From: Hirudinaria manillensis
Lineage: Eukaryota; Annelida; Clitellata; Hirudinida; Hirudinidae
DNA length: 64,000 bases
Assembly: GCA_034509925.1 (NCBI GenBank)
Contig: CM067532.1
Span: 7,310,642 to 7,374,641, forward strand
Direction of reading: 5' to 3'
The position numbers were made by a program, and so were the translations under genes. The notes under the pieces were generated by a model, which ran no database searches, had not been told where the DNA came from, and worked only from the letters and a program-made list of their open reading frames with translations. This document shows positions 1-64,000 of this stretch, piece after piece (within the stretch, counting starts at the first letter, position 1; each line of letters begins with the position of its first letter).

Positions 1-2646
1 GTTTTTTCTTTTCAAATTCATTTTCAAATTCGCTGGAAAATTGAAAAGAAAATCCTCGGGATGGAAAAATGAAGTCGACGACGGCCCAGAGGGGCATCCA
101 ACCCCCCCTTATGGAATCCGCCGTGGGTTTTTTTTTATTTCTCTCGAGTTCCATCAACTCCCGACTGTTTCCATAGCTGTTCCAGCGGTTCTTAATTTTC
201 CACAAACGCTTCGATGGACTTGGAATCCGTTCATGCGAATCCATGCATGAGTGGAGAAAGGAGAGTCTTTGTCCTTTTCAATTAGATTTTATTCAAACCT
301 CAGATTGTATTTGTTCATTAAGATTAAATTAATTAAATATTTTTATAAATAATAACCAATTATTATTTATTTAATTTATTAAGGCATTAATTTAATAAAG
401 TTTAAAAAAATGTACAAAAGAATTGCAATCCAATTGAAAATAAGCAGAAACAAAAATTCTAATTGAACCAACAATCCGTGTCCATGGGACTGAGATTTAA
501 TTCCCTTTAATGAACCACGTTTATGTTATCCGTTGGATTTAAAAAAATGTTAACTTGTTTGGAATTATTTTAATTAATTAATTAATTAATTGTTATTAAT
601 CATTAACAATTAAATATAAATATTAATCAATTAATTAATATTAATTCTATGTTATTACATGAACTGATTTACATACCCAATCCAATTCAAAGTCTAAAAT
701 GCTTAAGGATTATTTTTGAAAGACCAGTTTCTGATAGGAATTACATATTAAGGATTAAGTAACTATTATCTCTTGGGTTTTTTTTAAATATTTCTTTAGC
801 AACTGTCATCAACATCGTCATCGTCACATCGTCCTCAAGGTCATCATCTTCATTACCATATCAGCATTAAGTCTGTTGTCATCGAAGACATCATCATCAT
901 CATCGTCATCGTCGTCCTCATCATCATCATCGTGATGTAACGATTATTAGTTATATGCATCAAAAATGCTCTAATATCATGAGATTGTTGCATTAAATAA
1001 TTGTAAATTCGTCATGTCCTCATTAAATATTCATGTCCTCATTAAATATTCATGCAATTGAATATTCAACTCCCATGGAATTTCGTCTCTTTTTCACACA
1101 CAAACACAAAGATAAAAAACATTATAAACTGTAAAAACAGGATTCGATGCGATCCTGACAACAACACGATACGACATTTTCTGAAATTAATATTAAAATT
1201 CGAATTAATTGCGATGAAATTTTCTTAAGTCCGATTTCAACAACCTAGTGAAAAGTTGGAAATCAAAATTTAGAGAGAAAAATAGTTTTCCAGGATTGAA
1301 GAGAACGGTTGGCGCTGATTGATTGATCTCGGATCAATTGATTGTTTTCACGATCGATCAAGACGGCTCAATATAGCTCAATCAAAATGGAGTGATGAGC
1401 CAAGCAACAACAGACTCGTGTTTCTGCAGACGAACGATAAGTGAAGGAAACTTCCCGAAACTTTTCCTCCTCTGGAGTCGAGGAAAAAATGCTCCGATGA
1501 TGGATAGATGCCCGCCGACGAAGATGACGAGGATGATGGCATTTCAATTATTGCCATCAATTCTCTTCGGCCAGATCTCGGCAAACTGTGCCAGTGTGGT
1601 CTTCAATTTACTGCAACATACCGCAGCTGTTGATCGCAAATGCGAGAAGATTTTCCAGTTTCCAGCATTCAGGAAGTTCGGTCATTATTGGATGGAGGTC
1701 TTTTCCAGAACATTGATTGGTCGAATCCTGGAAAATTCTTTCAAAAGAGAAAAAAAAATTTTTTTCTCCTTTCAAAAATGTTCCCGCAGCCAATTTCTTG
1801 ACAGACACGCAAAGCTAACGAAGACTCTGTCCAAGGAAGAAGCGTAAACATTTCGCTCTCTGATTTCATGTGGAAAGCCTGGATTTCGAGCAGAGTCGGC
1901 GTCCGGAGTTGGGTTGATGAGAGTGGTCGAAAACACCCCGACGGAGTAGTAGCTGCATCCCTAGCAGAGACTTTACCAATCAATTGATGTTTTGTCCGAC
2001 CGAAGAAAGAGTCGCGAGTAATCTCATTGGACGTCAAGGAGTGCATATCTGCCAATGATTTATGGCAGCGTCCTAGAAGCATGAATCGAAAATTTCTCGG
2101 TAACCGATCACGCGTTCCGAGCCGGGGTTGGCACGCTTTCTGATGGCGTCGTGGAAGTTTTATCGGACCTTATTACTTCCTTTTAAAAATTCTTCCTCCG
2201 CCGCTCCCCGGGGAAATTATGGGGCCTTCTTTCTGTTTGAATCGGCCATTTAAGGGACCTCGTAGCAGTAGCGCAGAACGCTAGATGCCAAATCATGCAA
2301 AGTCCTTCGAATGTAACGAGACAAATGGCACTAAAACAAGTTTGCGACCATCCCTCCGTCGACATTAAACCTACCCGGGTTCGCAATTTATGACCGGACC
2401 GCGTCACCTTCACACTGTGACCGAGGGAAACTTTCCTGGAAAAAGTCTTTTAAATTCCTTTTTTCCTTCTTCATCTCAGGAGTGGATCAATCGATGTTGT
2501 CTTCCATCTGTCAGGCGACTAACGAGAGTTTAGAATCTCCTCCGTCGGTTCTCGAATTTCCATTTCAATAAGCGTTCTCATCGATGCTCATTTGTAATTG
2601 TAGGTGGCTGGCCTTTTCTTTTATCCCCTTTATTTATTTTTTTACG

Positions 2647-2682
<36 letters not shown>

Positions 2683-4691
2683 TTATTATTATTATTATTA
2701 TTATTCTGTCTTTGCATTTTTGATTTATTTCGAGAGGCTCCGAAGTTTTATTAAGAAGTCCCTGCGCGGATTAAACATCATAATTTTCGAGGAGGTGATT
2801 ATAAAACAGCATTAACCGGGGTCTCGGTTATGGCTTTTGGCATATCACTTGGAATGATTTAATTAATCTCACCACGACTGGAAGTGGAAAAACCACCTGA
2901 CAGCCTGAACGGAGTCGGGCTGCCAGATGCGCCGCGCCCCCTCTGAAAGATGTTGACATTTCGTGCTCATTGGCTCCCCAGGGGACTTAGTTTGGCGCCT
3001 GCCTTCCCTATCACGACAATCTGTTTGCCGTCGAATCGTTCGATAATTTGGGCATCTCTCCGTGGCACGTAATGCCGTTCGGTTTGAGAAATGCACGATC
3101 CGGTGCAGTTCTCGGGTCGAACTTTGAACCTATCCGGTCTTTCTTATGGCAATTTAGTGCCTCCATCTCGGTTTAAATGTAAAATGTTTGTTCGCCTGAC
3201 GTCGGCGCTGAAAGGGGTAATGCAAATTCCATTTCATAAAATTTTCAAAGGATTCGTGATAGACGCCCGTTCTAGGTATTGGCAGTTACGAGCACAGCAA
3301 CAACAACAACAGGAACAACGTCGACGACAACAACGACGACGGCATCACAAGCACACCAGGTCTTGTAATCAGCAGCCAATAGGAACTTGAAAAAAGGGTA
3401 GACCGCTGAGAAAATTACTCACAGAATCAAGTCTATTCTCGGCCTTTCAAGACAGACCCTTTGTTTAATTCGATGTTTGCGATCTGCAGAGAGGTAGCAA
3501 TTTGGCAGGCAGTGCCATGTCCCCTGTAATGACTCGGACATGACTACTTGATATTTTCGGCTCCAAAGCGGTGTCATAGGCCCAGGAAATTGCTCTCCTG
3601 TTGGCACGCAGGGAGACCATTAAAATAGTTCCATCCTTTTCTCTAATCTATCCAGCCTCTTGTCTCCTTTAATTCGCATTCCGCTCTCGTTAATTTTCCA
3701 CGGACGATGATGATGACGATGACGATAATGGTGATGGTGATAATGTTGATGATGATGAATGCCACGATGATCCCCAGATCTCAGGAGATGCTGCAGCAAT
3801 CCTCGGGCATGATAACGTTGCGGTCGGTGTATTCTTTAGGTTAATGTGGGAATGTAATCAAGTAATTAAGACGCCTAATTTCCTACTCGGAATCTCCGCC
3901 AGACGGCATTCGTCACCATAAAACACGGCCGGTTCACTTACTCCTCCATGAGCTGATTTACGATCTCCATCTTGAAATGATGGCTTCCTCCCTGAAACTT
4001 TCTGGCACTTTAAGAACCCCTCGATTAATTGGGCTCCATCACTGCTAAATGCTAATCTAACATCCTTAATGTCGGCTGACTGCATCAGCAACAAAAAAAA
4101 AGGGGATGGGAGAGATGGTAATACTGAAGAAGATAAGAGAGGTATCACTGGCTAAGACGAAGACGACGACGATGATGATGACGACGACTACCAGGAGGAG
4201 GAAAGATTTAAAGAGGGCACATTCTTTCCCCAAATTCCTGAGCACCGGAGGCGCGGTTGTGACAATTAAGAGGGCATCGTTTTTTAAACCAAACGAGAAA
4301 CTTTGTTGGCCCCTTGGAACGCATCCTTGTACAACCCCGGTTGGTCGCAGGGCAACCGAGGCAAATATAAGCAAGTCTGTTTATCAGCGATTGGTTTTTT
4401 TTTGCATTTTTAATGTCTCTTTTATTCTGTCCTTCCTCTTTCTTTTTTCTACTCCATGGATGCTTTCTAATGCAATCTGATGCTCCCCTAATTAAGCCCC
4501 TTACCACTCGATTTTATCTGCTGTACCATCCGACAACTTTCCGAATAAATCTTGTCGGGATAAAAAAAAATACTTTTGTTTACAGAGAGAATTTATTATC
4601 ATTTTATTCCTTCAAATTCAGTTGTAATTTACAACGGAACGTCTCGAAGATGGTGATGGCGATGATGATGACGATATTAATGATGACGATA

Positions 4692-4741
<50 letters not shown>

Positions 4742-5236
4742 AATAATGATGATAATGATGATGATGATGACGACAATCAAAGAGGAAGAAAGGAATATTT
4801 TCTAATTCTGTGCAATCTCCTCATCTGAGCAGTAAAAGGGCGAAATTAATATTCGGGATTTGTTACGATCAGAAGGGTGGAAAAAGTCTCGAGCTGGAAA
4901 GAGACATGGAAGCGATTTATGATGGCGTCAGATGGTCTGCTAATCAGGAAGCGGAGCGTACCATTCTGAAAGAATATTGCAAGTTAATAAATCGTTCACC
5001 TCTCCAGCAATAGTATATTTCATGCTCCTCTATTGAGCGTGTTTTCAAGACGCCAACAGTTGACTTTTCTCGCTTCTTCGAGCCGAGTTTCGAACATATC
5101 ATCTCCATCATTACCGTTGTCATCGTCATCATCATCATCGTCGTCATCATTATCGTCGTCGTCATCATCATCGTCGTCGTCGTCATCGTGGCACGTGATG
5201 TTCGGGGAGAGATGAACATCTTCCGCTTTTATCCAG
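1..5236. other. Non-coding stretch upstream of the first visible Musashi exon
   Basis: No exon with convincing splice sites is seen on either strand. Since the first recognisable Musashi exon (5237) begins inside the second RRM, the upstream exons must lie before this window or be missed here, so most of this stretch is probably Musashi intron. It holds an ATT tract (about 2649-2705), a CAA/CGA-rich patch (3296-3340), long GAT/GAC runs (3705-3760, 4650-4775), TCA/TCG runs (880-935, 5105-5190) and a direct repeat of about 21 bp near 1012-1052. The long acidic or poly-Ser/Met reading frames here are by-products of these triplet repeats, not genes. Confidence 0.6.
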
Positions 5237-11641
<6,405 letters not shown>

Positions 11642-13780
11642 ACCCCTTTTCCTGGCGTTCTTTTATTTTCCATTCGTTCGTTCGTTCATTCATTCATTCA
11701 TTTCTTCCTTCATTCGTATTCCTCATTGATTGTTTTATATTCTCACGATAATGAAAAGTCGAGGGTGACGTCACTCGCGAGACGATGACGTCATTAAAAG
11801 GAGACCCAATTAAACGGGTTGCCAAGAGGCAGGAGAAGAGACCGAAAAATGGGGAATTTTTTTGACCTTAGTGACCTCCCCACCAACTACCCACGAGTGA
11901 GTAGAAATGAGTAGGAAATGTAAAATGCAAAGAGACTTAATCATCAAATTACATGCTGCTATTGATTGGACCATTCTTGGCAAGCATCCATCAAAGTTTG
12001 TCGTTTATGGAACAGAGGAAATTTCATGGACTTCGGAAGAGATATCCAGATAAATTACTCGTTTTGCACTATCCGTTACTCCGTGATTGTCGTATCCGAT
12101 GATGAAGATGATGATGATGATGATGATGTTGATTATGATTATGATGATGATGATGATTCTTCGACATTTGCGCGCTCGACTCATTCCAAAGTTCCCAATT
12201 ATCGACGTTGTTTTCGTTTGTAAATTATTTTGTTGTGAATATTTATTTTAAATAATTTTTTTTTTTCCAGCGCTTTTTGAGTCATTCGAAGATGTTTTAT
12301 TGTGTATCGAGAAGCAATAACGGTTTCTTTAGAGTGACTTGTTTGTAAATAATCTTCTATTTTCTTAAACTTTATTCCCACGGTCGTTTCTCAATTGACA
12401 TCCAACGCTTAGCAATAAAAAGTCGAGGCAATAGTTTTATTGCGTGCATGGAATTTCTTTCTATTGACAATCTTGTCCGACACATCGTGTGTGTGGCGCA
12501 TTCTCTTGTGTGCTTCTTGTTTTTCAAAGTTTCTGAGCGACCCTGTTGCCAACATCTGAGGAAGGATCGAGAAAATCAACTTAACAAAGATACAGAAACA
12601 AACAAACAAAAAAAAAAACAACAACAAACAGATACAACAACAAAAAAAAAGACATTGGCCATCTTTCACGTTACTTAATTATTTGTCTACATCACGTGTC
12701 TTCACATTGGTTGCGAGTCCTTAGCAACCGTAACGACGGAGCTGAGTGCGATTCTCGTAATCTCGATTTTAATTTACGTCTTTTGTAAATGTTGTAAACT
12801 GTTAATAACAAAAAAACGAAAAAAAGAAAAAAAACATGAGGAGATCAATTTCCGTTTCCATCGACCGCCATTTTTTATCTCAAGTTGGATTGAATTACTG
12901 AAGTTTTCTTGATTTATATCTTGGAAATTTGTCTGCACTCGTCACCTGCAACTGATCACATTGATTTTATTTCTTCGACGGTTGTCATTCAATGTTGTTA
13001 TTATTGTTGTTGTTGTTGTTGTTGTTTTGCTTCCTGCATTTATATCTTCGTTTCCCTACCTTCCAGCTTTGTACATGGCATTTTACGATAACTTTTTTAC
13101 CAGGTAACATCCCACCTCCCGATCCTAAAATCCCATCCTATTCCTTCATTCATTCATTCCTTCCTTTCTTGCACTTATGTGTCTCCACATTTGAGCAGAT
13201 TATTTTCGATTGTTTTGGTTTGTTTCCTCTGCAAAATCATTTTGTATTCGTCGATTTGATTTGAAATATATTTGATATCGCAGTTTCAGTGTCTCTATTT
13301 GACCAGCGCCGAGTTTGTTTTGAATGGAAAAACAGCGGGAGACCAGGCAGACGGACGCATTAAGTCTGAAAAGCTCAATTTAATTCTAAAACTTAATTCC
13401 TTTAATTAATTGCTTTTAAAATCTCCAAATTCTTCACAAATTACGGAATGAATTTGTTTACGTTTCAAGGCCTACAGTGTAGGGTTTGGTTAGTCATCGC
13501 ACATCTGTTCTGTTCGCCATCTGCAATTGCAAATGCATGAAAGGTGTGACACGTACAAACTATGAAACGTTGGACTGCAATTGAATTCACTCGAATAACG
13601 TATAAAAATATTTCAAACTTGAATTAACCCTCTAAAAGGACCGGTGAATATCTGAGGTTTTGCCTAAAAAAAAGTTGTTTTTGCGATTGGAAAATTTGGT
13701 TTTGAGTTGAAATTTGAATTCAGTCGTTTGTTCAATCGCTAATCTGGTTTCATATCGGACTTTGCAGAAAACCTGTCAAA
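11642..13780 (+). other. Musashi 3' UTR and intergenic region before the BAR-domain gene
   Basis: Follows the Musashi stop. Contains TTCG/TTCA tetranucleotide runs (11675-11705), GAT/GATGAT runs (12095-12155), poly-A-rich CAA stretches (12600-12650), a TGT/TTG run (12995-13025) and an AATAAA at 12414-12419 that could end the Musashi mRNA. No further protein-coding exon is recognised. The promoter of the next gene should lie toward 13300-13780, but no clear TATA box is seen. Confidence 0.5.
12414..12419 (+). promoter_or_regulatory. Possible poly(A) signal of Musashi
   Basis: AATAAA about 770 bp after the stop codon. It is one of few candidates on this strand, but Musashi 3' UTRs are often longer, so the real end may be elsewhere. 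Confidence 0.35.
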
Positions 13781-14209
13781 ATGGATTTTAAAAAACTGGC
13801 AAGTGGTGCTGAAACTCTGTTCAACAGAGCAAAGCAGGTAACCCATTTAAAAAAAAAATAATTCTTTTGAATTTATAGAACGAATGAAACTGTATATTGC
13901 CATTATATTCATTTTGTATCCTTAAAATTAGTTTTAATATTAGTTTGAAATGTTGCAGTTTACAGAGGAGAAATTAGGTCACTCAGAAAAGACAGAATAT
14001 GATCCTGCCTTCCAAGAGATGATAGACAATGCTGACAAAGTAAAACACTGGACTGAGAAGATCATCAAAGATATTGAAGCAGTTCTCCAGCCAAACCAGG
14101 GTGAGGAAACAAACAAAGTGCCATCTGTTGTCATTAAAATTTGATTATTTATTTACAAATTATATTGTGAAAGCATTTGTCACCCGTTACTAAGTTACAG
14201 TATTAGTAG

Positions 14210-14245
<36 letters not shown>

Positions 14246-17176
14246 TATCTCTAAATACCTAAAGATTACTAATTATATTATTAATTAATAATTAATTAAA
14301 CGATTAATATTAAATAATATTCGACAACAAAGCTGCCAGATTGGAAGACTTCCTGACAGAGAAACTGCAGTCTTACAAATGCAGTCACCCTTCTGAAGTT
14401 GAAACACTAGGACAAACGTTGCTTGATGCTGCTGTTGGCCTTGGACCATCGACGCCATTTGGTGGACAATTAATTTGTTTACTTATTTATTAAATGTTAT
14501 TTAATTTTAATTTTAATTTTTAATTTAAATTAATTTTATTTATCAGGTAACTGATATTGGTTAATTATTTATGGTCCCTTATGTTGTCATGTAATTTTGG
14601 TTCTCTCTTTCACCGTAATGGATTAGCTTGGAATGATAAATGATTAGATACGGTTATTTATATCAGTAATATTATTTAATAATAATAAATATAAATTATA
14701 ATTAATAATTATTTAATCAGATTGATAAGGATTGTTTTGGCCTGATAAACCCTAACCAAGTGATAAGCAATTGAATTTGATTTGCACTTAACTTATTGTT
14801 AATAAGTTGTTATTGTTAATTAATTATTTATTTATTTATTTAAAAACTATTAAAAATAAAAACTGAAATCTTTATTTAAAGGAGTCGTTCTGAACAAATG
14901 TGGAGAGGCAGAAGTAAAAGTTGCGGACGCCTGGAAAATCTTCACTGAAAAAGTCATTGAAGAGGTTTTGCTTCCATTGAATAATTTCCTCGATAAGGAC
15001 ATAAAGGCCATATGGGTTGGCAACTTTGTTTCTTTTATATTAATAAAATGATTAATATATTATAATAATTATTATTATTATAGATTTAAATAATATTAGT
15101 TATCATTATATATTACTATACAATATTACAATTATTAAAGAATATTGATTATCATCATAAATCGTAGTAATTATAATTATTGTGTAATATTATATAATTA
15201 GCTTTGAATAATTATTATATTATAAATATTATTATCCTGATTATTGATTTTAAAATATTAAATTGTTATGCTGACAGAAAGAACGCAAAAGTTTGGACAC
15301 CAAGCGCCTGGATTTGGATGTGGCCAAAGGAAAACTCAAGAAACTCACTGCTCATGGAAAAGAAGCCGTTGGATATCATAATTTCGGATATAATAATTTT
15401 GCATATCATAATTTTGGATATCATAATTTTTTATATAATAATTTTGGATATAATAATTTTGCATATCATAATTTTGGATGTAATAGTTTTTGATATAATA
15501 ACTTTTTGGTATGATACTTTTGGATATAATGCTTTCGTATATGATAGTTTAGGATGCAATGTTGCTGCGAATTGTTATTACTTATATTTTTGTTAAAAAG
15601 GTTACGTACGACTGCACATAATTATTTATGTATTATTTTAATTTATATATTATTATGCAATAAGTAATTGTTTTTAAAAATAATTTTAATATTTATTGAA
15701 ATATTACTTTAATTTATTCTTGCATGTCTTTCTCTTACTTCCAAGTAGGATCCCAACACGTTGCTCAAGGTGAACATATTTTTTTAAGAAATTATTTCGA
15801 ACTTAATGCTGATAAAATACGCCTAAAATATATCGATTAATTGCGACTGCTCTGAATAATTTATTGGCCAATTGAACGTTAAATGTCATAAATAAAACAT
15901 TAAATGTCATAAATTTAACAAAAAAATAATTTTTAAATTTAGTTATATATGTAATAACGACATCAATTTATGTTTATATTATAATTTAACTGAGATATAA
16001 ATTATTTATTTATCCTAACCAATGACCTGCGTACTGAAAAGAACCAAACGAACGTTACCAATTAATGTACTAACGAACGTCAAGTACATTACTTGATTAA
16101 ATTATTAAAATAAATTATTTTAAAATTAAAGATCAAATATAAATATTTCAGGCAGAGGAAGAGTTGAAAGCTGTTCAGGCAGATTTCGACAAACATTTGG
16201 AAACCACGAAGACACTTCTTGAAGGACTCGACAATGTTCAGGTTTGTGGATTGTTGTTGTATGTTTGTTGTTGTTGTTTGTTTGTTGTTGTAGTTGTAGG
16301 TATTTTGTGGATAATCCAGGACATTTTTATTTTTATTTAATAGTTAAAATTATTTAAAATATTCACCAAAATCATTAACCACCTTTGATTAAGATTACTC
16401 ATTACCATCAGATTAAATACCATCCTAGATTTAATATTTGTATTATCTTGCATTTATTTTATTTATAATATTTATCTTATCAAATATGATAGTTATAAGA
16501 CGTTTATTTAACCTCTATGATATCGCAATTCTCATTCGAAGTCTGCGAATGTTTATGTGTGTTTATTCCGATAATTTTTTACTGAAGAATCAATATTTTT
16601 GTATATTGAAAACAATTGGATCTTTGTTGAAGCATCTGCTTCCCTTTGTATTTATGTTTGTATGTATGCATTTATGTTTTTTCATACATTGTTGTTGTTG
16701 TTACGAAGAATGAATGAATCTTATGTTGCATAGTTTATTTATTTATTTATTTATTTTTTTTTGGATGTTATTATTTTTATAAAAATGTTATGTACTGTTG
16801 AACTTGAATAAAGAATCTGTTGAAATGTCAAGGATAACATTTATTATAACCAGACATAATTTAAATTTATATTATAATATGGTATAATGTTATACTATGG
16901 CTTTGTCATGAGTTCAAGCCAGGAGAAATAATGATTTTACTGACGATTACTTACTTATTTGTTACTAATTATAAATATTCATCTATTTAGTTATTATTTG
17001 TTACTAATTATAAATATTCATCTATTTATTTATTATTAATAATTTATTGTATAATTATTAATTATAATGTTTAATTATTCCAAATATTATAGGACGACCA
17101 CATTGGCATCATGAACTCTTTCCACCGAGCTCAGGCAGAATATTTCCAGAAGTGCGCAGAGGTTCTCAAGACCTAA
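13781..17176 (+). CDS. Endophilin-B-like BAR-domain protein lacking an SH3 domain
   Basis: Endophilin-B proteins bind and curve membranes through an N-terminal amphipathic helix and a BAR dimer. Eight exons join in phase: 13781-13837, 13959-14100, 14333-14461, 14882-15015, 15278-15367, 15749-15769 (a 21-bp microexon), 16152-16241, 17093-17176; product 248 aa. The start MDFKKLASGAETLFNRAKQ matches SH3GLB1 (MDFNVKKLAADAGTFLSRA), followed by FTEEKLG, KHWTEKI and VLQPN, again as in SH3GLB1. The region KERKSLDTKRLDLD matches KERKLLQNKRLDLD. The protein stops at CAEVLKT, at the end of the BAR domain; the linker and SH3 of usual endophilin B (about 365 aa) are absent, and a poly(A) signal follows within 200 bp. 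Donors after 15015 and 15367 (GTTGGC, GTTGGA) are weak. I infer a BAR-only paralogue. Confidence 0.9.
15368..15560 (+). repeat. 15-bp minisatellite directly after a BAR-gene exon, in frame with it
   Basis: Repeats of a 15-bp unit (GGATATCATAATTTT and variants) begin at the donor of the exon ending at 15367. They stay in frame, so retention of this intron would add a GYHNF/GYNNF/AYHNF repeat tail before a stop at about 15493. The repeats drift further downstream. Confidence 0.85.
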
Positions 17177-17375
17177 TTATTGCCTTGCAATTCTTTCCAA
17201 ATGCTTTGGAATTTCCAGAATGCAATCCAAGTGCATCATCCATTCACTTTCACTTTCACGCGTCTTTCCTTAACCTCCATTAAATTATAATTTATTCAAA
17301 CAATTCAGCACCTCTCTTGTGATCACGTGGTCGTTGTAGCTTGGATCTAATAGTCTTATGTGGGTTTATGGTGAC

Positions 17376-17381
17376 AATAAA
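17376..17381 (+). promoter_or_regulatory. Poly(A) signal of the BAR-domain gene
   Basis: AATAAA exactly 200 bp after the stop codon, followed by a GTTGATGATG stretch. Supports the view that transcription ends here with no SH3-coding exons downstream. Confidence 0.7.
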
Positions 17382-19146
17382 TGAATTGCTTTCCGTTGAT
17401 GATGATGATGATGATTATTATTATTATTTAAAATAATTTTTATTTTATTGGCATTTTATGAATTAATTCAATAAATTGTTTCCCACCAAATAAAAGGTTA
17501 GATTCAAACAACTTATTAATTCATTAATCAATTTATTAATATTAGGTTTGGTGACGTTTTTGATTAGCAAGAGCATCTCTAAACTGATGAGGAGCAATCA
17601 TCAGCTTTCAGAAGGAATGCAGAAGATTTGTTTTTTTAAACCATTTTTAAGGAATTATTTGAAAATTCAGTAAAATAACTTGCAGTTGAGATGTCTGGTC
17701 GGTCAGATTGGTTTTGGAAAGTTAATTGTTTAGAAAGGAGGACATGTATAGACAAATAGTTTAGGAAAGTTTCTAATTCTCTGGTCACCTGATAAATAAC
17801 TGCACTGCTCCAAATGGTACTTCCGGCATAATCTTTCAACGTGTCTCAGAAGGACATCCGCTTCAGTCTTGCTGGCATTTGAGTTGGTATCGCTTACTTT
17901 GTATATCGTTAGTATTTGATTTTTTTTTTGATTGTTTCCCAAATAGCTTCTAAAGAAAAATGACTTCCTAATCGTCTTGTGGGGAGACGATTAATTCTAA
18001 AAGTAAACAAAACAGCTCAAACAGATTTGATCAAAGCTTCGTGTGAAATAATTACCATACAAAACATTGAAGGTTCTTTTGCGGACAACATAAAAATGAA
18101 TAAAAATTGGCTACTGAATAATTCAAGAATGATCAAATAAAAAAAAAACAGGCTACTGAATAATTGATGAACGACCTGTGCAATATGGCTTCTTCCTGGC
18201 AAGAAACATGAAACAATGTACGGATATAATGAATTAGCAATGACCGGGTGAGTTCTAACATTTGACAGACATTACGCGGCTCTGTTAAATAGTTAATTAT
18301 TAATAATAAATGTAAATAGTTAATTAGCACCAAACTGGCCGTTGATTGGTTGAATTCATTCAACTGTGAAGAGCTAGAATTTCAAGAGTTTTCGACCTTT
18401 GTGTTTGCGTTGCTCCTTCCAAAATGGTTTCATCCTTCGTTCAAATCCTCGAGTCTGCTTTTCAATGTCAGATGTCGACAGATTTACAGATACGTACATA
18501 ATCCAGAAATTGGACTCAAGAGGTAATCCATCTTTTCATTGGACAGTATTTCACTTTCCATCAACCCTGCTCTTTGGACTTTCCAGTGAAGAGGCGTCCC
18601 TGTTCGCACCTGTGCCACTTCAAGACTCAAGGATGTTTTGTCACTTCAAGAAGAATAAATTCACTTCTAGGCAGATAAATTCCCCAATTCAAAACTTTTT
18701 GGGAATTTTCTTTAGGACGAGCGTTGTTCTTGTTGAAATTGATTTGGAATGAAATGAATTCTTCGGAAATTCCGAACAAAAACATTCAGTAAACCATCGA
18801 ATTCATTCATTCGTTCGTTCCACGGAAGTCTTCATCGTTGACTATGCAAAGGTCGAATGATGAGAAATGTGTCGATTCGATTGCCACCTCCGTCTTTCAA
18901 TTTGTCCGGTGGTTTTCTAATTTTTACGTGTCTTGAAAAGTTAAAAAACTGAAGATGTTGTAATACAATTTAATGGTGCATATCATGTATTATAATTTAG
19001 ATATAAAGTACAATATAATTATAATTTAAAATTACAATCTATTCTCAAATGAATTTGTTTCCTCATTTGCTTTGCGGAGATTGTTTTAAAGACTTAATGA
19101 ACCAATTTATATCCAACTAAATAATTAAATTAATTAATTGGCTATT
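17382..19146. other. Intergenic region between two convergent genes
   Basis: Lies between the 3' ends of the BAR gene (+) and the two-exon gene (-). AT-rich, with ATT tracts near 17400-17430 and tetranucleotide ATTC/TTCG runs near 18800. Short reading frames here (for example 18399-18752) lack codon-like composition, splice sites or recognisable motifs. I see nothing else. Confidence 0.5.
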
Positions 19147-19152
19147 TTTATT
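19147..19152 (-). promoter_or_regulatory. Poly(A) signal overlapping the stop codon
   Basis: On the minus strand the end reads CAA TAA AAA, so the AATAAA hexamer contains the TAA stop (19150-19148). If used, the 3' UTR would be only about 15-30 nt. Confidence 0.5.
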
Positions 19153-20279
19153 GGACCAACCTCTCGCCATTTTTGAAAGGTTTCAAAGTGGCTTTTGATT
19201 TCAAATTAGCATCAACAGGATGTACGGTGAGAGCCAAACACAGCTTTTCCGGTTTATTCCTGGATTCCCTTCCGTGGAAATCCATTTCGAGATTATTTCG
19301 GCACTCGACAGATGGTCTGGTTCCTGTCAAGTAATCGTCTGTAATTTTTGGCAGAACGAATTCAGATGAGGATTTTGAAGTTGCAACGGGGGCTGATCTT
19401 CCTTGTTTTGGACAGAAAATGCTGTTCGATATTTTTGGCAGTTGTATGGCATCCTACCAAGTGGTTTAGTTTTAACTGTTGACTAAATATTAATTAAGTT
19501 TAAATTAATTAATTTTAAATTAATATTCAATTGAAATATCCATCATCAATGTTGAAAATGTCATGGTTCGATGACGCCTCTCTAACGATTCGTGTTCGAC
19601 ACCTGGAATTAAGGCCTTCTTACCTGTAATTTGATCACCTACTAAATGCGCTACTCCATAATAGTATTAATAATGATAATAATCATTTATTAACTATAAT
19701 TACTAGTACGAGCGGCAAGACACTTATTAGCTACAAACAGGTCAAGATTAAAAATAAATTCTAAAATAAGATTTTAAAAAAATAATCCGAAGGCATCTTC
19801 TTTATCACAAGAGCACTCACATTCTTTTCCATCTTCCTGAGGCGGGGATAAGTAATGAGCTTCCTGTAGATTTCCATGTGCTTTGCAGGGTCATCGAAGT
19901 GCTGGAAAGGATACATTTTGTGGATCTTGATGACGCTCGTATCCAATTGCTGCTTAAAGTTTCCATCTGTAATTCCTCTCCTGGTCAAAGAACGAGGTTT
20001 CTCTTTGCCCGTTCTTTCCAAAACTGCCGAGGAGTACTTTTTGAGATCCGGGCAACCTTCATTCCAAGAGGACAAAAGGCATTTGTCGGTCGAACATTTT
20101 GACGATTCTTCATCGTTCTTCGAGCGACAGTAGGAACGAAGCAATCTGAAATCAGAGGATTGTTCGGCGAACGACAAAAGCTTCTGCGCGACTTTGTCGG
20201 AGCTGACAGTCGAAAATCCACAGTACCAAAATCGATATTTTCCATCACACTCTGGCGCTTTCTCCTTGCTTTCCAGCAT
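19148..20279 (-). CDS. Uncharacterised two-exon protein, about 254 aa
   Basis: Exon 1 (20279-19821, 153 codons) starts MLESKEKAPECDGKYRFWYC and ends at KMEKN against a strong GTGAGT donor. Exon 2 (19453-19148) begins DAIQLPKISN after an AG and ends with GERLVQ-stop; both junctions are phase 0. The protein is hydrophilic, basic, rich in Lys, Ser and Cys, with no signal peptide or membrane segment. Exon 2 repeats the short motif LPKI twice (LPKIS and LPKIT). I do not recognise the family. A TATAAAGG box lies about 120 bp upstream of the start, and the stop codon overlaps an AATAAA. The alternative unspliced reading of exon 1 runs only 19 more residues. The splice model is inferred from phase and sites, not from homology. 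Confidence 0.6.
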
Positions 20280-20395
20280 GGTTCGACCTGAAGACTCCTT
20301 TCATCCCACGGGCGCGGTATCGATCCAACCGTTGATTGATGAAGATTGCAGACACAAAAGGCTCCCCAGAGTCGACACGCTCGCGCGTTTAGCGT

Positions 20396-20403
20396 CCTTT
20401 ATA
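20396..20403 (-). promoter_or_regulatory. TATA box of the two-exon gene
   Basis: TATAAAGG on the minus strand in an otherwise GC-richer stretch (CGCGCG nearby), about 120 bp upstream of the start codon at 20279. Spacing allows a 5' UTR of roughly 85-90 nt. Confidence 0.5.
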
Positions 20404-22447
20404 CGCACTCCTCGAACCGATGTTCTGCGGATATCCCCAACCCTGCATCATCTTCAAAGCATATTTTGTTTACTTAATTTTCTCGAATGTCAACAACATA
20501 ACTTGTACTGGACTGTTTATCCAACACGTCTCCAAATGATGAAATAACATCAATAATAGAAGCAATATTTTAATTTAAAAAAATTAAATTCGCCCAAAAA
20601 TCCAGATAATGTTTATAATGAATACTAGTAATAATTATAATAACTAGTATATAATAACAACGATAACATTAATAATAATAATAATAATGACATCTCTAAG
20701 AACCAAATAGCAAAACATGGAGATATAAATAATCAGCAAAATATTCTTGATATTCAATTATATTCTGAAATATATTCAAAATAATTCAACATAAGAGAAT
20801 GGCATTAATTCCAATAATATTTTTAATTACTGAAATCCGTATTCCAAGAAAACAATCGGATTTGAAATGTAATAAACAAAACCATGAAATTGATTCATAA
20901 ATAATCTTGTGTTCTTAAGGAAACGGTTATTGCAAATCTGGTTATGAAAATAATTTATATATTATATTTTACATCATAAAATTTAAAAATAAATTAATAA
21001 ATATTAGTTAATACATGACAACTGAAAGAACCAACCAAAGCAGCTATAAATATGATATAAATGAGCATCATAATGGATATGAGTTACTCATGTCACCTGA
21101 AGCAATTTAAAAAAATAAGTGAATCAATTATAATAATAATAATAACAATAATAATAATCATAATGAATTAAAAGTTAAAGTCAAACTTCTTTCGAGTCAA
21201 AGAGTACAGTTTTAAAATATAAATTGAATAATAAAATAAAAAAAAATAGAATCCCCTGAATGGAGCGTGACCTCCGCATCTTCAACATGAAATTACGAAC
21301 GACTCACAAATCCGTCTGCAAATGAAATTGAATCGACGGAAGAACTCGAGCGCAAGGAGACGACGTCGCAAACTCCGAAGTTCCCCGTCGGCGGAGACGA
21401 GGGACCCGTGGATCGGAAGACGAACCGCGACGACTAGCGGGGAAAACTCACCAGGAAATAAAAAATACTTTCGACTCATAACTCAGAAAAGAAAAGAAAG
21501 GAAAGGGAAAAAAACAACATCTAAAATCTTAATGGATTTACAAATACAAATATTAAATATTACAAGTAATAAAATAATAAATAACTCAATTGAACCAAAA
21601 ACCTTCACAATCGAGGAGCAAAGATGACATGAATCTCGGACGTCGAATTCACGAGTTCCGCCTCGCGATCCGGACGATCGTCATCGTCTGGAATGCTCTC
21701 GGATGGAAAACTCAATTCAACAAATATCCGCTTACAAAGAGCAGAAGACTGAGGTTCGGATAAATATTGCACGAAACATCAAAACAAAACAAAAAAAAAC
21801 GAAACCAATGAACATCATCCGCTTCATAAATCTGACGAAAGACGAGAACGCAAAGAAATAAACGCAAAGAAATAAACATCTGTTGAAACATTCTTCCATC
21901 AAGATGAACACAATGAACACCAACCGATGCTCGGACCATCAAAGTAATGCCTTCGATGATGCGTCACAAAAAGTAGCTTTGCAAAAGAAAGAAATATTTT
22001 AAAAATATGGTAATATGCAATAAGAAATTATTTAAAATACGATAATATGCGATATAAAAACCAATGTGCCCGATAATATAAGTTGCCTCATGACTCTTGA
22101 AAATGTAAACGGAGTTTGCTTGAAATTCACTCAAAAAAAAAAACCCATCAAACCTTTGAGGGACTGAAGAATAAATATAATCTAAATTGTCAAATATAAT
22201 TAGTGACAGGGTGTATTGTAGAAATGGTTGCTGTAAAAAAATAATAGACTGAGGTTTCAATTCATGCATAGTTACTTGATAGAAGATGGAGAAGAAGAAG
22301 AAGAAACTTGAGATAGTCAAGGAAAGTGGAAGAATATGGAAAAGCTATGGAGAAATCCAGCTATGGATTATAGGGGAGATGATCGTGAAGGAGGATGCAG
22401 ATGGTCGTGTGGGAATGAATGCGCCTTGCAATGCCTCGGAATTTCCA
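20404..22447. other. Intergenic region between two minus-strand genes
   Basis: AT-rich DNA with AAT tracts near 20670-20690 and 21130-21160 and a short GC-richer patch at 21320-21440. Contains the 3' flank of the TBC gene; no AATAAA is clear on that strand. Reading frames here have no recognisable motif. Confidence 0.5.
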
Positions 22448-25129
22448 TCAAGGATTCTCCAGCACCTTCCTCCGACATTCCTCCCTCAGTTTCGCCAGCA
22501 ACGACCTTGAAAATGACCCAGGCTCCTTGAAGATGCTCTGACAATGTCATCAAATTTGGTCGATTCAAAACATTGTGATTAATATTACTAATATCAATTA
22601 AATATATAGAAGAATATAGTCGAACTGCAAAACTATATGAACTCACATCAATGAACTGGTGACAGTCGAGGGTCACAGTGTCAGAGGTCATCTTTCTGAA
22701 GACCTCCATCAACTCAGAGAAGTTCCTGCTCTTGAGCAGTTGATTGGAATGCCTTTTGATGAGGGTGATGCAAACCCTGAAAAGGATTTTGTCACCCTCA
22801 AAGAACAAACAATCCCACAATCTCAGCACTGTCTGGTCAAAGGATGTAAATTTTGTTTTTTAATCAACAGGAGAACATTTTAATCCTTCAAAAAAATATC
22901 ATCTCTAATCATGAATAACAAATAAAACAATAAAACCAAAGAATATTGGAAGAAGTAGAAATTGAATTTAATTTTATTCACAAAATAAAATGTTATTTTA
23001 CATATTTTATCTAAAAAATTTTTAATCAGATTAAAACCATAATTCTGTTTAAATTAAATTACCATGTTCTAAAAATAAAACCCACCTCCACAGGCAAGAC
23101 ATCAACAAACAAGCAAATCAACCACTTGGTAGCAACAATGGACCAAGCACAACCACACCTTTCCATCATGGCGTGGATCTCGGGACACTTCATCCTTTCA
23201 AAATATCATTGACTTCAATCCATCTAGTTTCCAGTGTTAAACTTATTTCAATAAGATAATCGTTAAAAGTTAGTTAATAAATAAAATGTTATTATAAATA
23301 TTATTATTATTATAGTATATTATAAATATTATTATTATAGTATATTATAAATATATTATTATTAGAAATATAAAATCATTTGCACGATTATATTAAAGCA
23401 CTATTGAAAGTTAAATAACAATGGCACCAACCTGATCAATTCCCCGAGAACCTCGCAATCCATTTTTATTCCTAACATGTCAGGAGTGTAGTAATCTAAA
23501 GTAGTCAGTCAATTAGATTGGTATTAACATTAATAAAGATTACATCTTGTTATTCATTCCATAACAAATAATAATTATTTAAAAACGTTTGTTTGTTTTT
23601 TTTTAAATATCAGAATGAATGAAAATCATTATTACCTGGTAAGATGACGTTGAGCAAAGTGTCCAGCAACCAAAAGACTTTCTCCTCATCTTTCAAGACC
23701 AGCAGGAGCAGACCGGTTATGAAATTCATGCCCTTAAAATTCATTTATGGCAAATGCAATTCTTTTTCTAATTTATTGAAACAAATGTTTGGAAGCAAAG
23801 CAAGGATAGTTTCAAAAGAGAAGACTTAAATTGACTCTATGGATTGATCATAAGGGATTTTCATTTGGCCAATTTATAATCAGTTTGTGACTAATCATGC
23901 TTGGATGGTCATCTTCTGAAAGATGTTATCCTTTATCACATGATCTACAAGTCCTGCCAAACAATGGTGATTTTCTGCTGCAATTTATTGATTAACTGAT
24001 CGTAATTGAGAGAATAAAGGTGAAGGATAGATAGAAAGAAAAAAGAAAGGAGATAAATTGAAAGAGAAAATGGGAGTAGCAGAACTGATGGGTGGGTAGA
24101 ACCCAGCTCACCCCGGCTGTGCATGATCGAGGTACATCATAAAAAGCATAAAATGACAACCTGGCAATAGCCAGTCTTCTTGTTCTTGTGGGAAACGGCA
24201 ATGAGAACGTTGAACAGCGGACCTCTCTTGCAGTTCGGATCTCCTCCGCTCTCGTCGCGGAAGTAAATGTTGTCCGGAAAAGTCCTGTGGATGTCTGAAG
24301 ATCAAGTTTTCCATGAAATCAAATATTAAAAACGTCATTGCATGAAAATGCAAACCATTTTTAATGGATTCCACGAGTTGAGGATCGTGAGAATCGGCGA
24401 GCAGTTCCTTGTAAAGGTTGGGATTTTGCTGTTTTCTCTCTTCAGCACCACTCAGACCCATCCACATCTAAGAGGAACCAAGAAAAAAGGTCAAAAAAAT
24501 ACAAAATATAAAAATAATAACAATAATAATAATAATAAAAGATGGATTTTACCAGTGGTCTATGTTCAGGAGGAATTCCCTTCCTAATAAATCTTTTCAC
24601 TGCAACAACAATAATTACAATGTTATTGTGGATTAAAAGCAAGGGCAGAAGCTAGGTTTGTTATGAGATAAGAGGGGTGACATATACAAGATTACCATTA
24701 TTGTGAATTGTGTTATATTACATCAATGTCTATTTATGCAATTAACTTGAAATTACATTATTAACAAAACTCCAACTTACACTTTCTCGAAGTCTTGATC
24801 GGCATGCTTTCGTTCAAGAAAGTGGACCATCTTACCGACCTATGTGACATGATATGAAGATACTTGGACATAAATTCCTCGTATGTTTTAAAGTCATAGT
24901 CGTCTGGAAGTGTAAATCCATACGAATCCACGTTGCTGTTGAAACAATAAGGTAATTTAAATCAATGAATTTTGCAGAGAATATCCATTGTGCTGGTGCT
25001 AAATATTGCAAAATTCTTTAAAACAGATCTTAGCTCATGATTTATAGACGTGACTCTAGAAAAATGCACATAAATTATTAAACGGTGCAGAAAACGATAT
25101 CGAACGAACCCGCTCCCCGAATCTGCCAT
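22448..25129 (-). CDS. grtp1: GRTP1/TBC1D6-type Rab GTPase-activating protein
   Basis: TBC proteins stimulate GTP hydrolysis by Rab GTPases in membrane traffic. Ten exons, all in phase, give 337 aa (human GRTP1 is 336): 25129-25110, 24935-24781, 24599-24553, 24467-24356, 24294-24161, 23732-23636, 23495-23432, 23194-23086, 22832-22647, 22537-22448. Near the start NVDSYGFTLPDDYDF matches the GRTP1 DPYGFERPEDFDD region; then KRFIRKGIPPEHRPLMWMG opens the TBC domain. The catalytic arginine finger motif IxxDxxR is present as IKNDIHR (residues 109-115) and the glutamine finger YxQ as YCQ (154-156), followed by GMNFITG. Later CLFVDVLPVE and LRLWDCLFFEGDKI are typical. It ends KLREECRRKVLENP-stop. 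The first exon is only 20 nt (MADSGSG) and rests on a non-consensus GTTCGT donor, so it is the least certain part. Confidence 0.93.
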
Positions 25130-25940
25130 GTTTACAAATTTGGACGGGGGCGTTTCTTAACCCTGTAGTCATCAGTTTTACTCCATCAAAAATTAAAGTA
25201 TTACATACATAAAGTTAAAATATTAATCTAATGTTTTTTTTACATATCCAGCCCTAGTAATTTTTTAATTATTAAAATACATCCCTATGCAAGTAAGCAT
25301 TTTGACAACGGCTGGCGGAGAATCGACTCCATCATTGTACACCTGCAACTTAATGTATTATCTTATTACATTCTGCTAAGTTACAGAAAGCATTGATTAA
25401 TTTAATCTTGAGTTCTAAGTGCATCAATTAATATTAAAAACATTAATTAAGATTTATGACAATTGTATGTAAATATGAAGGATGGTCCAATTTTTAAATC
25501 AATAATTTTATAAGTTCTTTAAATATCTTTGTCGTGTTTATATTAGCGACGATTGAGGCATGTAAACACGCCCGTTGACACATTTTTTAAAAGTGTATTG
25601 AATATATCTGACCTTTTCAGGTTGAAATACTTTTAAAATCTTAAGGTTAAAGGTGTAACATTTTAAAAGTCACATTCAACCGACGACAATTTAAAAATGT
25701 AAGAATTTTTGGTTCTTCAAAAACATTAACACATTAACAAAAAAAATGCGAATTTGTAAATACTTTGGCGCGACATTATTTAATAACAAATAGTAGTAGT
25801 TGTTATGCATTGGCTATCTTCTTTAACAATGCTTAAAAAGACTACTTAAATTATTCTCATAGTGTTAAAAGAGAATTCCGTATAGTTTAAGTCACGTTGA
25901 AATTAGTTTCTTTTGTTTTTTTAAAGTTGACCAAGAAGAA
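25130..25940. promoter_or_regulatory. Divergent intergenic region, probable bidirectional promoter
   Basis: Only about 0.8 kb separates the start codons of the TBC gene (-) and the NO VEIN gene (+). A pyrimidine-rich tract ending in AAAG at 25926, 14 bp before the ATG at 25941, looks like an acceptor, so the NO VEIN gene probably has a non-coding first exon within this region. No TATA box is evident. Confidence 0.5.
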
Positions 25941-28900
25941 ATGCATCATGGCAGACTGCATTTTGGGACTGGGCAACAACAGTTTCATGGAGTCTTTCAA
26001 TCTCCATTTCAAGGTGTTGTTCCACACTTAAATGACCTTAACAAAGTAGCTAAGGACATTATAAACGAAATTGCCGAAAGAAACGAGCATGTAACTGGCT
26101 TTGAAATTGAACGGCTGATGCTGCAAAAGTACAAGTGGGTGTTTAAATTGGCTTCATTGCATGTTTTCTTATAGATTTTATTTAATTTGTAACCTACAAC
26201 ATTATATATGGATTATTGATATACTTTAATTAATGTTCATAACATACTAGCTAGACAATTTATAAATACTAGTCAAACCCTGCAAAAAATATCATATTCC
26301 ACATCACTTGAAATAGTTAAAAATAGTCAAAAATTGAATTTTGTAAAAAGTGCATTTATCTCAATTTATCTTTTTTTTTTGTAAATTCATAACAAATTAT
26401 TGTATAAATGCCTAAGGGTTACTTCGCTCGGTCAAGTGGGACTGGCGAACCTCCGCCACTTGCCATGCTTCAACGACCTGGAAAGATTGGAGACCCTCGT
26501 CAACACCACGGTTGACGGTTACATTTGCAGACGAGGCGTCTGCACTTTGTACGACCTTGACCTACACATTCTTGACCTTCTCAAACGCAACAATAATGCC
26601 AAGGTGCTCGGTTTTATTTTAATAATTTGTGGTTTGAGATTTTTTAAATAATTCTTTTTTTAAGATTTTAATAATTTGAGATGATGATTTTGTATTTCAT
26701 TATATAGTATTGTATTATAATTAAGGTAATTGCAATGCATTAAAATTTAATCCTATTTTTAAATTTATTATGCAGTGTCCTGTCAAAATCGGTGCCGAAT
26801 TGACTTCCTTCGAGGACTTAAAACTCGGTCCTTTCAAAAAGCTTCCCATTGTTCTTGTTTTGTTTCAGGTAATTTCAAATTAGTTAATAACCAATGTCTT
26901 TTTGAGTCTTGGGAATGTTTGACTTCTTAATAAATACTTGAAATAATTAATACTAATTAATATTACATCATAATAAGACTAATTAATATTACCTCATAAT
27001 AATACTAAATAATATTACCTCATTAAATTACCTCAAGAAATAGCCCCGACCATGACAAATGGAACGCCATATTTTCAGGTCACGGAGGACGTACCGATAT
27101 TTAAATTGACGACAACAAAGTTGCTGACGCATCTCGTCGAGTACATGAACAAAAAGAAACACGAAAGAATCGATGTCGCGGATTTCATGGAATCCGTGAG
27201 GGCCTTCCATCAGGTCAAGGACGCCACGGATTTGGGTGTCAAAATCAACAACTTCCCTTTGGTCATCCAGGTCACCATTTTTTTCTTTTTAATTTTGAAA
27301 CATTTGAATTAGTTTTTTAAAATATTCAAACTTTGTTTATAATGATATAGTATAATGTTTGTAATTCTATTAGCTTGTTTTAATTATTTCATGTAATGGT
27401 ATGTTATTGTTCTTACATAACAAGTTAATTACTTGTACAATGCAGACGCTAAAAAGGTTCACCCAAACCAACGAGCAATTCATCAACGGATGCATTCATT
27501 CATGCGAAAGTGAACTCAGTCTGATTGTCAAGGAGGCCTTCAATAGCTTTGTGGCATCAGTGCCTTTCCTCAGACCTGATGGTGATGATAGTGGTTAGTG
27601 GTCTTGACTAATAATCTAAATATAACTATATTTGGCTAATCATTACTACTATACCAACCTGATATTAGACCTGATGATGATAGTGTTTAGAATGCTTTCT
27701 TGAGGTTACTTACAATTATGTTTTGCCAATTATTACTACTACACAACATATTATTAACATATTCCATAATTATAATTTAAAAAAAATTTTAAAAGCAATT
27801 TTTATGTTTATTTCATCGTAGACGATTCTGGAAACCAGAAAAACACCAGGAAATCGACGCACTTTGTCGCAGACGTGTTTTCCAAGTTGCACTACGTTTA
27901 TGTTAAAATCAGAGAAAAAACTTCATCTTGTAAGGAAGCTTGCAAGATCATATTTTTAATCTGAAATTTATAAGGGCTACCTTGTAATGACCTCATAAAC
28001 ATTCATTATCAAATAAATTACATTTCTTGAATTACTTTGTTTGCATTTAAATTTAAAATCTGAATTTAATTTTCGTTAATATAAAATATATAAATAACCA
28101 CCATTTCTTATTTTTTAACTTTGTCGATTTTATGTATTTTATACGTATATCAGATACCGACCCAAAGTTCATAGCAAATAATGGAACGCTAAGAAAGATA
28201 GCACATTTGAGAGATTTGCTTCAAAAAGAAGAGTTGATCAGCCAAATCTTTCAGGTAGTTTTTGCTTTTCTTGTTCACCTTTGAGGTGGTCTTTTGAGAT
28301 TTTGAGATCAATTCCATCAAAAAATCACATTTGCAGATGGCTGTCAGTTGTTCTCAAGATCAGATCAGTGATTTCTTCAATAAAGAAGCAGTCAATCAAA
28401 TTGAATCCAAACCTCAAAGCATTCTTTCCAATGGTAAATTGAGACTTGAAAATAAATATAAAATTATTAATTTCAACTTATCAAAAAACTTTGGACGAAC
28501 AAAACATTAAATTAGCAAATTTAATTTGGATCGAAATTCACGACCGAATTTCAATTTCAGAACAAGTCGTCGAGAAACTGCAAGAATATCTAGAAATTTG
28601 CTTCGAAAGTGGTCCCCCGACTCTGGTTTCTTTGTCGAAAATTGAAAAGAAGATTGTTGATGACATGCAAGTCAACAGTTTTGGTGACTTTTCTAACGAA
28701 GGATTTTTAGCATTTCTTACTGAAAGTGAGGAAACCAAGAAGGTTTGTTAAAAGGAAGCAAAATTCATGGTGTGTCATGGTTTAGATTCCATATTTATTT
28801 GCTTCCTGAAGTTGCTGGAAGAGAACGGTGCCACCAGCCTGGGATCATCATCATCACTGTCATCGGCATCTGGCAGTGGTGCATCTTACAGAGTATCAAT

Positions 28901-31900
28901 GGAAGAATTGAAAGATATTGTGAGACAGTGTTTGCACTTCAGTGGATCAGAAAGTTCCAAGGTTTCCAGGACCCTTTTAACTTAAATATCTTTCAAGGAA
29001 ACAAATATTTAAATATATTTAATTTCTTAACAACCAGACCATCAGATCGGCCATTTGCAACCATTACAAAGTCTCGGACGTTCGGGAGACGGGGTACGCA
29101 GGCAGTTTGGATCAGTTGATGAAAACAAAGAAGGATGTGGGATCCAGTAAAGTCATCTACGAGTCTGCATTGCTGGGCAAGAGTTTGTTAGTATTTTGAT
29201 TGTTTATAAATAATTATAAAAAAATCTGATCATCTTTTTACAATATATTTTTGAGCATCTTATCTAGGCTTTAGACAATTCTATTCTTTATTCTAAATGA
29301 TATATTCTTTATTATATATTAAACGTATTTACACTCTCAACTTGCTAATTTCAGGAAGAAAATATTAAAATCCAAGAGAGCGATCGGTCTTAACGGATCG
29401 ATGAGTCGAGACCAGGCACTCTTGTGCCTCCACAGCTGCCCGCTCTTGCACGACCTTTCCAAATGGTCGAACTGGGATGTCGTCTTCCGGCCAGAACACG
29501 GGGACATCAAGTCCTTCCTGAAGGAAAACGGAGGCGTCCAGCACGTCGTCATGGAAACCGACGGAAACACGGTCAGGACGGACGTCACAGCATTGGAGAT
29601 TCGACCCGGAAAGTTGCTGAAATTACGTTCCGCTTCGAGTGTCGAAGAGTTTAAAAAAGGAGCGGAGGTCGGTGATGCTGCGGAGACTTGCGGACACTTC
29701 GTATCGTGTCTCGTCAACCAGGGAGGGACAGCGTACTTCTCCGAGGAATTGTTTGCCAACACTTTCAAGGTGGCTCTGATGGAAGCTAACGGTATAAAGA
29801 GATGTCTTGCACTTAATAACTTCTGGCAGGACTTGAGGTTATTTTGATGCTTTTTCTTTCTTAAGGGACGGACGAGACCAGGGACATGAACATCGCTCGT
29901 TTCACTCTCGACTGTTTGTGTACACTCCCAGTACTTATTGCAACTTCTCTCATTCAAAAGGTAACTGATTGATTATTTAATTTATTCATGCAAAATTGCA
30001 CAACAAACTTATCTTATTAGTTTGCAACAGTACTGTTTTTAAAAATATTCATCTTTTTTCAAGTGTTTTATTCCTTTTTCTTCAGGTTTTCCTTGAACCA
30101 ATCAGCGAAGTTCTTGGAAACGTCAGGTCCAAGGAGTTGATTCTGGAGGCAGCCAAAGGCGATGTCAACAAAACGAACAGATTGGAACTGCTCGGCTTTC
30201 ACAGAGGAATTTCCGCTTGGTTCGAGAAGTCGTTCGGAGACAAACTGAAGCCCAAGGAAGTCGACATGAAAGAAGTTCGGAGGAAGAACAAGAAAAGAAA
30301 GAGGAACAGGGACGATGCTTCCTTAGAAGTCGAGGAGAAGAAGCCAAAAAGCAAAGTTATCATTTTATCGAATGATAATGATTCTCAAATCAACAAAGTG
30401 ATAATATTATATATGGCAACTTGTTCCTATTTTGATACCATACTTTGTTTTTAATTTATTACATGACTGTAATTTAGTAATAACTGGTGGTGAAATATTA
30501 ATAAATACTATTAATAAATATTAATGCTGCAGGAAACAACAGAACAGATAGAAACTATCAACAACAACAATTCTCACAACGAGATAGAAATGAAAGTCAT
30601 GACCCTTCCAAGTGATTCCGATCCGCAAACCCACAAAGACGTCATCATGGATATGGAAGCAGCTCCGCCCCGACCCGAGTCGACTCCCTTCGACGCAGAC
30701 GCGAAGTCGCACTGGAAGTGGTTGGTGGAGGACATCAGAAGGAACGAGTTCGGATTGGGAGCCGGTCTCGAAGGAGATGGAAAGAAACTCCTGGAAAAGC
30801 AACAGGATCGACTCGGCAGGAGCCTGGAAAGGCTCTCCGTCGACTTGTACAGCCGGGACACTCACTTCCTGCTCGAGTTGGTGCAGAATGCAGACGACAA
30901 TCACTACGAATGCCAGGGGTGAGCAGACGACATTGACGCTTCGATTGTAAATGTTTTCATATTTGTTTTGTAATTTTATTAATCTTGAGATTTTATTATT
31001 TTAACTAGTACTCTTTAATTAGTAATATTACTATAATGATTTCAATTGATTAAAGCAGTGATTGATTTATTTAAACTTAAAAAACAAAATAAAGCCTATC
31101 AAACATCCTTCCAGATCTGCCATACCCTCTCTTCAGTTCGACTTGTACAAAGACGTCATCGTCGTGTCCAACAATGAGGTCGGTTTCAGGGACGTCGACC
31201 TGAGAGCAATCTGCGACGTGGGTCGGACTACGAAGGGCAAGCACAAGCTGGGGTACATCGGGCAGAAGGGCATCGGGTTCAAGTCCGTCTTCAGGGTCAG
31301 CGATCGGCCCGAAGTCCACTCCAGGGGGCTCCACATAAAGTTCGATCTCGGATCCGGCTCTTTGGGCTACATCCTTCCGCATTGGATCGGTTCGCACGGA
31401 AGTGCTTGTGCAAACAGTGAGGCCTTCAAAGTTGAAAGGTTTGTCTCATTTTAAATGTGAAATTGATTCATTTATTTGGATTGATAATTTTTTTCAAACT
31501 AATGAATAATTTATCTAATCTAATGATTCTATGTTTTAACAAATAAATAAATATGAGGTAATTAATATTCATTATCCTCACTTCAATCATTTGGTTTTTA
31601 GTTACACCACGAAATTTGTTCTTCCCCTGAAAATGGCCGAACAAACGGTAGGAATTCAATCGAAATTTCAAGACCTCCACCCGACTCTGCTTCTCTTTCT
31701 TCACAGATTGAAACAAATTACAATCAAGGATGAGGTTGGATCCCCATTCTATCTCTAAATAGCCCAACCTTGATAATTAACATATTATAATGAGACTGCA
31801 GCTGTAGTTTTAAATTAGTTTATAATGGTCAATAATAATAATAATAAATTAATAATTAATATTAATAATCAGATAAAAGGTGAAGTGAGATCCATGAAGA

Positions 31901-34900
31901 GGAATGATCTCGGAGGCAACGTGACGGAAATAATCCACGACGGAGGAGCGGAAAGGTGGGCATTCGTCAAGAAGGTAGTGGATGCCTCCGAGGTTTCAAA
32001 AGAGGTAATGACTCTTTAACTAATTTGTTAGTTAACTAGTTTAATTCATTAATGTTATTCGTTAATATGTACTGATTGGCAGATCATTTGTTGTTATTTG
32101 ATTATATTTTGTTACTAGTTTAATGAAAATTATAAATGTTAAAAAATTAGGCAAAGTCAGGAGTTGAACTGCAGTCCACTGAGCTGGCCATGGCTTTCCC
32201 CATTGATGAAGATGATGATGATGACAAGCAGAAAGTATTAAATTTCTTTTATTTCATAAAACATTTTTTGTTGAATATTATAATATAATTGTAAAATAAA
32301 ATGTTTTAATTAAATTAAAAATTTGTGTTTCAGTCTAATTTCTCCCTTCCTCCAAAACAACCACTGTTTGCATTTCTGCCACTCAGAAGTTACGGCTTCA
32401 GGTTCATCATTCACGGTTCGTTTCAAGTCCTCCTTCGACTTGTTAAATGTTTTTAATAAATTAATCAGCTAATTAACTAACCAAAATACTAACCGCGTCG
32501 TGAGTGCAGGCGACTTTGATGTGCCATCTTCGAGAGAGGATGTTGTTGACAACCTTTGGAATCAGTGGCTCAGGAGCAAAATACATGTCCTTTTCCTGGA
32601 AGCTCTCGAGTTTTTCAAGGTTTCTTAATTTTTGCCATTTAAATGAATTAATGAAAAAACAATGAATTGCATACGAATTTATTTATTTATTTACAATTTA
32701 GTGAATGCATCTTTTGCAAGTATAATGTAGTTTTTATAAGTTGAGAAGAAGTAACTTGCAGTAATATTTTATAATATAATAATGGAGAATTTTGTCTTTA
32801 CTTGTTATATTACAATATTTTATTATTGAAAACTATTTTAAATTGAGACTATTAATCGATTATTTCTAATGGATTGAATCTGATAACTGAAACTTAGCTG
32901 TGATATTTTGAATAATTGGTTTGATTTTTTATTAAAAGAATTTAAAAAAGCATTTATTCTTTATTTTAAAAGTCCAAAAAGGATTCAGATCCGGTGAAAG
33001 AGGTCTGCAAGTTTTTCAAATTCGTGCCTCGAGAAGACGAAATCCTCGATTTCTTCAGACAGGTGGCGTTCAACATCATCACCAACCTCAAGATTTCAAA
33101 ATGTCTGCCATCAGCTGGTAGGAAAATTTTGTTTGTGTGTTTCTAATTGAGATTTTAATTAGAGGACTTTTAAGTTGCTTTAAAATAAATTTAAATATAA
33201 ATTGTGCAGTTATTAACACTTTATATATTACTTTTTTTGTCCTAAAAATTCATTCATTTATTCATTTAGACGGATCTTGGTGCTACCCGTCACAGCTCGT
33301 GATGTGTGATGATGTCACCACCAGAAACTTCGTGACCTCTGAACTCCTGTACGGTCAAACTGGCCTAGATTACCTCCACCCAATGGCAGCCAAGACGGTA
33401 GATCGTTCCATTCTGCTCGAAGTGGGTGTGCAACTCTTGAGTGCCAAACATTTGATCCAAGTTGGCAAGGGAATGATGAAGAATATTCATGAGGAGATCG
33501 GAGATACCAATCAAATTTCTGGTTGGTCTTTCTTTTTTAATAACTCACAATAATCTTGGACATATCGCACATGATTAAGTGTATCATTTCATCACAAAAA
33601 AAGATTAACAAATATATAATATTTTGAATTTAATATATATTTTTTTAAATAATTTCAGATGGGCACATTCAACAGGTGTACACATGGCTGTGCTGCATTT
33701 ACAATGCACTGGGTGACCTCTTTACAGAGAGTAGTGATGTCATCGAATCATTGAAAAGCATACCCTTCGTTCCACTTTCTAGCGGGCAGTTTGTCAGCAT
33801 GGATCGCTCCGTGTCCGTGTTCTTTCCTTTCTCTTCGGGAAACAATTCCGTTGGTACTGGAATCGCAAACAACCAGATGTCGAAAAGTAATTTCATTTCA
33901 TTGTATTTTCCATTTTGCTAACATTGTTTTTTATGTTGAAATTTTAATTCAAATTATGGTAATTTATTTATATAAATTTATTTATGTTATATAAATAACA
34001 TTACAATTATTAATATTATGTGCATAATTCATTATATCTATTGCAATTATAAAATATAAATTGTTTGATATATAAACAATATAATATAATATATAAACAC
34101 TTGCAATTGTTGTCTACCAATGCCAAAATCATGAACTTCTTCTCAGAGATGGTCAGACTCCTGGAAGAAGACTTGAACTCCGTCGACAGTAGGATGTTCT
34201 CCAAGTCAGAGGATCAGGTTTCCAGGTTGCACGTGTCAAACGTCCTGGAAAGGATCGGAGTTAAGAAACTCAACGACAAGGATCTCGTGAAGCATCACAT
34301 CCTACTTTCTCTCAAAGACAAGGACAAGTTTAAGGCAAGGGTTTTTCTTGATTAATTTTAATAAATAGATTTATTTTAAAAACTTTTTGATATTTTTGTC
34401 AATTAATTTCAACTAAATAACACAAATTGATATTTTTATATTAAACTTATAAATTTATTAAAATAATAACATTACTTTAATATTAATGTTATACTCTTGC
34501 TTCTTTCAGACCCTATCAAAAGACCTGTTGATTGCATACACGGTTTGCCTCAAAAACTACTTCCACGTCCACCCATCCTCATTCCCCACCACCGACGTCA
34601 TCCAAAACCTCCCCATTTCCACCTCCAAGGGCATGGTGAAACTCCACAGGAGTTCTGTTCACTTTTCAACAGACTTCAACAACTTCTTGAATCTCCAGCA
34701 ACAATTTCCTGGTTTGTTGTTTTTTTTTTTTAAATTTTAACTTAATTAACTTGATTTGAATTTTAACTGATAATTTAACAATTGTTATTTTAACAAAATA
34801 CTTTGGGTTTTGTGCAATTTTGTACTTCTTTTTGTATGCCTAAAGTTATATTTGCTTTCTGCAGAGAGTTATCCTATGTTGGCTTGCATAATAGTAATAA

Positions 34901-37900
34901 TCTCATTAACGACACGTCATAATTTCATCAAAATAATATTTGATTAATAATAATAATAGTTTATAAGAAATGTTATTATTGTCTTGAAAGGCCTGAAATG
35001 GACCACCCTCGACAGTGGTTACCTCAACGGAAACAAGAGTTTGTCAAACGTATCTTCCTGGAGGGAATTCTTTTTGCACCTCGGAGTCGAAGACTTTCTG
35101 TCGTTCAAGAAAAAGAAGTTGACCTTTGACAAGAAACTTCTTGTTAGTTCATCAATTATTCAATTAACAAAATATTTTTCCAAACCTAATTATTTTGGAT
35201 TGTAAATAAATGAATAAATAATTGAAACATTAATGTAACATTTAAAAATTAATTACTATGATTTTTTTTTTATTTCATTGTGTTGTCACTGTTGTTATTA
35301 TTATTAACGTTATTATTATAATATTATTTCTATTCAGGAAGAGTCCATTTGGCAAGACCATGCCCCCATGCTGATTGAAGGCTCGACGTGCACAGTTGAC
35401 GATTGGACTTGCGATGAATTCAAGCGGTTGGTTTCCATGGATACCGAAGACTCCTCTGTGCAGCAGCAGTTGAAGAAGCTTTTCGAGTTGATCAACAAGT
35501 TTTGGGTGTTGAATGAGAATTCGGCATCGAACGTGACGAACTTGTCCCGGTTCGCTCAAGCCACGATCGAGGTCAAAGGTTCGGATCGATCCGTGTCGGT
35601 TCAAAGTTCGTTCGGGCAGCTCGTGAAGACGTCGAAGTGGATGCCCGTCTGGAAACTCGACGCGGAAGAGAAGAAGCAGCTCCTGATAACCGCTCCGAGC
35701 GAACGGATCATTGCAGAGAGCAGGGAGGCTCTCTCCGTCTTGGGTCATCGCGTCCATTATGCAGCCATAAAGCCGGAAAATCTACAAAAGGAGTTTGCAG
35801 ATTTTGTCGGCATCCGAGCGGTTCTGGAACCTTCTTACGTCGTTCGAGAATTGGTTCGTTGGAGCGAGGATAAGGCTGATGATTCCCCGTTGAGAATGAC
35901 GCGAGTTTACGGCTACCTCGAAGATTCTCTTTCTAAAGCGGAATTGTCGAAACTGGTAGCGGAACATCCCATCATTTACTGTCCCAACAAATTGGTTGGC
36001 GGTTCTTTTCTCTTTGGTCACGAGGTTTGCTGGCACGATGAGACGGAACTCATAGAGAAATACTTCGGCGATTCCAAAAGAATGCGTTCTGCAATTCCGA
36101 GAGCATTGAGCTGCAGCTATCCGACCTCCGTCAAGGATTTCTTTACGAGGATTTGCGGCGTGGCTCCTTCTCCGAGCGTCTTCGACTACGCCCACGTCTT
36201 GACACACGTCACGGCCGCGAATCCCGTCGACGACTCGACTTTGGCGAGCGTCCGTAAACTGCTCGCCATGCTGGAACGATTGTCATCCGAAGGAACGAAG
36301 GAAGAACGAGAGAATACGCTGGGAAAGATCGTCGAGATATTGAAAGACAAGCAGTTCATTCCAAACAAAGCAAACAAATGGATATCTCTTGCAGAGGAAC
36401 CCATCATAGCAGATAACAAGCAGTTCGAAAGAATGTTCCCCTCTTGTGCCTATTACGTAAATGTAGAGGACTCGGGGAAAGGCAAGCATAGCAAAGGAGG
36501 AAAAGATGGCATCGAGTTCCTTCGAAGGATCGGAGTGCCGAGACTGACGGAGCTCGTGGAGGTGCAGCCCGTGACGGAGATGTTCCAGCCGTGTCCGGAG
36601 TTGGGCACTCACGTCGCGTCCGTCGTTCCTTACATTCAGAGATGTTTGTTCTTTGAATTCCCCTCGATATACGAACATCTCACCAAGGAAGCAAATGTCG
36701 TCAAGAAGCTATTTGAAATGGGATTTGCAAAGGTTAAAAATCTGCTTACATTAGTATTCAAGGAATAAATTTGATTAACTCGATAATCGCTGATTAATAA
36801 TTCATAATTAATTTATTAATGTTAATTTTCAAAGGTTCAAAAACTGGAATTGGCGCATCACCTGAAGTTGAAAGGACCTCAAGCGGACGGATTTCCAAGA
36901 ACCGCCGTTTTGCCAAAAACCTGCCACGTTTTTGACGGCATCGTCTTCGTTCAAGAAGATTGTGTTGACAATCATTTGGACATCAACAGAGAACTTGCTT
37001 CTTATTTTAGTCAAGTCACCAGAGTCTGTCCTTCTCTAAGAACCTCTTGTTTCAATGAATTAAAGTAGGAATTTATTTTTTATAACTTTTTGATTTTAAT
37101 CATGAAAGTATTTTCAATTTTTTTATTAAATCATTTGACATTGTCTTTCATTCTTTTTCTCTTTCGTTTTAGGAGCATGCTTTCCGAAATAACTCCGTTA
37201 CTCGCCCGCAAAGACGAAGCGATGCTAGACAAAACTTTGGAAGAAAGAAATATTTTTAAGTTGCCCGTCACTGAAACGCCATGGATTGTTGGGAGATGTG
37301 GTCATCCAGGTAAGAATAAAATATCAAAATGGTTTTCATTTTAAATGGAATTTTAAATCAAAAACAAAGAAAAAAAAACTATTGCCATTTCTTGTGATGC
37401 TTGTAATACAAAATTTGTCTTTCATTGAAGTTCACAACGTTGCCGAGATGTGCCCAACTGCGTCGAAGGTTACGTCAGAGACCGACTCTGCACCTGCTTC
37501 GGTCGACATGTCTTTCAAAGGAGATGACGTGACACCGTCAGGTGGGAAGGCATGGCCGTTGTTGAACCAGCAACCCAATGTTGGTTTGGTTCATCAGAAT
37601 TTTCATTCTACGCATTACAATGAATTTTACATGGTCAGTGATACACTTTTAAATTGATTATATTTTAGTTTGTGATTAATTTGCAAAAAACTAAACTTTA
37701 TTAAAATTGGTTATTTTAAGGACTTCCAAGTCAAAGTAAAATAAACATTTTTATATTTGTAGAATCCTCAAGTTATCAACTATGGAAATCAAGTTCAGTC
37801 CATGAGGCCTCCTGTATTCCACTGTGAGTCTCTTGATTTTTTGAAACAATAATTTTTGGAATATTCATGGCAATATTTTAAAATTATTTAATAACTTTAT

Positions 37901-38677
37901 AATGATTAATTTAATAATTCGTTTCATAATTCAGATCCTTCGGTCTCTCAAGAGCAGTTGGCACAGGTTGAGGTCGAATTACCCCTGAAAGCCCCCATGA
38001 GGGAAGACTTTGACCTTCGTGTCAACAACTGTCAGAATCCAGAGTTCAGTGGAATGTCAGGAGAACTTTACGTTTTTGATTATTTCAAGAAACTCGCAGA
38101 GGCACCGGACTCTGACATAGCCGAGGTGAGCATAACAAATTGCAGCATGTTGGTCTTGTAAAAGACCTTTATATTAAAGATGCCACAGACTTTATTTAAT
38201 TTAGGAATTTATTACATCGTTTGTTATTTGGGGAAGATTCTAAATTATATGGAATATAGTTTGTTGCGGAGAAAGATTCTAAACTATTATTAAATCTACT
38301 CTTTAGAGTTAACATTAACATTGACGTGATTCTCAAAGTACATCAAAGTCAATTGTCGATCGCAGGTGACCCACATGAACGCGGAAGGGCTGACCACCAC
38401 CCCTTACGACATCGTCTTAAAAAGAAAGAGCGATGGCGGACTCACCTTCATTGAGGTGAAAAGTACGACACTGCAGGACAAGGCCTGGTTTGAAATCAGT
38501 TTGCAAGAACTTCAGTTTGCAGTCGAAAAGGAGAGGAATTACCACGTCTACAGAGTCTTTGGCATCGGGCAGGATGGTAGCAGAGTCCGACTCACGAAAG
38601 TCGAAAATCTCAAGGAAGTTCTGAACACGAAGCAGGCAAAACTTGCGGTCGTTTTTGGTGAAAGAACAAATCTCTGA
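25941..38677 (+). CDS. NO VEIN-like protein: GHKL ATPase plus C-terminal DUF3883, about 2,463 aa
   Basis: Exons join in phase: 25941-26134, 26417-26603, 26776-26868, 27079-27270, 27446-27593, 27822-27929, 28154-28254, 28337-28433, 28561-28742, 28812-28961, 29038-29186, 29355-29791, 29866-29960, 30086-30397, 30533-30918, 31115-31438, 31602-31734, 31873-32004, 32151-32234, 32334-32415, 32510-32619, 32973-33117, 33270-33521, 33659-33886, 34147-34334, 34510-34711, 34991-35142, 35338-36732, 36835-37064, 37173-37309, 37431-37633, 37763-37823, 37935-38125, 38366-38677. FEDLKLGPFKKLPIVLVLF near the N-terminus matches plant NO VEIN. A basic patch (RRKNKKRKRNR, 776-786) suggests nuclear import. The Hsp90-like ATPase shows the N box ELVQNADDN (930-938), NNEVGF (963-968) and the glycine loop GYIGQKGIGFKS (990-1001). 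Further NO VEIN signatures are FAFLPLRSYGF and WREFFLHLGV. The C-terminus (about 2310-2455) is DUF3883 with GELYVFDYF, PYDIVL (D2375) and IEVK (2389-2392), a PD-(D/E)xK-like pattern. In plants NO VEIN acts in vascular patterning; the animal role is unknown. The junction at 34334 uses either a GC donor or a weak GT six bases later. Confidence 0.93.
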
Positions 38678-38709
38678 AGTTTTGAACTACATCTTAGTTT
38701 TGCACGACT

Positions 38710-38715
38710 AATAAA
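38710..38715 (+). promoter_or_regulatory. Poly(A) signal of the NO VEIN-like gene
   Basis: AATAAA 32 bp after the stop codon, followed by a T/G-rich stretch (GTTTTTTATTTTGGTG type). Implies a very short 3' UTR. Confidence 0.75.
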
Positions 38716-39145
38716 CAGTTTCCGAGTTTTTTATTTTGGTGTTTTAACCATTTTAAGTTTGTAGTTGTCAGCATCTGTACACACTTATTACATGGTATTT
38801 GAATCATCTCCCTCATTTCATTGCCTCGTTGTTTTGTTGAGAGGCAGGAATTCTTGATTTGTGGGTCTTATCAGCGGGAACTTTTCAGAAACTACAAAAC
38901 ATTTTTTAAAAAATAAATAAATGGATAAATAAATAACACTTGGCTGAGTTTGGCAACTTATTTTTATTTGGAAATAACCAGGTTTAGTCAGGGAATGATG
39001 AAACCACAACTGAAAAAAACTACATGCTCAAAGTCATGAGAATTTCAAAAGCAATTTCAAATTTCCCTCCATGCTTCTGTTACATTCCAAATGCACTCCA
39101 ATGCACAAACCAAAACAATTGTTTCACAACAACATACAAGAATAT
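38716..39145. other. Short intergenic region between convergent genes
   Basis: About 430 bp between the poly(A) signals of the NO VEIN-like gene (+) and the DDX18-like gene (-). AT-rich, no motif recognised. Confidence 0.5.
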
Positions 39146-39151
39146 TTTATT
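39146..39151 (-). promoter_or_regulatory. Poly(A) signal of the DDX18-like gene
   Basis: AATAAA on the minus strand about 38 bp beyond the stop codon at 39189-39191. Confidence 0.65.
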
Positions 39152-39188
39152 TTTTAAACTTTGAAGCTGTTGGCCACAAAAAAATATT

Positions 39189-40835
39189 TTACTTGAGTTT
39201 TTTATTTTTAATCTTTCTGGATTTTTTCGTTTTAACCGCTTGAATGAATCTCACGGTCATCAACTTTGGTTTCTTTGACGGAGTGACTTCTTCAGAAATG
39301 ATTTCAACTGGTCTCTTTTTACTGCTCTTCACTGCATCTGCATTGAGGTTGCAATCACAAATGCAGTTGTTTTATAATAATAATAAAATAATATGTCATT
39401 TATATAGCGCCGAATTATGTTGAATAATTATAAATATATAATTATAAATAACAGCTCAATTAAAACGATAATTTTAAGTTAATAAATTAAAAATATGATC
39501 CAAGTCCTTCTCACCAATGTCAACAAATGGAGCTACGTTGAGTCCAAAGCCCTTGGCAGTGAGACTCAAATCCAAGCTTTTCACGTCAAAGACTTTACTC
39601 ATGGGATGACCAGCATAGAACTTTATGAAAGTCTTGTAAGCATCGGTGGCACTCATGTGGATGGCATAGACTTTACTTGTCAGTTTATGAATCTGCATTT
39701 ATTAAGTACATTTAAATTGATGTGAATTGTTTGCAAAAATAAATTTAAAAAAAATAATAATAATAATAATTTCCTTAAATTATCTTTTCCCACCTCTGCC
39801 TGGACGTTGGAAACTTTGCTCCACTTGACTTCAAATTCATTTGAAGGAATGTTTTTCTTCTTCAAATGACTCAGGAAACTGATTTCATCGGGTTGCAGGA
39901 ACAGCAGAGCACGTGTGGATTTGTTGAGGCACTTCAGCATTTTAACGTATTCCTAAAAAATTAATAATAATAATAACATTTATTAATTTGGCTTAAATAG
40001 ATTAATAAATTAATATAAATTATATTTTATATGTAATAAATAATAATGTAATTATTGTAATTAATATTATTCATTGTAAACAAAAATCAACTTACTGTAA
40101 AGCTACTGGGAGGGTCATATTGAACCAACCAATCCAGACTCAAAGTTCCAAACGGGACCGTACATTTGTCAGTGCATACCATGATGGACTCCTTTGCATT
40201 AGAAAATTCTTTGCATGTTTCATTCTGTTCAGCTTGAGGCATATTTTCCTAGAAAAAAAAAACAAATTCATCCAGAAATATGACAAACATATCTTCGTAT
40301 ATTGATCCATTGTTGACATCACGAAACTGCCAAGAATTTTATATATATTTATATAGATAAATAATAGATAAATAGTTAATTTATAGATAAATAATGCCAA
40401 GAAATATGCCAAAAATGGTCAAGGATCTCCTCACATGCATGGTCACAACTGAAATCTTGAAACATTGCAGCAGTTCACTGAGGAAGTTGAGAATGGAGGC
40501 AGAACTGCAGAGCACGAGAACTTTCTTGTCAACATTTTTCTTCAACAACGTGTTCAGAAGGAGAAACCTCTTTTCTACACTGCATTTAACATATTCCTGG
40601 AACAAAATTTATTGAATGCAATTTAATCATGATTTTATGGTTCCAAGTAGTATTTATGAAGAGGTTAACTTATAATTAATGTGTTTAGTTATAAACCATT
40701 TTGTAATCAAAGAATGTCAAGTGATCAAAACTACAGTATAGTAACATAAAGTTATTAAATGAGTAATACAAAATAAATATCAACAACATCCACCTGCACA
40801 ACATTCACTTTGGCATTCTCTGTTAAATTTGCCAT
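39189..40835 (-). CDS. Shortened DDX18-like protein: second helicase lobe only, motifs degenerate
   Basis: DDX18/Has1 is a nucleolar DEAD-box helicase of large-subunit ribosome assembly. Six coding exons join in phase to give 280 aa: 40835-40794, 40596-40435, 40248-40096, 39952-39794, 39692-39515, 39337-39189. The text EYVKCSVEKRFLLLNTLLKK matches DDX18 GYVVCPSEKRFLLLFTFLKK; WLVQYDPP matches WIVQYDPP; GFGLNVAPFVDI matches SFGFKVPPFVDL; the tail is Lys-rich. The product begins at an ATG with good context (AACAATGG), directly after a strong acceptor, so the whole first RecA lobe with the Walker A and DEAD motifs is missing. In the second lobe, motif V (TDVAARGLDIP in active enzymes) reads TDKCTVPFGTL and motif VI (HRVGRTAR) is replaced by KMLKCLNKS. 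Reading frames and splice sites are intact, so I infer an expressed non-catalytic paralogue rather than a pseudogene; the upstream exon is non-coding or not found. Confidence 0.8.
39374..39411 (-). mobile_element. Possible 3' fragment of the same SINE type
   Basis: Within a DDX18-like intron: on the minus strand GGCGCTATATAAATG followed by a TTATTATT tail, like the end of the SINE at 8377-8598. The tRNA-like head is missing, as expected for 5'-truncated copies. Short, so it could also be chance. Confidence 0.35.
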
Positions 40836-42188
40836 TGTTTCTGAAAAATAAAATAAAATTAATAAATAAATTATCTTACTAATAAATTACGAATGGCCAT
40901 CAGTAGCAAAAGATTAATGATTCCACATGCGCATATCTGGAACGTTATCTCAAATAAATAATCAGCAATGAGATAAATAATCAATGAGAATATATCTGTC
41001 TCAATATATCATCACACTAACCTATTCGATAGCAATTGAAGTCAAAGATAAAATAACATCAAGAGAAAAACAATATGTTTTGAGCGATAATCAACAAAAT
41101 TCAACGCATTCATGTCATATGTTATCGCATACATATCCAGTACTTTTTAAAATATTAATTATAAATTACCACAATTTGCATCAAACGAAGACTGTCTTGA
41201 TCGATATACAAACTGAACTCCAGTAAAAATTATCCTTCGTTTCGCGATGGATTTTTGTATTTTCGACCGCCTTCAAGAAAAGTGAAGGCACTCTGGGAAA
41301 GTTATGGAGAAATTAAATCAAGACATTTTTATCAGCAACTACGGTTTTTAATTTAAAAATTAGAAAACATCTCTAACCGATCTTCAGCAATAACCTAGTA
41401 TTAAAATATCCTAATGTTTTGTTATAGTAAAAAAAAAAAAATTGCTTTAAAATATTTCTTTCAATAACTTTAAAAAAAAGAAACTTTTTCAAATTATAAA
41501 AAATTGAAATTTGCTTCCATGTGACAAACACCTACCCAAGCGATTGCTAGCTAAAATGATATGGAAAGACAACCAACAGTTCTCCAACAGTATTCTCTAG
41601 CAGATACAATGTTCTAAAACTTATTTTTCTTTAATAAATATATATAGATATATATCCAGGTATGATGTTTCAGCTTTTAACAGGAAAGACTATTATCTAA
41701 TGATTATTTTTTTGGCATAGAATGTTATACAAAACTATGAGCCACACTTAAGTTTGTGCATACAATTCGATGTTGATTTGCATGAAAACAAATTAAAAAT
41801 CGACAACACCCCTTAATCAAAGTGACATATAATTTTATGGACAGGTAGCGAAGTAGTGGGACGCCATTCATAATTTTTTAGAAGAAAAATAATTTATAAA
41901 AAAAATGTTATAATGAATACTTTCCTTTTACTGGCAATTAATCTAAACTATAATGATACTAATCTAAACCTCCTGCTATTTACGTAAATTTTCAAACTTA
42001 CTTAACCTTTTATTGAATTTGCATTAATTAAAAAAAATATTCATAATCGTATATAATTAATAAATGATTCAAAACTCCTTCAATTTCCTAGTGGCTTTGC
42101 TGCATTTGATTTCAGTCTACGTGTCGTCTTCGTTGAGAGTGCGTGGCGTGGGGAATATCACACGGTGTGTTGAGAAAGAGTTGTTACC
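40836..42188. promoter_or_regulatory. Head-to-head intergenic region of the DDX18-like and LYRIC-like genes
   Basis: About 1.35 kb between the two start codons. It should hold the 5' non-coding exon of the DDX18-like gene (its first coding exon follows a T-rich acceptor at 40841) and both promoters. No DEAD-box exon is visible on the minus strand. AT-rich, with a TATATAGATATATAT patch near 41640; no clear core promoter motif. Confidence 0.45.
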
Positions 42189-45100
42189 ATGCTCATATAC
42201 GACGTGCCATTATTTCAATTTGCCATTCCGGTGGTTGCGGTCATTTTGTGCGTCTTTCTAGTTTTCGCTTTTGGCTTCAAATCGCCAGGAACGCCTCCAA
42301 CTCTGGACGTTCAAGATGACGAAGAAAGGCTTCAAAAGCCCAAGAAGAGTGGCGGAAAGAAATCAGTGAGTGATATTAATTTTGTTGTCGTGTTCGTTGT
42401 GGTGGATATTTGATGGAGTGAGTCATTAATTTATCGGAGGTTGCTTGGTGCGCAGGTGTTGATGCTTGCCTTTACAATTTTCCTTTGCTCATATCATACG
42501 AAGTCATGTGAAGCCAAGCAAGCAGACCCCTAGGGTTTATGAACCATTAAATTTATTTCTGCTGAGCAATTCAATTTTATCATCTTAATTCACCAGAGGT
42601 AACTTCATATGCCGTGATGGGTGTGGAATTTTGTCAGTTTATAATGTGACCCTGTCTCTTGTTGCTTTAACTATGGGCAGTCTGGATTATTTTATCACTT
42701 TGTCTTGTTTTTTTAAAACACATTTTCTCCTTTAACTTTGTTGGAACGTATTGCCTTCAAATTGCATTTAAAGGCTTGTTATTTCATTACATGTAATAAC
42801 ATGTGCTGGATTTAAATTTCTTATGCATTTATAATAACATTGTGAGTTATTATGCATTGGTGAATCAATAGTGAGTGGCCAATCAGCCTGATATTGAATG
42901 TTAAGTTTAAAGCCAGATGTGATATCCACATCTTGTTTAGTAAACATAGTAACTAAAACGTGATCAAACAATCTCTGACTCAATTTCAAGTGGCCTGTGT
43001 TTATTTTGGGATCGATTTGTTTTTTAATGAATTAATTTTGCACTCACATGAATCACGAGGAGTGTTCATCACAATGCTGTGAAATTATGTTGAATGAGGT
43101 AATAATCACAATGCATATTAATCATTGGTAATAATCACAATGCATGTTAATCATTGGTAATAATCACAATGCATATTAATCATTGGTAATAATCACAATG
43201 CATGTTAATCATTGGTATTCTGCCTGCAGTAATTATTATTATTGGGACAACTGTGGGAAAAACAGATTTTGAAGTGTTTGGTTTTCACAAGTATGAATGA
43301 AAAGGACGTTTTAAATGATGAATTATTATTTTTCTTTTTAGGAATTGTTGTTCTTTTTGATTTAAATTTATTTTAGCAATTTTTAAGTATTATTTTAAAT
43401 AAATAATTTTTTTTCTCGACTAATCTTCAGGGAAAGTCCGCCGACGTTACCTTGGTGATCAACACAAAGCAGCCATTTGTGGCCCCAAAACCACTCAACA
43501 ACATTCACAATAACCTCAAAGTTTCCACCGTTTCGGCGTCTGCCGAGAAGCCGCAAACCGAACAACCAAAGCCCAAGGCAGAGTTTTGTTGTTTTTTGTT
43601 GTTTTTTTTTTAATGAGTTTGCAAACCTGGGGACCATGCATGGGTGGCTAGAGACAATACTTGGGTGGCCTGAGTGGGTAGCCAGGGACAAAACCTGGGT
43701 TGCATGTTATGAAGATATATAATTTCATAATTATAAAATATATAATATATAATTATGAGCATATTTTAATGCTCAGTTATTGGACGCAGGATGACGTCAT
43801 AAATTAAATAAGGTGAGGCCACGTTGTATTGAACCATGTTGTCTTGTGAAAGAAAAAGGGCTGTTGTGTTGTTTGACTGTTTGTGAAGAACTTGCACTTA
43901 TTGATAATTAAAATATTTAATAAATGAAATATATAATAAATGGTTATTCATTTTTTATTTAATCGCGTTATTAATTCCTTGTACGTTGTTTAGGCTAAGA
44001 AACCTGCCCCAAAGAAGGTTGATGAAAATGCAAACATCTCAAATGCTGCAGAAGAAGGTTGGAAACATATTTTTTTATTGACTTTCTTTGTGTTTATGTT
44101 AATGTTAATCATAATATAACTGGCAATTAATTAAACAAATTAATTACTGATGTCATTAATGATAATTGCAATTGGCAAATCTTAACGATGGCAAATTCAG
44201 TAGGCGATTGGACGACCGCAGTGTCGAAGAAGAATCGTAAGAACCAGAGCAAGAAGAAGGAGGGTCTTGTCGAACCTCTCTTGGGCTCAAAAGTCGACAA
44301 CAAGGAGCAGGAGGTCATCAAGGAGAGCAAAGAGCAGGAGGTCATCAAGGAGAGCAAAGAGCAGGAGGTCATCAAGGAGAGCAAGGAGCAGGAGATCGTT
44401 GTCCAGCAGGTCAAATCTCTTCCGTGTTTTTGGAATAATTGCTCTTCATTCTCTTGTGACTTTCTTCGAGTTAAATTTTTTGTCGTCTGCTTTGCTGCAG
44501 GTCGAAGTCGAGAAGGTGGACTTCGTGAAGGTGGAGGAGCAGACTTCGGTTTTCGAGGAGAAGACCCCCGTCGTGGATGAGAAGACCCCCGTCGTCGATG
44601 GACCGGTCGCAGAGGAATTCACGGAGGTGACGAAGCAGAAGAAGAAGCAGAAGAAGAACAAGAAGGCCGAGGGAGCCCAGGAAAACATCCCCTCTTCGGA
44701 AGCGACGCTCGTCCGGGAAATCCGAGACGAACCGGCGGCGGAGGACGCGAGTCGCGTCGCCATGGAAACGAAAGAGGCGGAAAACCGCGAGCCAGCGGAA
44801 CTCGGAGGAGACGTCGAGCAGGAGAAGGCGGAGGTCGTGAAGTCCAAGAAGAAGAAGAAGAAGCCGGAAACGAGGAAGAATTTCCAGGTGAACTGTCGAG
44901 CACGTTCGAGTGGCCATTCTCGAACGGTTGCCATGCTTTCCTAATTACAAATACTTTTTTTGAACGTTTAATTAATGTACTTGGATGCTTAAAAATTGTT
45001 CTGTAATTTTATCATTCCTTTAATTATGCAGATAATTAATTTATTATTAATTAATAAATAAATAATTTTAATTAATTAATTAATAATTTCAATTAATTAA

Positions 45101-46017
45101 TCAATAAATATGTTGTGGAGATAAGCATTCCATAGTTTTTCTTCTGTCTTTAATAAATACACAATTTCAACCTAATTTGCAAAGTACATTCATTCATTTC
45201 TCAAAGTTAATTGAAAACTCAATAAGAACTTCTTCTTATTCAAGAATATAAGTTTAAAAATGTAACTTTAGGAGGTTCCCCTGCCGACCTCGACTGGAAT
45301 CGAAGCCGTGAACTCCGACGAGTTCGTGGTTCAAGTTTCATCTTCGACTCCTGCAGCGTCAAAAATTAAGTCTAAAAAACCTGCAGACGAAGGTACGACG
45401 ATTGCTTACGATTTGATTTCGAACGAAATGATGTAACTTGTAATTATTTAACGAATTTATTTTGAATACGAGTCGCTGTCCTTGAGGTTTTCTTTATTTT
45501 ACTGTTTCTATTGGGATTTCCCGTTAAAAAGACGATGGCCCGTAAAAACCAGAAATCTTCGCTGGCATTTTAACCGTAGAAAATAAAAAAAAAATGTCAT
45601 TATTCTCGCAAGCTCTGATTTTCAATAGGTTATGCGAGTGGTCGTGATATCGATCGTTTCTATTTTTAGATGTCGTCGAGAAGGCATTGAGTCCTCTCCA
45701 GGAGGTTCTGCCCACTTCGACCGAGGGCAGTTCCGAGCCCGTCGAAGAGGTCGTTGCGGCCCAGAAAGTGGAGTCGGTCGCCCCGGTCGGACAACCTCAG
45801 TCGTCTGCTGACGACCAGGGAGGTGAGTCAGAGTTCGTTCGGTGCATTTTGGGACGTTAAAACCTTGCTCTTTGAGTCATTATCAAGTCATGTCTCTGCT
45901 GTTTTAACTTATTAGTAATTTCTTGTCGGTTTAGTAAGATCTTTTTTTGTTTATATTTTAGAATGGGTTCAGGCGAGGCCTGTGAAGAGAAAGAGGAACG
46001 TACAAAGAGAGCACTGA
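42189..46017 (+). CDS. Single-pass membrane, Lys/Glu-rich protein resembling LYRIC/metadherin
   Basis: Eight exons join in phase (437 aa): 42189-42365, 43431-43577, 43994-44057, 44201-44409, 44501-44887, 45272-45392, 45670-45822, 45962-46017. A short N-terminus (MLIYDVP) is followed by one membrane segment (about residues 8-30) and then a long charged cytoplasmic region with Lys clusters. Trp-plus-basic modules recur: GDWTTAVSKKNRKNQSKKK near residue 130 and EWVQARPVKRKRNVQREH at the C-terminus, the latter resembling the LYRIC end SWESPKQIKKKKKARRET. LYRIC/metadherin is an ER and perinuclear membrane-anchored scaffold. The alternative is a p180/kinectin-type ER protein, whose N-terminus (MDIYDTQ plus one membrane segment) is also similar, but no long coiled coil follows. 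The second intron must use a GC donor (AAG|GCAGAG) to keep frame. Exon 5 is clearly GC-richer than its surroundings. Confidence 0.75.
42366..43430 (+). other. First intron of the LYRIC-like gene
   Basis: From a GTGAGT donor to a pyrimidine-rich acceptor. Contains the 29-bp tandem repeat at 43098-43213 and otherwise nothing recognised. Confidence 0.7.
43098..43213. repeat. 29-bp tandem repeat, four copies, with alternating variants
   Basis: Copies start at 43098, 43127, 43156 and 43185. Copies 1 and 3 read GCATATTAATC, copies 2 and 4 read GCATGTTAATC, so the array is two copies of a 58-bp dimer. Confidence 0.9.
44305..44396 (+). repeat. 27-bp in-frame coding repeat in the LYRIC-like gene
   Basis: A 27-bp unit starting at 44305, 44332 and 44359, plus a partial copy, encodes three near-identical nine-residue repeats (EQEVIKESK). 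It lies just after the first Trp-plus-basic module. Confidence 0.9.
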
Positions 46018-48300
46018 TTTCCCGTCGGGACTCGATTCGCCGTCTTCCTCCGCCGTCATCTTCGTCGTCGTCGTCTCCATGACACGTCCGTGACACCTCT
46101 GGGAATGCGACGTTCTTTTCCTCCCTCGCCTGCGCCGGCGGCCGTGATCGTAAACACGACCGATCCTGCGACTGTACATAGCAACGATACTCAAGTCACG
46201 CTTTTGAGCCGGCGACGAGACTAGGTCCGGCGGAACCGGATCCTCCGTGCGTCGCGTGTGCGTGACCGCTTCGACTCCGTTTTTTCTGTAAAATTCGTTT
46301 GGAGAACTTTTTTTGCCGACGGTTCCGTCGCGACCCTCCGATCCTCGACAGAACTCGTCGTTTGACAATCGATCGAACCATTCCAAAGCCTCCGTGCTTC
46401 CTCGTCGGACGACCTTCGACCCGTCTTGTGACTCGTGCCTTGATCATGATACAATCTACGAACCGGTCGTGTTTTCTCTCCTCTCGAGATTTAAAAAAAA
46501 GAAAAAAATTGCACTCCGGTCGCCGGGGCCAGAGGGACTCGTCGTTGTTTTTAAAGTCAATTTCTCGTGAAAGCGAGGGCGATCCGGTCCTGTAATCGTC
46601 GGTAATTACGGAGCTGTCGTCGCTTTTCGATTCCAATCCTGTCCGTTGAACTGCAATCTGATTATCCGTTGATTTGGAATATATATGCAATTCGTCTCTA
46701 TTTTCTCGCGTAAGGAGACGCTAAGGCGTCGCCGCGTTTGCGTGTGGTTCGCCAGTCCGACTCGTCCATCGTTCGCTCATTGGCTGCCCGTTCGCTCACC
46801 TGACGTGTGCCAGCAGTTCTTTTCATTCTCAGCGGCAGTATTACTTTTGGCAGACTTTTTTTCTTTATCATCACCTGGTTATCTTTATCATTACCTGGTT
46901 ATCATTACTTGGTTATCATAGGCCGACCTTGACGCATTGCTCACTCGTCGCGATCGCTAATCGCTCGGCTTCTGCCGGCAGGCATCCATTAAAAAGTATT
47001 TGTCCATTATTTTCGTCTTCGGTGGCGGTCGTCGAGCAGACGAAAGCGTTTTTTTGGGTGCGTTTTGTTTCTGATGAGATTCGCCGTTAAAACATTTACC
47101 CGTGGTGCGTTCAAATTCCAGTCTTGCGCTAAAATGCTGTCGAATTTATGTCTGGCCAGGTTTCAGAAGTGGTGTCCTGGCGATGCCCGTGCCATTGATA
47201 CTTTGATGTCGACATTAAATGTGAATTTAATTTGCCAACACACCTGCTTCACTTCAGGTGAGTCGTGCAAGGTTGAACTGCGCACTTTGTAGGAGCTTAT
47301 CTCGAAAGCTGTGTTATCTGTTTGAGTCATGTGGACGCTTTCGTTTATGGCTGGGCAGCTATTGAGTCCTTGTTATTTTGTTCTGAATGCTGGATAAGTG
47401 ACGGGCAAAGACAGCTTACGTACGGCAATCTTTAGCGTCTGATATCTGCTCAAATCCTGGCCCTGCTCGGGTCCTGTCCACGCCCTGACCTCGATCTAGA
47501 AATTCATGGTAAATCGGGCAAAACTTGTGCGTGTGAATTGTTTTTGCCTGTCGCTCATCCAGGCATCTTGTTCTACCCAATTTTGAGTAGTGTAACTATT
47601 TTGGCAGATTTGGCTGCGTGGAGATTGTGACTGTCGGTGCTACTTGAAATGTCTTCGAAGCAGGTTCAGCTTTGTGAAAGAGTTTGAAGCTAATAATCTA
47701 ATCATTGCTAAAGTGTCCATTACTGATTTGGACGGATTGTCGGTTTTGGCTATGGCCTCAATGGAGTCACACAGCTATTTTTAGGTCCTTGGGTGTGCAT
47801 CAAAATGGCATAATTAAAAACATTAAGGAATTGTATGTCTGAGTAAGCCATTCAGACCAGCGAAACAGCAACGAATCAACTCTGGCAGTGAATTAAAAGC
47901 AAGAAATGTTCTAAAGAATTCAGACCGAAAGGTAAAGTTGGGACATGGTCGTGATTGGTTGATTGATTGATTGATTGAGATCCAGAAAACTGCCCCTGTT
48001 TGCAATTCGCTGAGCAACTCGATTAACGTCAACCACGACATCAAAATTACTTCTGACAACCATTTTGGCCAATTCGATTGCTAGTGCTATTGATACAAAA
48101 AGATTTTAAATGTTAATATTCTGGAGTCCATAATAGAAGTATTATTGGGCGGACTGTATTTTACCTCTTATTTAATTAATGAAATAATATTAAATCATTA
48201 TTTAATTAATTCATTAATGAACAATTCGACCGTTACTCAATTCTAGGGAACAGATTCATTTTTCTGGTATAGGTATAATATTTAAAACACCTCTGTCGGA
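46018..48300 (+). other. GC-richer segment after the LYRIC-like gene, probably its 3' UTR
   Basis: The first 1.8 kb is much richer in GC and CpG than the rest of the window (for example CGCCTGCGCCGGCGGCC at about 46128). Reading frames here are open mainly because of low stop density and have no motif. An ATTAAA at 46988-46993 followed by a GT-rich stretch could be the poly(A) site. A short repeat of ATCATTACCTGGTT lies at 46866-46919. Confidence 0.4.
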
Positions 48301-50131
48301 AATTACAATGTTACGCCATTGAGTCGGTCGCGAATCCACGTTCCAAGACACGTGTGTCTCAAGGCCCGTCAAAGTTAAGACAACCTGAAGATCTTGCACT
48401 GAATCTAACTAATCTAGTCCCCAATTTATTTTCACCAATTTTCAGTATTTTTTCTCTTTTGGAATCGGTGCAAATGACGAAATCGGTGATGCGTGATGTC
48501 GACAACAACGAGGATGGAGATGATGATGATAACGATGATGACGACGGTGATGATGATGGTGATGGTGAAGTGACACGATCGAAATTAAATCAAAACGCAT
48601 CTGCTACTGGTTTTCCAGTGACGTCACTCTTCGAGGGAGTGAGTTGTCAGACGGAAAACATTGGAAAAGTTTGAAATGAGATTAGAGAAAGATTACAGCG
48701 CCAGGCATATTTATCTTCTCGACTCTTTCGCATTGAATCCCTTATCGATCCTGTTCGGTAGGCGCTAGGGAAGCGCGTAAAGAGCGGTTGGCGCCCGAAG
48801 TTTTTATGCGCCCCCGAGTGTAGCGCCGACCGAATGATAAGAGGACATTTAAAGAGCCAAATCAGGACATCACGGCAGAGAATTGCGTCCAGGGTGTAAT
48901 GAAAACCTCTTGCAGGTTTCAATGGAGTGAGCCGCCAAGAAAAAAATGTAGATGGATCGAGAAAGGAAAGCAATCTTCTTTTTGGAAGGTTAGGCAGGGT
49001 CTGCCCGCAATGCCGGCGCTAGGAGGGGGCACAATGGCAAACGGGAGAAGGCGTCAATTTGACAGACCCAACCACCACTTTCATTTAGCTCTCATAAATT
49101 GCATGGTAAACATCTGAGCGCCATTTTAGCGCTGAAAGGTCATCATTGCGTCAAAAGATCTTCAACTTTAAAAGCATGTCGTTTGCATAGCGCTGTCACC
49201 GTCAGAACTCTAACGACGAGTGGAGTGGAGTTGAAGCTTATCAGTTAAATTTTCGTTGAATTGATTCGAATTTGTGTTAAAATCGATTTAAAATCGAAGA
49301 CGGTTTTTAGTGAAATTCGGAAGAGAAATTAAATCCAAGAGAATTATGATTCTAATAAAATTATTTTCTGCAGTTTAAAATTTAATTTCACTTAAATTCA
49401 TTAATTTGAATTAATTCATGACGAATTAGTCATTCAATCATTCACTCATTCATTCACCAGCAGAATGCATTGGATAGTTTTATTTAGACCAAAGAAAATG
49501 ATGAATTAAAAGCAAAATCATTAATTTATTATTCTGATGATGAATCTCAAAGAACATTTTTTTATATAAAATTCAAGACGGGAGGTTTTTTGTTCGCAAA
49601 AAGTGAAAGTATTATGAATAATATTTTAATTATGAATAATGGTATAATATTATTATAATAAGAATTATTATATACACACATATAACTATATGATAATATT
49701 ATTATAATGGTATTATTATTATTATAATCGTAAAAATGTTTTACGCAGGATTTCAGGACCAAATATATTTATTCTTGCTATTATTGTGTGCAATTATTCT
49801 CCTTAATTGACGGATTAAAGTGGAATTTGAAGAAATTCGTTGGAAAAATGTTTTTTTTTATTTTAAACTAATAAAGAACAATCCAGAACAATCCAGGTAC
49901 AGACGAATTTATAAGGGATTTCCATCCGGTTTTAGACTTTTTATTGAAAAAAGTTGACCTTGTGATGCGACCTTAACAAGAGGTCAGACCCCAGGGTTAC
50001 TGAAAGTCTCCATCATCCAGATTATGCATGACGCACTTTGGTTACCATGGCGCCATGAATTTCCTGCTGGAAGGATCTTGTAAATCATTTGCCAACTTAA
50101 TGGCTCCGCTTCGTTCCTCTACTTAACTAAT

Positions 50132-50299
<168 letters not shown>

Positions 50300-50603
50300 T
50301 AATAATAAGTACTAATAATTATACTAATTAGTTACTAATAGTTAGCTATTACTTAAATAGTAGGAGGTTTTTATTATTTATTTTGGTTAACAAAGCATTT
50401 TAACTTACGAAGGACTGTAAACATTTATGAGATGTTTGATTTTTTTTAAAAATTCTTTTCTCGATTTATTGATTTTATTTCTCTGGAAAAGCGGGATTCT
50501 GATTTCAGAAATCACGAACGTTGTTTTAAAGCATGTTGTTTTGGATGATCAAAAGGATGTAAAAAAACAGATTACGTGGATGACAAGAATATCCTGCCTG
50601 GAG

Positions 50604-50675
50604 GATGTGGTGTGGTATGGTGTGGTATGATGTGGTGTGGTATGGTGTGGTATGGTGTGGTATGATGTGGTGTAT
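50604..50675. repeat. TGTGGTATGG tandem repeat
   Basis: Several copies of a roughly 10-bp G/T-rich unit with TGTGGTATGA variants. Confidence 0.85.
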
Positions 50676-51706
50676 TGTATATCAGAACAGTGCACACCCC
50701 GTTATCGTCATCGTGGGTGCCTTTTTAATCGGCACATGTTTGTAGGTTGTTTTCGGAGTAAGACGGCAGGAGTGGAGGATAAAAAAATATTGTTTTACAG
50801 AGGTGTACAATACCGCGGGTATTTATGGATGAGGGTCCATGCCTATTGGGTGTGTTCAAAAGAGGTTGGGGAGGATGGGTGTGAATGGTAAGGTTGTATG
50901 TGTGTTGTATGTGTGTGCGTGCGTGTTGTTTTGGGGAGTTGTATGCCCTAGGGATGTGTGAATTGGGAGAACTTGCGTTGTAGGCAATCAAGTTGATGCG
51001 GCAGAATTGCCTGGAACCACGGATCGCCATTGGTCAGCTGAGAATTACAACATGAATGACCCCGGCATTAACTAGGTGCTTACATGACGTCACTTCATCA
51101 ACTTCCATCTGGAAATTATTTCACTGGGAATAATTTCTATTTATTTATTTTACGCTCGATTAAACATTTTGGGCAATTTCAATGTTAATATGTTTCACTG
51201 GCTCACTGTATCACAGATCCAAACAAGTTTAAGAATTTAAATGATAATACAAATAATAAATATATATATAAATTAATTATAATATTATAAGCAGGGAATT
51301 TTAATGAATAAATTATGAAAATAGACCATCATCCGAAACCATTTGAAAAAGAAAGGGGGGAATGTTATAAAATGACGTGGTGAGGTTTTTATGCGACGGT
51401 ATCACAGTGCAACATTTGTTCTCGACACGAAGGCTGGACACCCCTTTGTATCGTAAAATGGTATCGCCCATCTCCGGTGCTATGAATTTCACTCCCCCGC
51501 AGTTTTTCAATTGAAATTAAAATTAACGATGAAATTAATAAAATTTACGTTTAAATTATTTTAAATTTGTGCTCCAATTAATTCAATTAAACAAATTACA
51601 TAATCTTAAATGCTACATATAAATGGCAAAAATTATAAAAACCTTAAATATAATTGTAATTCCTTTTTTTATTAAATGCTTAATTAATTATTTTAAAGTA
51701 ATTACT

Positions 51707-51742
<36 letters not shown>

Positions 51743-54017
51743 CTTACTAACCATAACCATAATAACTGTAATAATAATAATAATAATATTTGTAATTATT
51801 TTAAAATGCGACACAAATAGTGAATCTCAAAATTCTGACGTCATCAATCATCTAATTCCTTCTTTTCTCTTCCGTTAATCCTCTCGAAATATCACAAAAT
51901 TCCATTTTAAAATGAACAGACGTTGAGATAACAAATAAATTATTGCGATTAAACATTAAAATAATTGTGGTTACAAAATATTTATAATAATTATAACAAT
52001 TATTGTTACAAAATAATTATATATAATTTATTAGTTATATTAATTATAACAAGATATAAAAAAAAATTAAAAATATTTTTATTTATTTTTTTAAAATTTA
52101 CCATAAAACCATGCAATTCCGAAAGATAAATTTGGAATTTATAAAAATTGCATCCACCTTTTCCAGTAGGCCTTCGGTGGCTTGGAAGGGAATGAAGACC
52201 ATTAATTTTAATGCCATTTTAAACTTATAACACGAGATGTCGCTGCTAGGAATTTTAATTCTGAAACGTCAAAGCAGGAGTTTAAATAATTTAAAGATGT
52301 TCTTTTAAACGTTTATTCAGAGTTTACAACGAGACGCCTACGAAATTTTTTTTAAATTAAAAATTTAATTTAATTAAATATATTTTTAAATTTAATTTAT
52401 TTAAAAAAAATCTGTATATAAAATATAGTTTTAAATAATCGAAGATAATAATAATAATAATAATACTTTATAATATTTTTAAAAATAATTTAAAGTTTTC
52501 GGATGTTTTTGGCATTACAACTGACGTATTTGAGCAGTGGACAAATAAGTCAATAATTTATAATTTTTAAGAAAAGCCAAAAAATATTTTATTAAACATT
52601 TTAAAACTTTTTTAAAGAACATTTAACGTTTAAACATGTTTAAATGACTACAATTATCTTTAATTTTTAAAGTTAAAAATTGCCCAAGGAAAGAATAAAA
52701 TGATTATTTGTTCACTTCCTTCCAGGGAAGACGCGCCTCTACCGGGAAATGCGTTCATGGATAATTTACCAGGAATTGTTCAACTTTAGACTCGTATTTA
52801 CGATTTTATAATTTTTTTTAAAATTTCATTTGCATAGAATTTAATTCCGATTGCGATTAATTGCGAATAAAATTGAATTACGATGTAAATCAATCAAATG
52901 TGCTGAAAATTATGAGGAACGATCGGGTTTTGAATTTGCAAATGGCGCATTTAACACGTGATTGCATTTTACCTCAAAATATTTATTTATTTAATATATA
53001 ATTGATAAAAAAATAAATAAAATAAAATAAATCACAGAAAGAAATTCAGTTACATTAAATTCAAAACAATGTTTAATCAAATAATCAAGACAGAGCGAAA
53101 GAAAATTTCAAAATACAGAAAATCCACTTATTTTCAACCGTGCCAACCACAAGAGCAACCAATTAACCATTCACGCTTCACTGATTCAACCGACGAGTCA
53201 ATCAAATTTCAATCAACGCCAACCGCCCGAATCCATCCGACCGTGAAGCCGTTAACACTGTGACGTCATCTTTTCCGGCGGAGTAATGGATTTCCTGGAA
53301 AAGGACTTTCCATTATCCTCTCGCGAAGTCATGGAAAACTTGTGACGTTTGAATCATCAGTTGTCCTTCAAAACCCCACCAACGGATTGCTTTTGGAGTG
53401 TAAACACAACACGGACGTGGAAGTGAAGTGTGGACTGTTGTTGTGGATGTGTGATTTTATGTTGGATTTGTGCACGTGTGACTTGCACGGATGAATGAAT
53501 TAAAGGTGAATGAACGAATGAATGAATGAATGTTGTATGCGTGATTTGTGCCATGTTGTGACTTGATCGCGTGTAGCTTGTGTCACTTGCGTGTGACTTA
53601 TGCACGTGTGTTTTCAACTGTGCGTGAACTGTGACTTGCGCACGTCAGATGTTGGAACACGTGGATCTCAAAGATGCCGATAATTTCCAAGATTACTTAA
53701 TGCTGTCATCAGGCGTGCAGTCCCCTGTTAAGATCACAGACCTTCCTATATATTCCAGCCGGACACGCACGAGCCACGAGCCGCTCTTGTTCTCTCGCGG
53801 AGGACTCTTTTTCTCGTGCCGAACTGCGCATCGTGTCATTCCGCTCTGGAGATGTCATCTCCTCCGTCGTCATCGTCGTCGTCATCGTCTTCATTCTCTT
53901 CGTTACCATGGAGATGGAAGGAAATGTTGATGGCCTGCGATCGCAACAACAACGTTTTGTGATCTTTTGAAAAATATTTCCTGGCTTTTCTGCCATTTTC
54001 AATCGATTATCGACCGA

Positions 54018-54108
54018 ATGTTGGATTCGTTGTTTGAAATGTTTCGTCTGCAGTTGTTGTTGTTGTTGTTGCTGCTGTTCCTCTCGTTGACGCTGTATCC
54101 GCAACGAG
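54018..54108 (+). CDS. Candidate signal-peptide exon of an unidentified secreted or membrane protein
   Basis: Two in-frame ATGs (54018 and 54039) open a frame MFRLQLLLLLLLLFLSLTLY followed by PQR, ending at a GTAAAT donor (54109) in phase 1. A short positively charged start, a long Leu core and a phase-1 boundary are typical of first exons of secreted proteins. The poly-Leu comes from a TTG/CTG repeat, so chance is possible. The next exon would have to start with two bases; one such candidate is at 60827. Confidence 0.35.
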
Positions 54109-55160
54109 GTAAATTTTCGTTCCTCAATTTAAATATTTCAATTTAAATATTTCAATTTATAAATTTTATTCGATAATAATTTAGTTTTACTTTGATCTGT
54201 GAAGCATCCAGTTCAATGAAAATAAATGTTTATTTTATTTTGAAATGTCTCCAAAGCGAGGTCATTAAATGCAGCTCCCTTATTGAAGCTCCCTTCAAAG
54301 TTCAACCGAGTGCAAACCCTGAGTCACAAGACAAAATTCTGACAAAAACTTAGAGCAAAATAACTCAGTCCGACCTTCACTTTATTTCTTTCTGCCAAAC
54401 TTTTAATTTTTTTTTTCAATATCTATGTTTAAAACCGCTAAAATTTTCAAAAATTCAGATGCTAAGTGAGTCACTAAAAAAAATAGAGGATGCAATTAGA
54501 TTCTCATTCATGCATAAAAGCAGGTGGCTGTTGGGTTTTCCATCTAATGAGGATAATTAACGACAGTTCTTGGTTGAGAGGACCCATTCCGGATTGATTG
54601 CACACCCTGACGCGGGATTTTCCTCGTGTTAGGGACCAATTTCTCCATCAAATCCAGCGCGTTGTATTATTTAGTCTCGAAATTTCTGACAACATTTGCG
54701 CCATATTTGCACTTTTCCCCTCACCTTCAGTCTTTTGAAACAAGGCCATCAGTCGATATTTGCCTTCCTCGTGGTGTTGATCGTGGTCAGAAATAACCCT
54801 AATTTCGTATAATTTACGGCTAAATTATTTTTTTATTACTTGAAATAATGGGGAACAAAAGACTTAACAACAACAAAAGAGCTTGAGTTGATTTGAAACG
54901 TTTTTTCGATTCTTGTGTTCAATAAGTCTTCAACAATGAATCGCTGAAAGAACAACAACACAATCTCACAACCGACTTCCTTTCCATTACGCCTGGTCAT
55001 TTTGGCGCCAAATAAAATAAATTTAATTTTAATCCCATTAAAAGAACATTGCACGTTTGTTCAGAATCTTCATCATCCGAAGGAACAGATCTCGTCATAA
55101 TCGGAGCCTTTGTGCCTTTGATGGAGTGCAGACGCTCGTGCTTCTCACTCCCACACGTGC

Positions 55161-55321
55161 TTCACTCCTATTCACTCTTATTCCTACTCACTCTTACTCA
55201 CTCCTACTCATTCTTATTCACTCCTACTCACTCCTACTCACTCCTACTCATTCTTACTCATTCTTATTCACTCTTACTCACTCCTACTCACTCCTACTCA
55301 TTCTTACTCACTCCTACTCAG
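55161..55321. repeat. CACTCCTACT-type minisatellite
   Basis: A 6/12-bp unit (CTCACTCCTACT, ATTCTTATTCAC and variants) repeated across about 160 bp; the spurious reading frame across it encodes a Tyr-Ser-Leu-rich repeat. Confidence 0.9.
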
Positions 55322-56945
55322 TCTCATTCACTGCACTCCTCATTCCTCCTCACTTAACTCCATCTCAGTTCGACGCTTTCAATTTGCTTGACCGTATCAT
55401 AACAGTATTCATCAAAGCAATAAACTCTTCTGTTGAGGATTCAATGGCCGATAAAATGTTTTGTTGCGAGAATATTTTTTTCTTACAAAATAAATAAATA
55501 AATAAATAAATAACTCGGTCATATTTTTTATAAACAAATTTTACAATATATTAAAAATAATATTTCGCTATTTAAATAGAATTAAGTCTGTAATTCGATT
55601 AAATATGACGTCATTAAACGAACATCCCCTCACCAGAGGGCGGTGTTAAAGTTCGACACGCGACAACGCAGAAGCGTTTTCATTGAGGACATCATTACAA
55701 ACAGGAACAAAAAAAAATGCAACCGTTTTCAAGCAAATCATTGGTGGATGCAAAAAAAAAAAGTGGAAAACAATTTGACGCACAATTTCATCTCCAGCGT
55801 TGGATGCCTTTCCATTTCTAATCCTGGAACCACTCCGGGTTAACAGCGGAGTGGTCACGTGCTCCTTGAAACATCCAGCCGTCAACACGGATCACAACAT
55901 CTCTTAAAATCCCGACCACTGGAAAGAGATGAACTGAATGAATGGACGAACGAACGAATTAATGAATGGACGAACGAATGAATGAACGAACGAATGAATG
56001 AAGTTTACTGGGGGGAAACGGGTTGGTTTTTACAGGGACGTTTTGTCAGGAAGCATGGAAACTGTCATGGATAATATTTTATGCGTCCGATTTTTATTTG
56101 CTCTCGTCTGCCTCTAAAAATTCATTTCCCGCGCTTTACTGCCTTCTTGAATCTCCTTCCGTCCAAGACTTTTCCACCAAAACATACTTTTTGGGCATCT
56201 TTCCAGGACCATTTGTGTCCGTACCCTCGCTTCCGTTGTTGTTGATGATGATGATGATGATGTTGTTGATGTTGTTGTTGATAATGATATTGATGGTAGA
56301 GGCGATGATGATGATGACGGTGACGACGACGACGATGCTTTACTAGAGAAAAATGTCCGCTGAAGACATCCCAGAGAACTTTCGAGAAAACTGAGCAATT
56401 GTTGTCATGGTAACGTGGTCATCGGCGTTCATAATTTTTGGAATTATTATCACATTTTTGGACCGAATTTCGAAAGTTGCACCGACAAATCACCTGCCAC
56501 CGCCATCATTGGCATTGTTTTATCACCGTCGTCATAGTTTCCAATATCATTGTCATCATTACCATCACCGTCACCGCCATCGTCGACGTCATCGTCGTCA
56601 TCATCACCGTCGTCGTCATCATCATCATCATCGCCGCGCTTTCAGGGTAATGTGGACGGCGAGTACTAAATAGTGAAATTTCCCAGGCAACACCGACGGT
56701 ACAAACAAAGTCAAAACAAAGCTAAAACATGCAAACATACAAACATTGAAACATACAAACACTCAAACATCCCTGCAATGCCAGCAGAAGAAGAAGAAAA
56801 AATGTAAAGGATGTTTGAGACCATTTGCACCACGTTGTTCTAACGTTGTGATGCAACTAGGTTGGTGTTTCATAAAAATAGATGGACAAAGCTTTGAAAG
56901 GAAAACCAAGTAAGCCAACTAAGAAGCCCGCATCGGTATTACCGG

Positions 56946-57090
56946 GCAAGAAGAAGAAGAAGAAGACGAAGAAGAAGACGAAGAAGAAGAAGAAGAAGAA
57001 GAAGAAGAAGAAGAAGAATAAGAAGAAAAAGAAGAAGAAGAAAAAAAAAGAAGAAAAAGAAGAAGAAGAAGACGAAGAAGAAGGGAATGG
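56946..57090. repeat. GAA/AAG polypurine tract
   Basis: About 145 bp almost purely A and G on the plus strand with a few C interruptions; mirror-repeat character could form triplex DNA. The Lys-rich frame across it is not considered a gene. Confidence 0.9.
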
Positions 57091-58969
57091 GTGGTGATAG
57101 GTAGGTGGATGGATGGTGGGTAGTTGGGTGGGTGGTGGTCGGTCTTGTAGCAAGTGCTTGTAAAAGTCTTCAGCTGTCCTTGTTTATGCCGCCTTCAGTT
57201 ATTCATGAGGCCCAAAATGCCTTCTCCGCCGGGGTGGTTCCATCTCCGCCATAAACATTCCCCTGGTTTAATCCGTACGAGAACTTAATCGGAAAATAAA
57301 TTCCCGGTCCTTTCCAGGTGACGGTGTGCCTTAATTTAGCGAACGGCATGGAGCTTGGCATCATAACGACGCATCAACTATTCATCGGTTTGTTTTTATT
57401 CTGTGCCAGCCAAACTGGGGTCCCCCACCTGGGGATGGAGTGGGTGATTGGGTGGAATGATGGCGAGAAGGTGGGTGGGACGATGGTGCGAAGGGCAGAA
57501 TTGGTGACAAAGCTACGTGGCTTTGTCTGGCAGAGTGTTTTCTGTGACTGTCGCTTGCATGGAAAGCTGGAAAAATTATCACCACTGGCTCAATTTATCG
57601 GTAGTTTTTACTTGAATTACTTCCCGAAGAAAAAAAAAGTTAACTTTCAACGGAAAAACCCCGAAATTGAATTTAGAAAATAAGTTTTAAAATCATTTTT
57701 AACTGCATTTTCTCCGAAAAGACAAAAAAAAAAAAATTAAAACTATTAAAAAGTCTTATTTAAGTTTTCTTGAAGGTGCCATTCTTGAAGTGTTTTTGAT
57801 CAAAATCGGTTTAAGTCGTAAATAAATTTTAAAATAGAATTAAAATGAAAATCAAAACAAATCCATTTATTAAAATGGAAATCGGAGGCAAAAGTTTATT
57901 ATTTGAAATTATTATCTTTTTATTTTTATTTTTCAATTCTTGAAGAAGATGCTTTTGAAATTTAAGGAATTTAATGAGATCCAAGCCCAACATCTTCTCG
58001 TTCGATTTAAACTCAAAATATTATTTATTAATTTAAAAAAAAAAAAATTGAAAACACAAAATAAAAAGCACTGAGCATTGTTTATAGAGCATTTAATTTA
58101 AATTTATTTATTATTATTTATTTAAATTTATTTATTTATTATTATTTATTTATTTATTATAAATGATTAAATTTTGTTTCAAAACCCGAGGAAATTCATT
58201 TAACAATTTATTTCAAAGTCATTCTCAATCCAAATTCCAGCGATTCTATGACCTCATTAACGGCTTAAGAAGAATACATTAAAAAGATTTATTGAGAGAT
58301 TCACATTTGAAAGAAATATTTTTTAAGAGATTTATTGAGAGATTACATTTAAAAATAAATATAAAGATTTATTAATAGATTTCATTTGGAAACAAATACA
58401 TGTTTGCCATTTGAATTAGTTAATAAATAAAGTTAGTAAATAGTTTAATTTATTCTTTTATCCTTTTTTATAATTTATTACATTAAGTTCCAAATAAAAT
58501 GTCTAAAAGTTCGTTTTTTTTTTGCAAAAAGAGAGGGAAATTCATTGTTTTCTGTTATATATTTTTTATATTTTATCGAAAATTCGTGAAAACTAGTAAA
58601 AATAAATCTAAGATAAACGTGGAATAATAATATACTAAATGTCTGTTTAACACAAAAACCTGTTATTATTATTATTATTATTATTATTGTTATTATTATT
58701 ATTATTATATTAAATTATGATGTGCAATTATTTATTTTGATGATCCAAACTTAAATGGAAATTAGAATAAACTTTCGTCAGCATTTCCTTCTTGACTCAT
58801 TAATTTGAGTGTCAGAGTAAAAAAATAAAATAATAAAGATCCATGAAAATGATGACGTGGTGCTTTTGACGTCATGGAGACGATAAAGACGATGACGACG
58901 AAGATGATGATGGTGATGAAGTTGACTAGACGCACATGACGACGATCATGATAACGATCACAATCATAG

Positions 58970-59101
58970 CCACAACAGCACAACAACACCACAACATCAC
59001 AGCACAACAACAACACCACAACATCACAGCACAACAACATCACATCACAGCACAACAACAACACAACATCACAGCACAACAACATCACAACACCACAACA
59101 T
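58970..59101. repeat. ACAACATCACAGC minisatellite
   Basis: Nested repeats of CACAACA, CATCACAGC and CAACACCA. Strand-asymmetric (no G-rich units on plus). Confidence 0.85.
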
Positions 59102-59698
59102 ACGTCATAATTCCTTCGAGAACATCCTGTCATCAAATTCCCCTAAAAATGACTCATTTCTGACGCAAGTCCTGGTCGTCGTTGTCGTTGTTGTTGTTGT
59201 TGCTGTTGTTGTTGTTGCTGTTGAGGGTTGTGGTGACTTTAAGTTCCTTGATTCCTGTAACCATTGGTCAAATTGTGGCAATTTAATTAAACATTCAATT
59301 TCTTATACTAAATTATTATAAAAATATGTTATTATTTTCGTGCCACGAAAGACCACGTGATTTATAAATTATGTTAATTGATGCTTGAATAATTAAAGAG
59401 GCAGCAGTTTATATACAGCTGTATTTGCAAACCGAACAATGTCCCATTGTCAACATTTTATTGGTCCATCGATCCATTGCATTAAGCCGTAATTATTATA
59501 ATTATTATAATTATTGTAATCGTCTGCATAAATATTCCCGAAGTTATTATAAACATCACCATTGTTCTCATTAAAAATATAAAAAAAATTAAAATATTTA
59601 AAATCAAATGAAATAGAAAGCAGAATGTCAACTGGATTGCACTGACTCCAATTTCAATGTCATACATGTGCATGTAGTGAGTCTATTAAATTCAATAA

Positions 59699-59745
59699 GT
59701 TTATTATTATTATTATTATCATCATTATTATTATTATTATCATCA

Positions 59746-59824
<79 letters not shown>
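59699..59824. repeat. TTA microsatellite with TCA interruptions
   Basis: Pure TTA from about 59749 to 59824, preceded by a part interrupted by ATC triplets. Confidence 0.95.
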
Positions 59825-59825
<1 letters not shown>

Positions 59826-60826
59826 TGTATAAGTCATTAGAGCAAGTAGTTCCAACAACGATGACGACGGTGGTAATGACGACGACGTCATGTGGTGATG
59901 ATGATGATGATGATGACGGCAACGATCCTCATTGCTATTATTCTTGTCCGTAAGTCGTTATCGTAATCATAATTACTGTTGCCATGGCAACCGACAATGG
60001 CCGCCGATGGTGCGTGCCTAACGTGCCGTGTAACTGGACACGAGTGGACAAAAGATTCAAAAACTCGAGACACGAAATTGTTCCTTCTCGTCATTGTCGT
60101 CTGCTCTTTTGTTTCTAACTTCCGCCAAATGAACATGGACGGATGGACAGATGGACGGACGAGCAGACGGCTGGATGGACCGACAGATGGACGGATGGAT
60201 AGCAGGATGACTGGTATATATATCTTTGATCTTACGATTACGAAGATCACGACTCAATATCATTCCGTTTACTCTGTGAGGTTCGAAAGTGAAGTTGTTT
60301 TCAAAGTTGATGCTAAAATAATAAAAGTCTTTATCTAGTTTCAATATTATTTATTGCCTTTATCTTTGTTTTATAATTTAATGTTGCAAAATTCATTCAA
60401 CTGAAATTGCAGATTCAGATAGAGATACAAGGTCAGTTCATGCAAAAGTTGATTCAATTCGATTTTAATTCGCAACGTATTCTTGAGTTTTGAAATGTTT
60501 TTTACGAGTTTAATTTCTAAAAATGATTATTTTGCTTTACTTCCAGCATTACAAACGTTCATTTAGTTTTAAGCCCTTGCTTCAGACTGTCAAGGCAATA
60601 TTTTTGGCTCCATGGAAAGTAATACCAGAAACACGGACGGAATGAGCCTCGGCTTTTGACGTTTCAATGCGATTATTAAAAGTCGTTTGACATTTGGCGG
60701 CCCTCGATGTTTGAAAGTCATTTAAATCTTTGAAAATCATTGAAATCAATTATCGCTCGATCGCTTCTCAAAAGAGAACAGGGGGGAGGGGAGGTGGGTG
60801 GTCCGTGAGTAACAGCCTCCTTGCAG

Positions 60827-60980
60827 GAAACACAGGAAACGATGACAGTTTGGACTCGTCGGAAAGAAAAGAAAAACAAGTTCGAAATTCTTCCGAGGAT
60901 TCAAAAAGGACGTGCGGTTTGTTTAAAAATCCAATCAGAAACTCCTCAGCTGAATCGAACAATGGCAGATTGCCATTGAC
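60827..60980 (+). CDS. Candidate internal exon, unidentified gene
   Basis: A pyrimidine-rich acceptor (CCTCCTTGCAG) and an excellent donor (GTGAGT) flank 154 bp that are open in the frame beginning with two leading bases: a hydrophilic, Ser/Asn/Lys-rich peptide with NDDSLDSSERKEK and SKRTCGLFKNP. The phase fits the candidate signal-peptide exon at 54018-54108. Joined to the exon at 61505, the frame stops after SSISIPR. I do not recognise the family. Confidence 0.35.
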
Positions 60981-61504
60981 GTGAGTTGGCCGTTGCGTCG
61001 CATCCATCTTTTAAAACTTTTCAATTTGCTTTCTCTCAGAGAATTTCAAGTTTTTCCCACTTGAGGGGCCGACATATATTTTGCTTTTAAAAGAGAAAAT
61101 TTAACTTTTTTTTCCCCCTTTTTAAATCAGTAAAGGCGACAGGACATCAAGAGCTTGTCGTTTATCAGCCGAATCAGCTCGCTGAAAAGCACATTTTAAA
61201 GCGATTTTCTTTAGAAAACGGTTTATAATTTTAGATTTATTATATTTAAATCTTTTTAACCCTAATTTGTACGCACTTTCGCTGAAGAATGAAATCGAAA
61301 GGGCGCATGAAATTCTTTACTTTCACGGATATTTTACGGCTGCACGCGGTCAACGGATGGATGGAAAGCAGGATAAATGGACGATCGTGGAAAGATTGAA
61401 TTGAACGGCCATAAAACTGAGGTCCGTTGTTGTTTGGAAGAACTCTAAAGTTTGCCTTCAAAGGAGACCTGAACTTTCTTTATGGTTCAGTCGCTTCCCT
61501 ACAG

Positions 61505-61581
61505 GTCGAGGCCATACACAATCTTCAGCGGAGGAACTCTTTCTTCGATATCGATTCCTCGTTAAACTCGGAAAATACTCG
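61505..61581 (+). CDS. Candidate exon, unidentified gene, reading frame ambiguous
   Basis: Acceptor CTTCCCTACAG and donor GTAAGG bound 77 bp. Two frames are fully open (one with HNLQRRNSFFDID, one with SSAEELFLRYRFLVKLGKYS), and the third stops 16 bp before the donor. Joined after the exon at 60827, the third frame is used and the protein would end here; joined in phase 0 to 62319, the second frame is used. Confidence 0.3.
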
Positions 61582-62318
61582 GTAAGGTTTCCCAGTCATA
61601 ATGCCGTGTCTATCGTGTCTGCAAGCAAGGATGGTGGGATTCGCTCGAAACTTTCCTTTAACGTCATGCTCTTATGATTGCCGTCGTCATAACGTCATGT
61701 CGTTCGAGCATCTCTGCAAACAGAGACGGCTCTGATGACGTTGAAATAATGAAAGTTTCGAGCGAGTTCCATCATTATCGGTGGATCGGGAAAGCAAACC
61801 CATAACGCAAAACGCGATGAAATCTTCTCCACTTCGTTCGTTACTTTCGGACGGCGTCAACAAAGAAGATGTCCATAAACACGTTATTACAAAAGACATG
61901 ATGAGGACATCAGAGCAGCATCGCTCGAGCAATAAAAAGCAGTCTGATCACGCATTGCGAATTGGTAAAGTCGACGAAATGAGTCTTTGGCGTGGCTCTG
62001 GATTGCTCCTTTTCCGGTTACATTCCATGTTTCATTCAACTCCATTCGAGTCTCAGAGGATTTTCTTTCCAGACTCCGTTGGAATTTACTTCTGGAAAAA
62101 CACCATGTTCTGCGGAGTTATTAAATAAGGAAGGTCCTTTCTTTAAAGGAAAATTTCTAGGAGCATCTTGTGATGAAAATTCAAGAAAATTTTTTAAAAA
62201 TAAATAAATAAACTGGCTCCTTGTTGTGCCTTTGAATTGCAAAATCATTACATAAAATTGACTTCTGACTGAGAAAGTAGAAATGACTCTGTTTTTTTTT
62301 GGATGATGTAATATTTAG

Positions 62319-62385
62319 GACACCCTTTCCAATCTGAGCTTCGATGTGGTTCACGCTATCATAGCTATCATCATCTGGTATCACT
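62319..62385 (+). CDS. Candidate exon with a hydrophobic segment
   Basis: AG at 62317-62318 and a GTGAGT donor at 62386 bound 67 bp that read DTLSNLSFDVVHAIIAIIIW in phase 0, ending in a membrane-like stretch. It would continue the second frame of the exon at 61505. No downstream partner is certain; an AG at 62476 could add WICYLPFLCL. Speculative. Confidence 0.25.
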
Positions 62386-62702
62386 GTGAGTTATTACAGT
62401 GAGTGATCAAACTATCACCATGATCGGCAATGCAATACGTAATCATTATCACAATCACCTCAATTGTTGTTGTTCAGGGATTTGTTATTTGCCCTTCCTC
62501 TGTTTGTCCTCGCAAAACGTTTTTGTTTTTAAAAAATATTTTCGATGTTTTAAAGGTTTTTCTTTAAATGTTTGAAAATGTTTTTCCTGCTGTTCAATCA
62601 TTCAGTGCTTCTCTGCTCCTTTCTTTTCCATCCACTTCAACAAATCATTCGTAAAACTGCAAAACTTTTACCAATTTCACTTCTTTACAATTCATGTTAA
62701 TA

Positions 62703-62813
62703 TTCTGAACCCACTTTCTGAACCCACTTTCTAAACCCACTTTCTAAACCCACTTTCTGAACCCACTTTTTGAACCCACTTTCTGAACCCACTTTCTGAA
62801 CCCACTTTCTAAA
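62703..62813. repeat. 13-bp tandem repeat, unit TTTCTGAACCCAC
   Basis: About eight to nine copies, with TTTCTAAACCCAC variants clustered in the middle of the array. Confidence 0.9.
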
Positions 62814-63920
62814 CTCTTCGCAAGCAACGGCACAATTGCTGTCCACAGTAACATTGCTAACGATAATTTCAAATATTATTGCACGATATTATTATTATTA
62901 CATTATTATTACATAATCAATCCTTTCATTTCAAAGGCGGGAGTGAAAACTAAATGCCATGGAATACGTGTTGCAATAAGCACAGCATTTGGAAATCATT
63001 TTGGAAGGCAAACAAGCGAATGTTGATGATGATGACGACGATGGTTGCGATGATGACATTCCATATTTGAAGACAATTTCGAGGGACAACGATGCAAATT
63101 CGAGGTTCCCAGTAAAACATAAACAAGGGTTTCCTTCTGCTAAAACTTTCTGACGCCAACGCATGCTTCTTCGGCGATCACGGACGATCATGGACGATTA
63201 TGGTGATGATGATGACGACGATGACGGTGATGATGAAGATGTTGATGATGATGACGACGGAAAGCTATGGTTACGAAGTGGAGGCGATGTTAACGAAAGC
63301 GATCAGAAGAGGATCATCACTACTTCATCATCATTCCATCGAAACATTCGAAAAAAAAAATTTCCACTGAGTGCCAATTGGAGCAAATTAGGAGTTCATT
63401 TTGGAAACATCCAGCTCGCCAGGATCTCGAGGTAGCTGGAATAATCCACTTTATACAGTAAATATCCCGTAAATATCGATTATCTTAATGAAAGCATCGA
63501 TGGTAGAATGCAAATATCGATTTTATTACCTGGAAATATTCCATTCCATTCCAACTCCTAAAGAAAGAAACTCTTTTTTTCATCTCACAAGGAAGAAATT
63601 TATTCTTTTTATATTACTAATTTCATGAATATATTGGTCACCAAATGTTATCGCGCCAATAAGTTGTCGTGCGGATCACGGATAAATAAAATGCAATTCA
63701 CGATAAATTTTGCTTTTAAAAATAATTGACGATAAATAGCCAAATAAATTGATTCAAAAGTTCCGAATCAAAGGAACATTCTGGAAAGATATTCGTTCAC
63801 AAATCCTCGGAGATGCTCGGATGGCAATATTTTTCATTGAATTCCGATGAAATTCTAAAATGCATTCATTCATTTAAATTTTAAACCTCAACGGAACGTC
63901 CCTTCATTCCTTCCAGCATC

Positions 63921-64000
63921 TCCATCATTCACCTCCACCACTCCATCAATCCATCATTCACCTCCACCACTCCATCATTCACCTCCACCACTCCATCATT
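63921..64000. repeat. Tandem repeat running off the window edge
   Basis: A unit of about 21 bp (TCATTCACCTCCACCACTCC) repeated at least three times, one copy with a short CATCAATC insertion. The array is cut by the window end. Confidence 0.85.

Follow-up and report, generated by a model that had tools for sequence, protein, structure and literature searches.

The gene on the forward strand at 25941..38677 of the window (the whole 64 000-nucleotide stretch of Hirudinaria manillensis DNA that was analysed) encodes an animal protein homologous to prokaryotic TmtA, and this protein probably works as an ATP-gated nuclease; the reading as a whole is given a probability of roughly 0.6. TmtA is presumably the protein behind Tiamat, an anti-phage system (Millman et al. 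2022). What is new is that an anti-phage protein is matched, over nearly all of its own length, by a NO VEIN-type protein of an animal. In both, a GHKL/S5 ATPase, a long middle region and a NOV_C-type end follow in the same order; the animal gene has introns, and its protein is about 850 residues longer at the N-terminus and contains a nuclear-like basic stretch. Tiamat is placed among the systems of unknown mechanism, with Doron et al. 2018 and Millman et al. 2022 cited, in the accessible text of PMC12926258.

Gene model and controls

Exons were modelled with an independent dynamic-programming splice-and-codon program, for which ten open stretches of the region served as seed. It returned the 34-exon gene proposed by the sequence-only reading, on the same strand (+) and with identical ends, and a product of 2451 aa, 12 fewer than the 2463 first given. 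GC content was 0.47 in exons and 0.22 in introns. The claim that all exon phases join was correct for the 34 exons but was rejected as evidence, because ten local shuffles run through the same program also gave joined chains (30-39 exons each, yet only 974-1201 aa). The real region scored 1661 and its reverse complement 919, against 416-512 for the shuffles and 410-771 for four stretches elsewhere in the window, both strands included. Score, length and homology are the actual evidence for the gene; the joining of phases proves little. The first exon model, which used re-training, was dropped after it had overfitted to 61 exons.

Support is good for exons 15-30 and 33-34, because BLASTP alignments to prokaryotic relatives cover aa 863-2199 and 2344-2429 and the NOV_C match covers aa 2328-2419; it is weaker for exons 31-32. 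Exon-by-exon searches gave 59 Wnt matches in the genome of the window, which is therefore that of an animal, as had been supposed.

Homology to TmtA

The 1610 residues from aa 842 matched the TmtA model PDLC03972 of PADLOC (406 bits; 1.1e-121) as a single stretch from position 21 to 1290 of the 1302 of the model. When the entire genome was scanned in six frames, with all candidates scored, this model matched at 16 places; its end (1186-1290) was matched at this gene only, and elsewhere the matches lay within positions 38-368. The ATPase part is shared widely, and it is the whole-model match that sets the gene apart. PDLC03972 also matched in five of 14 control prokaryotes.

Relatives were taken from a scan of prokaryotic genomes (best 80 of 253) and from plasmids (six of 20 records with a match), making 86 proteins, copies included. 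TmtA was matched by 29/29 of the long relatives scanned (29 of the 80). The longest single BLASTP alignment was with L020 (aa 863-2199 in one HSP), and L033 aligned colinearly over aa 912-2189 and then 2344-2429.

GHKL ATPase, S5 domain and middle region

The GHKL ATPase and S5 transducer occupy aa about 863-1220 (exons 15-22; 30716..32978, +). This part matched TmtA at 2.3e-72, and the ATPase matched NF047352 at 1.6e-19 and the Pfam family SACS (PF25794) over its cut-off (44.6 bits, cut-off 32.8; 2e-11). The best relative among the best 80 of 253, from Calothrix, was 40% identical over query residues 8-363.

The motifs named by the sequence-only reading were all recovered by motif search: the N box ELVQNADDN (aa 916, with E916 and N920; 30875..30901, +), the G1-type motif NNEVGF (aa 949; 31170..31187, +) and the G2-type motif GYIGQKGIGFKS (aa 976; 31251..31286, +). 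The GHKL ATP-binding motifs of the window protein are thus intact. In the ATPase fold alignment A5 (24 rows out of 80 relatives) the E916 and N920 columns were invariant. IGxxGxGFKS was found in 75 of the 86 relatives, fragments included, and NNE..F, by the pattern used, in 33. The arginine column of SSRED in the S5 domain (R1190; 32533..32535, +) was invariant in A1, A3 and A5; by analogy with Hsp90, this residue is likely to sense ATP. The ATPase model of a prokaryotic relative reached a pTM of 0.48, and Hsp90s and sacsin SR1 are among the solved ATPases closest to a relative's model. The GHKL head and the S5 domain would bind ATP and, by the same analogy, probably form a dimeric clamp that closes. 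When viral contigs were scanned with the ATPase, 69 stretches fitted a pattern and none was confirmed; an ATPase exon piece had no match in PHROGs.

From aa 1221 to about 2200 (32979..37440, +), a long middle region is colinear with L020, L033 and the TmtA model, and the structure model of a prokaryotic relative contains repeated helix-strand blocks there. It may transmit the movement of the clamp or bind the target.

C-terminal NOV_C domain

The NOV_C/DUF3883 domain, PD-(D/E)xK-like by the fold of a relative, covers aa 2324-2418 in exons 33-34 (38051..38575, +), with an intron at 38126-38365 inside it. Pfam placed NOV_C (PF13020) at aa 2328-2419, over the cut-off (60.2 bits, cut-off 22.1; 2e-16), so the DUF3883 end that had been noted is present. 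The residues earlier numbered D2375, E2390 and K2392 are D2363, E2378 and K2380 in the present model. D2363 (38408..38410, +) lies in PYDIVL (aa 2361), and E2378 and K2380 (38453..38461, +) lie in IEVK. The helix-1 glutamate, E2328 (38063..38065, +) of SGELYVF (aa 2326), aligns with the GE of near relatives of the GWGE/GEGE type (e.g. L033, L025, L051).

A NOV_C-like domain was detectable in 51 of the 86 relatives, the other 35 including fragments, and the fold alignment of the domain used 45 of the 51 rows, some of the 51 being copies (P0001 and L058; L076 and L077). Each of D, E and K was retained in 51/51 relatives with the domain, a conservation that is partly built in because the profile that found the domains includes the motif. 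The proposed fit of E, D and ExK to the PD-(D/E)xK pattern was borne out by the motif in the window protein and by an alpha-beta core, seen in the structure model of the prokaryotic relative L033 only. The nuclease-domain model of a relative had no Foldseek match under E 0.001, the C-terminus found nothing in the PDB by sequence (best 0.44), and the last exon had a single weak match in PHROGs (0.029).

The prediction of a nuclease from these residues is well supported and already known in print: DUF3883 is termed 'a novel REase domain' in PMC3710099 and taken as a presumed type II nuclease in PMC10609329, in the accessible text of both. With its active-site residues in place, the domain would cut nucleic acid with metal ions.

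Prokaryotic relatives and their neighbourhoods

The last 330 aa of 68 C-termini were scanned (12/80 were left out as cut off or short; one protein may count twice), and 50 NOV_C, two HNH_2, one HNH, one NucS_C and one OST-HTH were found. Ten C-termini, nearly all lacking the NOV_C-like domain by profile, were then inspected singly. L037 proved to carry NOV_C, and several further relatives among the ten had no recognisable C-terminal domain. The end of L020 (4974-9596) is HNH_2-like (4.1e-4, just under the cut-off), that of L063 (7545-12623) is a clear HNH, and L007 (7815-12500) is TmtA-like with an HNH-type nuclease rather than NOV_C. One ATPase body thus goes with exchangeable nucleases, and the C-terminal slot would therefore resemble an effector position. 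Helicase parts were seen in the C-terminal part of L045 and a DUF7669 domain in that of L030.

On a Sulfuricurvum plasmid (L006:7255-15790), a NERD-domain gene and a GHKL-DUF3883 gene are followed by directly adjoining qatABCD; the NERD-domain gene is possibly a partner of the GHKL-DUF3883 gene. Another plasmid relative adjoins a helicase gene, beyond which lies a restriction endonuclease gene; another has a cytosine methyltransferase gene nearby, and others have few recognisable defence genes around them. PADLOC was run on 114 neighbouring ORFs from 22 loci, each locus giving no more than six and each ORF being trimmed to 450 aa, with no random-locus baseline. Among the matches listed were GajA, GajB, BrxL, PglZ, type I methylase/nuclease, SIR2, HerA and LmuB. 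The NERD+UvrD model came top (7/114 ORFs, among the 25 listed of 342 matching families).

Comparison with sacsin and other known systems

In this genome, three places on contig C11 carry sacsin-like genes that are single open frames, 3356-3561 aa long (loci L089, L091 and L094 among others), and another GHKL-type frame (2892 aa) lies on C7 near 6.99 Mb. Pieces of 1219 aa from L089 and 1240 aa from L091, roughly one third of either frame, gave 54 and 46 bits against PDLC03972, and 146 and 148 bits against the TmtA model PDLC03965, both times in the ATPase part. The window protein shares a SACS-type ATPase with sacsin, and the SR1 structure and the model of relative L008 are 24% identical. The three-ATPase, DnaJ and HEPN layout of sacsin was not seen: Pfam gave one SACS and no DnaJ or HEPN match over aa 1-817, 842-1625, 1610-2074 and 2153-2451. 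The middle region may hold diverged repeats. Separation of the window protein from the sacsins by the ATPase tree alone was dropped: support was 99 (40 rows, the relatives having been picked for similarity to the window protein), but an AU test on the ATPase alone did not reject the two as one clade (p 0.373).

To our knowledge, paraMORC3 does not have the long middle region. The SPARDA nuclease and the Hjc resolvase are 11-20% identical and have other partners. Like the window protein, paraMORC3 joins a GHKL-S5 ATPase to a C-terminal E-D-ExK nuclease, and GHKL-S5 proteins with such nucleases are described in or near restriction systems, in the accessible text of PMC2292703. Compared by description, NO VEIN and Wu:fj29h11-type animal proteins share NOV_C PF13020 and an Hsp90-like ATPase with the window protein, and the role of plant NO VEIN is developmental; both names are given to one homologue in the part of PMC12690905 available.

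Alternative readings and possible role

The N-terminal extension (aa 1-801, exons 1-14; 25941..30355, +) was called from coding signal alone, and its model is uncertain. No Pfam family passed its cut-off in the first 817 residues, N-terminal pieces searched at E up to 5 gave matches that were all under their cut-offs, and no credible match was found in the PDB by sequence (best 0.08). Two genes may have been read as one, unrelated exons 1-14 being followed by a TmtA-like gene of exons 15-34 that starts inside exon 15. The weak donor of exon 14 (0.4), the chance origin of joined-exon chains and the start of homology near aa 855-863, with no counterpart of aa 1-801 seen in the prokaryotic relatives by BLAST, speak for such a split. 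Plant NO VEIN has a long N-terminal extension too, and exons 12-16 each score positive for coding, and we regard two genes as unlikely. In a single protein, the extra residues, with the nuclear-localisation-like basic stretch RKNKKRKRNR (aa 777-786; 30281..30310, +), would probably serve targeting or control, and the site of action may be the nucleus. A chaperone or scaffold of the sacsin kind, its ATPase remodelling proteins and its C-terminal domain doing no more than bind nucleic acid or protein, would fit the SACS match, the Hsp90s and sacsin SR1 near the relative's model and the clade allowed by the AU test. We consider it quite improbable, given that the nuclease active-site residues are kept, that relatives swap the C-terminal domain for other nucleases and that nothing else in this genome matches the C-terminal part of the TmtA model. 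The window protein ends in NOV_C; for sacsin, DnaJ and HEPN form the end (PMC3710099, accessible text).

For the preferred reading, an ATP-gated nuclease of TmtA descent, two targets fit the same mechanism. A tamed housekeeping or developmental enzyme, processing DNA or RNA in the nucleus (repair, transcription, chromatin) with its nuclease working and defence lost, falls somewhat short of an even chance and is ranked ahead of defence. It agrees with plant NO VEIN, the founder of the family, being a developmental nuclear factor for cell-fate decisions, as quoted in the accessible text of PMC12289216. An acanthocephalan homologue is female-biased and rises in abundance with body size, which is not an immune pattern (PMC12690905, available part). 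NOV_C, moreover, had one match in the 148 Mb genome, with no expanded family. Homology along almost the entire model of a defence-library protein and the defence genes near prokaryotic relatives point the other way, but do not decide the role in animals. That TmtA was kept whole as NO VEIN from plants to animals, and still works in animal nuclei as an ATP-gated nuclease that attacks DNA or RNA of viruses or transposons, is rather doubtful, as is, more generally, a defensive role against nucleic acid of viral or mobile origin; if true, it would be an unrecognised branch of cell-autonomous immunity. As a whole, the observation of the sequence-only reading was confirmed, and its interpretation, a GHKL clamp coupled to DNA cleavage or binding with a possible nuclear defence role, was partly supported.

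If the link to TmtA holds, a plant vascular-patterning protein whose homologues are uncharacterised in metazoans, according to the available part of PMC12690905, would be the eukaryotic form of an anti-phage protein. In plant-associated metagenomes searched with PADLOC database 2.0, 100% of the Tiamat systems lay on plant genome sequences; we infer that these matches are NO VEIN, which would explain their position, and the name does not occur in the accessible text of that study (PMC12409356). The literature search gave no paper joining Tiamat with NO VEIN and none joining NO VEIN with GHKL; most subscription papers lay outside it, and such links may exist. Tiamat, GHKL and NO VEIN are absent from the main text of the review PMC11249213. 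The cutting target of TmtA, the role of NO VEIN in plants and the inheritance of defence by animals would become testable together.

Neighbouring features of the window

At 44127-44944, long overlapping open frames occupy both strands (246 aa on +, 157-164 aa on -), the + frame having no Pfam match. A neighbouring gene on the - strand at 22368-22859 carries the end of a RabGAP-TBC domain (6.8e-8).
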